DNA from: Bacteroidota bacterium
GTDB taxonomy: Bacteria; Bacteroidota; Bacteroidia; Bacteroidales; NBLH01
Length of the DNA: 64,000 bases
Reading direction: 5' to 3'
Assembly: GCA_025361565.1 (NCBI GenBank)
Contig: JANYKN010000034.1
Location: forward strand, 1-64,000
Shown piece by piece: positions 1-64,000 of the stretch. The notes beneath the pieces are model-generated. The model saw nothing but the letters and a program-made list of their open reading frames with translations, ran no database searches and was not told the DNA's origin. The position numbers and the translations under genes are program-made. How positions within the stretch are numbered: the stretch's first letter is position 1; every line of letters begins with the position of its first letter.

Positions 1-192
1 ACACCAGGGTGCCCAAAAATCGACCAATACAACTCCGCGGCCAATAATATTTTTAAAGTTTTTCTTGTCTAATTTTTTGATTTTCGAACTATCGGGTACC
101 TTAGGCATATTATGCATTTTTTTAGAAGAATAATAGATATATCCTAGAAAAGCAACAATTAGTATTCCTGTAATGATGAATGAAACTGACAT
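1..192 (-). CDS. Thioredoxin-family protein with N-terminal TM anchor, partial (runs off the window start)
   Basis: Reverse strand from ATG at 192 reads MSVSFIITGILIVAFLGYIYYSSKK...KNIIGRGVVLVDFWAPWC, ending at the first Cys of a WAPWC-type active site. Confidence 0.85.
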   Translation of the reverse strand, partial: MSVSFIITGILIVAFLGYIYYSSKKMHNMPKVPDSSKIKKLDKKNFKNIIGRGVVLVDFWAPWC

Positions 193-620
193 AATTTTAT
201 TTTAAATATTTAAATAAACGAATTTCCGATTTCTAATAGCTTGTTTTCAAATAAATACTTGACAATTACTTATCAAGTCATACTCCTATCGGTAAAACCA
301 CAGGGATTCGAGAACAATTTTTTTTATTTTTCGGCTGCAAATATACCGGTATTATCTTTATCCACACCCTTATCGGCAAAAATTAATTGCAGGTTCTCAT
401 TTTTGCCGGATTGATATCAACATTAAAAATGAAAATTGAAGGCCAAGCCAAGTTTAAATATAATGTTTGTGGGAGCTTTATGATGAGGGAGGCTTTTAAT
501 TGAGCCACACGGTTGTGGATAAACAACCGTGGGCATGAAAATATAGAAAAGGTTTAACATGGATTCTTAACGTGTGTACTTTAATGCAACTGATTTATTG
601 TTGCTTTTTTGCTTGGATTT

Positions 621-935
621 CTATACAATAACCACCGAATTTTCGCTTTGAAATTCGTTGGGAACATATTTATCTGCCTCTGTTTCATTTAGCCAAACAC
701 GCCCATCTACAAGATATTTGAACTGATATTCCTTGCCTTTGTCTAAATCTAAAGTAGCTGTGAATTCACCACTTTTAAGTTTTTTCATTTTTATGCTTTC
801 AACATCCCAATTATTAAAATCGCCGGTTACAACAACTTGATTTGCATAATTGGAAAGGTCTTTGGGTAGCTTAAATGTCACTTTACAAAAAGGTTTTGTC
901 AGGGTGTATTGTTTTTTCAAGCTCATATTGTTCAT
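621..935 (-). CDS. Small stand-alone CBM48 / glycogen-binding (isoamylase E-set) domain protein
   Basis: VTFKLPKDLSNYANQVVVTGDFNNWDVESIKMKKLKSGEFTATLDLDKGKEYQFKYLVDGRVWLNE is a typical CBM48 pattern (GDFNNW, YQFKYLVDG). Confidence 0.8.
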   Translation of the reverse strand: MNNMSLKKQYTLTKPFCKVTFKLPKDLSNYANQVVVTGDFNNWDVESIKMKKLKSGEFTATLDLDKGKEYQFKYLVDGRVWLNETEADKYVPNEFQSENSVVIV

Positions 936-1193
936 TTTTTAGTTAGATATTATCAATTCAATTGCATCAGGTAAATTATTTTGAATTAAAACTAAATGTT
1001 AAGTTTACTTTGATAAATTGAAATAATAGACTGTTTTTTCATCGAATTTCTAAAATGAAAAGGCTCCTTTTTTGGTCTTCTACCTATTAAGTGTCCGTGG
1101 AAAAAACTCAAAATTCCGATATAAATATTAGTTTATCAATTAGAAATTAAATCATTTCATACAATTTAAATCAAAAATCTTCTTCAAAACTTA

Positions 1194-1403
1194 TTAAAAG
1201 AAATGTTTGTAGCTTTCGTTCTGATCTTTTATATCATTTCTGGAATCATTGTTTTCTGTATTGTCATTTTCTTCTTTATTGTCATCCATAAACCATCCAC
1301 GAATATAATCACCCAGATTTTCATTATTATGTGAATCTGAATTATTGCTCAAGGCCTTTAATGCATTTAAAGCATCTTTCTTCGAAATTTGATTATTTTT
1401 CAT
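1194..1403 (-). CDS. Hypothetical small acidic/Asn-rich protein
   Basis: 69-aa ORF between two same-strand genes; low-complexity C-terminus. Confidence 0.5.
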   Translation of the reverse strand: MKNNQISKKDALNALKALSNNSDSHNNENLGDYIRGWFMDDNKEENDNTENNDSRNDIKDQNESYKHFF

Positions 1404-1441
1404 AAAGTTCGTTTTAATTCATAATTATTTTGTTTCAAATG

Positions 1442-2728
1442 TTATGCTACCTGATAGTATATTTCCTTAACTTTAGTCGCAACTTTATCCCAGGTAAGAT
1501 TGTCGACTTCCTGTTTGCCCTTATTTTTCAAGATTTTGGCTAAAGGATTGTAATTCAATATTCCATAAATCGAATCTGCCATCATGTCGATATCCCAAAA
1601 ATCAACTTTTATTGCATTTGTAATTACTTCTGATACTCCCGATTGTTTAGATATAATAATCGGTACATTGCTTTGAATTGCTTCTAAAGGCGAAATTCCA
1701 AAAGGCTCCGAAACTGATGGCATAACATATAAATCGCTTATTGCAAACATTCTGTAAACATCATCACCCTTTAAAAAACCAGTGAAATGAAACTTGTCGG
1801 CTATTTTTAATTTTGCAACATATTTTATCATTCTTTCCAATAAATCGCCCGAACCAGCCATTACAAACTTTACATTGTCCATTTTTTGCAATACTTTTTG
1901 GGCAGCTTGTACAAAATATTCCGGTCCTTTTTGAGAAGTTATCCTGCCTAAAAAAGTCACTACATATTCATTAAAACCTTTTTTACACAAATATTTAATA
2001 TTTGAATTATCAACTGGTTCAACTCCATTATGCACAGTTACTATTTTTGCCGGATTTATCCTGTATTTGTCAATAACTATATTTCGGGTAAAATTGCTCA
2101 CCGTAATTACTCTGTCTGCATATTCAAATCCTCTTCTCTCTATTTCATATACTTTATTATTGTGATTTTCTCCACAACGGTCGTATTCAGTGGCATGAAC
2201 ATGCACTACCAATGGTTTTCCAGATGCTTTTTTTGCTGCAATCCCTGCAGGGTAAGTCAACCAGTCGTGGGCATGGATAATATCAAATTCTTCTTTTTGA
2301 ACAATTTCCGATGCTACAATTCCATACCGTGATATTTCTTCAAACAAGGTTTTTCCGTATTGTCCACTAAACTTTAGTTTCCCATGAAGCGCAATTCCTG
2401 AAAGATTTAAACATTTTTCCTTTTGTTCTTTGATATTCTTTTCATATTCTTCCGGAGTTGTATATGCAAACACAGGTTGGTTAAATTTGTAAAACTTTCT
2501 CTTTTCAATTAGCTTTTGTCGTTCAATTATTTCTTTTGACAGTTCAACATCGCTTGCTCCGACTAACTTCATACCATGCAAATCTTCATCGCCAAATGCT
2601 TTTGGAACTACAAAAGTTAAGTCTATATCATTAAAAGCAGTCAATCCTTTGGTTAATCCATAACATGCAGTGCCAAGACCACCTGAAATATGGGGAGGAT
2701 ACTCCCAGCCAAACATTAGAACTTTCAT
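1442..2728 (-). CDS. Glycosyltransferase family 4, glycogen/starch synthase-like
   Basis: MKVLMFGWEYPPHISGGLGTACYGLTKGL; HAHDWLTYPAG; FLGRITSQKGPEYFVQAA; MPSVSEPFGISPLEAIQSNVPIIISKQSGVSEV. Confidence 0.85.
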   Translation of the reverse strand: MKVLMFGWEYPPHISGGLGTACYGLTKGLTAFNDIDLTFVVPKAFGDEDLHGMKLVGASDVELSKEIIERQKLIEKRKFYKFNQPVFAYTTPEEYEKNIKEQKEKCLNLSGIALHGKLKFSGQYGKTLFEEISRYGIVASEIVQKEEFDIIHAHDWLTYPAGIAAKKASGKPLVVHVHATEYDRCGENHNNKVYEIERRGFEYADRVITVSNFTRNIVIDKYRINPAKIVTVHNGVEPVDNSNIKYLCKKGFNEYVVTFLGRITSQKGPEYFVQAAQKVLQKMDNVKFVMAGSGDLLERMIKYVAKLKIADKFHFTGFLKGDDVYRMFAISDLYVMPSVSEPFGISPLEAIQSNVPIIISKQSGVSEVITNAIKVDFWDIDMMADSIYGILNYNPLAKILKNKGKQEVDNLTWDKVATKVKEIYYQVA

Positions 2729-3172
2729 CGATTTTTTGTTTTAAAGCATTTGGTTTAATTTTTTAAATAATTCTTAATTTACTTTTTTCTGTATAAAGTG
2801 ATAATCATCTTAAGGTCAGATTTAATAGTGACCCTCTTGATCCACTTTAATTTTTACGTAAATGGTAGGTTAGTCGATACAAAGGTAATCTGTCGATGTT
2901 ATGGATATGCAGTATTAAATAATAGAAAATGACTCTATTAATAATGGTTTTTACCCCTTATAAATAATGGATTATACTACCTTAAAGGATGGGAATTAAC
3001 TTTTAATAATTAAGTAGGTCAATGGCTTATGAATTGAGTGGTATATTTGGTTCTATTATAGATCCTAAAGTCATATTTTGATATTAATTATTTTAAATAG
3101 TTTAACAACTTTTTTATTCAATATTGTTATATATTGTCAATAAATCAAGTAATTAGCTATCCTATTTATGAT

Positions 3173-3808
3173 CTATATTTCAATTAATTTATTCCTGATA
3201 GCATAAATAACCAAACCTGCTGTATTTGTGCAGGCTGTTTTATCCAGTATATTTGCCCGGTGCCACTTAACGGTGTCAAAACTAATATTTATTTTTTTTG
3301 CAATTTGTTCATTAGTAAGACTTTCGCAAATCAACTTTAATATTTCCAATTCTCGTTCCGACAATGTGGAAACAATCTTTTTCTTCGGTTTGGCATTGAG
3401 ATTTGTAATTACTTTTTGTATCAATTCGGTCGAAAACCAACTTCCACCTTTGGCAATTTCAGCAATTGCATTTTTCAATTCCACAATACCTGCCGATTTA
3501 AGCACAAAGCCTTTTGCTCCGGCTTCTACCATACTAAAATAATATTTTTCGTCTCCAAACGAGGAAAGAGTGAGAACTTTAACATCTGGCTGTTTTTCTA
3601 TGGCTTTTTTGGTTGCTTCAATACCGTCCATACCAGGCATCGAAATGTCCATTAATATAATTTGAGGATGATATTCATCCAACAATTCTAAAAGTTCTAT
3701 ACCGTTTGAAGCTTCGGCAATAACTTCTGCCACATTTTCAATAGTTAGTATTTTCCGGAGACTTTCGCGGAACATCCTATGGTCGTCCGTAATTACTATT
3801 TTTATCAT
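3173..3808 (-). CDS. NarL/LuxR-family response regulator
   Basis: Receiver motifs (IVITDDHRMFRESL, ILMDISMPGMDGIEA, LSSFGDEKYYFSMVEAGAKGFVLKSA) and a LuxR HTH (LSERELEILKLICESLTNEQIAKKINISFDTVKWHRANIL). Confidence 0.93.
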   Translation of the reverse strand: MIKIVITDDHRMFRESLRKILTIENVAEVIAEASNGIELLELLDEYHPQIILMDISMPGMDGIEATKKAIEKQPDVKVLTLSSFGDEKYYFSMVEAGAKGFVLKSAGIVELKNAIAEIAKGGSWFSTELIQKVITNLNAKPKKKIVSTLSERELEILKLICESLTNEQIAKKINISFDTVKWHRANILDKTACTNTAGLVIYAIRNKLIEI

Positions 3809-3853
3809 TGGCGTTAAAATTTATATCTAATTTACTAAATGTATTTCATTTAT

Positions 3854-6800
3854 TTATATTTTTATTTGAAATTTTATAATAGTTCCCTTACCTGGTGAGC
3901 TAATAATATCCATTAGTCCGTTAATGGACTTTATGCGGCTTTTCATGTTTAAAAGACCTATTCCTTTGTGTTCAGAAATGACTTTATCAACATCAAAGCC
4001 TTTTCCGTTGTCGGAATAATCTACAAAAAGCAAATCATTCAGGCAGCGCATATTTATGAATATATCAGAAGCTTTGGCGTGTTTAATGGTATTGTTGATA
4101 CATTCGCAAAGTACCCTGTATGCTATTGTTTCTGAATTCTTGTCAAATCTGCAATCGTTTTGCGTCTTTATTTCAAAAACTACATTGGACGATTCTTTTA
4201 TTTTTTCTGTAAAAGCTTTTACTGCTTCAACCAAACCATAATTTAGCAAAACATGTGGGCTAAGTTTGAATGAAATTTCGCGCACTGTTCGCGACGATTC
4301 ATCAAGGAACTGTTCTATATCTTTTATTATTTCAGCTTGATTAAGTTTGGCATTGGGTAAGCCAAGCCATTGAACGTACATTTTTGTAGCCGAAAGTAAA
4401 GGACCAATACCATCGTGTAGTTCCTGCGAAAAATTCATTCGTTCCCTTTCTTCCGCTTCAATAATGGAAGATTGGATTATCCTTGATGTTTCTTTGTGTT
4501 GTGTAATATCCTCTTTTACTGCTATAAAATGAATAATATCACCCTTTTCATTTGTAATTGGAGAGATCAATGCAGATTCCCAAAACAATTCTCCGGTTTT
4601 CTTTTTATTGCAAAACTCACCACTCCATTCATTCCCTGATTTAATGGTTTGCCAAAGATTTAAATATTCTTCTCCGGAAGTAAAGTCTGATTTTAAAATG
4701 TTTGGATTTTTCCCAAATGCTTCTTCAAAAGAATATCCGGTAACTTTTGTGAATTTTGGATTTACATATTCAATAATACCATCAATATCAGTAATGATAA
4801 CTGATACAGGACTTTGTTCAACTGCCCATGAAAGTATTCTAAGATCATCTTCAAATTGTTTTCGTTCGGTAATATCATGCACAGTTCCAAAAACACTAAC
4901 CGGTTCGTTTTGTGTATTTCTTAATATTTTTGAACATTCCTGAACAAAACGAACTTCACCCGATGGTCTTATAATTCGATAAACAATATCCAATTCAATG
5001 TCATTGTTCAATGCTTTCTCCCTTTTTTGCCTGAAAAGATCTAAATCGTCAGGATGTATTGCCCCTTCGTAATTTACTGATAAAACTTGAAAAGTATCCT
5101 TTGAAACTCCCAAAATATTAAATATTTCATCGGACCACGAAAGCTGCAATTTAATTAAATCCCAATTCCAATGTCCAATGTGAGCAGTTTTTTGAGCTCT
5201 AATTAAGAATTTTTCACTTTCTTCAACTTTTTCTTTAGAGAGTAGTAATGCTTCATTAGCTTGTTTGCGTTTTGTAATATCATGAAGAAAAGCCACTAAT
5301 CGACCACCACTGTTAGGTTGGTATTTTACACTGATTTCAATGTCAAAAATACTCCCATCCTTTCTTTGGTGTCTGGTTTCAAAACGATCCTCGCCTTCTG
5401 AAATAATTTTTTTAATATGAGCTTCAACGTCATAAGAGGCATCTATAACTTCAAGGTCTGAAATTTTCATGTTCAACAATTCCTGGTTACTATAACCACT
5501 CATCCGGCAATACGATTCATTGACTTCCAGTAGGTTTCCCTGAAGATCAGCTAACCAGAATCCATCTATGGCAGTTTGTAATATGGTACGGTGGCGCTTT
5601 TCGCTTTCACGCAAGGCCTTTTCAGCCTGTTTACGCTTGGTGATATCCTGATGTGTGCCCGACATTAAAAGCGGCTTTCCTTCTTTGTCCCATTCATGTA
5701 CTTTCCCCCTGTCGAGTATCCATACCCATTTCCCATTTTTGTGCTTCATTCTCGCTTCGCACTCGTAATAATCCAATTGGCCTTTGAAATGTTTTTCTAA
5801 CAATTCTCCTGAAATTTTTAAATCTTCGGGATGAGTATGTTTTTTCCAGGTCTCAATGCTTACCGGTGAGATTTCATCCAATGTGTAACCAATTATTTCG
5901 GCCCATTGCTCATTAAATATTGTTTCTCCGGTTTGAATGTTCCATTCCCATGTTCCTGCATCTGTTCCTTTAATTATATATGAAAGTCGTTGTCTTTCAT
6001 ATGCTAATGATTGCTCCGCTTGTTTGCGATCGGTGATGTCCTCAATAAATCCTTCGAAATAACTCGGCTTGCCTGCTTTTTCAGGAACAATATGCATATG
6101 TAGCATTCCATTCCAAATAGTACCATCTTTGCGGCGATACAGATTTTCTGTACTAACAAAACCTCCTGATTCCATAGCCTTACTTGCTATTTCATTTCGC
6201 TTTGGTGGCTCAGCATAAATCTGTTCTGAAATATTGGTCACTTGACTTAGTAATTCTTCAGAAGAACTATATCCCAGCATTTTTACAAGGGCTGGATTTA
6301 CATCAATAAATTTGCCATCCAAAGTAGAATGAAATATGCCAAGGGCTGCATTCCTGAATAGGTTATGGTATTTTTCTACACTTTCTTTAAGCGTTTGCTC
6401 AGCCAGCTTCTCTTCGGTGATTACATCGAAGACAGTTACAATATTTCCACTTTTAGGGCAATATACTGAAATTAAAGTCCACATTTGTAATGAATCCAGA
6501 AATATTTCGAACCGTTCCGGTTTGCCTGTTTTAGACACACGCCCATAGATTTCAAATAATTCAGGGTCTGTTTCATAAATTCCAGGAATTACTTCACTTA
6601 CTTTCTTCCCTACCACATTCTTTAAACCGGTCTGAGTCTCAAAAGCATCGTTCACTGATAGATATGTGAAGTCTATAGGTCTTGCATTTTCATCAAAGTG
6701 CATTTGACAATAGGCAAATCCATTTATCATATTTTCAAAAAGGGAACGATATAATCTTTCGCTCTCCTTTAGTGCATTCTCTGATTGCTTTCGTATAGTA

Positions 6801-8284
6801 ATGTCTTCAAATGAGGCTTGCATACAAATTGGTCGGCCGTTTGAATCAAATACCATACTTGCTATTATACGAATATCAAATAAATTGCCATTCTTTCCCT
6901 GTCCAACCATTTCACCAATCCAACCTCCACTTTTATGCAAAGCATCTATTACTTCTGAGGCTTTTTCTTCTATATGCCAGAATTCGGTGACTATTTTTTC
7001 AAGCACTTCCGATGCTGAGCCATATCCCCATATTTTAAGAAATGCAGGATTAACAAAGTTTATGATTCCATCGAGTCCTGAAATAGCAATGGCATTGAAA
7101 GTAGAATTGATAGCCCAATCTTTAATCAAAAGAGTTTCCTCTACTTTCTTGCGTTCTGTAATGTCCTGATTAATAATGATGGCACCGGTTACTCTATGTT
7201 GATCGTCAAAAAGAGGAATTGCAGAATTCAAGATAATTTTGTGCGTTCCGTCAAAACATTCAATCTCCAATTCTTCATCAATTGTAATTATTCCTTTTCG
7301 AATTGCTTTACTTGAAGCCCATTCTTCAGGATTAATTGGCTCACCTGTTTTTAAACGCCAGGCTTTATATTCACTTAATTGATCAAGTCCCACATACTTT
7401 GCACCGGACCATATCCGCTGTCCTGCTTTATTCCCTCCTACTATTTTTCCATCCTTATCCATTATCCATAATCCAATAGGTAGCACTTCCAAAATTTGGT
7501 TTAAGGTTTCCTCACTCTCTTGAAGTGCCTTTTCTACCTGAATATGTTTGGTTATGTCTTGCGATATGATTTGAATGCCGGAAATAATATTGTTACAATC
7601 AACAATTTTTGAAAAGGTACTTAAAAAGTATTTGTTCCCGGTAGGCAAAGGAACTAAATCTTCATAGACTACAGGTTTATCAGATAAAGTCGCTTCTTTT
7701 ATTCTGTTGTGATAAAATTCAGCATCTTCTTTTGGAAAAAGATCGTAAATTGACTTTCCTGTAAAATCTTTCGGAACTCCATTCATATGAATTGCTGCAA
7801 TTCTATTATATGAAATAACCGTACCGTCAGGTTTATAATAACCCACTCCAATTCCTGAATTTTCATGCAGAAGTCTGTATTTCTCCTCACTTTCTCGTAG
7901 AATTTCTTCAGATTTTTTGTATACGGTAATATCATCATGGATCGAAATCCAAACTTTTCCATATTGCGGATGATCAAACGCTGATATATTGACGCGGCAC
8001 CAACATATATTCTTGTCTTTTTTGATATTCTTTATTTCTCCCTGCCAAGAACCTTTCTGTATCAGACTTTCCGCAATTTCAAGTGTTATTTCATTGTAAC
8101 TTTTTTTTGAAGGAGCATGAACAATACCAGCGTGTTTTCCGTATAGTTCTTTTAAGTTATAGCCAAACATTTGTTCAAATTTAGGATTTGCATAAATAAT
8201 TATTTGATCCAGGGCACGAATCAGAAAAACCCCTTCTGCTAAATGCTCTATAATTTGTGTATGCAACCTTAATTCAACTTCCAT
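3854..8284 (-). CDS. Multi-PAS sensor histidine kinase, HisKA_3 (NarX/DesK) type; probably continuous with ORF 8304-8825
   Basis: About ten PAS/PAC modules ending in DIT(E/K)RK-like linkers, then NFSQELHDGIGPLLSATKMYVQ H-box and HATPase_c (ECINNTIKHAKA, DNGKGFD). Confidence 0.9.
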   Translation of the reverse strand: MEVELRLHTQIIEHLAEGVFLIRALDQIIIYANPKFEQMFGYNLKELYGKHAGIVHAPSKKSYNEITLEIAESLIQKGSWQGEIKNIKKDKNICWCRVNISAFDHPQYGKVWISIHDDITVYKKSEEILRESEEKYRLLHENSGIGVGYYKPDGTVISYNRIAAIHMNGVPKDFTGKSIYDLFPKEDAEFYHNRIKEATLSDKPVVYEDLVPLPTGNKYFLSTFSKIVDCNNIISGIQIISQDITKHIQVEKALQESEETLNQILEVLPIGLWIMDKDGKIVGGNKAGQRIWSGAKYVGLDQLSEYKAWRLKTGEPINPEEWASSKAIRKGIITIDEELEIECFDGTHKIILNSAIPLFDDQHRVTGAIIINQDITERKKVEETLLIKDWAINSTFNAIAISGLDGIINFVNPAFLKIWGYGSASEVLEKIVTEFWHIEEKASEVIDALHKSGGWIGEMVGQGKNGNLFDIRIIASMVFDSNGRPICMQASFEDITIRKQSENALKESERLYRSLFENMINGFAYCQMHFDENARPIDFTYLSVNDAFETQTGLKNVVGKKVSEVIPGIYETDPELFEIYGRVSKTGKPERFEIFLDSLQMWTLISVYCPKSGNIVTVFDVITEEKLAEQTLKESVEKYHNLFRNAALGIFHSTLDGKFIDVNPALVKMLGYSSSEELLSQVTNISEQIYAEPPKRNEIASKAMESGGFVSTENLYRRKDGTIWNGMLHMHIVPEKAGKPSYFEGFIEDITDRKQAEQSLAYERQRLSYIIKGTDAGTWEWNIQTGETIFNEQWAEIIGYTLDEISPVSIETWKKHTHPEDLKISGELLEKHFKGQLDYYECEARMKHKNGKWVWILDRGKVHEWDKEGKPLLMSGTHQDITKRKQAEKALRESEKRHRTILQTAIDGFWLADLQGNLLEVNESYCRMSGYSNQELLNMKISDLEVIDASYDVEAHIKKIISEGEDRFETRHQRKDGSIFDIEISVKYQPNSGGRLVAFLHDITKRKQANEALLLSKEKVEESEKFLIRAQKTAHIGHWNWDLIKLQLSWSDEIFNILGVSKDTFQVLSVNYEGAIHPDDLDLFRQKREKALNNDIELDIVYRIIRPSGEVRFVQECSKILRNTQNEPVSVFGTVHDITERKQFEDDLRILSWAVEQSPVSVIITDIDGIIEYVNPKFTKVTGYSFEEAFGKNPNILKSDFTSGEEYLNLWQTIKSGNEWSGEFCNKKKTGELFWESALISPITNEKGDIIHFIAVKEDITQHKETSRIIQSSIIEAEERERMNFSQELHDGIGPLLSATKMYVQWLGLPNAKLNQAEIIKDIEQFLDESSRTVREISFKLSPHVLLNYGLVEAVKAFTEKIKESSNVVFEIKTQNDCRFDKNSETIAYRVLCECINNTIKHAKASDIFINMRCLNDLLFVDYSDNGKGFDVDKVISEHKGIGLLNMKSRIKSINGLMDIISSPGKGTIIKFQIKI

Positions 8285-8303
8285 GTGTTTTCGTTCTGTT
8301 ATG

Positions 8304-8825
8304 TCAACCGGTTATAAGGCAATTTTCTTTATTGCTGGCCAATAAACCTGTAAGTTCAACATTTATTGGTAAGCCACCAATATTTAATAGAGTCACTTCG
8401 CATGCTTCTTTTTTGTTATTGCTAATTGCTCTGGTAAAAAAAAGTTGGAATGTTTGTTTGGTATCCTCAGAAAGGAAATATGTAAAATGACTATTTTTTA
8501 ATTGTAATCGCTCTTTTCCAAGCATTTGAGAACCAGATAAGTTTATATCAATAATCTTTCCCTCTCTGGATAATGTTAAATAACCGGGCTGAGCAAAATC
8601 ATAAAATTCAGTATATAAGCCGGTTAATCCTTCTGCTCGATTTTTTGCTATTTTGAGTTCCTCATTCTGCATTTCAAGCTCTATCTGATATACCTCAAGC
8701 TCATGCTTGAGTTTCAGAATTTCGGATTCAGAAAATTGTAAACCTGTTTGTTTGTTTTTCTGCTCTAGCAATTCCTCAGCTTTTTGACGCAGACTTCCTT
8801 CTTCTGATTTGTTGAATTTTTTCAT
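8304..8825 (-). CDS. N-terminal PAS fragment of the downstream multi-PAS kinase, separated by an apparent frameshift
   Basis: LRQKAEELLEQKN...LKHELEVYQIELEMQNEEL...PAS fold ending ENCLITG*. The next frame reads DITERKHMEVELRL, which is the missing PAS end and enters ORF 3854-8284. Confidence 0.8.
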   Translation of the reverse strand: MKKFNKSEEGSLRQKAEELLEQKNKQTGLQFSESEILKLKHELEVYQIELEMQNEELKIAKNRAEGLTGLYTEFYDFAQPGYLTLSREGKIIDINLSGSQMLGKERLQLKNSHFTYFLSEDTKQTFQLFFTRAISNNKKEACEVTLLNIGGLPINVELTGLLASNKENCLITG

Positions 8826-9290
8826 GAAAATTAATTTTTCATCATAAAGTGGATATTCTTTATCAACTCAAGTTTTGATTCAGGGAATTTATAAAAATAT
8901 ATTTCTTGTTAGTTGAAAAAACTTAACTCTTTATCAGTTTATAAACTGATTTTCAGTTTATGCGAAATCAAATGACAAAGATAAACCAAGTTTCAAAAAA
9001 TGCATTCTTTATTCATTTCATTTAATTGTTTTGAAGGGAAATTTTGTCATTGAGGATTTGCTTTTACCTGCAAAATGTTTGTCGGCCTATAGCGAAATTG
9101 CTTTTTTTGATGGATTAACTAAAAAACGAGATTAAGTCTTAACCTATACACCTAATAATAGTTTAATATATTTAGGTGTCAACTTATAAGTCTGAAAGAT
9201 ATAAGCCGTTAACTCTTTATTAAACGTTAATTTCTGTTAATTAGATGAATTCTAAATTAATGTTTTGGGCAATTTTATCCAATTTAACTC

Positions 9291-9320
9291 TTGGTTCGTT
9301 TATAAATATCTGTATATTTG
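9291..9320 (+). promoter_or_regulatory. Putative Bacteroidetes sigma-ABfr promoter for the nuo operon
   Basis: TTG (9291-9293), 19-nt spacer, then TATATTTG (9313-9320), matching the TTTG-N19-TAnnTTTG style consensus; about 110 nt upstream of nuoA. Confidence 0.5.
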
Positions 9321-9430
9321 CAAACTTTAATAAAATAAAGAAAACGTCCTGAAATGTTGTGGTTTTTAAATAATTTCCATTGGTTTTCAGTAGTTTAAAT
9401 TGAATAAAAAACTTTGATTAAACGAATATT

Positions 9431-9781
9431 ATGAGTAGCGAATCATTAGTTTTATTTTTTATCATTGGTGTTGTTTTGGTAGGTGGTGCAGTTTTGTTTT
9501 CAAATTATTTTGCGCCAAAGTCCTCAAATCCTGCCAAGCTAGAGCCGTATGAATGCGGTATTCCTGTTAAAGACGGTTCCTGGATACAATTTAATGTTGG
9601 ATATTACCTTTTCTCGATCATCTACCTTGTGTTTGATGTGGAAATTGTTTTTATCTATCCATGGGGCACAGTAATGAAAGATGTTGGACTTACTGCATTT
9701 ATTGAAATTGTCATCTTTTTTGTTATACTTGGTCTGGGCTTAGCATATGCCTGGAAGAAAAAAGCACTTACATGGGTATAA
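9431..9781 (+). CDS. nuoA: NADH-quinone oxidoreductase subunit A
   Basis: [43 protein letters not shown]. Confidence 0.95.
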
Positions 9782-10335
9782 AGATAAAATCAATGGATTA
9801 TGAAGACTTCAATGACAACGAATCGTTGGAGCTCTTTAAAAAAACAGGCAGTGATGGATTTTTTATGACCACTATTGACAGCCTGATTAATTGGGGAAGA
9901 TCAAATTCTGTTTGGCCACTTACATTTGCAACCAGCTGTTGCGGAATTGAAATGATGGCAGCAGGTGCTTCCAGGCACGATTTTGCACGTTTCGGTATTG
10001 AAGTATATAGGGCTTCGCCTCGTCAGGCTGACGTAATTGTTATTGCCGGGACAATTGTGCATAAAATGGCACCTGTATTAAAAAGATTGTATGATCAAAT
10101 GGCAGATCCAAAATACGTGATTGCCATGGGAGCGTGTGCCATTTCAGGAGGGCCTTTTTATACCAATACCTATTCAGTAGTTCGTGGTGCAGACCATGTA
10201 ATTCCTGTTGATGTTTATATTCCCGGTTGTCCGCCAAGACCAGAAGCCTTGCTTTATGGAGTAATGCAATTGCAGCGCAAAATAAAAGCTGAAAGTAAGC
10301 AAAACAGAATGGAAACCAGAGATAATTTTATTTAG
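9772..10335 (+). CDS. nuoB: NADH-quinone oxidoreductase subunit B
   Basis: [49 protein letters not shown]. Confidence 0.97.
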
Positions 10336-10340
10336 TAATC

Positions 10341-10805
10341 ATGGAAACTTTTGATCATAATGCACTGCAGGAAACATTATCGGCCATGATGCCCGGTGCT
10401 GTTTTCAATACAAACCCTCAGTTTGTTGAAGCAGTTGTTCCTGCAAATGACTTGCATAAATTTGCACTTGAATTGAAGATGAATTCAAAAACTCAATTCG
10501 ATTATCTGGTTTGCCAAACTGGCCTTGATAAAAACGAAGAATTAAGTGTAGTATTTCATTTACGGTCTACAAAACTAAATCATTCTTGCGTATTAAAAGT
10601 GATAACTTCCGATAGGATCAATCCTGAATTTGATTCAGTTTTTGATATTTGGAAATCTGCCGAATTTTTTGAGCGCGAAATCTTTGATTTATTGGGAATT
10701 AAATTTAAGAATCACCCTGATTTAAGACGGTTGTTTCTTGAAGATGATTTCGTGGGTTATCCCTTACGTAAAGATTTTGTTGATAACATAAATATTGTAC
10801 AATAG
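10341..10805 (+). CDS. nuoC: NADH-quinone oxidoreductase subunit C
   Basis: WKSAEFFEREIFDLLGIKFKNHPDLRRLFLEDDFVGYPLRKDF. Confidence 0.95.
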   Translation: METFDHNALQETLSAMMPGAVFNTNPQFVEAVVPANDLHKFALELKMNSKTQFDYLVCQTGLDKNEELSVVFHLRSTKLNHSCVLKVITSDRINPEFDSVFDIWKSAEFFEREIFDLLGIKFKNHPDLRRLFLEDDFVGYPLRKDFVDNINIVQ

Positions 10806-10814
10806 CCTGTTAAT

Positions 10815-11936
10815 ATGGTTGAAAAAAGAGAAATAATTCTCGGCGAGAACGAACCGTATGTAATCAATATGGGGCCACAGCATCCATCTACCCATGGAGT
10901 GCTAAGGTTTGAGTTGAGCCTTAAAGGCGAAACCGTTTTTAAAGTAGTGCCTCATTGCGGATACATTCACCGTGGAATTGAAAAAATGTGTGAGTCAAAC
11001 ACATATCAGCAAATTATTCACCTTACCGACAGAATGGATTACCTTTCTGCACATCCAAATAATGAAGCTGTTAGCCTTTGCGTTGAAAAAGCGTTGGGAA
11101 TTGAAGTTCCCGAGCGTGTTAAAGTAATCCGTACCATTTTATCTGAACTTGGCCGTTTGGCTTCACATCAACTATGGTGGTGTGCTTTTGGAATGGATTT
11201 AGGTGCTTTAACTACCTTTTTCTATGGTCTTAGAGATCGTGAAAAAATCCTTGATATTTTCGAAGAAAGCTTTGGTTCAAGATTGTTGCACAGTTATATT
11301 TGCCCTGGTGGATTGATGAATGATGTTCATCCTAATTTCAAACAAAGGATCAAAGATTTCATTCCTTATTTCAGGAAAAAACTTCCTGAATATGATCAAT
11401 TATTGAGCGGCAATGTTATTTTTAAAGAACGTTCCAGAGGAATTGGCATGTTGAGTCTTGAAGATGCCATTTCATATGGAGTAACCGGACCATCGGGAAG
11501 GGGATCAGGTTTTTCTTGCGATATCCGTAAATCACAACCATACAGTGCATATGACAGAGTTGATTTCAAAGAAATCCTTTTTACCGAAGGCGATACTTAT
11601 GCAAGATATAGAGTTAGGATTGCCGAAATGTGGGAATCCATGAAAATTCTTGAACAACTTGTTGACCAAATACCTGATGGCGACTATACTGCCAAAATGA
11701 AACCAATTATTAAGCTTCCTGAAGGGGAATATTACCAATCGGTTGAAACCGCTAGGGGCGAATTAGGTGTATACATTGTAAGTAAAGGGGATAAATTCCC
11801 GGTTCGGGTTAAATTCCGTACTCCAAATTTCAGCAATCTTTTTGCTATCAATCATATGGCTGTTGGACATAAAATTGCCGATTTGGTTGCAATCAGTGGT
11901 TCGCTTGATTTGGTTATTCCCGATATTGACAGATAA
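10815..11936 (+). CDS. nuoD: NADH-quinone oxidoreductase subunit D
   Basis: YVINMGPQHPSTHGVLRFELSLKGE; HCGYIHRGIEKMCE; TDRMDYLSAHPNNEA. Confidence 0.97.
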   Translation: MVEKREIILGENEPYVINMGPQHPSTHGVLRFELSLKGETVFKVVPHCGYIHRGIEKMCESNTYQQIIHLTDRMDYLSAHPNNEAVSLCVEKALGIEVPERVKVIRTILSELGRLASHQLWWCAFGMDLGALTTFFYGLRDREKILDIFEESFGSRLLHSYICPGGLMNDVHPNFKQRIKDFIPYFRKKLPEYDQLLSGNVIFKERSRGIGMLSLEDAISYGVTGPSGRGSGFSCDIRKSQPYSAYDRVDFKEILFTEGDTYARYRVRIAEMWESMKILEQLVDQIPDGDYTAKMKPIIKLPEGEYYQSVETARGELGVYIVSKGDKFPVRVKFRTPNFSNLFAINHMAVGHKIADLVAISGSLDLVIPDIDR

Positions 11937-11947
11937 ATTAGAACTTT

Positions 11948-13033
11948 ATGAAATTTTTATACGATTTTTCAATTTTAACAAATTCAATTCACCAAATGCT
12001 GGCTGCTTCGCTATCGCCACTTTGGGTATTTATCATCGAACTTGTTTTGGTGGGATTGGTTTTTCTCGGATTTTATGCAATACTCGGTTTATTCCTCGTT
12101 TACCTCGAAAGAAGGGTTTGTGCCTTCATTCAAAACCGTTTAGGTCCAAATAGGGTAGGGCCACAAGGGATTTTCCAGACCATTGCCGACTTAGTAAAAC
12201 TGTTATTTAAAGAATTGTTTGTTGTTCGCAAGGCCGATAAAATTCTTTTTAACCTGGCTCCTTTTATCGTCATCATTGCCTCGTTAATGGCCATTGGGGC
12301 TATTCCTTATGCAAAAGGACTTCACGCAATTGATTTAAATATAGGTGTTTTTTATATCCTTGCAGTTACTTCTCTTGGTGTTGTTGGAATACTTTTAGCA
12401 GGATGGTCCAGTAACAGTAAATATTCTTTGCTTGGCGCAATGCGCAGCGGGGCTCAGATAATAAGTTATGAACTTTCAGTAGGTTTATCTTTGCTTGCAG
12501 TCATCATTTTTTCAGGTTCCATGCAGTTATCAACCATTGTTGAAAGCCAAGCTAACGGATGGTGGATTTTCAAAGGTCATATTCCTGCATTTTTTGCTTT
12601 TGTTATCTTCTTAATTGCTGCAACCGCTGAAACAAACCGTGGTCCTTTCGATTTGGCTGAAGCCGAATCTGAATTAACAGCAGGATTTCATACAGAATAT
12701 ACCGGAATCAGGTTTGCATTTTTCTTTTTGGCCGAATACATGAACATGTTCTTGGCTGCTGCACTTGCCACTACTGTATTCCTTGGCGGATGGATGCCTT
12801 TTCATTTTTTTGATTTTAGTGGTTTCAACTATGTAATGGATTTTATCCCGCCATTTGTTTGGTTCTTTGGGAAAACTTTTGTGGTAATCTATATCATCAT
12901 GTTATTTAAATGGACATTCCCACGTTTAAGGATTGACCAATTATTGACACTTGAATGGAAGTATTTGCTACCGCTTAATTTATTAAATATTATTGTAATA
13001 GCCTTCATCGTGTTGATGGGATGGCATTTTTAA
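11948..13033 (+). CDS. nuoH: NADH-quinone oxidoreductase subunit H
   Basis: [64 protein letters not shown]. Confidence 0.97.
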
Positions 13034-13040
13034 GATAGCT

Positions 13041-13523
13041 ATGAATCCTGTAATAAAATATTTTTCAGAAATAGTAAAAGGTGTTGGGACATTGATCACA
13101 GGCATGAAAGTCACCTCAGGCTATTTTATCCGACCCAAAGAAATAATTACTCAGAAATATCCTGAAAACAGGGATACCCTTATAATGCTTGAAAGGTTTA
13201 AAGGGGAGGTTGTTATGCCTCATGACGAGAACAATCAACATGCCTGTACGGGTTGTGGTATTTGCGAGATTAATTGTCCAAATGGTTCAATACAAATCTT
13301 AACAGCAAAAATTACCAATGCCGAAGGTAAATCTGTTAGAGTTATTGATAAGCACATCTATCATCTATCAATGTGCACCATGTGTGGTTTATGTGTAAAA
13401 ACTTGCCCTTCGGACGCGATTGTGTTTGCACCAACCTTTGAACATGCTGTCTTTGATAGGAACAAGCTAACACTTCAACTTAATAAACCTGGTTCTTCAA
13501 TTAAAAAAGGAGTTAAAGAATGA
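13041..13523 (+). CDS. nuoI: NADH-quinone oxidoreductase subunit I (2x 4Fe-4S ferredoxin)
   Basis: HACTGCGICEINCPNGSIQI and LSMCTMCGLCVKTCPSDAIVF. Confidence 0.95.
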   Translation: MNPVIKYFSEIVKGVGTLITGMKVTSGYFIRPKEIITQKYPENRDTLIMLERFKGEVVMPHDENNQHACTGCGICEINCPNGSIQILTAKITNAEGKSVRVIDKHIYHLSMCTMCGLCVKTCPSDAIVFAPTFEHAVFDRNKLTLQLNKPGSSIKKGVKE

Positions 13524-14050
13524 GTCTGTATGAAATAATGTTCGCGATTTTCGCGGCAGTCATTTTGGTGTTTTCAATCCTCACCATCACAACACGTCGT
13601 ATTTTAAGGGCTGCTGTATATTTGTTATTTGTGTTGTTATCTACTGCAGGTGTTTATTTTTGGCTTCAGTATGAATTCCTTGCCGGTGTGCAAGTTGCAC
13701 TTTATGCCGGTGGTATTGTAGTTATTATTATTTTCTCGATTTTGTTAACCCATCACATCGACCATAAATTCGATAGGGCTGCCTGGTGGAATATTATATC
13801 AGGATCAGCTCTTGCTATTGTAGGATCGGTCACTGCTATCAGCACAATTCTAAGTTATGATTTTAAACCAATAGCCAAGGTAGCTATTGATAGTTCTGTA
13901 AAAAGTATAGGAAATCAATTGGTTAGTACCGGACACAATGGTTACGTGCTGCCTTTTGAGGTAATCAGTATTTTATTATTGGCCGCTTTAATTGGAGCTA
14001 TCGTAGTTGCTAAAAAAGAAGATACCAATTCAGAACCGATTTCAAAATAA
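13520..14050 (+). CDS. nuoJ: NADH-quinone oxidoreductase subunit J
   Basis: NuoJ-like TM segments (AAVYLLFVLLSTAGVYFWLQYEFLAGVQVALYAGGIVVIIIFSILL); syntenic position. Confidence 0.93.
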   Translation: MSLYEIMFAIFAAVILVFSILTITTRRILRAAVYLLFVLLSTAGVYFWLQYEFLAGVQVALYAGGIVVIIIFSILLTHHIDHKFDRAAWWNIISGSALAIVGSVTAISTILSYDFKPIAKVAIDSSVKSIGNQLVSTGHNGYVLPFEVISILLLAALIGAIVVAKKEDTNSEPISK

Positions 14051-14371
14051 TTGAACATGGAGCATATACCTTTACAATATTTTCTTATCCTAAGTACCCT
14101 GATGTTTTTTATTGGCGTAGCAGGATTCATTATTCGACGCAATCTGATTACCATTTTGATGTCAGTTGAACTGATGTTGAACTCGGTGAACATTAATTTT
14201 GTAGCCATAAACCGCTACTTATATCCTGATCAAATGCAAGGGCACTTCTTTTCATTGTTTATTGTAGCTATTGCTGCTGCTGAAGCTTCTGTTGCTATTG
14301 CGTTGATCATCAATATTTATCGTAGGTTTGATACGATAGAAGTGACTGAAGTAAAAGAAATGAAATATTAA
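14051..14371 (+). CDS. nuoK: NADH-quinone oxidoreductase subunit K (start TTG 14051 or ATG 14057)
   Basis: RNLITILMSVELMLNSVNINFVA; FSLFIVAIAAAEASVAIALIINIYR. Confidence 0.95.
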   Translation: MNMEHIPLQYFLILSTLMFFIGVAGFIIRRNLITILMSVELMLNSVNINFVAINRYLYPDQMQGHFFSLFIVAIAAAEASVAIALIINIYRRFDTIEVTEVKEMKY

Positions 14372-14394
14372 TAACCAGAGGTTAATTCTTAACT

Positions 14395-16314
14395 ATGAGT
14401 ACTTTTAACTACACCATTTTAATTCCTGCTCTGCCATTGGCAATGTTTCTGCTGATTGGATTAACAGGTCATAAATTTAAAGCGCTGGTATCTGGTATTG
14501 CCGGCACTGCAAGTTTGGGTTTTATTACCATCTTATCTTATATTACCGCTATAAATTATTTCTGGGGAACAGGAATGGTAAATGATGTTTATCAAACCAT
14601 TATTCCTTTCAATTTCGAATGGCTTAATTTTACCGAAACACTTCAGGTGAAAATGGGTGTTTTATTGGATCCCATTTCTGTAATGATGTTGGTTGTTATA
14701 ACTACAGTTTCATTTGCTGTGCATTTATATAGTATTGGCTATATGAAAGGTGAAGTTGGGTTTAGCCGCTTTTTTGCTTTCTTATCGCTATTCTCGTTTT
14801 CAATGCTGGGACTTGTGCTTGCAACCAATATTTTCCAAATGTATATCTTTTGGGAACTGGTTGGGGTTTCATCTTTTTTATTGATTGGATATTATTATGA
14901 GAAACCTTCAGCTGTTGCAGCATCTAAAAAAGCTTTTATTGTAACACGTTTTGCTGATTTCGGTTTCCTTGTTGGTATTCTAATCTTATCGTACTTTACG
15001 GGAACTTTTGATTTTGGAATCCTTACAAATCCTTTAACATCGCCTGTAGCTTCCTTTGTTGGAACTTCTTTCATGGGTATCTCGGTTATTTCGTGGGCAA
15101 TGATATTAATTTTTATGGGTGGTGCCGGTAAATCAGCCATGCTACCATTTCATATTTGGTTGCCCGATGCAATGGAAGGTCCAACTCCTGTTTCAGCTCT
15201 TATTCATGCGGCCACTATGGTTGTTGCCGGTGTATATTTAGTTGCACGGATGTTTGTGGTTTATCATCTTTGGGCTCCCGATGTTCAGGAAGTTATTGCA
15301 TGGGTTGGTGGTATTACTTCTCTATTTGCCGCAGTTATTGCTATTACTCAATACGATATTAAACGGGTGCTTGCTTTTTCAACACTCTCACAAATAGGTT
15401 ATATGATGCTTGCATTGGGCGTTTCAGGTTACGGTGAGCATGCTGGTGTAGGTTATATGGCTTCTATGTTCCATTTGTTTACACACGCCATGTTCAAGGC
15501 TTTGTTGTTTCTTGGTGCTGGTTCTGTAATACATTCGGTACATAGCAATTATATGTATGATATGGGCGGGTTGCGTAAGTATTTACCAATTACTCACATT
15601 ACTTTTTTAATTGCCTGTTTAACTATTGCCGGTGTACCTTTCTTGTCTGGATTTTATAGTAAAGATGAAATTTTGGTAGCTGCGTTTGAACACAATAAAA
15701 TATTGTTTGGAATCGAATATTTGGTTGCCGGTTTAACTGCTTTTTATATGTTCAGGCTTTATTTTAATATATTCTGGGGTGAAGACAAAGTATATCATCA
15801 CACTCCACATGAGTCGCCATTGGTAATGACAATTCCATTGATGGTATTGGCTTTTGGTTCTATTTTTTCAGGATACTTGCCTTTCAGCCATTTGGTAACA
15901 AGCGATAAAATGGCTTTTACTACCCATTTGGATTACGCCATTGCAATTCCATCTATCTTAATTGGATTCCTTGGAATTGGTGTAGCCTGGATTATGTATA
16001 AAAAGAAAACAGATATACCTGATAGAATCTCTGCTGCATTAGGCGGATTTTATACTACAGTTTACAATAAATTTTATTTCGATGAAATATATCTTTTCGT
16101 AACAAGAAAGATTTTATTCAATATCGTATCACAAAGTGTGGCATGGTTCGACCGTCATATTGTTGATGGAAGCATGAATGGTATTGCCAACGTTGTTATT
16201 ACCAGTTCAAAGAAAATTAAAAGCTTGCAATCCGGTCAGCTACAACAATATGCTGCTGTATTTGTTGCAGGCGCATTAGGATTGTTATTGTATGTTATTT
16301 ATTTGCTAGGTTAA
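14395..16314 (+). CDS. nuoL: NADH-quinone oxidoreductase subunit L
   Basis: FWELVGVSSFLLIGYYYEKPSAVAASKKAFIVTRFADFGF; PFHIWLPDAMEGPTPVSALIHAATMVVAGVYLVAR. Confidence 0.97.
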   Translation: MSTFNYTILIPALPLAMFLLIGLTGHKFKALVSGIAGTASLGFITILSYITAINYFWGTGMVNDVYQTIIPFNFEWLNFTETLQVKMGVLLDPISVMMLVVITTVSFAVHLYSIGYMKGEVGFSRFFAFLSLFSFSMLGLVLATNIFQMYIFWELVGVSSFLLIGYYYEKPSAVAASKKAFIVTRFADFGFLVGILILSYFTGTFDFGILTNPLTSPVASFVGTSFMGISVISWAMILIFMGGAGKSAMLPFHIWLPDAMEGPTPVSALIHAATMVVAGVYLVARMFVVYHLWAPDVQEVIAWVGGITSLFAAVIAITQYDIKRVLAFSTLSQIGYMMLALGVSGYGEHAGVGYMASMFHLFTHAMFKALLFLGAGSVIHSVHSNYMYDMGGLRKYLPITHITFLIACLTIAGVPFLSGFYSKDEILVAAFEHNKILFGIEYLVAGLTAFYMFRLYFNIFWGEDKVYHHTPHESPLVMTIPLMVLAFGSIFSGYLPFSHLVTSDKMAFTTHLDYAIAIPSILIGFLGIGVAWIMYKKKTDIPDRISAALGGFYTTVYNKFYFDEIYLFVTRKILFNIVSQSVAWFDRHIVDGSMNGIANVVITSSKKIKSLQSGQLQQYAAVFVAGALGLLLYVIYLLG

Positions 16315-16407
16315 AATCAGAAATTAGTCATTTGAACTTGGAAATTAGAAATTAGTGTAAATGTCAATCAACAATAGTCAATATTCAATATTCAACATAT
16401 ATTTCTC

Positions 16408-17904
16408 ATGAACATACTGAATTTATTAATTTTAATCCCAATTTTAACAGTAACAGGGATTGCCGTTTCCAAAAGCATGGATGCTGTGCGAAAAGTAGCA
16501 GCTATTGGAATGTTTTTGCAATTAATTACTTCCATTGTCATTTTGTTTGTTTATATGGGAATACGCAAAAGTGGCGTAACCGACGAAATGGTACTCATGT
16601 CAGATTATACATGGTTTACTACCATTAATATCCATTACACAATTGGTATTGATGGTATTTCAGCAGCCATGATTTTGCTTACATCTATTGTGGTTTTTGC
16701 CGGTATTTTTGCGTCTTGGGAAGTTTCAAATTTACAAAAAGAGTTTTTTATCTCTCTTATATTGCTTGCAACTGGGGTTTTTGGTTTCTTTATTTCGATT
16801 GACCTTTTTACTATGTTCCTTTATTACGAATTGGCGGTAATACCTATGTATTTGCTGATTGGGATTTGGGGAACAGGACCAAAAGAGTATTCTGCTATGA
16901 AACTTACCATTATGCTTATGGCGGGTTCAGCTCTATTAATTGTTGCTCTTTTTGGGATTTATTATCTGACAGGTCCTGCTGATGGTCAGCATACATTCAA
17001 TTTATTGGAACTTGCTAAAAATACAATGAGCCTTCCTGCTCAACGTTTCTTTTTTCCATTCGCATTTCTTGGATTTGGGGTTTTAGGTGCATTGTTTCCA
17101 TTTCATACATGGTCGCCTGACGGTCATGCTTCTGCACCAACAGCGGTTTCCATGCTACATGCTGGTGTGTTGATGAAACTAGGGGGATATGGTATTTTCC
17201 GTATTGCCATGTATTTGATGCCACAAGCTGCTGCTGAACAAGCCTGGATATTTATTATCCTTACCAGTACCAGTGTAATTTATGGAGCTTTTGGCGCCAT
17301 CTGGCAAAAAGATTTAAAATATATCAATGCATATTCATCCGTAAGCCATTGTGGTTTGGTAATATTCGGTTTGTTGATGATGAACAAAACTGCCATGGAC
17401 GGTGCAATTTTACAAATGATTTCACATGGTTTGATGACTGCACTTTTCTTCGCATTAATCGGTATGATCTATTCCCGAACACATACCCGTATCATCAGTG
17501 AAATGGGTGGTTTGATGAAAGTGATGCCATTTTTGGGCGTGGTTTATTTGATTGCAGGTTTAGCTTCTTTAGGTTTACCTGGATTAAGTGGTTTCGTTGC
17601 AGAAATGTCGATTTTCTTTGGTGCATTTCAGCACGATGATATGTTCCACAGAGTTGCGACTATCATGGCTATTTCAGCTATCGTTGTTACAGCAGTTTAC
17701 ATTTTACGTGTTGTTGGTATACTTTTACTTGGTCCTATCAAAAATGAGGAGTACAAACTTCTAACAGATGCTACCTGGTATGAAAAAATAAGCACTTTAA
17801 GTCTTTTGATAGCTGTTGCTGGTATTGGTATTTATCCAACATGGTTGTACAATATGATTTATGAAAGCATTGGGCCAATTGCAGCTAAATTGATTGTTTA
17901 TTGA
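16408..17904 (+). CDS. nuoM: NADH-quinone oxidoreductase subunit M
   Basis: FLYYELAVIPMYLLIGIWG; PFHTWSPDGHASAPTAVSMLHAGVLMKLGGYGIFR. Confidence 0.97.
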   Translation: MNILNLLILIPILTVTGIAVSKSMDAVRKVAAIGMFLQLITSIVILFVYMGIRKSGVTDEMVLMSDYTWFTTINIHYTIGIDGISAAMILLTSIVVFAGIFASWEVSNLQKEFFISLILLATGVFGFFISIDLFTMFLYYELAVIPMYLLIGIWGTGPKEYSAMKLTIMLMAGSALLIVALFGIYYLTGPADGQHTFNLLELAKNTMSLPAQRFFFPFAFLGFGVLGALFPFHTWSPDGHASAPTAVSMLHAGVLMKLGGYGIFRIAMYLMPQAAAEQAWIFIILTSTSVIYGAFGAIWQKDLKYINAYSSVSHCGLVIFGLLMMNKTAMDGAILQMISHGLMTALFFALIGMIYSRTHTRIISEMGGLMKVMPFLGVVYLIAGLASLGLPGLSGFVAEMSIFFGAFQHDDMFHRVATIMAISAIVVTAVYILRVVGILLLGPIKNEEYKLLTDATWYEKISTLSLLIAVAGIGIYPTWLYNMIYESIGPIAAKLIVY

Positions 17905-17992
17905 TTATCGAATATTGATTATTGAAAGATTTATAATTGATAATTATTTAAAGATTGAAAATTGTTTAGTAATATTAAATTTTTCAATATAA

Positions 17993-18010
17993 AATATTCA
18001 ATAGACAATA
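17993..18010. repeat. 18-nt direct repeat AATATTCAATAGACAATA, copy 1
   Basis: Exact copy of 18401-18418; flanks the four-helix-bundle gene. Confidence 0.9.
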
Positions 18011-18013
18011 TAA

Positions 18014-18373
18014 ATGAATAATACTGATTTAAAAAATAGGTCAAAAACATTTGCTCATCGTTGTATTAAATTAACACTTGCTTTGCCTGATACATATTTG
18101 GCCAAGCATATTAAGGGACAATTGATCAGATCATCAACTTCTGTGGCTGCAAATTACAGAGCTTCGTGTCTGGCGCAATCAAAAGCAGGTTTCATCTCTA
18201 AAATGAGTATAGTCATTGAAGAAGTGGATGAATCATTTTTCTGGCTTGAATTTATAGTTGATGAAAGTTTATTAAAAAGAGATTTAGTGAATGATTTAAT
18301 GAAGGAAGCAGCTGAGCTAACATCAATTTTCATCGCATCTAGAAAAACTGCATCAGCGAACTTGAAAAAATGA
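18014..18373 (+). CDS. Four-helix bundle protein (S23 / 23S-rRNA intervening-sequence protein family)
   Basis: RSKTFAHRCIKLTLALPDTYLAKHIKGQLIRSSTSVAANYRASCLAQSKAGFISKMSIVIEEVDESFFWLEFI is a typical family signature. Confidence 0.9.
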   Translation: MNNTDLKNRSKTFAHRCIKLTLALPDTYLAKHIKGQLIRSSTSVAANYRASCLAQSKAGFISKMSIVIEEVDESFFWLEFIVDESLLKRDLVNDLMKEAAELTSIFIASRKTASANLKK

Positions 18374-18400
18374 ATAATGAATATTGTCTATTGATTAATC

Positions 18401-18418
18401 AATATTCAATAGACAATA
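18401..18418. repeat. 18-nt direct repeat AATATTCAATAGACAATA, copy 2 (also part of an inverted repeat with 18383-18394)
   Basis: Exact match to 17993-18010. ATTGTCTATTGA (18383-18394) pairs with TCAATAGACAAT (18406-18417). Confidence 0.9.
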
Positions 18419-18457
18419 AACAATAAACAATAAACAATAATCAATATTCAATAGGAT

Positions 18458-19879
18458 ATGAATTTTCAGGATTTATTACTTATGCAGCACGAATTGCTGC
18501 TAACACTGGCAGCCTTGGTGGTTTTATGTGTTGAGATTTTCTCGCCAGAAAATAATAAAAGGATGGTAGTGCCTTTGGCTGTTTTTTCTATGTTGTTAAT
18601 TGCAGCTGTAAGTTTCTTTTTCCCAACTTCTGGAAAAGCATTTGGCGATATGTACCAAAGCGATACATTAAGAGGTGCAATGAAATCGGTACTTGATATT
18701 GCAACTTTGATTGTATTTCTTCAATCCTATGGCTGGGTAAACAAAGAAGAGAACAGGAATAAAATTTCTGAGTTTTTCATTATCATATTCTCCAGTTTAA
18801 TCGGGATGAATTTCATGATTTCGTCGGGCGATTTTTTAATGCTTTATTTGGGACTGGAATTGGCAACAATTCCTATTGCTGCGTTGGCTGCATTTGATCG
18901 TTATAAAATGAAATCTGCTGAAGCTGGTATCAAACTTATTTTATCTTCAGCTTTATCTACAGCTATTTTGTTGTATGGTTTATCGATGATTTATGCCACA
19001 ACTGGTTCAATCTATTTCGATGAAGTGAGAGCTGCTTTCAAACCTGATGCATTATCGGTTTTGGGAATGATTTTCTTTATTACAGGAATGGGATTTAAAA
19101 TGTCGTTGGTTCCTTTTCATTTATGGACAGCCGATGTTTATGAAGGTTCACCAATTGCTGTTACATCATATCTTTCAGTTGTTTCTAAAGGTGCGGCTGC
19201 GTTTATCTTTACATTTGTGCTTTATACTGTTTTCCCTATTGCTTCTGAAATTTGGTTACAGGTTTTGGTTGTATTATCAATCGTAACCATGACCATTGGT
19301 AACCTTTTTGCCATCCGTCAGGGAAATATGAAACGATTTTTGGCTTTTTCGAGTATCGCGCAAGCAGGTTTCTTGTTGCTTGGTATTTTAGGCCAAGGTC
19401 AATTGGGAATGGGAACCGTAATCTTCTTTTTATTGGTTTATGTATTTACCAACCTTGCTGCATTTAGTGTGGTAGCTGCCATATCTGATGCAACCGGAAA
19501 AGAAGATATGACTGATTACAACGGATTGTACAAGACCAATCCCAATTTAAGCCTTATGTTGATGCTTGCCTTGTTTTCGCTTGCAGGTATTCCACCAGTA
19601 GCTGGTTTCTTTGGTAAGTTGTTTTTATTTAGTGCAATGGCAAGTAAGGGTTATTATATTGTTCTATTTATTGCAGTTATTAACGCAACCATTTCGCTTT
19701 ACTATTATTTGTTACCGGTACGTGCCATGTTCATTAACAAAAGCGATAACCCGATTGAACATTTTAAATCAAATATATACTTAAAGATAGGACTTGGAAT
19801 TTCGGTTGTTGGTATTCTTTTGACTGGTGTTTTCAGTATTGTATATGAGTATTTGATTTCTGTTAGCGCAGGACTTTGA
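18458..19879 (+). CDS. nuoN: NADH-quinone oxidoreductase subunit N
   Basis: YLGLELATIPIAALAAFDRYKMKSAEAGIKLILSSALSTAILLYGLSMIYATTG; VPFHLWTADVYEGSPIAVTSYLSVVSKGAA. Confidence 0.96.
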   Translation: MNFQDLLLMQHELLLTLAALVVLCVEIFSPENNKRMVVPLAVFSMLLIAAVSFFFPTSGKAFGDMYQSDTLRGAMKSVLDIATLIVFLQSYGWVNKEENRNKISEFFIIIFSSLIGMNFMISSGDFLMLYLGLELATIPIAALAAFDRYKMKSAEAGIKLILSSALSTAILLYGLSMIYATTGSIYFDEVRAAFKPDALSVLGMIFFITGMGFKMSLVPFHLWTADVYEGSPIAVTSYLSVVSKGAAAFIFTFVLYTVFPIASEIWLQVLVVLSIVTMTIGNLFAIRQGNMKRFLAFSSIAQAGFLLLGILGQGQLGMGTVIFFLLVYVFTNLAAFSVVAAISDATGKEDMTDYNGLYKTNPNLSLMLMLALFSLAGIPPVAGFFGKLFLFSAMASKGYYIVLFIAVINATISLYYYLLPVRAMFINKSDNPIEHFKSNIYLKIGLGISVVGILLTGVFSIVYEYLISVSAGL

Positions 19880-19908
19880 AATTAGAAATTAGTCATTAGA
19901 ACTTAGCA

Positions 19909-19929
19909 CTTCGACTGCGCTCAGTGACC
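19909..19929. repeat. Dispersed short repeat CTTCGACTGCGCTCAGTGACC
   Basis: Same CTTCGACT-n-GCTCAG core appears near 20308-20352, 21000-21060 and 21098-21118. Confidence 0.75.
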
Positions 19930-19981
19930 AAGATCAATTATTTTCACATTTAAGCATATCATTCATTTAAGCATAAAAAAG

Positions 19982-20305
19982 ATGGCTCTAAATAAATTAA
20001 AACCCGTAGTTGAAGAGATAGAAGGTGTTCGTTGTATTGTTGTTGAAGCTGGAATTAATGAAGATCGTCTTAATTTTTTAAAGAAATTACTTGAGCTTAA
20101 CGAATATACTGTTAAAATCAAAGTTGCCGAAGACAATACTTCCACCATTGGAGTTACTGATTTAATGTTTAACGCTGTGTTGGATGTTTATAAACGCAGA
20201 TTAAAAAGTTTTACCGGTAAAAAAGTTACCCCAGCCTATTGGTTGCAGATTTCGGACTCTGAAACTGAAGACGAAGTGAATTATTATCACTTTAAAAAAC
20301 AATAG
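19982..20305 (+). CDS. Conserved-looking hypothetical protein (107 aa)
   Basis: Complete ORF right after nuoN, same strand, followed by a strong hairpin terminator. Confidence 0.75.
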   Translation: MALNKLKPVVEEIEGVRCIVVEAGINEDRLNFLKKLLELNEYTVKIKVAEDNTSTIGVTDLMFNAVLDVYKRRLKSFTGKKVTPAYWLQISDSETEDEVNYYHFKKQ

Positions 20306-20307
20306 GG

Positions 20308-20352
20308 CTTCGACTTACTTCGGCTTCGCTCAGTAACCGCCGCTCAGCCACC
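20308..20352. repeat. Dispersed short repeats CTTCGACTTACTTCGGCTTCGCTCAGTAACCGCCGCTCAGCCACC
   Basis: Compound copy of the CTTCGACT...GCTCAG family. Confidence 0.7.
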
Positions 20353-20437
20353 AATAAGAACTTAGAAATTAGGTATTAGAACTTAGATATTAGCTTAGCT
20401 AATTTTAATATTCAATAAGCAATAATCATTATACAAT

Positions 20438-20479
20438 AAAAGCAGGTAATCAATTTTGAATAATTGATTATCTGCTTTT
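20438..20479. terminator. Strong intrinsic hairpin (possibly bidirectional)
   Basis: AAAAGCAGGTAATCAATT / TTGAAT / AATTGATTATCTGCTTTT: 18-bp stem with one G:T, followed by T-run. Confidence 0.8.
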
Positions 20480-20488
20480 TTATTTTAC

Positions 20489-20593
20489 CTAAAGGCGAAA
20501 CCTTAAGCCAATCATGTGATAAATCATATTGATGCTGGCAGAATCATCATAGAAGATAATAGGACCAATGTAGAAGGTGTTAATACCAATAGG
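20489..20593 (-). pseudogene. C-terminal remnant of an outer-membrane beta-barrel-like protein
   Basis: Minus strand reads PIGINTFYIGPIIFYDDSASINMIYHMIGLRFRL*, an OMP-like terminal strand; an in-frame stop lies just upstream and no full gene is present. Confidence 0.4.
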
Positions 20594-20753
20594 CCAAGTA
20601 ATTATTCAAATAAATACAATAAAAACTCCAATCATGAAAGTATAAATACCTATAAGAGAAATGTTACTTTCCATAAAGCATGTGACAGCATCAATCTATC
20701 AGGTAACAATATATTTGAAGCAACTATTTGTAACAAAAAGACATGTCGAAAGA

Positions 20754-21011
20754 CTTGAATTGGAAATGTTAATGCTTATGGAGCGAGTCGAAGGGCTTGA
20801 ATAGCAAATGTCAATGCTTGAGAAGCAAGTCGAAGGGCTTGAGAGGCAAATCGAAGAGCTTAAGGGGCAAATGACAATGCTTGAGAGGCAAGTGTCATAG
20901 CTTGAGAGGCAAGTCGAAGGGCTTGAGAAGCAAATGTCAAGGTTTGAAAGCTATTCGATAGATGTTGTCTGGAAAGTCCTGAAAGTGATGGACATTGAGA
21001 CTTCGGCGTGA
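20754..21011 (+). pseudogene. Degraded coiled-coil (heptad-repeat) gene with 21-nt tandem repeats and two in-frame TAGs
   Basis: Frame reads LELEMLM LMERVEG LE*QMSM LEKQVEG LERQIEE LKGQMTM LERQVS* LERQVEG LEKQMSR FESYSIDVVWKVLKVMDIETSA*; nine 21-nt units from 20754 to 20942. Confidence 0.75.
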
Positions 21012-21127
21012 GCTCAGTCGAACGCTTGTCGAAATGCGATGTACTGAGTTTATCGAAGTATATAAGCTATTGATTATCAATAATCGTTTCGACAGTGCTT
21101 CGACTAGGCTCAGCAAACAGCTCAACG
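21000..21127. repeat. Cluster of CTTCG...CTCAG repeats in both orientations with predicted long hairpin
   Basis: CTGAGTTTATCGAAG (from 21047) can pair with CTTCGACTAGGCTCAG (21098-21113); related repeats at 21000-21027. Confidence 0.6.
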
Positions 21128-21426
21128 TCCAGATAACACTTTTTAGACAGCCGCTTTATCATTTGAAGTATAAAAAATTATAATCCTGCTTGAACAATAC
21201 AAAAGTGTAAGCAAATTCCAATTCATTATACCTGCATTTTAGTTAAACAGATCCTAACTATTATTGAAACACAATTTTCAATTACCAGTTTTCCATACAG
21301 ATAACACCCATTACATAAGGAGCTATTAAAAATAAAGCATTTTAATTTGTTTTATAAAAATATATTATAGACCTTGTTGTATAAATAAAGAAATAATCAC
21401 TTAAAAATTAACTTAATCATTTACTC

Positions 21427-22125
21427 ATGAACCGCTTGGAAAAAACATATCAGGATATGGTAAAGAATAGTCTTTCCTTTTTGAATGATACAGAAAAAGT
21501 CTGGACAAAAATTGAAGTCATACGGGAAGATGTTGCCGAACTTTTGAAAATTGACAAAGAAATAGATGAGGCTGCAAAGGTGCAAAACGACAGCACCCCC
21601 GAAGGAAAAATAGCACAGAAAAGGCAGGACATGGCCGCATTGGGCAAATCGTTTTACCGCATGGGGCGCAATCTTTGTAATTTGGCAAAGAAAACCAACA
21701 ACCAAGTATTGTTAAAAGCCGTCGATATTTCGGAATCTGGATTTATATCCGGCGAGGAAAAAGAATTGATTTTAAGATTTAGGGCAGTGCTTGCTGCTGC
21801 ACGGTTATATGTTACAGAACTTGTCAAATACAATGTTGCTGCATCGGATTTGGATGCCTTGGATACCCGGTTAGCCTTGATAGTAAGTATGCCCGAAACC
21901 ATAAGTGTAGCCAACAGTCAACGAAAAAGCGCTACACGTACCATCAAAGAACTAAATTCCGAAGCGCGCATCATACTCGATCGCCTGGATGATGCCATTG
22001 AGGGCATGATAAACGACGATAAATATATCGAGAACTGGTTCGATGTACGCAAAATTAAGGGAAGGCATGTAAGCAGCAAAAAGAGCAATGGAAACGGTGC
22101 AGAAGGAAAGCAACCTTTAAAATAA
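21427..22125 (+). CDS. Hypothetical, predicted largely alpha-helical protein (232 aa)
   Basis: Complete ORF ending in a hairpin (ATAAGGT-TTC-ACCTTAT, 22131-22147); no recognised domain. Confidence 0.75.
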   Translation: MNRLEKTYQDMVKNSLSFLNDTEKVWTKIEVIREDVAELLKIDKEIDEAAKVQNDSTPEGKIAQKRQDMAALGKSFYRMGRNLCNLAKKTNNQVLLKAVDISESGFISGEEKELILRFRAVLAAARLYVTELVKYNVAASDLDALDTRLALIVSMPETISVANSQRKSATRTIKELNSEARIILDRLDDAIEGMINDDKYIENWFDVRKIKGRHVSSKKSNGNGAEGKQPLK

Positions 22126-22251
22126 CAAGTATAAGGTTTCACCTTATTTTAGCTTTGATTACTTTTTGATATGGAAGGAATATGCAAATGTTTTAATGTT
22201 TGCATATAGAAATGTTAGCGATATATAGTATTAAAATTTAAATTTTTATAA

Positions 22252-24090
22252 ATGAAACAAATTTATTTTATTTTTCTTTTTGCAATTGCATTAAATAGCA
22301 TAGTAAAATCTCAAGCAAATTATACAATAATGAATCAATATGTTAACGACATGGTTTATGATTCATTAATTTCAAAGGTTCTAATTTCAATCCCAAGCAA
22401 AGATTATATTCACGGGAATTCAATTGGATATATAGATCCAATATCGGCTTCATTATCAAATTATTATTTTATTGGGAGTGAACCAAGACCTTTAGCACTT
22501 ACTGATAATTTGAAATATGTTTATATAGGAATAGATGGATCTAAGAGTGTTAAAAAATTTAATCTTGCAACGAATACTAATGAACTTACATTTACTGTAG
22601 GGTTTAATAATTTTGATGGACAATTTTATGCAGGTAATATATCTTGCAAACCTGGCACAGATTCGGTTGTAGCAGTGGCTCGGCGTGCGCAGGGAAATTC
22701 AAAAGGTGTTTGTATTTATAAAAATGGAGTAAAGCTAAATGATACAATAAGTTATTATCCAACAACAATTGACCTGGTTCACTTTTATAGTCCTACTGTT
22801 CTTTTTGGATTTGATAATTCAGATACAGGCTTTGATTTTACAACGATGTCGGTTGACTCTCAGGGTGTTAAAAAGGTCAATCATATTGGTAATCTTATGA
22901 ATGGTTTCAATAATGATTTTTATATAAATAAAAATATGGCGCTTTCCGATAATGGAGATCTTCTTGATTTAACAGGTGGTTCTGCAACTTCGCTAGCAAA
23001 GATATCGATTCCAACAACCCAAGGATTTAATAAGGTTAGAGCTTGTTTTGACAATGGTTCTAATTTAGTTTGTTTTGCGACAAGAGGATTTTGGAATGAC
23101 AGTCTTTACATTTTCAGATACAATTCAACAACATTTCTCAAATATGACCAAATTCGTGTTAATGGATTTAAGGACGAAGTAAATAAAATAATTTGCTGGG
23201 GAAAGTCAAAATACATTATCAGTACATTAGACGGTAAATTGCTTATAATTAATGGCATATTACCAACAGTAAATACTAAAACAACAGAATTCATTACTTC
23301 TTCTTCTGTGGTATGCGGAGGGGAAATTATTGCCGAAGGTAGTTCTATTGTCATTTCTCGTGGAGTCTGTTGGAGTACAAATGCAAATCCAACAATAGCA
23401 GATAATAATTTGATTTCTGGCACAGTAACTGTGCAATTCAGTACAACAATAAATGATTTGGCACCCAATACTACTTACCATTACAGGGCATTTGCCACAA
23501 ATGATGCTGGAACAGCTTATGGAGAAGATAAAGAATTTACAACACTTGTTGCTTTACCAACATTAACGACAACTGCAATTTCTGGGATTACTTCAAATGC
23601 AGCAATAAGCGGCGGAAATATAACAAACGACGGAAACGCAACAATTACAACTCGTGGAGTCTGTTGGAGTACTTCACAAAGTCCAACAGTTGCAAATAAC
23701 AAAACAAGTGACGGAACTGGTAGCGGACAATTTGCAAGCAATTTAACTGGATTGTCGCCAAATATAAATTATTATGTGAGAGCTTATGCAATAAATTTGG
23801 CTGGAACTGCTTACGGAGATGAAATTTCATTTACACCTTTGACAACTGGATTAACTCAAATTTCCGATAAAGATTTTTCAATTTATCCAAATCCAACAAA
23901 TGATAAACTTTATATAAACGGATTAACAGAAAAAGCAATAATTTCAATCTTCGATCAAAACGGTAAATTATTTTTTAACAAACAAATTATTAATGACGAA
24001 ATTGATATAAGTAATTTCCAAAATGGAATTTACATATTTAAAGTAGAAACAAATAAAGGAAAAATAACAAGAAAATTTATAAAAGAATAA
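22252..24090 (+). CDS. Secreted protein with N-terminal propeller-like region, two Fn3-like modules and T9SS type A sorting domain
   Basis: Signal peptide MKQIYFIFLFAIALNSIVKSQ; duplicated RGVCWST...AYG.E..FT modules; C-terminus FSIYPNPTNDKLYING...GIYIFKVETNKGKITRKFIKE. Confidence 0.88.
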   Translation: MKQIYFIFLFAIALNSIVKSQANYTIMNQYVNDMVYDSLISKVLISIPSKDYIHGNSIGYIDPISASLSNYYFIGSEPRPLALTDNLKYVYIGIDGSKSVKKFNLATNTNELTFTVGFNNFDGQFYAGNISCKPGTDSVVAVARRAQGNSKGVCIYKNGVKLNDTISYYPTTIDLVHFYSPTVLFGFDNSDTGFDFTTMSVDSQGVKKVNHIGNLMNGFNNDFYINKNMALSDNGDLLDLTGGSATSLAKISIPTTQGFNKVRACFDNGSNLVCFATRGFWNDSLYIFRYNSTTFLKYDQIRVNGFKDEVNKIICWGKSKYIISTLDGKLLIINGILPTVNTKTTEFITSSSVVCGGEIIAEGSSIVISRGVCWSTNANPTIADNNLISGTVTVQFSTTINDLAPNTTYHYRAFATNDAGTAYGEDKEFTTLVALPTLTTTAISGITSNAAISGGNITNDGNATITTRGVCWSTSQSPTVANNKTSDGTGSGQFASNLTGLSPNINYYVRAYAINLAGTAYGDEISFTPLTTGLTQISDKDFSIYPNPTNDKLYINGLTEKAIISIFDQNGKLFFNKQIINDEIDISNFQNGIYIFKVETNKGKITRKFIKE

Positions 24091-24330
24091 TCTGATTCAT
24101 AAACATGAAAAAATAAAATAACTTGATAACTACTGAATTATATCGCTAGCAGTGGTTATCTGGCGATTTGCCCTATAAATTTCACAAGTCAAAGCCTCAT
24201 CAAAAGGAAAAACAAACGGCATCACCTGGTTGTTGACCACAGGGCAAATTGATTGATTTGAAAATATATGATAAACTAGGTTTATTAAAGACGAACCCTT
24301 TCCAAAAGAGTTCGCCTCTGAATGAAACAG

Positions 24331-24362
24331 AAAGAAGAAACCTTTTAAAAGGTTTCTTCTTT
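24331..24362. terminator. Perfect 32-bp palindrome AAAGAAGAAACCTTTTAAAAGGTTTCTTCTTT
   Basis: 16-bp perfect inverted repeat with no spacer; related to hairpins at 34132 and 34428. Confidence 0.7.
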
Positions 24363-24483
24363 AGCCAAGTAATAAAAGGTGAAACCTTTGAAAAAAAGAC
24401 TTCGCCTTTTGTTAAAAGAAATATCATTCTTCGTTTAACCCTCCTGTTTCAAACAAATATTGCATAATTTAGAGGCTTAAAAT

Positions 24484-25416
24484 ATGAAAAGAATGATCTC
24501 TAAATTCCAAAACATAATCCTGTTTTCAATCGTTTTTTCTCTTGCCATAGCATGCAAGAATACTGAAGAAAAGGAAACTACCATAAAACCAAAAGCACAG
24601 GTTGAAATAGCAGGCATAAGCTATGGAACGGTCAAAGATAGCCTAACTTTTTTTGGCTCTACCTTTTATCGCCGGCACAATGAACTTGTTGCATCGTCAA
24701 ACGGATATATTAAAAGTGTTCGGACTGCTCTTGGTCAGTTTGTTTTAAAAGGCGAAGTATTATATGTGTTAGAAACCAAGGAACAGCATGCCCTTTCGGG
24801 ACAAACATTAATGGATGATTCACTCACAAACAAAATGTCTGAAATAAAGATTGTGACTCCTGTAAATGGTATTGTAAGTACATTTGATAAACAACAAGCT
24901 GGTGAATATGTGATGGAAGGAACGCAATTGTGTTCAATTTCAGAAACAACAGATTTTGCATTTCAAATCAACATTCCTTATGAATATGCTTCACTCGTTA
25001 AAACCGGAACACCATGCACAATTGTATTGCCTGATAATTCGAAACATAATGCAATTTTTACTGTCCGTTTAACCAATATGAATGTTCAGGCTCAAACACA
25101 AGTTTGGCTTGCTGTGAGCAATGATCGTCTTTCACTTCCTGAAAATCTTATTGTAAAAGTATTGATACCATTAAATAGTCCGTTGAAGGTGCAGATTATT
25201 CCACGAACCTGCCTGCTTGCAAATGAAATGATGACTGAATTCTGGGTAATGAAACTGATAAATGATTCAACCGCAGTTAAAACCATTGTCAAAACGGGTA
25301 AACGTGATACTTCACTTGTTGAAATTCTTTCGCCTGTTTTTAATGTTGACGATAAGCTGATCAGCAAAGGGAATTATGGACTTCCGGATACCGTGAATTT
25401 TATATTGAATCACTAA
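24484..25416 (+). CDS. RND efflux periplasmic adaptor (membrane fusion) lipoprotein
   Basis: Lipoprotein signal (SLAIACKN); biotinyl-lipoyl-like hairpin region; adjacent to an RND pump. Confidence 0.88.
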   Translation: MKRMISKFQNIILFSIVFSLAIACKNTEEKETTIKPKAQVEIAGISYGTVKDSLTFFGSTFYRRHNELVASSNGYIKSVRTALGQFVLKGEVLYVLETKEQHALSGQTLMDDSLTNKMSEIKIVTPVNGIVSTFDKQQAGEYVMEGTQLCSISETTDFAFQINIPYEYASLVKTGTPCTIVLPDNSKHNAIFTVRLTNMNVQAQTQVWLAVSNDRLSLPENLIVKVLIPLNSPLKVQIIPRTCLLANEMMTEFWVMKLINDSTAVKTIVKTGKRDTSLVEILSPVFNVDDKLISKGNYGLPDTVNFILNH

Positions 25417-25444
25417 ATAATAAATTCTAATAATTCCTGAAAAC

Positions 25445-28400
25445 ATGAAGTCTGCCGGCTATCATAAAATCTTATATAAACCCATCATTTTCACTGCAAT
25501 TCTTGTGTTTATGGCAGGGGTGTATTCGTATATCCACATGCAAACCAATTTGTTTCCTGAAGTAAATTTTCCACGAATTGCATTAATGGTTGACGCCGGC
25601 CAACAGCCTATAGATCAGATGATGATAACTGTTACCAAGCCACTCGAAAGCGCTGTTAAAAGGGTTCAGGGTGTAACGCTTGTCAGAAGTGTAACCAGTC
25701 GTGGTAGTAGCACCATTAATGTTTATTTTCAATGGGGTATGGACATGAATAGTCTAAAAACCCAGTTGGAAAGCAGAATTATGGAAATACGGAATTTTCT
25801 GCCTGCTGATGTTAATATATCCATTGAAGCGATGAATCAATCGCGGTTTCCGGTATACGGTTTTACTCTTGAAAGTGATAAATATAGTGAAGTTGCACTT
25901 CGGGATCAAGCTAATTTAATTGTCCGCCCTGCATTTTCGCAAGTTCCCGGAATATCAAATGTTGTAGTGCTTGGTGGTAAAATTAAAGAATATGTTATTG
26001 TCCCTGATGTTTATAAAATGACATCGCTTGGAATTACACCAAATATCATTGTTAATGTATTTGCCAATAATAATTTTGTGTTGTCGAATGGATATATCAA
26101 AGGATATAACCGTCTTTATCTTTCGCTAACGGAAACCAGGATTGAAAATATTGATAAACTCGAAAATCTGGTTATAAAAAGTGATGGACAGCGTTTAACA
26201 AGGCTAAAAGATATTGCCCGTATTGAAATCAACGAGCAACAGGAACTTTTAAGTGTAAATGCAAATGGGCATAAGGCGGTTATTTTGGATTTGATAAAAC
26301 AACCGGGAATTAACCTGGTGGATTTTGAAAAAGATGCTACTGCTAAATCTCTTGAAATTCAGAAATTGTTGCCCAAAGGGATTATTCTTAAACCATATTA
26401 TAATCAAAGCGTTTTTGTAACAGAGAGTGCAAATAGCGTAATAGAAACTATTTGGGAAGGTTTGTTTCTTGCTTTTATCGTAATGGTGCTTTTCCTCAGA
26501 TCATGGAGATCGAGTATGGTGGTTCTCTTTACAATTCCCGTTACACTTGCTTTTACAGTTGTGGTATTGCGCTTATTCGGAATAACTATTAATATCATGT
26601 CATTGGGTGCTATAGCTGCTTCCATCGGGCTTATCATTGATGATGCCATTGTTATTATTGAACAAATTTATCGAACGCATGAGGAATTTCCCGAAAAAGA
26701 TAGATATACAGTTGTTGCAGAGTCTATAAAGGGACTTTTTCCTGCCATGATAGGTTCTTCGCTTTCTACCATTGTTATTCATTTTCCATTCAGGTTAATG
26801 AGTGGCCTTGCCGGAAGCTTTTTCCGCGAACTTTCCGATACCATGCAAATTACCATGGCTTGTTCCTTTTTTGTAACTTGGTTGGTCCTTCCTGTTTTAC
26901 ATATAGCTATTGGTTATAAACATACTAAAAAACCACAAAGAGAGGATGCTGAACATTCTGTAAAAAGACTTAGATGGCTTACATGGTTGATTCATCGACC
27001 GATACTTGCGGGCGTTTACATTATTATTTTGGGATTTGCAGCATGGTGGGCAGTAAGTAAAATGGAAACTGGATTTCTACCAGACCTTGATGAAGGGTCA
27101 ATTGTGTTGGATTATTATTCACCTTCAGGAACTTCAATAGAGGAAAGTGAACGGTTGTGCCAGGCAATGGAAAAAATTGTGATTAATCATCCAGACGTAG
27201 CTTCTTATTCTCGCAGATTGGGGGTCAATATGGGATCTTTTACCATTCCATTTAATGTGGGCGATTACCTGATACAATTAAAAAAGGATCGAAAGAAAAC
27301 TACAGAAGAAGTAATTTCGGATTTGAGGGCAAAGATAAACCGCGAAGTTCCTGCTATGTCGGTTGATTTTGGTCAGCGGATTGCCGATTTACTTGGTGAT
27401 TTGATGAGTGTTCCACAGCCCATCGAAATAAAAATATTTGGAAATGATTATAAGATATTGGCAAGTTACGCGCTAAAGGTGGAAGAAATAATGGAAAAAG
27501 TGAAAGGAGTTGCTGATATCGAAACTGGGCTGGTTCCCGAGGGTCCAAGTCTGATCATTGTACCTGATCAGGAAAAGCTTAGCAGATATGGTATTGCACT
27601 CACTGATTTTCAAATGCAGATGAGTGCTTATACCGGAGGCGTTCCTGTTGGGATGAATGCAGGTATTCCGGTACCTTCTCCAACGCAATCAGCGATGACC
27701 AGCGGTTTACAGATAGGCCAGATTCAGGAAGGTGAACTGATGCGACGTACCATTTTACGTTTTATTGATTACCAAAAGAATGACGTTGAATTGCTGAGGA
27801 AGCAATTGATTTTTCTTCCTGATGGAACCACAAGACCGTTGGAATTCTTCTGTTCCATGCATGTTTTACCTGGTGAAAGCGAACGAATGCGTGAAGATTT
27901 AAAGTCGGTAGTTGCTGTTACAGCGCGTCTGGATAATCGTGATTTGGGAAGTGCGATAAAAGAAATTAAGAAAGAGATTGAGAATAAAATTGCTCTTCCA
28001 CAAGGATTCAATGTTGTTTATGCTGGTGCATATGCCAATCAGCAACAATCCTTCGATGAACTATTCAGAGTGTTGGCAATGGCCATTCTTTTTGTTTGCA
28101 CCGTACTGATGTTTCTTTTTAAAGAATGGCGAATGACCTTTCTTATCATTTTTATATCCGTTGCAGGAATTTCGGGATGTTTGATAGCACTTTACATAAC
28201 TGGCGTTCCATTGAATGTTAGCAGCTACACTGGCATTATTATGATTGTTGGGATTATGGCTGAAAATGCAATATTTACTGTCAACCAGTTTAAAACAAAT
28301 CTTGCTGCAACCGGCGATGTTGATCATTCAGTAGATTTTGCAATTGCAATAAGGCTTCGGCCTAAACTGATGACTGCCTGTGGGGCGATATTGGCCTTAT

Positions 28401-28567
28401 TTCCGCTGGCTCTGGGGTTAGGATTGGGTGCTCAAATGCAACAACCTTTAGCTATTTCTGTAATTGGTGGGTTCATATCAGGGCTTCCGCTGTTATTATT
28501 TGTTTTCCCAGCCTTTTTGAGGATTATTTATGCGAAAAAGAATAATTCACGAGTAATAATTAATTAA
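25445..28567 (+). CDS. RND-family efflux transporter permease
   Basis: 1040 aa; GAIAASIGLIIDDAIVIIEQI, MIVGIMAENAIFTVNQF, duplicated porter architecture. Confidence 0.95.
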   Translation: MKSAGYHKILYKPIIFTAILVFMAGVYSYIHMQTNLFPEVNFPRIALMVDAGQQPIDQMMITVTKPLESAVKRVQGVTLVRSVTSRGSSTINVYFQWGMDMNSLKTQLESRIMEIRNFLPADVNISIEAMNQSRFPVYGFTLESDKYSEVALRDQANLIVRPAFSQVPGISNVVVLGGKIKEYVIVPDVYKMTSLGITPNIIVNVFANNNFVLSNGYIKGYNRLYLSLTETRIENIDKLENLVIKSDGQRLTRLKDIARIEINEQQELLSVNANGHKAVILDLIKQPGINLVDFEKDATAKSLEIQKLLPKGIILKPYYNQSVFVTESANSVIETIWEGLFLAFIVMVLFLRSWRSSMVVLFTIPVTLAFTVVVLRLFGITINIMSLGAIAASIGLIIDDAIVIIEQIYRTHEEFPEKDRYTVVAESIKGLFPAMIGSSLSTIVIHFPFRLMSGLAGSFFRELSDTMQITMACSFFVTWLVLPVLHIAIGYKHTKKPQREDAEHSVKRLRWLTWLIHRPILAGVYIIILGFAAWWAVSKMETGFLPDLDEGSIVLDYYSPSGTSIEESERLCQAMEKIVINHPDVASYSRRLGVNMGSFTIPFNVGDYLIQLKKDRKKTTEEVISDLRAKINREVPAMSVDFGQRIADLLGDLMSVPQPIEIKIFGNDYKILASYALKVEEIMEKVKGVADIETGLVPEGPSLIIVPDQEKLSRYGIALTDFQMQMSAYTGGVPVGMNAGIPVPSPTQSAMTSGLQIGQIQEGELMRRTILRFIDYQKNDVELLRKQLIFLPDGTTRPLEFFCSMHVLPGESERMREDLKSVVAVTARLDNRDLGSAIKEIKKEIENKIALPQGFNVVYAGAYANQQQSFDELFRVLAMAILFVCTVLMFLFKEWRMTFLIIFISVAGISGCLIALYITGVPLNVSSYTGIIMIVGIMAENAIFTVNQFKTNLAATGDVDHSVDFAIAIRLRPKLMTACGAILALFPLALGLGLGAQMQQPLAISVIGGFISGLPLLLFVFPAFLRIIYAKKNNSRVIIN

Positions 28568-28580
28568 GGATAAGCTAACA

Positions 28581-28606
28581 CTGTCAGGTTTTTCAAACTC
28601 TGACAG
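28581..28606. repeat. Left palindrome CTGTCAGGTTTTTCAAACTCTGACAG
   Basis: CTGTCAG-GTTT/AAAC-CTGACAG hairpin with a one-base bulge; same stem as 30421-30446. Confidence 0.85.
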
Positions 28607-28674
28607 ATTCCAGATAAAACATTCTTTAAAGTATAAGAGAACCTACAAACAGAAGATTCTTACCTTTGAGCAAA

Positions 28675-28842
28675 AGAGGATAAAGCAGCATATCAGTGCG
28701 ACCAATGGTGCATTGCTGCCCGTCTGACAGACTTGATCCAAAAGGTTTGATTTAAGTATTGATGAAAGCAAGTACCTTAATTCTTGCTATGCTCGTTTGG
28801 CAGGATAATATTAGCCATAATACCTTTTGTGCCTTATCCTCT
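28675..28842 (+). ncRNA. Candidate IS110 bridge RNA
   Basis: Closing stem AGAGGATAA (28675-28683)/TTATCCTCT (28834-28842), extended by GCA/TGC; internal stem-loops GCAGCA/TGCTGC (28685/28714), AGCAAG/CTTGCT (28767/28783), TGGC/GCCA (28798/28814); directly upstream of the transposase. Confidence 0.6.
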
Positions 28843-28868
28843 CATTCTAAAACAAAATTCATCTTCTT

Positions 28869-29504
28869 ATGACAAATGTAAAGAAAAAGAAAATTGCATC
28901 AAAAAAAGCAGTGCTTGAGCGCATTAAATTTAATGCAGCAGGGATTGATTTGAGTTCCCAAGACATGTATGTTGCAGTGATTGACAAGCCCGTAGTCAAA
29001 TTTTCCACCTTCACTTTTGGTATTAAAGAGTGTGTAAAATACCTGCAAACAGAAAACATCGGGTCTATTGCCATTGAAGCAACAGGGATTTATTGGTTCC
29101 CAATTTATGAAGCCCTCGAAGAAGTCGGATTTGAGATTTATATTGTAAATGGCCGGCATGCAAAAAATGTCCCAGGCCGGAAAACAGATGTCCTTGATTC
29201 TGAATGGCTGCGTGAATTGCACACTTACGGACTTTTGAGGGCATCCTTTATCCCAAAGGAAGAAATCAGAAAGTTGAGATATTATATGCGGCTGCGAAAA
29301 GACCACATAGCATCCAAAGCCGCATGTGTCAACCATGTGCAAAAAAAATTTAGATGCAATGAACATAAAACTCCACACAGTCATCAGCGACATCATGGGC
29401 GAAAGTGGGCAAAAGGTGGTAAGGGCAATTGCCAATGGCGAAACCTCGGCAGAAAAGCTTACCGGGCTGTGCAATGCCGATATGCAAAAACGAAAGGGCC
29501 CTGA
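28869..29504 (+). pseudogene. IS110 transposase, N-terminal DEDD part (frame-disrupted)
   Basis: GIDLSSQDMYVAVID...AIEATGIYWFPIYEAL...VNGRHAKNVPGRKTDVLDSEWLRELH; frame lost at A8 run 29341-29348. Confidence 0.88.
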
Positions 29505-30219
29505 AATATTAAAAGCCCTTGAAGGAAAGTTCAGAGAAGAGTATTTATTTGCACTTAACCAGGCATTGGACATTTATGATTTTTTCTTTGAAAAGATTAG
29601 GGCTTGCGATAATCAAATCGAAAACTTGCTGTTTACAATGACAAAGCAGAAAGAGGAACCTCATGATTTAAGTGCATCTAAAAGCATAAACCACAATATG
29701 CCTCAAATAAAGGATTTTCATTACCTGATGGTTAAATTGTCAGGAAATAAAGATGCTACATCAATTGCAGGCATAAATGATTATTCGTTTCTCCAGATTA
29801 TCTCTGAAACAGGATTGGATTTACAGGAAAAATGGTTAACCAACAGCCATTTTACTTCGTGGTTAGGTTTAGCGCCCCCTTTAAATAAATCAGGAAAAGG
29901 ACCAAGGCAAAAAAAGAAATTCAAGAGGCAAGTAAACAATGCAGGTGAGATTTTCAAACAAATAGCACAAAATGTTGGAAATGGAAAACATTGTGCTTTG
30001 TCGGGTTTTTACAAAAGGATAAAAGGACGCAGTGGTGCATCAATAGCAAATAAAGCAACAGCAAGAAAAATAGCAGTTTACTATTACGACTTAATGACTA
30101 AAGGTTTAAATTTTGTTGAAGAAGGTATTAAAAGGTATGAAGAACGTTACAAAGCCCAAAAGCTTAAATATTTGTTCAAACAAGCTCAAGAATTTGGATT
30201 TGAATTAGTTTGTGCCTGA
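29326..30219 (+). pseudogene. IS110 transposase, C-terminal (Transposase_20) part
   Basis: KKNLDAMNIKLHTVISDIMGESG...SIAGINDYSFLQIISETG...FTSWLGLAPPLNKSGKG, continuous with ORF1 in the +1 frame. Confidence 0.88.
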
Positions 30220-30333
30220 ATTTATCAATTAAACATAACCAAACCAATTCACAATTAGGGTTAGTGAATGGTTTGATATTGCAATCTTACGAATGAAGAT
30301 TGTTGATATGATATGTCCTGACTCAAAACTTAA

Positions 30334-30372
30334 ATTTTGATATAGTCTTAATACTTAAGACTATATCAAAAT
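30334..30372. repeat. Perfect 18-bp inverted repeat with 3-nt loop at the IS110 right side
   Basis: ATTTTGATATAGTCTTAA / TAC / TTAAGACTATATCAAAAT. Confidence 0.9.
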
Positions 30373-30420
30373 ACTTCTTTCAGACTGGATGGTTCTTTGG
30401 CAGGTTGGAGGATAGGTAAC

Positions 30421-30446
30421 CTGTCAGTGTGCATTGCACCTGACAG
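30421..30446. repeat. Right palindrome CTGTCAGTGTGCATTGCACCTGACAG
   Basis: CTGTCAG/CTGACAG and GTGC/GCAC stems with one T bulge; same outer stem and length as 28581-28606. Confidence 0.85.
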
Positions 30447-30567
30447 TGTTAAAAATATTCGATTATAATTTAACTTTAAAATCAACTATCTATACTAAAA
30501 TAATGTAAACTAAGTTTTAATTAAAGACAAACATCCCAGAATTAAAATTGGTAAAGCAAACTAATAG

Positions 30568-32688
30568 TTGAAAATAATGGCTAATTTACTTTTCGTCACA
30601 ATCGTTTTTGGCCTTACCCTAAACATCAATGCCCAACAAAAAATTGTTGTTAAAAATGTTGGTCATCAAAGTGTTGTAAAAAGCCTTGCCTTTAGTCCGG
30701 ATGGAAAATACCTTGCTGTTGGTGGCGATGACAATACAATTAAAGTTTGGGATTTACAAAATGGAAAACCCCTTACTGCTTTAAAACACAATGGTGCTAT
30801 TAATAGTGTTGCTTTTAGTTATGATGGAAAATATCTGGCATCGGGCAGCAATGATTCAACTATCAAAATATGGAATGCGCAAAATTGGATAGAAATACGT
30901 ACTCTGCCCAAAGAAAAATCTGCCATAAAAACAATTTCTTTCAATCCTGACGGAAAAATCCTTGCTTCAGGTGGTTATCAATCTATCAAACTATGGAATG
31001 TAAAAACCTGGAAAGAAATCCATTGCATTGCAGCACACACTTCTTATATATCAAGCATATCCTTTAGTTCCGATGGGAAGTACCTTGTTTCGGGAAGCGA
31101 AGATTGCAAAGTCAAGCTTTGGGATGTAAAAACCAAAGAAGAAGTGCGCAACATGGATGCAAATTCACAGTGGGTAAATTGTGTATCCTTTAGCCCTGAT
31201 TGCAAATATGTAGCTTTCGCCAGCTCAGATAAAACTATCGGATTGTGGAATTTCGAAAGCAAAAAGAAAAGTATTACAATTCTAAAACAAAATGGTATTG
31301 TTAAAAGCATAGCTTTCAGTCCCAATAGTAAATATTTGGCTTGCGGAGGTCTGGATAAAAAAATTAAACTTTGGGATATACAAGCCGGATATAGTTTACA
31401 TACTTTGGTGCAAAAGGTTGTTGTAAATAGTATTTCTTTTAGCCCTGATGGAAAATATATTGCCTCTGGCAACGACGATGGCTCAGTTGTTATTTGGGAA
31501 ACATCAACTGGCAATCAATTGATTACAATGATAGGAATGTTGTCAGATCAAAAGGATTGGATTGTATTTACTCCTTCCGGAAAGTATGACGGCATTAATT
31601 ATAACAAATATTTGAAAGGTGCTTCGGGTGCTCAGTTGAATGAACTTCCGACAAATGATGGCAATTATTTGTCGGGCATCCTTGCAGAAGTTTTTGGGCA
31701 TAAACAAGTGCAGCCTGATAGAACCCCGCCAACCATTACCATAAATTCTGAATTAAACTTTGAAGTTTCGCAAAATGAATATACGATTAGCGGCAAATCG
31801 ACAGACGAAAGCGGAGTATTATTGGTTTTGGTTAACAGATTAAAAGCGGATAATGATAGTGGAAGTTTTAGTTGTCAGGTTAATTTAAATGAAGGGCTTA
31901 ATACAATTCAAATCTATGCATACGATAAGTTTGGTAATATGAACAATAAAACCGTAACAATTACCTTTAAACCTTCTCTGCGAAAAGATTATGCGTTGAT
32001 ATTTTATGAAAGTGATTATACAACCAGTAACTTGCCAAACCTGAGAGGTACAAAAAAGAATGCAGATACTCTTTCAAGCATTTTGCAAAATAAATATGGA
32101 TTTGAAACACATGTTTTTCCAAATTATACAGCATTACAAATAGAAAAAACTTTGAGTAGATACAGCAAAAAGAGTTATTCACCCAATGACCAATTGTTGA
32201 TTTATTTTACAGGACACGGCCAAAAGGGAAATGCCGATACAACCGGTTATTTGTTGTGTGCCAATAACACTAAAATGACTCATAAAGAGTTTAATACATG
32301 GTCAGGAATAGATTCGTGTCAGCATATATTAATGGTTCTGGATGCTTGTTACAGTGGCTTGGGATTAAGTATAAATATGATTGGAGATACGCCGCCGCAA
32401 TATAATCCAAGAACAAAGGATGAATATCTGAAGGAATTATTCAAATTTAAGCCTGCACGAAAGGCTTTAACTTCGGGTGAAGGAAAAGTTTCCATACCAC
32501 TCGATGGTATTTCGGAATTTACTGAAGCTTTTATCCTTGCACTGAAAAAGAATGAAGGTAAATTATTTAATATACTTACTTATAACGAATTGAAAGCTAA
32601 ATTAGGGAATGATTATTTAAAATTAGAATCAGGGAAATTTTATAATGACGACGAATCGGATGGGACTTTTATTTTTATGAAAAAATGA
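30568..32688 (+). CDS. Exported seven-WD40-repeat protein fused to a caspase-like (peptidase C14) domain
   Basis: Signal peptide (LLFVTIVFGLTLNINAQ); seven FSPDGKYLASG...IKLWD repeats; C-terminal KDYALIFYES...LLIYFTGHGQKG (His) and ILMVLDACYSG (Cys) motifs. Confidence 0.93.
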   Translation: MKIMANLLFVTIVFGLTLNINAQQKIVVKNVGHQSVVKSLAFSPDGKYLAVGGDDNTIKVWDLQNGKPLTALKHNGAINSVAFSYDGKYLASGSNDSTIKIWNAQNWIEIRTLPKEKSAIKTISFNPDGKILASGGYQSIKLWNVKTWKEIHCIAAHTSYISSISFSSDGKYLVSGSEDCKVKLWDVKTKEEVRNMDANSQWVNCVSFSPDCKYVAFASSDKTIGLWNFESKKKSITILKQNGIVKSIAFSPNSKYLACGGLDKKIKLWDIQAGYSLHTLVQKVVVNSISFSPDGKYIASGNDDGSVVIWETSTGNQLITMIGMLSDQKDWIVFTPSGKYDGINYNKYLKGASGAQLNELPTNDGNYLSGILAEVFGHKQVQPDRTPPTITINSELNFEVSQNEYTISGKSTDESGVLLVLVNRLKADNDSGSFSCQVNLNEGLNTIQIYAYDKFGNMNNKTVTITFKPSLRKDYALIFYESDYTTSNLPNLRGTKKNADTLSSILQNKYGFETHVFPNYTALQIEKTLSRYSKKSYSPNDQLLIYFTGHGQKGNADTTGYLLCANNTKMTHKEFNTWSGIDSCQHILMVLDACYSGLGLSINMIGDTPPQYNPRTKDEYLKELFKFKPARKALTSGEGKVSIPLDGISEFTEAFILALKKNEGKLFNILTYNELKAKLGNDYLKLESGKFYNDDESDGTFIFMKK

Positions 32689-32692
32689 GGTT

Positions 32693-33670
32693 ATGAAAAG
32701 AAAAATTTTAGTATCGCTGATGGTATTTTTAAATACATATATGTTTTCTCAAACAATTGATGATTTTACAATTGGAAGAATAAACAAAGAACTTGAAGAA
32801 AAGGGCATTTCACAAGTATTCGTATTTAGGGATATTGTTGTGGATAGTGTAAATCATATTATCCGTATTCAGTTTGAATTTAATTCGCCTGATGCTGCCA
32901 GAAATGATACCTTGTGGCGTATTTTGAAAAATGATTTTCAAAAGCAGAAAAATATGGATATTCGTGAGTATTTGTATTTCTATAGTATCAATGTATTTAA
33001 AATCACTGAACCAAAGAATGTTTTAGTCGAAATCCGTCAATCTTTTATTAGTGAAGATTGCCCTTTTATACAATATTATTATAATGAAGATACGAAGCGA
33101 TTCACAGGTGATGAGAAAGAAAAAGTGTGCATGGCTGAATATAAAAAGGCAATTTTGTTAAATTCATTTGTCTATTACGATAAAATTTTTCTAATAAACA
33201 ATACAGATCTGGCAATTGATAATTATTACAATTTGTTAAACAAGTATTTTAGAGGATTTTATACTAAAGGTGGATTTGAAAAGAACAGTAAAAATCAGGA
33301 ATTCAAATCCATGTATCGAAGAATGGACCCGACACTGAAATTTGAAGTACAAAATCTTCAGAAGGAAGTACTGAACGATGCTGGCGAAAATTTTGTATAC
33401 AGCATTCTCAGATTTATTTATGACAAGAGTTATCTTCCATATGAATATCTTAAATTTGAAATTAAATTAGAACCTCAGAAACAAACCAATCAGATGGAAT
33501 TAGACGTGAAAATAACAGGACGTTATGGTTCAGGATTTTACGAAAACTGGCGTTGGGAAACCATGAACGATATGGATAGGGGTTTTCCTGCATATATTGA
33601 CGATTATGCAAAGAAAATATCTGATGAAATAGTTAGAAAAATTACCATTTATAAAGATTATGGAAACTAA
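32693..33670 (+). CDS. Hypothetical secreted protein, co-directional with the WD40-caspase gene
   Basis: Signal peptide MKRKILVSLMVFLNTYMFSQ; starts 4 nt after the caspase stop. Confidence 0.75.
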   Translation: MKRKILVSLMVFLNTYMFSQTIDDFTIGRINKELEEKGISQVFVFRDIVVDSVNHIIRIQFEFNSPDAARNDTLWRILKNDFQKQKNMDIREYLYFYSINVFKITEPKNVLVEIRQSFISEDCPFIQYYYNEDTKRFTGDEKEKVCMAEYKKAILLNSFVYYDKIFLINNTDLAIDNYYNLLNKYFRGFYTKGGFEKNSKNQEFKSMYRRMDPTLKFEVQNLQKEVLNDAGENFVYSILRFIYDKSYLPYEYLKFEIKLEPQKQTNQMELDVKITGRYGSGFYENWRWETMNDMDRGFPAYIDDYAKKISDEIVRKITIYKDYGN

Positions 33671-34109
33671 TAAAACCAAACACATGAAAGAAAAAACATT
33701 AAAAAACATCATTTTATTCCTGATGTTATCGGCTAAGCTTTTGATAATAGGTTTAATTCTGTTTCATTATGCAACACAAGGGCTGGAAAAGAACGAAACA
33801 TATTCTATTATTACACTTATTTTACCGCTTTTTATGGTTTATCTTACCATAATCATAAAAGATTTACTTTCTAATCCTTTCAAATCTACTGATAGTAAGG
33901 AAAAACCTAAGATTGTAAAAGGTTCAATAAGTGCAATAACCTTTATTATATTTCCAATTTATTTCATAGCCTTGGCTTATTGTATCAATCAAACAGCTAA
34001 AGGCGAAATGCAGACCGACGATCTGCAAAAAGTATTGGGTTTAATCGAAAGTGCATTTGGAGTTTATATCGGACAGATTATCTTTACGCTTTTTAAGCAG
34101 AAAGAGTAG
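33660..34109 (+). CDS. Hypothetical multi-TM membrane protein
   Basis: Overlaps the preceding ORF by 11 nt; several hydrophobic segments (start could be ATG at 33684). Confidence 0.7.
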   Translation: METNKTKHMKEKTLKNIILFLMLSAKLLIIGLILFHYATQGLEKNETYSIITLILPLFMVYLTIIIKDLLSNPFKSTDSKEKPKIVKGSISAITFIIFPIYFIALAYCINQTAKGEMQTDDLQKVLGLIESAFGVYIGQIIFTLFKQKE

Positions 34110-34131
34110 AAAGGGATAATAAGCGGTTTTA

Positions 34132-34164
34132 AAAGATGAAACCTTTATAAAAGATTTCATCTTT
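34132..34164. repeat. Hairpin repeat AAAGATGAAACCTTT-ATA-AAAGATTTCATCTTT
   Basis: 15-nt arms with one mismatch; near-identical copy at 34428-34460. Confidence 0.85.
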
Positions 34165-34212
34165 AGCACTTGTATAAGTATTTAATGATTGAAATAAATT
34201 AATATAAATAAG

Positions 34213-34416
34213 ATGAAAAAATTTTTAATGATCTTTTTGTGCCTGGGGTTTTTACTCGGCACATCTTCTTGTGTTGTGATTAATAAAAAAGACAACGGAA
34301 AACATAAAGGGTGGTATAAGAGTCCAAATAATCAAAATAAGTCAAATAATTCAAACAATTCCAATAAATCAAATAAGTCGAATCAAGGAAATTCAAGCAG
34401 TAATAAAAAGAAATAA
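34213..34416 (+). CDS. Small lipoprotein with Ser/Asn/Lys-rich low-complexity tail
   Basis: Lipobox FLLGTSSCVV; tail NNQNKSNNSNNSNKSNKSNQGNSSSNKKK. Confidence 0.65.
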   Translation: MKKFLMIFLCLGFLLGTSSCVVINKKDNGKHKGWYKSPNNQNKSNNSNNSNKSNKSNQGNSSSNKKK

Positions 34417-34427
34417 AGCGTGATTTT

Positions 34428-34460
34428 AAAGATGAAACCTTTACAAAAGATTTCATCTTT
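34428..34460. repeat. Hairpin repeat AAAGATGAAACCTTT-ACA-AAAGATTTCATCTTT
   Basis: Differs from 34132-34164 only in the loop (ACA versus ATA). Confidence 0.85.
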
Positions 34461-34502
34461 AGCAACCGTCAAATATTCTATAATCAATTAACAAACAAAC
34501 AC

Positions 34503-34841
34503 ATGATGAATCAATCTATTTTAATTACTACAAGCAATGCCTTGGAAGGTTACAAGGTTACAAAGCAATTGGGCCTGATCCGTGGAATAACAGTTAGATC
34601 AAGAAGCCTTGTAGGTAACATTGCCGGAGGTTTTATGACATTATTTGGTGGCAGAAGCGTCATTTACACCGAATTATGCGAAAAAGCCCGTGAAGAAGCC
34701 TTGCAACTAATGATTAGGCATGGAAAAGAAACCGGTTGTAATGCCATAATTAATATGCGTTATGATGCCAATGAAGTAATGAACGGACTTACTGAAGTGC
34801 TGGCTTATGGAACAGCTGTGGTGGTTGAGCCAATTAACTAA
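34503..34841 (+). CDS. YbjQ/UPF0145-family (heavy-metal-binding-like) protein
   Basis: ILITTSNALEGYKVTKQLGLIRGITVRSRSLVGNIAGGFMTLFGGRSVIYTELCEKAREEALQLMIRHGKETGCNAIINMRYDANEV. Confidence 0.9.
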   Translation: MMNQSILITTSNALEGYKVTKQLGLIRGITVRSRSLVGNIAGGFMTLFGGRSVIYTELCEKAREEALQLMIRHGKETGCNAIINMRYDANEVMNGLTEVLAYGTAVVVEPIN

Positions 34842-34909
34842 TTTTCATATATTCGTGTCCCAATAAATATCATACACAACAAACCAATATTCAGACCATC
34901 AGAAAAGAA

Positions 34910-35524
34910 ATGACCAATATCGTGAATCAAACAGATATGAAAAAACTCATTGAGTTGGATGGAATATTTGCTTTGATTTACGATAAATATGGTCCACCGC
35001 CAAACTGGACAAGACCACAGGGTTTTGTGTCTTTATCCAGGATAATATTGGAGCAACAGGTAAGTTTGGCTTCGGCAAATGCACATTATCTTAAATTGAA
35101 TGATTATTTGAAGGAGTTTGTTCCAAATGAAATTTTAAAGCTTACGGATGAGGAAATGAGAAATTGTCAGATAAGCCGACAAAAGGCTAAGTATTTGCGT
35201 GCTTTATCATCTGCAATATTGGATGGAAATATTGATTTGGAGAAATTGACAGAGATGGATCATTCACAAATTCGCAAGCAACTTACAAATATCAATGGAA
35301 TAGGCAATTGGACTGTTGATATTTATTTAATGTTTTGCCTTCAGGGAAAAGATATTTTTCCTGAAGGCGATATTGCCATTATCAATACCATTAATGAATT
35401 AAGTGAAGCCAAAACAAAGGAAGAAAGAATATTGCTTTCTGAAAAGTGGAAACCATATCGTTCGCTGGCTACTTATTTTTTGTGGCATTATTATCTCAAA
35501 AAGAGAAATAGAATTTCAACGTGA
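34910..35524 (+). CDS. DNA-3-methyladenine glycosylase II-like (HhH-GPD)
   Basis: FVSLSRIILEQQVSLASANAHYLKL; LTNINGIGNWTVDIYLMFCLQGKDIFPEGDIAI. Confidence 0.88.
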   Translation: MTNIVNQTDMKKLIELDGIFALIYDKYGPPPNWTRPQGFVSLSRIILEQQVSLASANAHYLKLNDYLKEFVPNEILKLTDEEMRNCQISRQKAKYLRALSSAILDGNIDLEKLTEMDHSQIRKQLTNINGIGNWTVDIYLMFCLQGKDIFPEGDIAIINTINELSEAKTKEERILLSEKWKPYRSLATYFLWHYYLKKRNRIST

Positions 35525-35558
35525 CCAATAGCAGATTTCATTTGGCAAAATGCTTTCA

Positions 35559-36740
35559 TTACCCTTTTTTTATCGATGGAAAGCCAACCGCAAAAGTGAA
35601 ATAAAAAATGATGACCACTGTTACAATTCCTGTTATTAAAAAGGTATAAAATGCACCGAACTGATACCAGATAAGGCCAGCAAATAGACTAGCCATTAAA
35701 GCACAAATGCTTTGAAATCCCGAATAAGTTCCAATTGCAGTGGCTGTATCTTTTTTGTCTGTTATATTGCTAATCCATGCTTTTGAAATGCCCTCGGTTG
35801 AAGCGGCATAAATCCCATAAAGAAAAAATAAGCCAAAATAAACATAGATATTCTCATTTACTGACATCCCAAAATAGACGAATGAAAATAGGATTAGACC
35901 TAGAATAAAAATCTTTTTTAGCCCAAGTTTATCAGCTATAATTCCCATTGGAAAAGCAAATAGAGCATATATCAAATTGTAAAAAATATAGGCCGCAATA
36001 ACCATGGTATCCGAAATTCCTGCTTCTTTAGCTTTGAGGAGCAGAAAAACATCCGAGCTGTTGAATAAAGCAAAAGCTAAAAGTCCAATCACAACTTTAC
36101 GATAAATCAGCGGACTTTGTTTCCAATAATTTAAAAAGGAGAAGAAATGGACTTTTTCTTCTGTTTTTTTTATCGATGGATTTTTGTCTTTAAGTAACGA
36201 TGATGCTCCTATTGCTAATATTCCAGGGATAAATGCAATAAAAAACAAAGTTTTATAATCAGCCGGGAAAAAGTACAAATAAAGTAAGGCAAGTGCCGGC
36301 CCTAAAACAGCTCCCAATGTATCCATTGAACGGTGAAACCCAAATATTTTACCTTTTGTTTCAGGGGTTGCTTCCTGCGAAAGAATGGCATCGCGGGCAC
36401 CTGTTCTTATTCCTTTTCCAAAACGGTCAATGGTTCGTGCAAAAAATATCCATAAAGGATAGATAAATATTGCCATCATTGGTTTGGAAATGGCGCTTAA
36501 AGCATATCCAATACGGACAAAAGGAACTCTTTTACCTGAGTTGTCAGAAAGTTTGCCAAAATAACCTTTGCTTAGACCGGCGGTGGCTTCGGCAATACCT
36601 TCGAGTATTCCAATCAACAATATTGAGAAACCGATGCTTTTTAAATATACAGGCATAATGGGGTAAAGCATTTCGCTGGCCATATCAGTGAACAGGCTTA
36701 CAAGCGATAATATCCATACGGTTCTGGTAATGTATTTCAA
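35559..36740 (-). CDS. MFS transporter
   Basis: 12-TM pattern; SLVSLFTDMASEMLYPIMPVYLKSIGFS; RTIDRFGKGIRTGARDAILSQ. Confidence 0.9.
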   Translation of the reverse strand: MKYITRTVWILSLVSLFTDMASEMLYPIMPVYLKSIGFSILLIGILEGIAEATAGLSKGYFGKLSDNSGKRVPFVRIGYALSAISKPMMAIFIYPLWIFFARTIDRFGKGIRTGARDAILSQEATPETKGKIFGFHRSMDTLGAVLGPALALLYLYFFPADYKTLFFIAFIPGILAIGASSLLKDKNPSIKKTEEKVHFFSFLNYWKQSPLIYRKVVIGLLAFALFNSSDVFLLLKAKEAGISDTMVIAAYIFYNLIYALFAFPMGIIADKLGLKKIFILGLILFSFVYFGMSVNENIYVYFGLFFLYGIYAASTEGISKAWISNITDKKDTATAIGTYSGFQSICALMASLFAGLIWYQFGAFYTFLITGIVTVVIIFYFTFAVGFPSIKKG

Positions 36741-36859
36741 TGGTTTTGGTTTTAGTTGTTAAATCAATATATTTTCAAATGTAATGAAAAATTGAAGATA
36801 TAGTCTTGGATAAACTTTAATGAAACCTTATTTTTATATAGTTACAAAAACTGCATTTG

Positions 36860-37906
36860 CTAGGTGAAAACAGAATCGCATTGGTTATTATAATTTTCAT
36901 TTAGAACATTGATTAATGCAAAAATAATAACAGCTGCCAGCTTTGCCGTGCTATTATCCTGATCAAAACGAGGTGATACTTCAGCAATATCAAAACTGAC
37001 AACTTTGTTGGTTTTTAAAATCTCTTTAAGAAATATAAGAACAAGCTCCGCATTCATGCCTAATGGTTGTATTGCAGATACTCCGGGAGCAAAAGAAGAA
37101 TTAAACACATCGCTACAAATTGTCAGATATATGTACTCGTTTTTGTCAATAAAACTGTGAATATCAGCTAATATATTTTTATAATTGGGTTCGATAAAAT
37201 CTTTTGCAAGGATATATTTAGCATGAAGTAAATCTGCCTTTTTAAATAGGCTGGTTGTATTTGCACAAAGTTGAGCACCTAAACACATATATGAGAACTG
37301 TCGTTTTTGATCAGAACAAATATCTGCAATTTGCGAAAACATGGTACCTGAAGAACCTCCATCTTTATGTGGTCTAAGATCCAAATGTGCATCAAAATTA
37401 ATTATACCAAGCGTGAGATTCTTATTTTTATTATTTTCAAAATGACTAATAATTCCATTATAATGCCCAAATGCTACTTCATGACCTCCTCCTAAAACAA
37501 TTGGGAAAAAATTATTTTCAAGAATTATTTTAATCGCAATTGTTAATTGGGATTGAGCTTCCTCCAAATTGTTTTCAATGCATATGATGTCTCCTGCATC
37601 ATAAATTGCAGTGTTTTTTCCAAATGTAACTGGTAAATTCGCAAATGCCTTTCTAATATATTCAGGTCCTTGTTTAGCACCAGTGCGTCCGAGATTTCTT
37701 CTAACTCCTTCGTCACAGCAAAAACCAATTATACAAATATTTAAAATCGATGGTTCAAGTTTTAATGATTCTGGTTTTGTTATATCTATTATTTGAATAA
37801 TTTGATGCATCCTGAATGAGTCAATATCATTTGGATCATCGATTCTTCCAGTCCAGAATTTATTATCTGTGACATTGTAATTTTTCAACTTCATATTTGG
37901 TTTCAA
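36860..37906 (-). CDS. Arginase/agmatinase/formimidoylglutamase family hydrolase
   Basis: PIVLGGGHEVAFGHYNGI; GIINFDAHLDLRP; LTICSDVFNSSFAPGVSA metal-binding motifs. Confidence 0.88.
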   Translation of the reverse strand: MKPNMKLKNYNVTDNKFWTGRIDDPNDIDSFRMHQIIQIIDITKPESLKLEPSILNICIIGFCCDEGVRRNLGRTGAKQGPEYIRKAFANLPVTFGKNTAIYDAGDIICIENNLEEAQSQLTIAIKIILENNFFPIVLGGGHEVAFGHYNGIISHFENNKNKNLTLGIINFDAHLDLRPHKDGGSSGTMFSQIADICSDQKRQFSYMCLGAQLCANTTSLFKKADLLHAKYILAKDFIEPNYKNILADIHSFIDKNEYIYLTICSDVFNSSFAPGVSAIQPLGMNAELVLIFLKEILKTNKVVSFDIAEVSPRFDQDNSTAKLAAVIIFALINVLNENYNNQCDSVFT

Positions 37907-38393
37907 TTAGAACAAAAGGCTATTAGTGAATATTAAAATATTCAGCAAAGGTAATAATTCAAACTTTTACTAATCAGATATAGTAACTATTCAAATGGTT
38001 TAATTTATTGTGACGAAAGATTTCAGTTTGACAATTTTTTAAATCGGTTCTTTAATCGTCGGAATTTCTATGGTTTACTTAAATTTATAGATACTATTGA
38101 TTACAACTTAAATTGAAATACATTTTAAATAAATTTCTTTCTAAATTGTGTTTATATTATTTTCATTTTATGTAACAACACCAAGAATGATAACCAAATA
38201 AAAACGAAGATTTTAATCTAATCTTTTCCGAAGAAGAAAAATTCGATTTAGACTTTGAAAAGTTTTAGTACATTTGGGTTTTATTATTTTAACTAACAAA
38301 AATAGATATTTGATAAATTATAATTTACATTTATAATTTTTCAGTTTTATTCTTCGATGGTTGTTAAAATTATCTAATATAAAAATAGGAGAG

Positions 38394-39407
38394 ATGAAAT
38401 TTGCTAGATTATTATTCGTATTTATTCTCGTTTTAATTGGGTTTTCAAATTGCAATGAACAAAAAAGTCAGTTTAAAGTCGGGTTTCTTGTACCAACTTT
38501 GGAATCAAAGCGGTATGCTAAAGAGAGTGGTTACTTTCAAGAAAAAATAAAAGAATTTGGAGGAACTGTTATTATAAAAGATGCTGAAAGAGATGAGTCA
38601 AAGCAATACCAACAAGCAATTGAACTTATAAATGAAGGTGTTGATATTCTGGTTATCAATGCAGTTAATGCAAATACTTCTGCTGCAATTATTCGCGATG
38701 CCCATAAAAAAGGTATAAAAGTAATTGCTTACGATAGATTTATAAAAAATTGTGAACTGGACTTTTTCATCACCTTTGATGGTGAAAAAGTTGGTGAATT
38801 GCTTGCAAATTATGTGGTTGATAAAGTACCACAAGGCAATTATGTAATTTTAAATGGAGATAAAGGAGATGAAAATGCAATACTTTTTCAAAATGGGGCA
38901 ATTAAAGTATTAAAACCATTTATTGATTCTAAAAAAATAACTATTGTCTACTCCGGATTTATGGATGACTGGCTAGGGATAAATGCTGCATATTATACCG
39001 ATAAAATCTTGGAATTCAGTAATGTCAAAATCGATGTAATTATTTCGATGTACGATGGTTTGTCCGATGGAATTGTTTCAGTGTTAGAAACCAAGGATTT
39101 GAGTGATAAAATTCTTGTTACAGGGCAAGATGCCGAAATTGGCGCATGCAATAGAATAATGAATGGAAAACAGGCAATGACGATTTACAAACCAGGAAAA
39201 CTGTTGGCATATAAATGTGCCGAAATTGTTCTTCAACTTGTTAAAAATGAAAAAATTGTGAATCTGAAGTATATAAATAATGGCAGAATTGACGTACCTT
39301 CTGTGATTCTTGACCCTATGGTTGTTGATAAAAACAATATGGAATTAACAGTGGTTGCAGACGGCATGTTAAGCATGGAGGAAATTATGAATTACAAACA
39401 TGAATAG
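38394..39407 (+). CDS. Periplasmic sugar-binding (XylF/RbsB-like) lipoprotein
   Basis: Start MKFARLLFVFILVLIGFSNCNEQ; FKVGFLVPTLESKRYAKESGYFQEK; QYQQAIELINEGVDILVINAVNANTSAAIIRDAHKKGIKVIAYDRFI. Confidence 0.88.
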   Translation: MKFARLLFVFILVLIGFSNCNEQKSQFKVGFLVPTLESKRYAKESGYFQEKIKEFGGTVIIKDAERDESKQYQQAIELINEGVDILVINAVNANTSAAIIRDAHKKGIKVIAYDRFIKNCELDFFITFDGEKVGELLANYVVDKVPQGNYVILNGDKGDENAILFQNGAIKVLKPFIDSKKITIVYSGFMDDWLGINAAYYTDKILEFSNVKIDVIISMYDGLSDGIVSVLETKDLSDKILVTGQDAEIGACNRIMNGKQAMTIYKPGKLLAYKCAEIVLQLVKNEKIVNLKYINNGRIDVPSVILDPMVVDKNNMELTVVADGMLSMEEIMNYKHE

Positions 39408-39605
39408 TATTTTATTTGTATATTTCCATTTTATAAATAATATAGTTTAGTCTATCATTTTCTGTCCAAATCATTAGGTCAAAAATATTATATTTTACTT
39501 TCTATAATTACAAGATCCCTTCGCTAATAAATCGTTAGTTTATTAACAATATTTTTATTAATTTTAGAGTTAATATTCAATAGTTTACCTCTAAAAATAA
39601 AAGCT

Positions 39606-40898
39606 ATGTTAACTAAATTTCCTTTTCAAATTGTTATGCTTGTTTTTGTAATTTCGTGCAATAACAATAAAAACAATCAACAAGATCAAAATGTTCAAGA
39701 TACCTTGAATCAAGCCAGAATAATTAGAGATGGTGAAAAATTTTTTGAAGGAATTGATCTTCCCCACTTTGTTTACAGTATTGAAACGGATAAGGAACAA
39801 AAGTTAATAACTCCGACCGGGACTGAGATAATGGTTCCGAAAAATGCTTTTGTCGATAAAGCAGGAAAAGAAATTAAGAGTAAAGTAACTTTAAATTATA
39901 AAGAAATAAGAACACCCTCAGATATTATTATTGAGAATGTAAATATGACTTATGATAGCGCAGGTGTGAGTTATCAATTTCAAACTGCGGGGATGTTTGA
40001 TTTAAGGGCATTTTCCGGAAACGAAGAAGCATTCCTGAAAAAGGGGCAGCATATTGAAATTAGCTACATTTCAGACAAATCAGGAGATTTTAATTTTTAT
40101 CATTATAATGGAAAGTGGGATTATGAGTGTCCTGCAAAAACAGATTTACCTTTAAATGAACAAAAGTTAAAAAAAACTGGAGCTACTGCATTAAAGCCTG
40201 TATTGGCCGATCCCTCAAATGATTTGATTATAGATATCAAAACAAATTATTCTAAAATCCCGGAATTAAGAAAATACAATAAAATAATTTGGAAATATAC
40301 TGGCAACCTAAAGAAAGATGAAGTAGCAAGTATTTTGTCATCAAATGTTTACAATCCAGAATTGGTATCTTCAAATAAAGCGGGTGAATATCTTTATAGC
40401 TTTAAATCTAGAACCGGAAATTACGAGTTTCCTATAGCTCCAGTGTTCTCGCCTAAAGCATTTCAAAAAGCTTTAAATCAATATAATTCCGAATTGGAAA
40501 ATAACGGCATTATCAAAATTAAACGAACTGTAAATGTAACTGAATTGGGATTAATGAATTACGATAGGATATACCACCGTTCGGATGCTGTTTTGGTTAA
40601 TGCCGATTTTAAATTGAATAACACTAAAATTGAGGGCCTTCCATTATTCCACATCACCGGCGAAGATGATGTAATTGTTCGGCTTGAAAAAGATACTAAA
40701 ATGTATTATTCTCCAGCTCTAAAAAATAAAATAGTTGCTATTTTGCCCGGTAAAAAGGTAGCGGTATTAAGTACTGTGGAGTTTTTAAAATCTGTGAAAG
40801 CGGCAAATAATCGACAACAAATTAATTTTGATCTTAAACAGCTTGATGTTGAAATCAATTCAGCTGAAGATTTGAATAAAATTATCTCGGAGCTTTAA
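39606..40898 (+). CDS. Hypothetical lipoprotein
   Basis: Lipoprotein signal (MLVFVISCNNNKNN); ITPTGTEIMVPKNAFVDKAGKEIKSKVTLNYKE, ZU5-like segment common in Bacteroidetes surface proteins. Confidence 0.75.
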   Translation: MLTKFPFQIVMLVFVISCNNNKNNQQDQNVQDTLNQARIIRDGEKFFEGIDLPHFVYSIETDKEQKLITPTGTEIMVPKNAFVDKAGKEIKSKVTLNYKEIRTPSDIIIENVNMTYDSAGVSYQFQTAGMFDLRAFSGNEEAFLKKGQHIEISYISDKSGDFNFYHYNGKWDYECPAKTDLPLNEQKLKKTGATALKPVLADPSNDLIIDIKTNYSKIPELRKYNKIIWKYTGNLKKDEVASILSSNVYNPELVSSNKAGEYLYSFKSRTGNYEFPIAPVFSPKAFQKALNQYNSELENNGIIKIKRTVNVTELGLMNYDRIYHRSDAVLVNADFKLNNTKIEGLPLFHITGEDDVIVRLEKDTKMYYSPALKNKIVAILPGKKVAVLSTVEFLKSVKAANNRQQINFDLKQLDVEINSAEDLNKIISEL

Positions 40899-40991
40899 TT
40901 TTTGAAATTGATAATTTGAACTTTGATATTAGTAATTCATTGTTCAATCCATATTTTAAGATTCTGTTTTCAAAGAATAAATCTATCAATT

Positions 40992-43900
40992 ATGATGTTG
41001 ATAAATAGATATTTATCAATTTTATTCCTTTTGCTTTTTATTAATATTGCTTTAGCACAAGATGAAATTGTTAAGGTTTTTAAAAATGGTAAATGCGCTG
41101 TCATGGATACCAGCCTCAACTTATTAGTGCCATATCAATTTGATGATATTAACATAGTTAATAAAAAGTATTTCATTGTAAAATTGAATGGTTATTATGG
41201 TTTGTTTGATAAAACGAATAAACAGATACTTCCAATTCAATATCAATCTATCCTTTCCGAATCAACAAAAAGTGTTATTGTAAAACAGCAAAATCTTTTT
41301 GGAATCTGTGATTTTGATGGTAAGGAATTGATAGGATGCAAATATGATAGTATTGTTATGCTAGATTCCAATTTTGCTATTTTGAAAAAACAAGACCAAT
41401 GGCAATATTTCAATTTGCAAGTGAAAGGAATTTCAGGCAATTATGATAAAATCTCCAAACTTGGTGAGTTTTACTTTCTTTTACAAAAGGGTAAAGATAA
41501 AAGTGTCTATTTTGCACCTTCAAATTCCCATTCATCATATTATACACAAATCGACAAAATCAGGAATAATTTATTTTTTTGCTTGAGTTCCAATAATCAA
41601 AGAATTGTACTTTATAATAAACAACAATTTCAGATCTTTCAAACAGATAGCTTTTATTTTAAGGAATTGAATTCTTTCGTTTTTGCTTTCCGCAATAATT
41701 ATCAACTACATATAATAGATGAAAACTCAATAAATCAAGTTGATATTGATGCAGATGAAATTTATCCACCTTTTAGCCTCAAAAGCAATGTAATGGCTAG
41801 TTTTATTGCGGGCAATTATTATTTCTTCGAAAGAAATGGTAAAAAAGGATTGCTCGATGATAGATTTAAAATCATAATTGAAGCAATTTATGATGAAATT
41901 GAATTGACAAATTCAGATTTATTGCTTTCAAAAAATGGTAAAAAGGGTTTGGCTTCAATAAATGGAGAAATAGTAGTACCGGTCAGTTATGATCATTTTT
42001 CAAAATCAGGAAATTATTGGATTGTCGAAAGCAATAATAAATTCGGGTTGGTTGATGAAAAAGGTCGAGAGTTTATAAAACCGCAATATGAGAAAATACA
42101 AATAGCTTATCTAAATCGGTTTATAGTTACTTTAAAAGGTAAAGAAGGATTGGTTGATGAAAATAACAAAGTTTTAATACCAATTGAATATCAGTCTGTT
42201 ATTGGCGATGCCAATGCGCTTATCTTAAAGAGAGATAGTAAATATGGTTTGGCAAAACCTTCAGGTGATTTTATTCTTGAAGTCAAATATACAAAGGTAT
42301 CGAAAATAAACGATCAATATTTTTCATTTTCAGAACTAGGAAAGCTTGGAATAATAAGCGCTAGAGGTTCTTTAATTGCAAAGGCTCAATATAATCGGAT
42401 AAGTGCCACAGATAATGAAAATATTTTTTATGTTTTAACAAATAGATTGGATTCAGTTTCAACCAAAGAGGTGAAAGAAAAGTTCGAATTGGATATAGAT
42501 GTACCCAGGGATGATAAACCCTTCTGGTGGTTTAATACTGGAATTATCAACTCATTTGGTGAAATATTGCTTGAACCAAGGTACTATAAAGCACAGATTT
42601 CTATTGATACCGTTACAAATATTTTTATTGTAAAAGAAAAAGCTTCTGTAATTATTATTTCATTTGAACAAAATGGAAAATTGATAGAAAAAACTGAATA
42701 TAAGAACTATTTGTCGATAAAAAAAGGAAGGACACAAGCCAAGAAAAATTATTGGAAGCAAGGTGGTGAAGATAATAATTATGGACTTTTTTCACCTACA
42801 GAGATTAAACTTATTGATTATCAGTATAAATTTATAAAACAAAATTTTTTAAACAATCCAGATTTAGTATTGACAACTGGTGTAACAAAAGGTTTGGGAA
42901 TAGTCAATGAACAAACAGGCAAAATTCTTCTTGCAAATGGTTACAAATTTATTCATACGGAGGATTTTAAATATTCGAGGCTTGCAAGATGTATCAAAAA
43001 ATCAGGTGCCATTGTTTTGATCGATACATTGGCAAATATTATTGAGAAGGGAGTAAGTTACATGGATAATTTCAGAAGCAAATATACAAGGATAAACAAA
43101 GGGGGAAAGGTAATTATTTCAACAAATAGCGCATATATGTTGCCAAAAGAAGATTTGGATGGTAAAGAAAATATCTATATCGATTTTGAAAGGATTGATT
43201 TTAAAGTTTGTGCAGGTGGAAATTGGGGAGTAATGGATACAACCGGAGCCTGGATAATTCAGCCCAAATACCAGTTTTTGCAAAACTATTTTAGAGGTGT
43301 ATTTATTGCTGTAAAAGACAAAAAGTGGGGAGTTGTAACGCCAACAGATGAGCAGATAATTGAATTTAAATATGATGAAATTAGATTTTTTACGGATACA
43401 ACTAATAAAAGTTGGTCCAATATTCCTTTTTATCAGGCTCGGATAGGTAAAAAGTGGGGAGTGATTGATAAAGAAGGAAATATGGTCATTAAAAATGAAT
43501 TTGATGGAGTTCAACAAATTACTTTTAATGGTAAAATTTATTTTAAAACATTATTGGATAATAAGTCAACATTGTTTGGTTTGATTGATAAGGAAGCCAA
43601 GGAAGTATTGTCACCTCAATTTCTTAATATTGGTCCTTTCATTAATGGTTTTGCTAGAGTGCAAACAATAAAAAGGTGTTGGAAATTCATAAACATTCAA
43701 ATTACTATATTGCCTACAGATTGTTTTTCTGAAACTCGCGATTTTAAAAATAAACTTGCAGCCGTAAAAACGAAGAAAGGATGGGGGTTTATTGATGGTT
43801 CAGGAGTTATGGTTATTCCGGCTCAGTATATTGAAGTTAAAGATTTTGACGAAAATTTGGCTTCTGTTAAGGTCAAAGAGGCAGCAAAGTTATTTGGTTT

Positions 43901-44750
43901 GATAAAAAGTCGGCAGGTTTTTGTTATCATCGATAAACATGGGAAAATTGTATATAATACAAGATCAGCTTATTGCAGCGAAATTTCAAATGGGCAAATG
44001 ATAATTAAAAGAGGTAAGAAGCTTCAAGTCATTACAGTAAAAGGTAAAAAAGTGTTGCCAAAGAAATACAATCAAATTATTGAAAATAAAGAGGTTGGAT
44101 TGTTTATAGTTCAAAATGCAAAGCGTCAATTTGCCATATTCAACCGTAAGGGCAAATTAATAGTTCCATTTGGAAAATACAGAATATTTACTGGATTTTC
44201 TGAAGGATTGTGCAATGTAGAAGGTGAAAAGAAAGGTTTTATTGATACTTCCGGAATATTTAAATTTGAATTAAATTATCAAAAAGTGGGCTATTTTAAT
44301 TGTGGATTGGCTGCTGTGAAAATTAAAAATAAATGGGGATATATTGATACTACCGGGAAAATAGTAATTTCGCCTCAATATGAAAATGCCAAAGCGTTTA
44401 ATCATAGCATTGCCGAAGTGATGGATGATCAACTCCATTGGTCATTTATAGATAATATGGGTAAAATCCTTGCTCCGATGAACGAAATAGATAGTGCAGG
44501 ATATTACATCATTACAAAAAATGGGCGTAAAGGTATAGCCAACCAAGCGGGTAACATTATAGTCAACCCTGTTGCAGAAGATATAGGGCTTTTTAACGAA
44601 AATTATGCACCGTTTGGGATACAAAAAAAATTTGGTTTATTTGATATTAAAGGGAATCAATTAGCTGAGTCCAAATATATGATTATCGATCAGACAATCG
44701 AAGGGCTTATTCGATTAGAAAATCTTGGAGAAATTAACTATATTAAATGA
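40992..44750 (+). CDS. Large secreted WG (KWG)-repeat protein
   Basis: Signal peptide MMLINRYLSILFLLLFINIALAQ; many repeats such as KWGVIDKEGNMVIKNEFDGVQ, WGYIDTTGKIVISPQYENAKAF, WGFIDGSGVMVIPAQYIEVKDF. Confidence 0.9.
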   Translation: MMLINRYLSILFLLLFINIALAQDEIVKVFKNGKCAVMDTSLNLLVPYQFDDINIVNKKYFIVKLNGYYGLFDKTNKQILPIQYQSILSESTKSVIVKQQNLFGICDFDGKELIGCKYDSIVMLDSNFAILKKQDQWQYFNLQVKGISGNYDKISKLGEFYFLLQKGKDKSVYFAPSNSHSSYYTQIDKIRNNLFFCLSSNNQRIVLYNKQQFQIFQTDSFYFKELNSFVFAFRNNYQLHIIDENSINQVDIDADEIYPPFSLKSNVMASFIAGNYYFFERNGKKGLLDDRFKIIIEAIYDEIELTNSDLLLSKNGKKGLASINGEIVVPVSYDHFSKSGNYWIVESNNKFGLVDEKGREFIKPQYEKIQIAYLNRFIVTLKGKEGLVDENNKVLIPIEYQSVIGDANALILKRDSKYGLAKPSGDFILEVKYTKVSKINDQYFSFSELGKLGIISARGSLIAKAQYNRISATDNENIFYVLTNRLDSVSTKEVKEKFELDIDVPRDDKPFWWFNTGIINSFGEILLEPRYYKAQISIDTVTNIFIVKEKASVIIISFEQNGKLIEKTEYKNYLSIKKGRTQAKKNYWKQGGEDNNYGLFSPTEIKLIDYQYKFIKQNFLNNPDLVLTTGVTKGLGIVNEQTGKILLANGYKFIHTEDFKYSRLARCIKKSGAIVLIDTLANIIEKGVSYMDNFRSKYTRINKGGKVIISTNSAYMLPKEDLDGKENIYIDFERIDFKVCAGGNWGVMDTTGAWIIQPKYQFLQNYFRGVFIAVKDKKWGVVTPTDEQIIEFKYDEIRFFTDTTNKSWSNIPFYQARIGKKWGVIDKEGNMVIKNEFDGVQQITFNGKIYFKTLLDNKSTLFGLIDKEAKEVLSPQFLNIGPFINGFARVQTIKRCWKFINIQITILPTDCFSETRDFKNKLAAVKTKKGWGFIDGSGVMVIPAQYIEVKDFDENLASVKVKEAAKLFGLIKSRQVFVIIDKHGKIVYNTRSAYCSEISNGQMIIKRGKKLQVITVKGKKVLPKKYNQIIENKEVGLFIVQNAKRQFAIFNRKGKLIVPFGKYRIFTGFSEGLCNVEGEKKGFIDTSGIFKFELNYQKVGYFNCGLAAVKIKNKWGYIDTTGKIVISPQYENAKAFNHSIAEVMDDQLHWSFIDNMGKILAPMNEIDSAGYYIITKNGRKGIANQAGNIIVNPVAEDIGLFNENYAPFGIQKKFGLFDIKGNQLAESKYMIIDQTIEGLIRLENLGEINYIK

Positions 44751-44786
44751 CTCTTAGTAAGATAATTAATCTTATATTTTTTACCT

Positions 44787-45593
44787 CTAATTCTTTCTTT
44801 TAAAGCCAGTATTGTATATAATTAACCGCGTTATAAATGGCGTAAATTGAATTAAAAAATTGAAAATTGCAAGGTGAAAAGGGCTGTAGATGTGCTTTCT
44901 GCCTTTTATTACACCATTTACAATAGATTTTGCAGCCATGGAAGGTGTTAATATGGGTATAAGTGCTTGAGAACTTGGAAGTTTCACTTCGCTTCCTGGA
45001 TTATTTTCCCAATAAGTACTTGCAACTTTTGCAAAATATGCCAGTGAACACTTTATTCCTGTTTTGTATAAATCTGCCGATAAGGCTTCATGAAACCCAA
45101 TCATTGCTTTGCGGGCAACAATATAAGCTGTGGCTCCCGAAAATGGGATAAAGCCAGCATAAGAGGTCATGTTTACAATATGGCCACTTTTTCGTAATAG
45201 CATTTCCGGTAAAAATGCCTTTGTCATATAAAAAGCACCAAAGTATGGAACAGCCATAAACGATGAAATCTCTTCCCATTCAGTGTCCTCAGTATGTTTC
45301 CAAATTCCTGCTCCTGCATTGTTGATGATAATATCTGGAATACCGATTTCTTTTTTTATTTGGTTGGTTCGATCTATAACTTGTTTGTAATCGCTGATAT
45401 CCAGACTATAAGGAAACACTAATCCACCTTCCTTTGTAATAGTTAAAGCCAATTGAGAAAGTTTTTCCATATTTCTGGCTATGATAATCACTTTCGACCC
45501 GGATTTAGCAAATGCCTTTGCTGTTTCTTCACCGATACCGCTTGATGCACCGGTAATAATTACAAGTTTGTTTTTAAGTTGGTTCTCAGACAT
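44787..45593 (-). CDS. Short-chain dehydrogenase/reductase
   Basis: VIITGASSGIGEETAKAFA; NNAGAGIW; Y-x3-K-like AYIVARKAMIGF. Confidence 0.92.
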   Translation of the reverse strand: MSENQLKNKLVIITGASSGIGEETAKAFAKSGSKVIIIARNMEKLSQLALTITKEGGLVFPYSLDISDYKQVIDRTNQIKKEIGIPDIIINNAGAGIWKHTEDTEWEEISSFMAVPYFGAFYMTKAFLPEMLLRKSGHIVNMTSYAGFIPFSGATAYIVARKAMIGFHEALSADLYKTGIKCSLAYFAKVASTYWENNPGSEVKLPSSQALIPILTPSMAAKSIVNGVIKGRKHIYSPFHLAIFNFLIQFTPFITRLIIYNTGFKRKN

Positions 45594-45805
45594 ATATCCA
45601 AATCAATTTACATTCAGATGTAAATATAAAGATTAAATCTTAAAATTCTTTTTTCAGATTATAATTTCTATTTTTGATATCAATTAACCGACCTATCCTA
45701 ATTCATTTAACTTTCCAATGATCAAGTCATGATTTTAGAAAATGATTTGATTCATTCTCAATTGTTTATAATACATTTAATATTTTAATTACTAAAATTA
45801 ACCCT

Positions 45806-47050
45806 ATGATTATCAAAAAACTAAGTCTTATTATTTGTCTCTTGGCATTTATTGGACAATCAAATTATGCACAGAAAATGTATGAATGGAGAAATAACCG
45901 TACTGGAATTTATTCAGATAAAAATCTGATGAAAACATGGCCTGTGTCTGGGCCAGAAATGGTTTGGGAATACAAAGGCATTGGAAATGGATATGGATCT
46001 CCTGTTTTTACAACGGATAGAATGTATATTCTTGGAGAAATTGATACAACAGGTTATCTTTTTGCATTCGATTTAAAAGGCAACTTATTGTGGAAGGTAA
46101 GCTACGGAGAAGAATGGATAAAATCATACAGAGGTTCACGTTGTGCACCAACCGTTGTCGATAATTTAATATACATAACTTCAGGAATGGGAAACATTTT
46201 CTGTTTTGATTCCTACAAAGGAGAAAAAAAGTGGTCAGCGGATTTGATAAAAGACTTACATGGAAATTACACCATGTTTGGACATTCTGAATCACCTATT
46301 ATTGATGATGACAAAGTCTTTTTAACTGCAGGGGGCAAAGATACCAACGTGGTTGCTTTTAATCGTTTTACTGGAAAAATTATATGGACTTGCAAAGGCG
46401 TTGGTGAGCGACCCGCTTACAACTCTCCAAACATTATCAAACTTAAAAACAGGAATATTTTGGTCACATTTTCTGCCTATGCTTTAATGGGAATTGACAC
46501 CAGAACGGGCCAGCTTTTGTGGACACATATTCAGGATAACGTGCCTTTGGCTGAGCATGCTTTAGGGATGGGCGATACACACAGCAATACAATTTTGTAC
46601 GAAAATGGATTTATCTATTATGTTGCCGGTGATGGAAATTGCGCAGTGAAGTTAAAATTGTCTGATGACGGCTCGACTATCACCCAAGTATGGCGAAACA
46701 AAGATGTTGACAGCTTTATGGGTGGATTTGTAAAATTAGACAGTTTAATTTATACTGATGGATCTTCAAAGAAGAACTTTAATTGCGTGAATGCTAATAC
46801 TGGTCAAACAATCGGCACTCTTGCGATTGGAACCGGTTCTACTATTGCTGATGAAGGATTAATTTATTTTTACAGTCAGAAAGGAATAGTTTCTTTGATT
46901 AATCCAAATCCTAAAAAAATGGAAGTAATCAGTTCGTTCAAAATAACAAAAGGAACTGCTGAACATTTTTCACATCCGGTAATCAATAATGGAAAACTTT
47001 ATGTGAGACATGGAAATGAGATTATGGCTTATTCTATAAAGGCGAAATAA
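45806..47050 (+). CDS. Secreted PQQ-like beta-propeller protein
   Basis: Signal peptide; YLFAFDLKGNLLWKVSYG, IFCFDSYKGEKKWSADL, VVAFNRFTGKIIWTCKG, LMGIDTRTGQLLWTH. Confidence 0.87.
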   Translation: MIIKKLSLIICLLAFIGQSNYAQKMYEWRNNRTGIYSDKNLMKTWPVSGPEMVWEYKGIGNGYGSPVFTTDRMYILGEIDTTGYLFAFDLKGNLLWKVSYGEEWIKSYRGSRCAPTVVDNLIYITSGMGNIFCFDSYKGEKKWSADLIKDLHGNYTMFGHSESPIIDDDKVFLTAGGKDTNVVAFNRFTGKIIWTCKGVGERPAYNSPNIIKLKNRNILVTFSAYALMGIDTRTGQLLWTHIQDNVPLAEHALGMGDTHSNTILYENGFIYYVAGDGNCAVKLKLSDDGSTITQVWRNKDVDSFMGGFVKLDSLIYTDGSSKKNFNCVNANTGQTIGTLAIGTGSTIADEGLIYFYSQKGIVSLINPNPKKMEVISSFKITKGTAEHFSHPVINNGKLYVRHGNEIMAYSIKAK

Positions 47051-47083
47051 ATTTAATATCGATTTTTAGTATCTAAAAGAATT

Positions 47084-47126
47084 AACCCAAATTACTCATT
47101 GAAATTTCTAGTGAGTAGTTTGGGTT
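47084..47126 (+). terminator. Intrinsic terminator
   Basis: AACCCAAATTACTCA (47084-47098) pairs with TGAGTAGTTTGGGTT (47112-47126), followed by T-rich sequence. Confidence 0.75.
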
Positions 47127-47471
47127 TATTATGAAGCTGGACTGAGGATCGTAATATGGCCTAAATTTGTTTTTTCAATTATTAAAACAAAGAAATTGAA
47201 AAGCATATTTATATTGCGTCGAAGTTTTCGCCTAAATATTAGTCTTTTCCATTTCATACCCTTGCAATTGTAATTCTATATCTTATAATCATCAGGCATT
47301 TCTAGATAAGTTCTAACAATTATATTTAATTGTTAAAAAATATGCTGTACTTTTGCTGCCGAATAAACAAGCAATAATTTTCGGAAAGTTACATGTTTAT
47401 TGTGATGTAAAATTTTGAAAACTAAACAGATAAAACAAATTAAATCAATAGGATAATAAATCTCATAAGAG

Positions 47472-50400
47472 ATGAACGAGTCATTACTTAATGCTTTAAT
47501 CAAATTATTCGCTATTATAACGGATGTGAAACATTTCTCTAATCCGGAAATTGCACTAAACGTTATCGAAGAGTATTTTTTTCAACAATATGGAAAAACT
47601 GAATCTAAAAAATTCATCCAGTATTTTAATAATCATTTACAAAAATACCATTATAATTTACCAGAGAATTCTAAAACAGACATTTCTGTTTATCATTCAA
47701 GGATCGAGCAGATTTGCTTTGCAATAAATAAAGAATTTGAAGTAAAACAAAAGCTGTGGCTTACTTTGCAACTCATGGAGTTTCTTTCCGATTGTGCATA
47801 TACCAGCAAAGAAGAAATTGGAATAGTAAGGGTAATTGCAAATGCTTTCAATGTTGATCAGAACGATTTTGAATTGGGGCGTACCTTTTTGTTAAGTAAA
47901 AATGATTCCATCCCTTTAACTGATAAGATTCTGGTAATCAGTCGAAATCCAAATTTTTCCCATCCTCAGGCCAAACATCTTTTAAGTAAAAAAATGAATG
48001 GCAAAATATATGTTTTGCATCTTAAAAGTACAGATACCTATTTACTTAAATATTTTGGCGAGTACAACTTGTTTTTAAATGGGCTAAATATAAAAACAAA
48101 CAGAGCATATATTTGGGCCATGGGGGCTGTGATTAGGAGCAGCCGCATTGATCCGGTCTATTATAGCAATATGACCAGTGCATTTATTGATCAGGAAAAT
48201 GTTCCAAGGATTGAATTTAATGCCACAGATGTTTCCTATCGCTTTAAAAACAGCAAAAAAGGCTTGGCCAAATTTGATTTTCAGGCCGAATCAGGACAAT
48301 TGATTGGAATTGTCGGAAGCAGTGGTTCCGGAAAATCTACCATTCTGAATGTTTTAAATGGAAATCTACAAAATAAAACAGGTAAAATAACAATAAATGG
48401 ATACGATATCCATCAAGACAAAAAAGTACTCGAAGGCATAATTGGATATGTTCCCCAGGAAGATTTACTTTTTGAGGAACTTACTGTTTATCAGAATCTT
48501 TATTACAATGCAAAGCTTTGTTTTAGTAAGTTCGATAAAGAGCAATTGGATAAACTGGTCAATAAAACAATAGAGAATTTCGATTTGGTTGAGGCTACTG
48601 ACTTAAAAGTTGGTGACCCGTTGAATAAAATATTGAGTGGCGGGCAGCGGAAACGATTGAATATTGCCCTTGAATTGATGAGGGAACCATCGCTTTTGTT
48701 TGTTGATGAACCTACTTCAGGCTTATCGTCAATGGATTCGGAGAAAATCCTGAACCTGCTCAAACGGCAGACTTTTAAAGGTAAATTGGTTATTTTGACC
48801 ATCCACCAACCTTCTTCAGATTTATTTAAGCTTTTTGATAAAATTATTGTCGTAGATTTGGGTGGAAGGATTATTTTTTCAGGAAATCCGCTTGATTCAA
48901 TTGCTTATTTCAGAGAAAAAGCCAATTATGTTAAACCCGAAGAGAGTGAGTGTATTACCTGTGGCAATGTAAATTCTGAACAAATTTTACGAATTGTAGA
49001 ATCCCGAGTTGTAAATGAGTTTGGAAGGCTTACACGTAAAAGAAAGAGACCTCCCGAGGAATGGGAGGAATTGTTTAAATCGGAAGTAAAACCTCTCAGT
49101 GAATCTTTTACAGAACAAAAAAAGGTATTGCCTGAAACCAATTTTAACATTCCCAACAGGTTTCAACAGTTTAAAATCTTTTTTAAAAGAAATCTATTAT
49201 CTAAATTGAGCAATAAGCAATATGTTTTGCTTATTTTGTTCGAAGCGCCATTGCTTGCTATTATTCTTGGCCTTTTTACTAAACATTTTAATGGCCCGGA
49301 GGATAGTCCTGATACTTATATTTTTGCGAACAACGAAAACCTACCTGCATATATTTTCATGAGCGTTATCGTTGCACTTTTTCTAGGTTTAATTATCAGC
49401 GCCGAAGAAATTATAAGGGATAAAAAGATTATAAAAAGAGAATCTTTTTTGAACCTTAGCCGTTGGAGTTATATTAATTCAAAAGCCTTATATTTACTCA
49501 TAGTTTCTGCAATCCAGTCCCTGCTTTTTGTAATAATTGGCAACTATATTATTCAAATTCATGGTTTGCACTTCGTGTATTGGCTTATGTTATTTTCAAC
49601 CTCGGTATGTGCAAACCTTATCGGATTGAATATTTCAGCTGCTTTTAACTCTGTGGTATCCAGTTATATAGCTATTCCTTTTATTCTTGTTCCACAATTG
49701 CTTTTGAGTGGGGTTGTTGTGGATTATAAAAAAATACACAAGGATATTACATCGGTGCACTATACTCCTGTTATTGGTGATTTGATGACTTCGCGATGGG
49801 CGTATGAGGGATTGGTAGTTGAGCAGTTTAAGGACAACAAATTTGAGAAGAACTTTTACGATGTTGAGTTCAAGATGAGCAATGCAGATTATATTATTTC
49901 TTTTTATTATCAAAAGCTAACTTCCATTTTTGATAATTTGCAGGCTGAAGTAGCTAAAGATTCTATTCATATTGATCCCATTCATTTTCAATTACTTGAA
50001 AACGAATTACGAAAACTTGCAGGTTTTACCAATAACCCAGCATTCGATAGTTTGGCCAATAAGCTACCATCAGGATATGCTACAACTGAATATAGAGTTT
50101 CCTTTGAAAAGGAACTGAATAATTTAAAAAACAAGCAAATTCAAATCCTAAATCAATGTAAAGACGAAAAGGAAGCTATTTATTTTCGAATGGTCAAGGA
50201 ATTAGGAAGTAAAGAAGCATTTTCAAAATTAAAGGAAAAACATCATAATCAAAGTATTGCAAATATTGTTCTCGATAAAATGAATTATAAAAAAATTCTC
50301 GTTTATCAGGATGAAATTATTCAGCTTAAAGATCCCATTTTTAAATATCCCCAATCGAAATATGGAAGGGCGCATTTTTATGCTCCTTTAAAGATAATTG

Positions 50401-50564
50401 GTAAACTTAGAATAGAAACTTATTGGTTTAACCTTGGCATTATTTGGATAATTTCTTTAATCATGTATGTTTTATTACAGTTCGACCTGATTAGAAAAGG
50501 AGTTGAGAACATCGAAATTATTAAAGTAACCAAAGGTTGGAGCAAGAAAATTTTAAGGGTGTAA
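47472..50564 (+). CDS. ABCG-like ABC transporter (ATPase + permease) with extra N-terminal TerB-like/FHA-like region
   Basis: GIVGSSGSGKSTILNVLNG, LSGGQRKRLNIALELMREPSLLFVDEPTSGLSSMDS; C-terminal ABC-2 membrane segments; ~250-aa N-terminal extension. Confidence 0.9.
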   Translation: MNESLLNALIKLFAIITDVKHFSNPEIALNVIEEYFFQQYGKTESKKFIQYFNNHLQKYHYNLPENSKTDISVYHSRIEQICFAINKEFEVKQKLWLTLQLMEFLSDCAYTSKEEIGIVRVIANAFNVDQNDFELGRTFLLSKNDSIPLTDKILVISRNPNFSHPQAKHLLSKKMNGKIYVLHLKSTDTYLLKYFGEYNLFLNGLNIKTNRAYIWAMGAVIRSSRIDPVYYSNMTSAFIDQENVPRIEFNATDVSYRFKNSKKGLAKFDFQAESGQLIGIVGSSGSGKSTILNVLNGNLQNKTGKITINGYDIHQDKKVLEGIIGYVPQEDLLFEELTVYQNLYYNAKLCFSKFDKEQLDKLVNKTIENFDLVEATDLKVGDPLNKILSGGQRKRLNIALELMREPSLLFVDEPTSGLSSMDSEKILNLLKRQTFKGKLVILTIHQPSSDLFKLFDKIIVVDLGGRIIFSGNPLDSIAYFREKANYVKPEESECITCGNVNSEQILRIVESRVVNEFGRLTRKRKRPPEEWEELFKSEVKPLSESFTEQKKVLPETNFNIPNRFQQFKIFFKRNLLSKLSNKQYVLLILFEAPLLAIILGLFTKHFNGPEDSPDTYIFANNENLPAYIFMSVIVALFLGLIISAEEIIRDKKIIKRESFLNLSRWSYINSKALYLLIVSAIQSLLFVIIGNYIIQIHGLHFVYWLMLFSTSVCANLIGLNISAAFNSVVSSYIAIPFILVPQLLLSGVVVDYKKIHKDITSVHYTPVIGDLMTSRWAYEGLVVEQFKDNKFEKNFYDVEFKMSNADYIISFYYQKLTSIFDNLQAEVAKDSIHIDPIHFQLLENELRKLAGFTNNPAFDSLANKLPSGYATTEYRVSFEKELNNLKNKQIQILNQCKDEKEAIYFRMVKELGSKEAFSKLKEKHHNQSIANIVLDKMNYKKILVYQDEIIQLKDPIFKYPQSKYGRAHFYAPLKIIGKLRIETYWFNLGIIWIISLIMYVLLQFDLIRKGVENIEIIKVTKGWSKKILRV

Positions 50565-50762
50565 ATTATATATTCCTTTTCCTTTCATTTATCCAATTTA
50601 AAAATGATTAATTCATCCTCAGAATCAATGGATAATCTATAAAAATTAATACTTTTGGCCTTTCAAAATAAGTGTATAAAATTGGATTTATAACTAATTT
50701 AATATGCATTTTCATTTTAATAATTTTGAATTGAACTTGTTAATTTTCTTAATTCATAGTAT

Positions 50763-52829
50763 ATGATTAAATCGTTTTTGACATTCTTTATTTTTCTAAT
50801 TGGTTTTTCTGCATTTTCACAAATGCAAGACCATATCAATTGGAACTATTCCACAAAAAGAGTTAGCTCAACCGAAGCTGAACTAATACTGAAAGCTTCT
50901 ATTGATAAAGGTTGGCATCTTTATGGACAGTACTTTGGTGCGGGAGGTCCAATTCGTTTGGTTTTCAAATTTGAGCAATCAAAAGACTTCAAAACCGATG
51001 GAAAAGTGATTGAAAGTCCAAAGCCCAAAGAGATTATGGATGATGTTTTCGAAATGAAAGTTCAATTTTTTGAAGGTTCTGCCACTTTTATTCAAAAAAT
51101 CAAAATTTTAACTCCAGTTGCGTTTTCTGTGAAAGGTTCATTGAATGGCCAAATTTGTATGGAAGATGGTGCCTGTATTATGGAAAATGAAGATTTCGAA
51201 TTTAAGTTTGCTGCTGCAGAAAAGAATAAAGCTGCAACAACTTCTATTGATTCGGTTAAAGTTACATCAACAAATATAAAAGATACAATTAAGGTTGCCA
51301 ATAATTCAAAACCTGATTCAATTTCAATTATTAAGAATTCTATAAAAATAGAAACTTCAAATCCGAATTCAACTTCATCACTATGGTTATTTTTTTGGGT
51401 TTCTTTTTTGGCTGGATTACTTGCCATTCTAACTCCATGTGTTTTTCCAATGATTCCAATGACGGTTTCCTTTTTTATGCACGGTGGAAAAAGCAAGCGC
51501 AGGGCAAAGGCTGAAGCAATTTTCTATGGTTTTTCAATCATTTTCATTTATACAGTAATTGGAACTTTGGTCGCTTTTACATTGGGGCCTAGTTTTGCTA
51601 ACTTTTTAAGTACTCACTGGTTACCAAATATTTTCTTTTTCCTCATATTTTTGTTTTTTGCAGCCTCTTTTTTTGGAATGTTCGAAATTGTGTTGCCAAG
51701 TTGGATGGTGAACAAAGCTGACAAACAAGTGGACAAAGGTGGTATCTGGGGGCCTTTTTTTATGGCTTTTACTTTAGTCCTGGTTTCTTTTTCATGTACA
51801 GGACCAATTGTTGGTGCAGTGCTTGTTCAATCAGCTGGAGGGGCATTTTTAACACCCATAATTGGCATGCTTGGCTTTTCACTTGCTTTTGCATTACCTT
51901 TTACCTTGTTTGCCTTTTTTCCATCATGGCTAGGCAATTTACCAAAGTCTGGCGGCTGGCTCAATACAGTAAAAGTTGTACTTGGTTTTATCGAACTTGC
52001 ATTGGGACTTAAGTTCCTTAGCATGGCCGATTTAACATATCATTGGCATATACTTGACAGGGAAGTATTTCTTGCTTTCTGGATTGTAATTTTCTTTTTG
52101 CTGGGAGTTTACTTTTTAGGGAAATTAAAATTTGCACACGATGATGATGTAAAATTCGTCAGTGTACCAAGGTTATTTCTTGCCGTCATTACTTTTAGTT
52201 TTGTGATATATATGATTCCTGGCATGTTGGGCGCTCCGTTAAAAGCATTATCTGGTTATATTCCGCCAATGACTACTCAGGATTTTGACATGAACCAGAT
52301 TGTTCGAGATAATAGTGGTAGCGGCTCATCACCAGTTAAATCTGAACTTTGTGATGTTCCGAAATATAATAACATTCTACATTTACCTTATGGAATAAAA
52401 GGCTATTTTGATTGGGAACAAGGCCTTGCATGTGCTAAAAGTCAAAATAAACCAATTTTTATTGATTTCACTGGAAACGGATGTGCAAATTGTAGAAAAA
52501 TGGAAGAATATGTTTGGGTTGATCCAAGGGTTTTGGAGCGATTAAAGAATGACTTCATAGTAGTATCGCTTTATGTGGATGACAAAACTGAGTTGCCTGA
52601 AAATGAGTGGATTAAAACTCCTGAAGGTAAATTCAAAAAAACAATTGGAGATAAATATTCTTATATACAAGAAACCAGGTTTAAAGCAAACTCTCAACCT
52701 CATTATATTATTCTGGATACGGATGGAAATCAGCTGGGCTTGCCAAGATTCTTTGATTTAGATAAAGATAAGTTTGTTGAATTTTTGGATAATGGTTTGG
52801 AATCTTTTAAGAAAAAAGCAGAGAAATAG
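50763..52829 (+). CDS. DsbD-like thiol:disulfide interchange protein
   Basis: N-terminal DsbD-like domain; LAGLLAILTPCVFPMIPMTVSFFMH; C-terminal thioredoxin FIDFTGNGCANCRKMEEYVW. Confidence 0.93.
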   Translation: MIKSFLTFFIFLIGFSAFSQMQDHINWNYSTKRVSSTEAELILKASIDKGWHLYGQYFGAGGPIRLVFKFEQSKDFKTDGKVIESPKPKEIMDDVFEMKVQFFEGSATFIQKIKILTPVAFSVKGSLNGQICMEDGACIMENEDFEFKFAAAEKNKAATTSIDSVKVTSTNIKDTIKVANNSKPDSISIIKNSIKIETSNPNSTSSLWLFFWVSFLAGLLAILTPCVFPMIPMTVSFFMHGGKSKRRAKAEAIFYGFSIIFIYTVIGTLVAFTLGPSFANFLSTHWLPNIFFFLIFLFFAASFFGMFEIVLPSWMVNKADKQVDKGGIWGPFFMAFTLVLVSFSCTGPIVGAVLVQSAGGAFLTPIIGMLGFSLAFALPFTLFAFFPSWLGNLPKSGGWLNTVKVVLGFIELALGLKFLSMADLTYHWHILDREVFLAFWIVIFFLLGVYFLGKLKFAHDDDVKFVSVPRLFLAVITFSFVIYMIPGMLGAPLKALSGYIPPMTTQDFDMNQIVRDNSGSGSSPVKSELCDVPKYNNILHLPYGIKGYFDWEQGLACAKSQNKPIFIDFTGNGCANCRKMEEYVWVDPRVLERLKNDFIVVSLYVDDKTELPENEWIKTPEGKFKKTIGDKYSYIQETRFKANSQPHYIILDTDGNQLGLPRFFDLDKDKFVEFLDNGLESFKKKAEK

Positions 52830-52985
52830 AGGTTGAGTATTTCTTCCTTGAACTTGAGATTTTTTTGTTGTCAATTCCGTGTTTTGTTTAAATCCTTAGG
52901 AATAAAAATTTATCAGCTTTCAAATATGCAATTTATTGTGAATTAAATATTTAATAAATAAATTATTAATCTTAACAAATTTGAA

Positions 52986-54392
52986 ATGAAGAAACTTTTA
53001 TTATTTATCAGTCTTATTTTTTTGGTTGTTTCTTGTAAGCAGGAGCAAAGCAAGAAAGTAGTTTTACTTGGAGAATTGAAAAACAGCACAGGAACTGACA
53101 GTGTTTTTCTAAAAGCACAGGGTGATCTTGTAACACTTGATTTAGCGGCCAAACTAGGTGAAAAAGGTGATTTTAAATTTAATTTGGAAATTGAGGCTCC
53201 AGGTTACTATTATTTACAATGTGGTAAAAATTATTTCGAATTATTTCTTTCGCCAGGTGATAGTTTAAACCTCAATGCTGATATATCCAATATGGATAAT
53301 TCATTGGTTTATTCAGGTAATGGCGCCGATAATAATAATTTCATGGTTGAAATGAAAAAAGCAAGCCCAACAGACAGCCCTGAAACTATTTTTGGTTATG
53401 ACGAAGCTAATTTCTCAAAATTTAACGACTCTCTTTTGGATGCACGAAATAAAATGTTGATTGATTCAGCAAATAAAAATGAAAAAATAACAAAGGGATT
53501 TGTCGAAGTTCAAAAAAACGTGAATTTATATAAATGGGCAAATAATTGTGTTTTATATAAACCGTATCATGCTTATTATTCAAAAGTTGAGAATTTTAAA
53601 ACCTCAGATAAATTTGATGAATATCTGAAAAAAGTAAATTTGAACGATGCTGGTTTATTAGGAATTGCTCCATATTCTCAGTTTTTGGCAGCTTATTTTC
53701 AGGTTAAAGCGCAGGATGAGGCTTTAAAAGATACAATTAAGTACAATTCAAGCGTGGCTTATTTAAATCTTACACTTGAACTTTATGCAAAAGAAATCAC
53801 TGATCCTAAAATATTGGAATTAGTAACATTCAATTCTTTGTTCGATGAAGTTCGTTTTTCAGGAACTAAAAATGCAAAGGATAAAATTGAAAAGTTCATT
53901 GCAGAAACTAAAAACCAAACTTACGTATCTAAAATCAAAAGTGAAATTGAAAAATGGAAAAATTGTGAGCCTGGTAAGCAAATGAAGGATTATAAATTTC
54001 AGGATGTTAATGGTAAAGAAGTTGCATTTAGCAGTTTTAAAGGAAAATTAGTTTATATCGATGTTTGGGCAACTTGGTGTGGACCATGCAAAGGTGAGAT
54101 TCCATCTTTGAAAAAACTTGAAGAAAAGTATAAAAAAGATAAAATTGTTTTTGTTAGCGTTTCCGTTGATGAGCAAAAACAAGACTGGTTAGATATGGTT
54201 AAAAATGATAAGCTACAAGGTGTTCAAGTTTGGGCTATAAGCTGGAAAAATGAATTGTGTCAGGATTTCAATATCAATGGAATTCCACGTTTTATTTTAA
54301 TTGATGCACAAGGTTTAATTTTAGATCCGAATGCTGAACGTCCTTCGGGTAAAATTGATGAAAAAATTGCTGAATTGTTAAAAACAATTTAA
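52986..54392 (+). CDS. TlpA-like thioredoxin-family lipoprotein (DUF4369-type N-terminus)
   Basis: LVVSCKQEQ lipobox; FKGKLVYIDVWATWCGPCKGEIPSLKKLEEKYKKDKIVFVSVSVDE. Confidence 0.92.
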   Translation: MKKLLLFISLIFLVVSCKQEQSKKVVLLGELKNSTGTDSVFLKAQGDLVTLDLAAKLGEKGDFKFNLEIEAPGYYYLQCGKNYFELFLSPGDSLNLNADISNMDNSLVYSGNGADNNNFMVEMKKASPTDSPETIFGYDEANFSKFNDSLLDARNKMLIDSANKNEKITKGFVEVQKNVNLYKWANNCVLYKPYHAYYSKVENFKTSDKFDEYLKKVNLNDAGLLGIAPYSQFLAAYFQVKAQDEALKDTIKYNSSVAYLNLTLELYAKEITDPKILELVTFNSLFDEVRFSGTKNAKDKIEKFIAETKNQTYVSKIKSEIEKWKNCEPGKQMKDYKFQDVNGKEVAFSSFKGKLVYIDVWATWCGPCKGEIPSLKKLEEKYKKDKIVFVSVSVDEQKQDWLDMVKNDKLQGVQVWAISWKNELCQDFNINGIPRFILIDAQGLILDPNAERPSGKIDEKIAELLKTI

Positions 54393-54413
54393 TTATTTAT
54401 ATCAGTATAGGAG

Positions 54414-54440
54414 TAAGCCTTGGAATTTTTCCTGGGCTTA
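54414..54440 (+). terminator. Intrinsic terminator
   Basis: TAAGCC-TT-GGAA-TTT-TTCC-TG-GGCTTA followed by TTTTG. Confidence 0.65.
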
Positions 54441-54484
54441 TTTTGTTTTCTATTGTACAAAGAAATTTGAAGTAGGAAAAAACA

Positions 54485-55708
54485 TTACCCTTTTATCTCC
54501 CTATCTCTAAATCCCAGCAGGTAAAGTAAGGCATCCAATCCAATATTCGAAATCGAATTTTTGGCTGATTCTTTCACTTTTGGTTTGGCATGGAATGCAA
54601 TTCCTAAACCTGCAAGTTGCAACATGGGTAAATCGTTTGCACCATCACCAACCGCAATTACCTGCTCCAGGTGAATATCTTCTTTAAAGGCCAATAGCTT
54701 TAAAAGCTCTGCTTTTCTGTTTCCGTCCACAATTTCGTTCAGATGCTTGCCTGTAAGTTTATTGTCTTTTATTTCAAGTTCATTGGCAAAAACATAGTCA
54801 ATACCCAGCTTATTTTTCAGATAGTTACCAAAATAAGTAAATCCACCTGAAAGTATGGCGGTCTTATATCCATATTGTTTCAAAGTTTTAAACAATCGTT
54901 CTGCACCTTCGGTAATAGGCAGTTTTTCTGCAATATCCTTCATCACAGATTCATCAAGGCCTTTTAACAACGATATACGTTTGATAAAACTTTCTTTAAA
55001 GTCAATTTCACCGCGCATCGCACTTTCGGTTATTGCACTTACTTCTTCACCAACACCTGCACAATAAGCTAGTTGATCAATTACTTCAGTTTGGATAAGT
55101 GTAGAATCCATATCAAAGCAGACCATACGGCGGTTCCTGCGGAAAATATTATCTTCCTGAAAGGCAATGTCAATTCCCAATTCACTAGCCAGGTCAGTAA
55201 ATTCCTTTTTCATTTTCACATAATCAGTGGGCGTTCCCCTAACTGAAAATTCTACTACAGAACGTGTATTTTGATTGAAATCATCCAAAGGAGTTCTTCC
55301 CGAAAGTCTTGTAATATAGTCAATATTAAGTTGTTGAGATGCAATAATTGCACTTACTTTTGCTAGATGTACTGATTTTAGTTTTCGTGCCAATAAAGTA
55401 ACTATATGCCTGTCTTTTCCCTGATGATGTACCCATTCTTCGTACTTTTCCTGAGGGATTGGGGTAAATTTCACATTAATTCCCATTTCATATGCCTTAA
55501 ACAATAAATCTTTCAAAATGGGCGAACTTTCAGATTTTTCAGGAACTTCAAATAGGATTCCAAGTCCCAAATCTTCATGGATTACAGCCTGACCAATGTC
55601 AAGAATATTAATATCGTATTGTGCAAGAATTCCGGTAAGCGAGGCTGTTACACCAGCTCTGTCCTGTCCGGAAATATTTAAAAGGATTATTTCTTTGTTT
55701 TTAGGCAT
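54485..55708 (-). CDS. serB: Phosphoserine phosphatase with ACT domains
   Basis: VCFDMDSTLIQTEVIDQLAYCAGVGEEVSAITESAMRGEIDFKESF; AVGDGANDLPML; N-terminal ACT region. Confidence 0.93.
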   Translation of the reverse strand: MPKNKEIILLNISGQDRAGVTASLTGILAQYDINILDIGQAVIHEDLGLGILFEVPEKSESSPILKDLLFKAYEMGINVKFTPIPQEKYEEWVHHQGKDRHIVTLLARKLKSVHLAKVSAIIASQQLNIDYITRLSGRTPLDDFNQNTRSVVEFSVRGTPTDYVKMKKEFTDLASELGIDIAFQEDNIFRRNRRMVCFDMDSTLIQTEVIDQLAYCAGVGEEVSAITESAMRGEIDFKESFIKRISLLKGLDESVMKDIAEKLPITEGAERLFKTLKQYGYKTAILSGGFTYFGNYLKNKLGIDYVFANELEIKDNKLTGKHLNEIVDGNRKAELLKLLAFKEDIHLEQVIAVGDGANDLPMLQLAGLGIAFHAKPKVKESAKNSISNIGLDALLYLLGFRDREIKG

Positions 55709-55954
55709 CTGATCGGGTTTTGCTTTTATGGAGGCAAATTTAGTAATATTCTTTTACGTAGGGGAGAATTTTTTTATTGAATTGAAATTACTACTTTCCA
55801 ATAATTATACCCATCAATATTAGGAAAGCCTAATTTCAATAAGTGGTAATTATTTTGATAATTGTAATTAATAAAAGTAGTAATTAACTGCGAATTGTAT
55901 TCAAATTCTAAAAGCGAAAAAGACCTACATCCCTGTAAATCTTTCATTTTCAAG

Positions 55955-56028
55955 TAGCGAGACCGAGAATTGAACTCGGGACCTCATGATTATGAATCAT
56001 GCGCTCTAACCAACTGAGCTACCTCGCC
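55955..56028 (-). tRNA. tRNA-Met (anticodon CAT)
   Basis: GGCGAGGTAGCTCAGTTGGTTAGAGCGCATGATTCATAATCATGAGGTCCCGAGTTCAATTCTCGGTCTCGCTA folds as a cloverleaf; anticodon loop TTCATAA. Confidence 0.95.
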
Positions 56029-56046
56029 ATTAATTTTTTGAGGCTG

Positions 56047-56054
56047 CAAATATA
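56047..56054 (-). promoter_or_regulatory. Putative -7 element TATATTTG upstream of the tRNA
   Basis: CAAATATA on + strand = TATATTTG on -, about 19 nt upstream of the tRNA 5' end; -33 element weak. Confidence 0.4.
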
Positions 56055-56233
56055 AAATAAAAAACTTATCAATCGAAAATATTTTATGCATTTTATTAAC
56101 TATTCATCATTATCAGCAGATTATAGAGATAAACATTGCTAAAGATTAATTTTTCTTTTAAATTCGCATACTAAAATCAATTAAAAGAAATTCGGTACTC
56201 CCCAACTTGGGTATAAGTCAACGAACTAATGAT

Positions 56234-58810
56234 ATGAAGCAGATTAGCATTGTTTTTTTCCTTCTTTTTATCTTGTCTTCATGTCATAAACCTGATAATC
56301 TTAGGCATGCTCCAGTCGCTCAAAAAGGAATCCTTGATTTAAGGAATTGGGATTTTGAAAAAGATGGATCAATAATGCTCAATGGAGAATGGGAATTTTA
56401 TTGGGAAAAACTTATTGCTCCTTCCGAATTTAGAAATAAAACTTTAAAAGCTGATGGATATTGTCAAGTTCCTTCTCTTTGGAATGGACAAATTGTAAAT
56501 AATGAAAAGCTTACAGGAAGAGGATTTGCCACTTTTAACTTAAAAATAATCAGTAATAAAAACCAAAGACTCGAAATAGAAATTGATGAATTGATGAGTG
56601 CTTATAAATGCTGGTGCAATGGAATTGAAATTTTTACATGTGGCAATGTTTCCGATAATGCCCTTAAGGGAATTCCAAGGCAATTTCCTATTATTACAAA
56701 TTTAGATATAACAAAGGATACAACGATTTTGGTTTTTCAGATATCCAATTTTCACCATAGAGCAGGAGGCTTTTTTACAAGTCCTAAAATTGGTGTCCAA
56801 GAAGAACTTCTCATCGCCAAAATAAAAAAAATAGCTTTTGATTTGTTCCTGTTTGGAAGTATTCTCATCATGTCCTTTTATCATTTTGGGTTCTTTTATA
56901 TGCGCAGAGAAAAATCTGCAGCGCTTTTTTTTGGTCTCTTCACCCTCATCCTTGCAATCCGTACATTATTTACCGGTTCACAGTTTATTTATGTTATCTT
57001 TCCTGGAATAAGTTGGTTTCTGAAATATCGTATCGAATATCTAACCTTATATCTTTCGCCCATATTTATATTATATTTTCTATACAAAATATATAAGAAT
57101 GATATCAGTGAACGTTTTACTCAAATTTTTGGTATATTATTTACACTTTATGCATTTACAGTACTTTTACCCACTGCAATTTTTACAAGGCTTTTGGTTA
57201 CATACCAGATCATTCTTTTACTTACAATTATCTATATTTTTACCAGATTGGTTAAAACCCTTGTACGTAAGCGAATGGGAGCAAGGATATTATTTGCCAG
57301 CGTTTTGGTTTTTTTCTTGACTATTATCAATGATATTTTATTGACTAGGGGTTTAATTACTAATACTATCGAATTGGTACCTTTTGGTACTTTCGTCTTT
57401 ATACTTGGGCAATCACTCGTATTGGCAAGAATATTTACAGGTGCTTTTTACGAAAATGAAGCTCTTACTTTGGAGCTGGATTATCAAAATAAGAACCTTG
57501 AACAAATTGTTGAAAAAAGAACTTTAGAGGTCGAAAATCAAAAACTTTCAATTCTTGAAATTAATGAAGAATTGACATTGCAAAATGAAGAGATTCAGGC
57601 AATTAATGAGAATCTTGAAGAACAAAAGATGAGATTAATTGATAGTGAAGAAAAATTTCGAAGTCTTGTAGAATTATTGCCTGAAGCAATTTTTGAAATG
57701 GATTTGCATGGAAAACTTATTTATGCTAATGATGAGTTTCATAGAAAACTTGGATATGAACAGATAGATATTAAAAAAGGTCTGAGCTGTAATGAAATAG
57801 TATTTTTTAATCATAAAGGAACTAATCAATCTTTTATTGAACACATCAATTCTCAATTTTCTGATCATAATGTATTAAAAGAATTGGAATATCAAATTTT
57901 ACGAAAAGACAAATCAAGTTTTCCTGTATTGTTATCTTTATCTTCAGTTTCAAATAGCGATAGAATAGCATATAGATGCGTGTTTATTGATATTTCACAA
58001 CGTGTTGAAAATGAGAAAAAAATTGAAACAGCTTTAAAGGATATCCATAAAAAAAATAAAGATATAACGGATAGTATAGAATACGCCTTGCACATTCAAA
58101 ATGCAGTTTTACCTTCAGGTGATTTTATTGCTTCACTTTTTGACGATTTTTTCATCATTAATAAACCCCATAGTATTGTAAGTGGCGATTTTTATTATTT
58201 CTCTAAAAAAGAAGAAAAAATTGTTTTTGCAATTTCTGATTGTACAGGACATGGTGTGCCTGGAGGTTTTATGACTATGCTGGGTATCACACAGTTAAAC
58301 GAAATATACAATCGTGATGAATTTTGTGCACCTGATAAAGCTCTTGGTATGATGAGAAAACAAGTCATTGAAAGCTTAAATCAGAATATCACCGAGTATG
58401 GAAGCAAAGATGGAATGGATATGTTACTTGCTATTTTTGATCCTCAAACGCTTAAATTTGAATTTGCAAGTGCCAATCAATCACTATACATAATACGAAA
58501 AGGCGAGCTTATTATTTATAGAGGTGATAAAATGCCAGTTGGTATATATCGACGGATGGAACCTTTTACAAATTACGAAATTCAGCTGCAAAAAGGCGAC
58601 ATTCTATATTTATTTACTGATGGAATAGTTGATCTCTTTGGAGGCGAAAATGACAGAAGGTTGTACTCGAAGGGCTTACAAGAACTTTTAATGAATGTAT
58701 ATACTGAGAAACTGACAAGGCAAAGTAAAATGATCGAAGCTTTTTTACTTAATTGGCAGGGTCAGAATAAACAAACTGACGATATGTTGATGATTGGAAT
58801 AAGGATTTAA
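56234..58810 (+). CDS. 7TM-DISM receptor with PAS domain and SpoIIE-type PP2C phosphatase
   Basis: Lipoprotein-like signal, DISM-like extracellular part, seven hydrophobic segments, coiled coil, PAS, then VSGDFYYFSKKEEKIVFAISDCTGHGVPGGFMTMLG and GDILYLFTDGIVDLFGG. Confidence 0.9.
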   Translation: MKQISIVFFLLFILSSCHKPDNLRHAPVAQKGILDLRNWDFEKDGSIMLNGEWEFYWEKLIAPSEFRNKTLKADGYCQVPSLWNGQIVNNEKLTGRGFATFNLKIISNKNQRLEIEIDELMSAYKCWCNGIEIFTCGNVSDNALKGIPRQFPIITNLDITKDTTILVFQISNFHHRAGGFFTSPKIGVQEELLIAKIKKIAFDLFLFGSILIMSFYHFGFFYMRREKSAALFFGLFTLILAIRTLFTGSQFIYVIFPGISWFLKYRIEYLTLYLSPIFILYFLYKIYKNDISERFTQIFGILFTLYAFTVLLPTAIFTRLLVTYQIILLLTIIYIFTRLVKTLVRKRMGARILFASVLVFFLTIINDILLTRGLITNTIELVPFGTFVFILGQSLVLARIFTGAFYENEALTLELDYQNKNLEQIVEKRTLEVENQKLSILEINEELTLQNEEIQAINENLEEQKMRLIDSEEKFRSLVELLPEAIFEMDLHGKLIYANDEFHRKLGYEQIDIKKGLSCNEIVFFNHKGTNQSFIEHINSQFSDHNVLKELEYQILRKDKSSFPVLLSLSSVSNSDRIAYRCVFIDISQRVENEKKIETALKDIHKKNKDITDSIEYALHIQNAVLPSGDFIASLFDDFFIINKPHSIVSGDFYYFSKKEEKIVFAISDCTGHGVPGGFMTMLGITQLNEIYNRDEFCAPDKALGMMRKQVIESLNQNITEYGSKDGMDMLLAIFDPQTLKFEFASANQSLYIIRKGELIIYRGDKMPVGIYRRMEPFTNYEIQLQKGDILYLFTDGIVDLFGGENDRRLYSKGLQELLMNVYTEKLTRQSKMIEAFLLNWQGQNKQTDDMLMIGIRI

Positions 58811-58906
58811 TATTTTATAAATTTCCTAAAATTTTGGAAGATTCATATTGCTATAAATCAGGAATTTATATGTTACATAATTATTTCCATAGCAAAATTT
58901 GAGCAA

Positions 58907-59284
58907 TTATACTCCTAAAGCTCTTTGAAGTCCATTTACTTGCTGATCCCAAAGGTTCTTGTTGTCTTCAATTTCATCTTCTTCAGCAAAGTCAGTAATC
59001 ACCAATGAAACAGAGTTTGTAAGTTCTTCTTTAGTTATTTTGAATTCAAAATATGTATCTTCTTCATCTTCAACCCATTTAAAACGGATATATTCATTTG
59101 TTTTTTTTATTACAATTTTGGCTTCTTCTTCTGCACCATCCCAAATAAATGCAAAATTTTTCCCTCTTAACTGAACATCATCTGCAAACCATTCCGAAAG
59201 ACCGCTTGGAGTGCTTAATCTGGAGTAAATCAATTTTGTCGATGCATTAATCGGATAATCCAACTCATATTTAGTTTTAGACAT
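58907..59284 (-). CDS. START-like/SRPBCC (AHSA1-like) domain protein
   Basis: LDYPINASTKLIYSRLSTPSGLSEWFADDVQLRGKNFAFIWDGAEEEAKI. Confidence 0.82.
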   Translation of the reverse strand: MSKTKYELDYPINASTKLIYSRLSTPSGLSEWFADDVQLRGKNFAFIWDGAEEEAKIVIKKTNEYIRFKWVEDEEDTYFEFKITKEELTNSVSLVITDFAEEDEIEDNKNLWDQQVNGLQRALGV

Positions 59285-59776
59285 ATTGGGGCTTCTGTTT
59301 TATTTTGCAATATATAAAAAATACTTTAGAAATAAAAATATAATCCAGATTGAAAATAGTTACTAACATAAAGACTGCTTGAATTTTAAATATCTGAACT
59401 TACTATTTTTTATATATCGTTTTATACGTAAATATTAAATTATGTATTAAAGAACACTTGTTTATGTATCAATTTAAATGTGGCCTCACTTATTTTAATT
59501 TTTTCAGTATTGGTTCAAAATTTTCAATTTTCAATGCTTCAAATGCTTCTAAACACAAATTTTAGTTAAAAAAATTATACCGTTGTCAATAATACACTTA
59601 ATGAGTTACTTAGTCAATTGTATTTTAATAACTACTTTCATATAATTATTGAATATTGGCATTGAAATTGAGATCTGCATAATTAACAATATGATTTTTT
59701 AGGCTATAAATTAAGTTTGATATAAATACATAAATCAACTCAAAGTGAAATTTTCAAATGATTTACATCGTTAATT

Positions 59777-61258
59777 TTGAATAAATACATTGTAAAATAT
59801 AGAGCATTAGTCATATTACTAATCATTCTTGAATTTGTCTTTAAATCAGATATTTCAGCCCAGTATGCATTTGATTGGGCTAAGACATATGGTGGCGACG
59901 CCTGGGACGAAGCCTTTGGTCTTGTTGAAACGGCCAATGGTGATTTAATATTATGTGGATATACCAAATCGCAGGAAAAGCATCTCTGGATTATAAAACT
60001 TGATGAATTTGGGAACTCACGCTGGGGAAAGACCTATAAGGCAAAACCTGTTTCTGAAGGGAAAGATATAATTATTGGAAAAGATTCAAATATAATTTCT
60101 GTTGGATATTCTATTAAACCATATAGTTATCAAAGCGACTTATGGATTGTAAAGCTAAATCAGGAAGGAGAGAAACTTTGGGACAAAAATTACGGAGGAA
60201 TAGCGGAAGAAAGTGCAAACAGTATAACTGAATCATACGATGGAGGCTATGTTTTAGCAGGTGTTACAACTACAACTCCTGATTTTCAAGAAGATGCATG
60301 GGTTATAAAGCTTGACTCGTCAGGTGAAAAACTTTGGGAACGAACATTTGGCGGCAGCAAACCTGATGAGGCGAATGATATAATACAAACTAAAGACAAA
60401 GGCCTTGTAGTTTGCGGTGTTACTAGCTCAAGAGGCGAAGGTTATAAATCGTTCTGGGTAGCTAAAATGGATAGTTCAGGTACTGATATTTGGGATAACA
60501 TTTACAAGATTAATGAATGGGATATTGCTGTAGCTGCGGTTGAAGGACTTGATGGTTATTTATATGTTACCGGTTATACCAGAACATACTCAGTAATTGA
60601 TTACGACATAGTATTATTAAAGATTGATCAAAATGGAAACTTAATTTGGCAAAAAGTAATTAGTTGGGGTCGATGGGATCAAGCTACATCGATTTGTACT
60701 ACATTCGATAATGGTATTGTTGTTTCTGGTTTTTCTCGGTCAGGGGATGTACTTTCGTCTGATTTTGCAATGACTAAGTTTGACGAAGATGGAAATATTT
60801 TGTGGCAAAATATCTTTGTCAGGAATAGCCTTGATTATTCGAATAAAATAATCGAAACCCGTGATAATGGTTTGGCTATTGCCGGAACTACCTATATGCA
60901 AGGGAGGGGATGGGATTATGCGCTCCTTAAGTTCAAAAATAATGATTTGCCTCAAATTTCTTTTTATCAGGATTCTATCACTACAAGTATTGTTGAATAT
61001 TATACTTTACGCTCCTGTATTACAAGTAAAAGCAACCTTAAAAACATACAGGTATTTTTTAACGATTCACTGTTCCTTGACAATGCAAGGCGTAAAACTA
61101 ATTCAATTTCCACCGGATGTGATATTCCATTGGAAGCTGAATTAAAATTGATTAAAGGAATGAATAAAGTAGAATTGGTTATCACAGATTTTAAAAATCA
61201 CCAGATAAGAAATGGTTGTAAAATTTATTTTATTCCTCCATCTCAGGAAAACTGGTAG
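59777..61258 (+). CDS. Secreted beta-propeller-like repeat protein
   Basis: Signal region ending SAQ; repeats WIIKLDEFGNSRWGKTYK, WIVKLNQEGEKLWDKNYGG, WVIKLDSSGEKLWERTFGG, LLKIDQNGNLIWQKV. Confidence 0.82.
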   Translation: MNKYIVKYRALVILLIILEFVFKSDISAQYAFDWAKTYGGDAWDEAFGLVETANGDLILCGYTKSQEKHLWIIKLDEFGNSRWGKTYKAKPVSEGKDIIIGKDSNIISVGYSIKPYSYQSDLWIVKLNQEGEKLWDKNYGGIAEESANSITESYDGGYVLAGVTTTTPDFQEDAWVIKLDSSGEKLWERTFGGSKPDEANDIIQTKDKGLVVCGVTSSRGEGYKSFWVAKMDSSGTDIWDNIYKINEWDIAVAAVEGLDGYLYVTGYTRTYSVIDYDIVLLKIDQNGNLIWQKVISWGRWDQATSICTTFDNGIVVSGFSRSGDVLSSDFAMTKFDEDGNILWQNIFVRNSLDYSNKIIETRDNGLAIAGTTYMQGRGWDYALLKFKNNDLPQISFYQDSITTSIVEYYTLRSCITSKSNLKNIQVFFNDSLFLDNARRKTNSISTGCDIPLEAELKLIKGMNKVELVITDFKNHQIRNGCKIYFIPPSQENW

Positions 61259-61259
61259 T

Positions 61260-62135
61260 TTATTCTTTTATATCATAGACAATCCTAAAACCCAAGTTGA
61301 TTTTATTTGAATTCGGATTCAAAGCATTCCTATTGCTTGTACTCAGCATTTCTGGGCCATTCGTCCATGAACCTCCCCGAATAACCCTATAGTCACCAGA
61401 TTTAGGGCCTGAAGGGTTCTTGTTTGGTCTGGTTTTATAATAATCTTCGCGATAATAATCATTACACCATTCCCAAAGGTTTCCTAAAATATCATATAAA
61501 CCTGCTCCATTTGGTTTTTTTTCTCCCGATTGATGCCATTTATTACCTGAATTTAATTTATGCCAGGCGTAATCATCTATTGTTGAATCGGTTTTATTCC
61601 AATTCTTTTTATTTAAACTACCCACTTTTGCTGCATATTCCCATTCGGCTTCTGTAGGTAAGCGGCCACCTTTCCATTTACAATATGCATTTGCTGCAAA
61701 CCAACTTACAAAATTTACGGGATATTTTTCAAATCCATTTTCAACTTTAAATATACTGTCTTTTAAATATATATGGCATTTCAAATTATCCCATTGTCCA
61801 TTTAAATTTGTCCAAATAGTATTGCCTTCAAATTGATTTCCATTGGCATTTAAAAAATCAATGAATTCGTAATTTGATACTTCATATTTACCAATATAAA
61901 AGCTCTTTATTTTTATTTTTTTTGAAGGTTGCTCATCTATTTCACCATTTCTATTTCCCATTTTTATATGCCCACCTTTAATAAAAACAAGCCTACTGTC
62001 AAACTGTTTTTCATCTATCTGTCCATAAGATTTATTGCCTGAAGAGGAACTGATTAGAACAAATAAAAGAATTGTATAGATACTTTTATTCATCAGTAAA
62101 TATTTAAATTTTGTTTCCATCTGAAGGTTGGTCAA
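61260..62135 (-). CDS. SUMF1/FGE-sulfatase domain (GldK-like) protein
   Basis: FIKGGHIKMGNRNGEIDEQPSKKIKIKSFYIGKYEVSNYEFIDFL; GRLPTEAEWEYAAK; GLYDILGNLWEWCNDYY; VIRGGSWTNGP. Confidence 0.9.
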   Translation of the reverse strand: MTNLQMETKFKYLLMNKSIYTILLFVLISSSSGNKSYGQIDEKQFDSRLVFIKGGHIKMGNRNGEIDEQPSKKIKIKSFYIGKYEVSNYEFIDFLNANGNQFEGNTIWTNLNGQWDNLKCHIYLKDSIFKVENGFEKYPVNFVSWFAANAYCKWKGGRLPTEAEWEYAAKVGSLNKKNWNKTDSTIDDYAWHKLNSGNKWHQSGEKKPNGAGLYDILGNLWEWCNDYYREDYYKTRPNKNPSGPKSGDYRVIRGGSWTNGPEMLSTSNRNALNPNSNKINLGFRIVYDIKE

Positions 62136-62274
62136 CTTAGCAATATATTCTAGATCAAGATTATGCTATTTCTTTTTGAAACGCTTTAAATATATATTTT
62201 GGATTCAAGATTTATTGTGTTTCGTTTTTTTTTCTTATTTTCGAATTTTACTCTGATTTAATCAGAATTTATAA

Positions 62275-62502
62275 ATGATAATTGAAAATAATTTATATTG
62301 TGAAAGCTGTAAAAATAGTTTTGATAAAGAACTAGTCCGTCGCAAATGCTCAAATTGTTTTGCATGTACCGGATGTGAAATTTATTTTTGTCCATTTTGC
62401 AACCGTGCAGTTGTAATTACATTGCCAAAGAAAATGTCTTTAAATAATGATAATTTAAAAGGAGTAAAAAAAATATCACCAGATAACTCCGGGAGATTCT
62501 GA
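62275..62502 (+). CDS. Small Cys-rich zinc-ribbon-like protein
   Basis: CESCKNSF...CSNCFACTGCEIYFCPFCNRAV: multiple CxxC pairs. Confidence 0.65.
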   Translation: MIIENNLYCESCKNSFDKELVRRKCSNCFACTGCEIYFCPFCNRAVVITLPKKMSLNNDNLKGVKKISPDNSGRF

Positions 62503-62543
62503 ATTTCGAAGAATAAAGAAGAATTCATCATGAAATTGGTAAA

Positions 62544-63131
62544 TTAATTTGAGGCAGAGTTAATTAACCTATTATATACTTCAAGGGCAACCCATGCATC
62601 AGTTGCCGCATATTTTAATTGGGCTTCGCTTAGCAAGTCTGCTTCCCAGTTCGATAATCGTTTCGATTTTGAAATCCTCACACCCAATACAATTGCTGAT
62701 AATTTTTGAAGGCTAAAACTTTGAATACCATATTTTTTAACCATTTCCTGTAATTCTACAAATGATTGTGGTTCAAAAGTGCTTTTCCTTTTTAAGGCAT
62801 TCAAATCATCTTTAATAGCCACTCCTATTTTAATTATACTGCTGTCTGATAAGATTCTTCGTATCGCTCCATCCAATTTTATTTTATTTAGCCTAAATAG
62901 AAATGCTTTTTCAGATGAAGCCAGTTGTAAAAGCGCAACCTCGTTTTTTTGGCCTTTTTTAAATGCTGGCTTTGTTTCTGTATCAAATCCAAGAAAAGAT
63001 TGTTGTTTTAGGTAATTAACTGCATTTTCAACTTGTTCTTTGTTTTCAACTACATATATTTCTTTGTCAAAAGAAGTTAGTGGAAGATCTAATATTTCCT
63101 CGGGACTTATACTTTTTTCAAAATCTATCAT
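62544..63131 (-). CDS. 3'-5' exonuclease domain (RNase D/WRN-like) protein
   Basis: FLGFDTETKPAFKKGQKNEVALLQLAS; SKRLSNWEADLLSEAQLKYAATDAWVALEVYNRL. Confidence 0.9.
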   Translation of the reverse strand: MIDFEKSISPEEILDLPLTSFDKEIYVVENKEQVENAVNYLKQQSFLGFDTETKPAFKKGQKNEVALLQLASSEKAFLFRLNKIKLDGAIRRILSDSSIIKIGVAIKDDLNALKRKSTFEPQSFVELQEMVKKYGIQSFSLQKLSAIVLGVRISKSKRLSNWEADLLSEAQLKYAATDAWVALEVYNRLINSASN

Positions 63132-63185
63132 TTGATGTTTATAACTATAATTCGGATAAAGATACTAAATATTTACTCTTTTAAA

Positions 63186-63794
63186 TTATTGATCAAACCT
63201 TTGATTAATTAACCAATTAGATGTGTCAGATTTATTCATAGAATCATAATTCTCATTCGCAGCCAGATTTTCATCTTCAATAGTTTCTGTTCCGTTTATT
63301 ATGGAATGAATGTTTATTAGAATTGCAAGTAACCGTGGACCCCAAATTTTTTCAAAATTTGAAATGCAAACATATAGAGAAGCTAGCAATGCATCAGGAA
63401 CCTCAAATTCATAGATTGAAACAAAATCTTTCAAATCCTGATAAACATCAGCAAGACAATCGGAAAGGCTTTCACTTTCCAGATTATTTGGATCTCCGTT
63501 TTCTGGTAAGATTACTTCTATAAATCTGTCTGATTTTCCAATTTTATTGGCAACTGCAATTTGTATGAGTGACCAGTCTTCTTCTTGTACAAATTTTTCA
63601 ACTTCTTCTTCCTGAGTTTCATCCGGTCTACCTAACATACTGGCTTTTAAATATATTAGTGTCAAGATTTTTTGCGTCTTAGATAAAAAATCAAGCTTTG
63701 TAATTTCCTCTGTATTTTCAACTAATCTGCAATATTCTCTTGCTGAGAGATAAAATTCATTAATTGGATTATTTTTTTGACCTAATTTATTCAT
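63186..63794 (-). CDS. DUF5063-like protein
   Basis: NEFYLSAREYCRLVENTEEITKLDFLSKTQKILTLIYLKASML; next to the exonuclease gene on the same strand. Confidence 0.65.
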   Translation of the reverse strand: MNKLGQKNNPINEFYLSAREYCRLVENTEEITKLDFLSKTQKILTLIYLKASMLGRPDETQEEEVEKFVQEEDWSLIQIAVANKIGKSDRFIEVILPENGDPNNLESESLSDCLADVYQDLKDFVSIYEFEVPDALLASLYVCISNFEKIWGPRLLAILINIHSIINGTETIEDENLAANENYDSMNKSDTSNWLINQRFDQ

Positions 63795-63942
63795 AAATTC
63801 TTGTATGTGTTTTGCTTTATTTTTTAAACTGAAGTTTGCAATTAAAATATTAATCTATTATCAAAAAAGATGGTTGATTTAATTCAATCCGTAAAAAGGT
63901 TTTATTAATATTTTGGTTTTAATGAGCAAAGATATTAAATAT

Positions 63943-64000
63943 TCATATTTTTATTTGTTCCAAAAAGTCATAAATTTTCACCAGTTCGTTAATACCCGAA
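63943..64000 (-). CDS. Possible C-terminal end of a CDS running off the window
   Basis: Minus frame SGINELVKIYDFLEQIKI*; too short to identify. Confidence 0.35.
   Translation of the reverse strand, partial: SGINELVKIYDFLEQIKI

What the first reader, a model, noticed from the sequence alone, without database searches (positions are those of the whole stretch)
28577..30450. IS110 flanked by two copies of a CTGTCAG palindrome, and the putative bridge RNA carries the same motif in a loop
The element sits between two 26-nt palindromes (28581-28606 and 30421-30446) sharing CTGTCAG...CTGACAG arms; their outer arms AACACTGTCAGG/CCTGACAGTGTT are reverse complements. The 9-mer TCTGACAGA occurs in the left palindrome (28599-28607) and in the segment of the candidate bridge RNA between its first two stem-loops (28723-28731), where a target-binding loop would be expected. 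A second 9-mer, TTTGGCAGG, is shared between the RNA (28796-28804) and the right non-coding end (30396-30404), as a donor guide might be. Together these suggest an RNA-programmed IS110 that targets a REP-like palindrome. The individual 9-mer matches could be chance.
Basis: partly seen in the sequence, partly recalled or inferred. Interest (0 to 1): 0.7.

Follow-up and report, generated by a model that had tools for sequence, protein, structure and literature searches.

The report
RNA-guided IS110 inserted in a REP
A jumping gene in a Bacteroidota genome carries its own guide RNA, whose loop spells out the repeated palindrome it landed in; relatives with changed loops sit in correspondingly changed sites, and the clade mixes features thought to separate two known groups of such elements.

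Summary
The element is an IS110-family insertion sequence of about 1.8 kb (28607-30403) that inserted after the AG of CTGACAG in the right arm of the LEFT palindrome. Joining the flanks (28606 to 30404) restores CTGACAGGTT, the arm consensus of a REP family found elsewhere in this genome and in same-genus and same-order genomes. The right palindrome is the second REP of an inverted doublet, not an IS end. The upstream non-coding RNA carries a left target guide (TCTGACAG) and a left donor guide (TTTGGCAG). In 20 elements, 14 have a perfect 7-nt match between guide and own left flank, against 1.1% for guides of other elements (p<5e-5). The nearest relative sits in GTTGACAG with guide TTTGACAG. 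So this is a bridge-RNA IS110 aimed at a REP, a principle known from IS621. The newer part is the clade: the RNA lies upstream (IS110-like), but the right target guide lies 5' of the left one (order reported for IS1111; replicated in an independent set, p=0.0004), and a covarying 6-12 bp subterminal inverted repeat sits 31-36 nt from the left and 4-7 nt from the right end in most relatives. The window's transposase is frameshifted in an A8 run.

The parts
28577..28606 (+). Left REP copy (AACACTGTCAGG...CTCTGACAG): the target. Left target CTGAC 28600-28604 plus core AG 28605-28606
   Evidence: REP consensus; guide match
28607..30403 (+). IS110-family element (about 1797 bp incl. one AG core copy)
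   Evidence: Junctions from guide matches and, independently, from subterminal inverted repeat positions; rejoined flanks restore REP consensus (sequence, pattern)
28638..28643 (+). Left arm of subterminal inverted repeat AGAACC, 31 nt from the left end
   Evidence: covarying in most relatives
28665..28852 (+). Candidate bridge RNA (outer helix 28665-28683/28834-28852)
   Evidence: fold z -2.1; 87% identity over 92 nt with L057; covarying helices
28697..28705 (+). Probable right target guide (CGACC 28699-28703 pairs with GGTTG = core G + right flank GTTG, one G.U)
   Evidence: class-wide tests; match of this single copy is short (5 bp)
28706..28721 (+). Hairpin between right and left target guides (GGTGCATTGCTGCC)
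   Evidence: alignments
28723..28730 (+). Left target guide TCTGACAG (core AG 28729-28730)
   Evidence: perfect match to own left flank; covaries in relatives
28739..28829 (+). Donor-binding domain closed by covarying helix CAAAAGGT 28739-28746 / ACCTTTTG 28822-28829
   Evidence: z 8.0 over 20 elements
28796..28803 (+). Left donor guide TTTGGCAG
   Evidence: matches right end; covaries
28869..29504 (+). Transposase N-terminal ORF (DEDD/RuvC domain), frame lost in an A8 run near 29340-29350
   Evidence: PF01548; NF033542; comparison with L057
29326..30219 (+). Transposase C-terminal ORF (Transposase_20, catalytic SG motif)
   Evidence: PF02371; NF033542
30334..30372 (.). Perfect 18-bp inverted repeat in the unusually long right end
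30391..30396 (+). Right arm of subterminal inverted repeat GGTTCT, 7 nt from the right end
30396..30403 (+). Left donor TTTGGC plus core AG (right terminus of the element)
30404..30413 (+). Right target (GTTGGAGGAT): rest of the left REP arm (GTT) and doublet spacer
   Evidence: rejoined site CTGACAG|GTT = REP arm consensus
30417..30450 (-). Second REP copy of an inverted doublet; genomic, outside the IS
   Evidence: 95% identical 41-nt copy at C76; doublet of same layout at C18

Best explanation
An IS110-family element transposed, as an RNA-guided recombinase complex, into the right arm of a REP. Its left-end RNA pairs with both strands of the target around an AG core: the left target guide TCTGACAG with the bottom strand of CTGACAG, and a right target guide 5' of it with the top strand right of the core. 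A second loop (left donor guide TTTGGCAG) recognises the joined ends of the circular element. Recombination at AG leaves ...CTGACAG|ATTCC... on the left and ...TTTGGCAG|GTTGG... on the right. Shown by comparison: boundaries, core, left target and left donor guides, class-wide right target guide. Inferred: that the RNA is made and bound, the circular intermediate, and catalysis. This copy's transposase frame is broken, so it may now be immobile.
For: Guide/left-flank: 14 of 20 elements have a perfect 7-mer match in a 120-nt window vs 1.1% with foreign guides, permutation p<5e-5. Nearest relative L057 shows a paired change: flank GTTGACAG / guide TTTGACAG vs CTCTGACAG / TCTGACAG here. Guide/right-end matches beat all permutations. 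Copies of one element in a complete genome (L059 family, G395) whose left flanks could be read all lie after TCATCCTGAG, with guide CCCTGAG. A tandem copy (L110) shows the donor junction TTAAGAG|TATACAG read by its guide TTTAAGAG. Subterminal inverted repeat at fixed distances from both inferred ends, z 6.1. Covarying helix z 8.0; ncRNA more conserved than the gene. DEDD and SG domains. Rejoined flanks give the REP arm consensus; the REP pattern occurs 3 times in this genome and 14 times in G006, 0 in the reversed-pattern control.
Against: No true empty site was found: no close orthologue of the neighbouring gene in the genus. Only one copy in its own genome. L057 begins at a contig end inside its REP, and its right flank GAAATT is not REP-like beyond AGG; its genome holds no strict copy of this REP. 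No transcript or recombination data. Transposase ORF is frameshifted.
Confidence: 0.93

Rival explanations
1. Target choice is by protein recognition of REP hairpins, and the 9-mers in the RNA are remnants or chance.
For: The target is a palindrome, and several relatives also sit in palindromic repeats such as GTCATTCCGAG...CGAAGCGAGGAATC.
Against: Other relatives sit in non-palindromic sites (e.g. the ILKK codons of IS3-type genes, L117, L156, L158) with matching guides; the guides covary with flanks base by base.
Confidence: 0.04
2. The whole block is a REP-bounded composite: both palindromes are ends of the mobile element (inverted repeats) and move with it.
For: Outer arms of the two palindromes are exact reverse complements.
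Against: The same REPs occur alone and as doublets without any IS; relatives lack these palindromes as ends; subterminal repeats and guides fix the ends at 28607 and 30403.
Confidence: 0.02
3. The mechanism is as in the best explanation, but the right target guide is 3' of the left target guide as in IS621, and the apparent 5' guide is a statistical accident.
For: Position differs between elements by 0-2 nt; for the window copy alone the match is only 5 bp with a wobble.
Against: Two independent element sets single out the same place (18 elements: z 4.0, 0 of 5000; 9 elements: z 3.5, p 0.0004), and no window 3' of the left guide is significant in the second set.
Confidence: 0.07

Closest known systems
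IS621 (IS110 group; bridge RNA; PMC11208160, PMC11208158)
   Same: RNA from the left end with target and donor guides, dinucleotide core, DEDD plus SG recombinase, natural targets are REP elements
   Different: IS621: 328-aa chain in the PDB entry, CT core, order LTG (nt 50-58) then RTG (77-80), only a 2-3 bp terminal repeat reported for the group. Here: about 450-aa enzyme, AG core, order RTG then LTG, 6-12 bp subterminal repeat
IS1111-family elements with seekRNA (ISEc11, ISPa11, ISKpn4; PMC11187229)
   Same: Top-strand guide 5' of bottom-strand guide; subterminal inverted repeat
   Different: IS1111: RNA downstream of the gene, 330-350 aa enzyme, repeat usually 11-13 bp with 7- and 3-bp extensions. 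Here: RNA upstream, repeat mostly 6-9 bp, extensions 31-36 and 4-7 nt
ISEc21 (IS110 family; PMC11187229)
   Same: Upstream RNA; several relatives here also target IS3-family genes
   Different: ISEc21 has the bottom-strand guide 5' of the top-strand guide; its target is the DDE region of IS3 transposases, not the ILKK codons
REP-targeting IS elements ISPpu9, ISPpu10, ISPa11, ISRm19/22 (PMC1525189)
   Same: Specific insertion into REPs
   Different: Proteobacterial REPs; unrelated REP sequence

Membership tests
IS110 family (broad) | DEDD (RuvC-like) transposase N-terminal domain | tested here: met
   PF01548 E 9e-17, NF033542
IS110 family (broad) | Transposase_20 C-terminal domain with G..P....SG motif | tested here: met
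   PF02371 above cut-off; GLAPPLNKSG
IS110 family (broad) | No target duplication beyond a short core, no terminal IR | tested here: met
   AG core shared by both junctions; no terminal repeat
IS110 bridge-RNA element | Non-coding RNA with guides matching target and donor that covary with them | tested here: met
IS110 bridge-RNA element | RNA transcribed and bound by the recombinase | not testable with these tools
   needs RNA-seq / pull-down
IS110 group (vs IS1111) | RNA-coding region upstream of the gene | tested here: met
   all 20 Bacteroidota elements and the plasmid relatives read
IS110 group (vs IS1111) | Bottom-strand (left) guide 5' of top-strand (right) guide | tested here: not met
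   right guide lies 5' of left guide
IS110 group (vs IS1111) | No or very short subterminal repeat | tested here: not met
   6-12 bp covarying repeat, z 6.1; the window copy itself has 6 bp
IS1111 group | Subterminal inverted repeat of 7-17 (usually 11-13) bp with 7/3-bp extensions | tested here: inconclusive
   repeat present but shorter, with 31-36 / 4-7 nt extensions
IS1111 group | RNA-coding region downstream of the gene; 330-350 aa enzyme | tested here: not met
   RNA upstream; about 440-480 aa
IS1111 group | Transposase branches with IS1111 transposases | not tested
   no named IS1111 reference sequence could be fetched; tree shows the clade apart from 322-334 aa plasmid IS110s
REP element | Short dispersed palindrome, often in inverted pairs, in several genomes | tested here: met
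   low copy number in this genome

The most novel reading that the evidence does not exclude
The widespread long-transposase (about 450 aa) clade to which this element belongs is a distinct architecture of RNA-guided transposon, between IS110 and IS1111: left-end bridge RNA, two tandem modules of the form right guide - hairpin - left guide, AG or AA cores, and a covarying subterminal inverted repeat with a long left extension. It would show that guide order and RNA location evolved separately.
Probability: 0.7. Interest if true: 0.6.

Novelty: new variant of a known kind. Interest (0 to 1): 0.5.

Why it matters
REP targeting by an IS110 bridge RNA is known for IS621; this extends it to Bacteroidota, with a different REP family, and shows natural reprogramming between relatives base by base. 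The mixture of IS110-like RNA location with IS1111-like guide order and subterminal repeats bears on how the two groups diverged (the published idea is that the RNA moved from one end to the other) and points to a separate family of enzymes for programmable DNA recombination, whose right-target pairing in several members looks longer (5-10 bp) than the 4 bp of IS621.

Tried and rejected
The C-terminal half found no relatives in genome contigs; the N-terminal half gave L057. Empty-site orthologue in the genus: best hits to the neighbouring RND gene only about 28-31% identical, so none. RAYT-type transposases exist in the genome (10 Y1_Tnp hits) but the four examined loci have no copy of this REP beside them. 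Right donor guide: scans gave no consistent place, left open. Rfam: no relevant match. The whole block as a composite element: rejected. Programmed frameshift in the A8 run: not favoured, since L057 has A7 and reads through in frame; transcriptional slippage or an assembly error cannot be excluded. The permutation value of the pre-donor hairpin is not used because the two search windows overlap. The 'joined' line printed was wrong (left part dropped, one base off); the empty site is read directly. Right guide in L116, L033, L090 does not fit its present right flank.

Full report
Observation. The stated palindromes, arms and 9-mers are all present at the stated places. Between them lies an IS110-family transposase gene, split into two overlapping ORFs (28869-29504 and 29326-30219). 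The N-terminal part matches DEDD_Tnp_IS110 and the C-terminal part Transposase_20; both match NCBIfam 'IS110 family RNA-guided transposase'. The split is one extra A in an A-run (A8 here, A7 in L057, which reads through), so this copy is either decayed or misassembled.

The palindromes are REPs. A 41-nt stretch over the right palindrome recurs at 95% identity at contig C76 and at 86-92% in other genomes of the genus and order. The consensus is AACACTGTCAGG-loop-C[AGT]CTGACAGGTT. A strict pattern finds 3 copies in this genome and 14 in a same-genus genome, with none for the reversed-pattern control. Inverted doublets occur without any IS: C18 has two REPs in opposite orientation with a 19-nt spacer, the layout inferred here for the empty site.

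Boundaries. Both junctions share AG. Joining 28606 to 30404 gives ...AACACTGTCAGGTTTTTCAAACTCTGACAG|GTTGGAGGATAGGTAACCTGTCAGTG..., in which the left REP arm becomes CTGACAGGTT, the consensus (one search read). The occupied arm is CTGACAGATT. The element is therefore 28607-30403 and the right REP is a neighbour. No allelic empty site is available.

Relatives and guides. The own genome has one copy and a few distant IS110 fragments. Searches in the order, phylum and class and in genome contigs gave several dozen relatives. The nearest, L057 (67-69% identity in the N-terminal half, 60% in the C-terminal half), keeps 87% identity over 92 nt of the non-coding region, more than in the gene. L057 starts with ...GTTGACAG|ACC and its RNA has TTTGACAG; the window has CTCTGACAG|ATT and TCTGACAG: the same change on both sides. 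Aligning the left ends of 20 elements gives a guide block after CC[CT]G and a donor block after CCCG. With guides taken from the RNA columns, 14 of 20 elements have a perfect 7-mer match in their own left flank, against 1.1% for guides of other elements; no permutation of 20,000 reached the observed sum. The donor guide/right-end sum also exceeds every permutation. The L059 element has four copies in one complete genome; the copies whose left flanks could be read all follow TCATCCTGAG. A tandem pair (L110) displays the RE-LE junction, TTAAGAG|TATACAG, matched by its donor guide.

RNA architecture. A helix after the target guide pairs with a segment after the donor guide and covaries strongly (CAAAAGGT/ACCTTTTG here, TCCGGAAGACTG/TGGTCTTTCGGG in L032, GTTTCAGAGCAT/ATGTTCTGATGC in L028; z 8.0). 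An outer helix also covaries. The RNA reads as two similar modules, each 'segment - TRGTG hairpin CCYG - left guide'. Scanning about 40 windows for complementarity to each element's own right flank singles out one place, just 5' of the first hairpin (z 4.0, 0 of 5000 permutations). A second set of nine elements from Pseudomonadota and Cyanobacteriota, fetched afterwards, gave the same place and none 3' of the left guide (z 3.5, p 0.0004). Examples are CCCCUCU with AGAGGGG (L160), AGCGCGCU with AGCGTGTT (L152), UUCGCC with GGCGAA (L155) and CAGUGGUC with GGCTACTG (L117). The order is thus right target guide, hairpin, left target guide. IS621 has LTG at 50-58 and RTG at 77-80 (PMC11208158). ISEc21, with an upstream RNA, also has the opposite order, and IS1111 members have the order found here (PMC11187229). 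The window's own right-guide match is only 5 bp (CGACC with GGTTG), so for this copy it rests on the class-wide result. The right donor guide was not located.

Subterminal repeat. Comparing the two ends reveals an inverted repeat at a fixed offset: 31-36 nt from the left end and 4-7 nt from the right end in most elements, mostly 6-10 bp, with covarying sequence (AATGAACAT/ATGTTCATT, AATGACAA/TTGTCATT, GATGAACCA/TGGTTCATC; AGAACC/GGTTCT here); the sum over own pairs exceeds all permutations (z 6.1). The second set shows the same at 31-35 and 4-6 nt, up to 12 bp. L033 and L064 gave their best match at another distance. IS1111 repeats are reported as 11-13 bp with 7- and 3-bp extensions, and IS110-group repeats as absent, short or 2-3 bp (PMC11187229, PMC11208160).

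What it is. The window holds a bridge-RNA IS110 element that chose a REP through its RNA. That principle is known (IS621 and REPs; PMC11208160, PMC1525189), so the window element alone is a new member. The clade, transposases of about 440-480 aa that branch apart from 322-334 aa plasmid IS110s, combines an upstream RNA with IS1111-like guide order and an intermediate subterminal repeat. I found no description of this in the papers I could read; figures and supplements were not available, and the six extra elements drawn in PMC11208160 Fig. 6 could include such a case. No IS1111 reference could be placed in the tree.

Steps shown by comparison: boundaries, core, left target and left donor guides, helix, right target guide position for the clade. 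Inferred: expression, binding, circular intermediate, catalysis, and whether this copy can still move.

Noticed in passing
L117 (Aeromonas), L118 (Bradyrhizobium), L156 (Acuticoccus), L158 (Lichenicola), L116 (Citrobacter): Relatives of the same clade sit after GACATTCTAAAAAA or a close variant, in most cases the A-rich ILKK codons of IS3-type transposase genes, with matching guides of the type TCAAAAAA: an IS110 lineage that inserts in other insertion sequences.
   Followed up: partly
window 30334-30372: Perfect 18-bp inverted repeat (loop 3) in the right end; the right ends of the window element, L057 and L062 are about 180-220 nt long while most relatives end within about 50 nt of the stop codon.
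   Followed up: no
L110 (G950:C17), L115 (G395), L067 (G695:C20): Copies of these elements about 1.6 kb apart in tandem; L110 is a head-to-tail pair joined by an exact RE-LE junction, L115 repeats a flank of about 40 nt between copies.
   Followed up: partly
L031-L034, L058, L059: A group of relatives inserts in another dispersed repeat, GTCATTCCGAG/CGAAGCGAGGAATC or GTCATCCTGAG/C..GTCGAAGGATC.
   Followed up: partly
L029, L060, L063: The transposase stop codon overlaps the right end of the element, so the donor site is also coding.
   Followed up: no
G000:C36 and C189, first 670 bases: Two contigs of the window's genome begin inside near-identical IS110 genes of a different type: repeats that probably broke the assembly.
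   Followed up: no
window 30568-32688: Gene downstream encodes WD40-type repeats followed by a caspase-like domain (read by eye from the translation).
   Followed up: no

Follow-up and report, generated by a model that had tools for sequence, protein, structure and literature searches.

Sequence comparison points to a guide RNA upstream of the transposase in an IS110-family element of a Bacteroidota bacterium

The non-coding segment at positions 28675–28842 of the window (the whole 64,000-nt stretch of DNA from a Bacteroidota bacterium that was analysed) very probably encodes a guide RNA of the bridge/seek type for an IS110-family element, and the relatives of that element have transposases of about 450 aa. 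An earlier note on this DNA had proposed a bridge-RNA candidate in the 5' non-coding end of such an element, and the model search, covariation and guide matches described here bear out both the kind and the place of that candidate. By sequence comparison its architecture is an outer stem (P1) enclosing two loops, in each of which two unpaired strands lie between a short basal stem and a capped hairpin (Table 1). Work is under way to turn bridge RNAs into programmable tools for DNA insertion. In the parts of the literature covered here, most of what is published on their rules concerns IS621, ISEc21 and a small number of IS1111 elements. The rules of the family found in the window appear to differ: the 3' strands of the loops bear the left guides, the core is AG, the subterminal repeats are longer and the donor contact would be displaced.

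Table 1. Features of the element, its insertion site and its candidate guide RNA (window positions; LE, left end; RE, right end)
Feature	Position	Strand	Remark
Interrupted target, REP-like palindrome CTGTCAG..CTGACAG	28581..28606		element directly 3' of CTGACAG
Left-junction core AG	28605..28606		
IS110-family element, 1,797 bp	28607..30403	+	LE 262 nt, transposase, RE 184 nt
LE segment AAGTAT	28629..28634	+	identical to donor-loop 5' strand
LE copy of subterminal inverted repeat, AGAACC	28638..28643	+	
Bacteroidota-type -7 promoter box TACCTTTG (TAnnTTTG)	28661..28668	+	about 7 nt 5' of RNA
Candidate bridge/seek RNA	28675..28842	+	ends approximate, set by outer stem
P1, outer stem, 5' strand AGAGGATAA	28675..28683	+	3' strand TTATCCTCT, 28834-28842
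P2, target-loop base stem, 5' strand	28692..28695	+	3' strand 28734-28737
P3, target-loop tip hairpin, TGGTGC..GCCCG	28706..28722	+	bulged U
Left target guide TCTGACAG	28723..28730	+	target-loop 3' strand
P4, donor-loop base stem, 5' strand CAAAAGGT	28739..28746	+	3' strand ACCTTTTG, 28822-28829
Donor-loop 5' strand AAGTAT	28754..28759	+	matches LE interior
P5, donor-loop tip hairpin, TGATG..CTCG	28760..28795	+	contains AGCAAG/CTTGCT
Left donor guide TTTGGCAG	28796..28803	+	donor-loop 3' strand
Transposase, N-terminal part, DEDD_Tnp_IS110	28869..29504	+	PF01548, E 9e-17
Transposase, C-terminal part, Transposase_20	29326..30219	+	+1 frame; PF02371, E 1e-5
A8 run at frame break	29341..29348	+	
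RE copy of subterminal inverted repeat, GGTTCT	30391..30396	+	
Right-junction core AG	30402..30403		
Second REP-like palindrome	30421..30446		

The element, its ends and its insertion site

The transposase has the domains of the IS110 family (DEDD RuvC-like, and Transposase_20 with the SG motif), the IS110 residues D27/E70/D107/D110 are present in the alignment, and its PDB relatives are IS621 and ISCro4. Its start was correctly placed in the earlier note, and the frame is broken downstream at a run of eight A residues. A 63% identical relative (L025) has seven A residues at the same position and an open frame, and its transposase matches NF033542 (NCBIfam 'IS110 family RNA-guided transposase'). 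Judged by its reading frame, the window copy, the only one in the source genome, is probably inactive now unless slippage on the A8 run restores the frame. About 50 usable related elements came from class-wide and collection searches, and their transposases are roughly 35–63% identical and about 430–460 aa long; the viral contigs searched held mostly more distant IS110s. The source genome has a further transposase of the IS110 family (about 33% identical) that runs up to a contig edge at two places (G000 C36:2-670 and C189:2-670) and is probably a second multi-copy element.

The left end was placed by the guide match together with the target palindrome, and the right end of the element is TTTGGCAGG at 30396; as CAG is common to both element ends, the exact crossover point is ambiguous within these three nucleotides. 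Exact matches to the palindrome occur at 8 places in the element's own genome and 33 in a congener, and the reversed control pattern has none. Members of this REP-like family, AACCTGTCAG..CTGACAGGTT, are often paired 17–26 nt apart (G000 C18, C76, C108, C186 and others; G003). In congeners, where the locus was sought in its unoccupied form, the flanks are not conserved; paired palindromes elsewhere in the genome were used instead. Excision in silico leaves the two palindromes 17 nt apart, compared with 19 nt in an intact pair on C18 of the same genome, and deletion of 28607–30403 brings CTCTGACAG next to GTTG, as in that pair, whose uninterrupted sequence is CTCTGACAGGTTG. One relative is present in six identical copies in another genome (G046), where the right flanks diverge immediately past GGTAG and the left sides have only the target TCATCCTGAG in common; this comparison confirms that the ends lie at an AG core. 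Mapping by target palindromes, uninterrupted sister site and multi-copy relatives thus puts the candidate RNA inside the element, where the earlier note had supposed it to be.

Among the relatives the left end measures about 200–330 nt and the right end mostly 10–50 nt; that of L025 is also long, at about 210 nt. The unusually long right end in the window (184 nt) holds a palindrome, TTTTGATATAGTCTTAATACTTAAGACTATATCAAAA, at 30334–30372. In a Chlorobiaceae MAG (L054) the element's own left-end sequence follows directly after the right end, a tandem RE-AG-LE arrangement as expected for a circle junction. Next to the inserted element, the window encodes at 30568–32688 a 706-aa protein with WD40 repeats, the C-terminal part of which looks, by eye, like a caspase-type peptidase.

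Candidate guide strands and their matches in flanking and terminal DNA

The unpaired strands were set from structural anchors first and then compared with the flanks, with composition-matched shuffles as controls. In the window, the 3' strand of the target loop is identical to the left flank at 28599–28606 (8/8; the right arm of the palindrome, ending in AG) and the 3' strand of the donor loop is identical to the right end at 30396–30403 (8/8, again ending in AG). The same holds across 50 loci, in which the target-loop 3' strand scored 7.59 against the left flank, compared with 4.41 for shuffles (z 25.7), and the donor-loop 3' strand 7.38 against the right end, compared with 5.08 (z 17.7). Controls with the wrong strand or the wrong partner gave z 1.2–1.7, and cross-locus permutation (0/10000) agreed with the shuffle test; since some loci are close pairs, the cross-locus test is conservative. 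In both elements with a long right end the donor guide match lies more than 130 nt past the stop codon (30396 in the window, 1850 in L025). Taking the first AG past the hairpin as the core proved wrong for many relatives, and this rule was replaced by a core at guide positions 7–8.

This arrangement bears directly on the possibility of an ordinary bridge RNA of the IS621 type, in which left guides occupy the 5' side of each loop and right guides the 3' side. The earlier note had described the RNA as being of this type, and as to location, approximate length, two guide loops and an IS110-family transposase the likeness stands, but the guide order does not: in the window family it is the 3' strands that match the left flank and right end, whereas the 5' strands match neither (z 1.5 against shuffles, for the target-loop 5' strand with the left flank; z -1.1 by cross-locus permutation). 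A real IS621 copy from E. coli, read from the printed sequences, carries both of its corresponding strands on the 5' side, with ATCGGGCCT and ACAGTATC 5' of the hairpins, the first matching the target ATCAGGCCT and the second the right end. The IS621 guide order is therefore refuted for the window family unless our assignment of the tip hairpins is wrong, and we consider it very improbable. A guide RNA with its left guides on the 3' strands is the reading that we adopt.

The two 5' strands differed in what they matched. That of the donor loop corresponds, family-wide and on the same strand, to left-end DNA 16–36 nt inside the element (z 7.2, 0/400), and no such match was found in the left-end stretches neighbouring 16–36. 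For that of the target loop no right target guide was detected, also on retesting with the core at guide positions 7–8, so that a model of two guides per loop is half shown for the target; a match to left-end positions 40–75 (z 4.9) was set aside, its positions being scattered. Right flanks of the six-copy relative already differ at the first base (CGC, CGT, CTG, GAG), and the right side of the target may therefore be read loosely.

The ends of the element also share a subterminal inverted repeat (STIR). The last 4–18 nt of the right end recur inverted at left-end positions 28–52 (z 19.3 across the family), with no signal in the neighbouring left-end stretches. The repeat covaries, is 6–10 bp long (7–10 bp in most relatives, 6 bp in the window), and has its left-end copy about 31–41 nt inside.

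Covariation, strand and fold of the RNA

A covariance model (R2) trained without the window and without L025 matched 28666–28850 with 68.5 bits (E 1.6e-15; next best in the 64 kb, 0.22). The full model gave 43 further matches in untrained loci, 42 of them directly upstream of a transposase and on the same strand; matches upstream of transposases came from Bacteroidota, Proteobacteria, Cyanobacteria and others. A search of Rfam release 15 found nothing credible, and hence no curated RNA family. The promoter motif TAnnTTTG was present in the corresponding region of 6 of 23 relatives, compared with 0.56 expected.

Covariation was assessed on an alignment of 29 leaders. Unguided, RNAalifold recovered P2, P3 and P4, with double changes in 13 of 16 pairs. 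For P2–P5, 92.8% of cells were paired, compared with 78.7% after shuffling and at most 53.5% after sliding, and the four inner helices held 118 double-change cells against 41.6 in shuffles. Double changes were seen at all 4 pairs of P2 and at all 7 consensus pairs of P4, the best-covarying inner helix (own-versus-cross complementarity, z 12.7); P3 was paired in 100% of cells, with swaps between A-U and G-C and between U-A and C-G, and P5 in 99.1%. As P1 does not align in columns, it was tested by own-versus-cross complementarity over the 50 loci (10.51 versus 6.97, z 16.7, 0/10000); in L025 the change is compensatory, AAGGCAaTA pairing with TAaTGCCTT. The perfect 9-bp closing stem reported in the earlier note is thus present and maintained, and stem covariation among homologous elements, which that note had named as a check, is strong. 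Its account of the interior fared less evenly: of three stem-loops described, AGCAAG/CTTGCT is supported and forms the top of the donor-loop hairpin, relatives do not conserve GCAGCA/TGCTGC or TGGC/GCCA (the TGGC forming part of the donor guide), and P4 had been overlooked.

Intermediate cells were more often G-T than A-C (32 versus 11, p 0.001) and two hairpin-closing U-G pairs are nearly invariant across the sequences, which makes the plus (sense) strand the likely RNA. This bias, favouring the sense strand, also weighs against the idea that the segment is an antisense sRNA or a regulatory 5' UTR acting on translation of the transposase and has no guide role. There is a precedent for such control in ISPpu9, where a 244-nt tnp 5' UTR and the antisense sRNA Asr9 affect tnp translation (PMC8450116), yet a regulatory UTR has no reason to contain strands that vary in step with where each copy is inserted and with its right end. 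Regulation in place of guiding therefore seems to us very improbable, though the two roles are compatible and not exclusive. That a chance inverted repeat should lie beside an unrelated conserved leader has a negligible probability, for although a perfect 9-bp stem closing 100–240 nt arose in 6.9% of dinucleotide-shuffled left ends, this idea is refuted by the match of the window-free model and by the covariation.

The guide RNA that we propose was not conspicuous in the window sequence by itself: with the 6.9% shuffle rate just given and a fold z-score of only -2.28 for the segment, the single-sequence observation is weak, and it is the comparison with relatives that makes it strong. The inferred structure (-37.1 kcal/mol) is about 12 kcal/mol less stable in isolation than the minimum free energy fold (-49.4 kcal/mol), so that either binding of protein or DNA must stabilize it or the model misses contacts.

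Relation to known systems and a proposed mechanism

The IS621 bridge RNA (PMC11208160, PMC11208158) is likewise encoded ahead of the recombinase, within a long left end, has two loops, the first for the target and the second for the donor, includes the core dinucleotide within its guides and serves a REP-type target. Besides its 5'-side left guides, a guide order shared by ISEc21 (PMC11187229), IS621 differs from the window family in having a CT rather than an AG core, a recombinase of about 327 aa rather than about 450 aa, and a separate 5' stem-loop instead of a closing outer stem. The window element agrees with the IS110 group (IS621/ISEc21 type) in having a left end longer than the right with a long upstream non-coding region; in that group, however, the STIR is absent or 2–3 bp (2–3 bp in IS621), compared with 6–10 bp here. 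The IS1111 group (ISEc11, ISPa11, ISKpn4; PMC11187229) shows the converse mixture. Its seekRNAs have a reversed guide order, with the bottom-strand match 3' in the RNA as in the window family, and its STIRs are 7–17 bp long, compared with 7–10 bp in most relatives of the window element and 6 bp in the window itself. The IS1111 RNA, however, is downstream of tnp and its transposases are 330–350 aa, whereas in the window and in 42 of the 43 further model matches the RNA is upstream, with transposases of about 450 aa; nor was the preceding top-strand complement of IS1111 RNAs detected in the window family. An upstream RNA combined with reversed guide order is not described in the text of the two main papers, as distinct from a figure of six diverse RNAs. 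Similar in transposase length and upstream non-coding region is an IS110 subgroup with transposases of 395–455 aa (phylogeny in PMC11187229), for which the texts covered here, figures aside, describe no RNA.

Our current working model is that the RNA would be transcribed from the TACCTTTG box and bound by the transposase, and that its 3'-strand guides would pair with the bottom strands of target and donor, bringing the AG cores together for exchange, whereby insertion would fall in the CTGACAG arm of REP-like palindromes. A further pairing would join the donor-loop 5' strand to the left-end DNA next to the subterminal repeat. More tentatively, and with somewhat more doubt than confidence, we suggest that the family may represent a third and widespread design among RNA-guided IS110 recombinases, combining an upstream RNA, 3'-strand left guides, covarying 6–10-bp repeats flanking the donor and a displaced second donor guide. 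That second guide would read same-strand left-end DNA 20–30 nt inside the element and not core-adjacent DNA, which means that the RNA could link both ends of an integrated element and not just those at a circle junction. If the proposed function is true, the location of the RNA does not fix the guide order, the choice of target appears to depend mainly on about 7 nt to one side, and designs for reprogramming taken over from IS621 would not work on elements of the window type.

The comparison may also recast as candidate guide RNAs the sRNAs of ISPpu9, an IS110/IS492-type element of Pseudomonas putida that sits in REP sequences with an AG direct repeat and has a 244-nt tnp leader and sRNAs of about 180 nt (PMC8450116). 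These have been described in terms of antisense or sponge regulation and not as guide RNAs, and the abundant upstream sRNA is the antisense one (PMC8450116), a point against our reading of the window segment, given the similar ends of the two elements. A conserved 41-nt A box follows the AG of the ISPpu9 5' end and a 14-nt B box precedes the AG of its 3' end (PMC8450116); compared by description only, these boxes cover the same spans as the subterminal repeats of the window family. The sense sRNA Ssr9 of about 180 nt is flanked by A and B boxes and exists in orphan copies (PMC8450116), and by analogy it looks like a stand-alone guide-RNA cassette of a window-type element.
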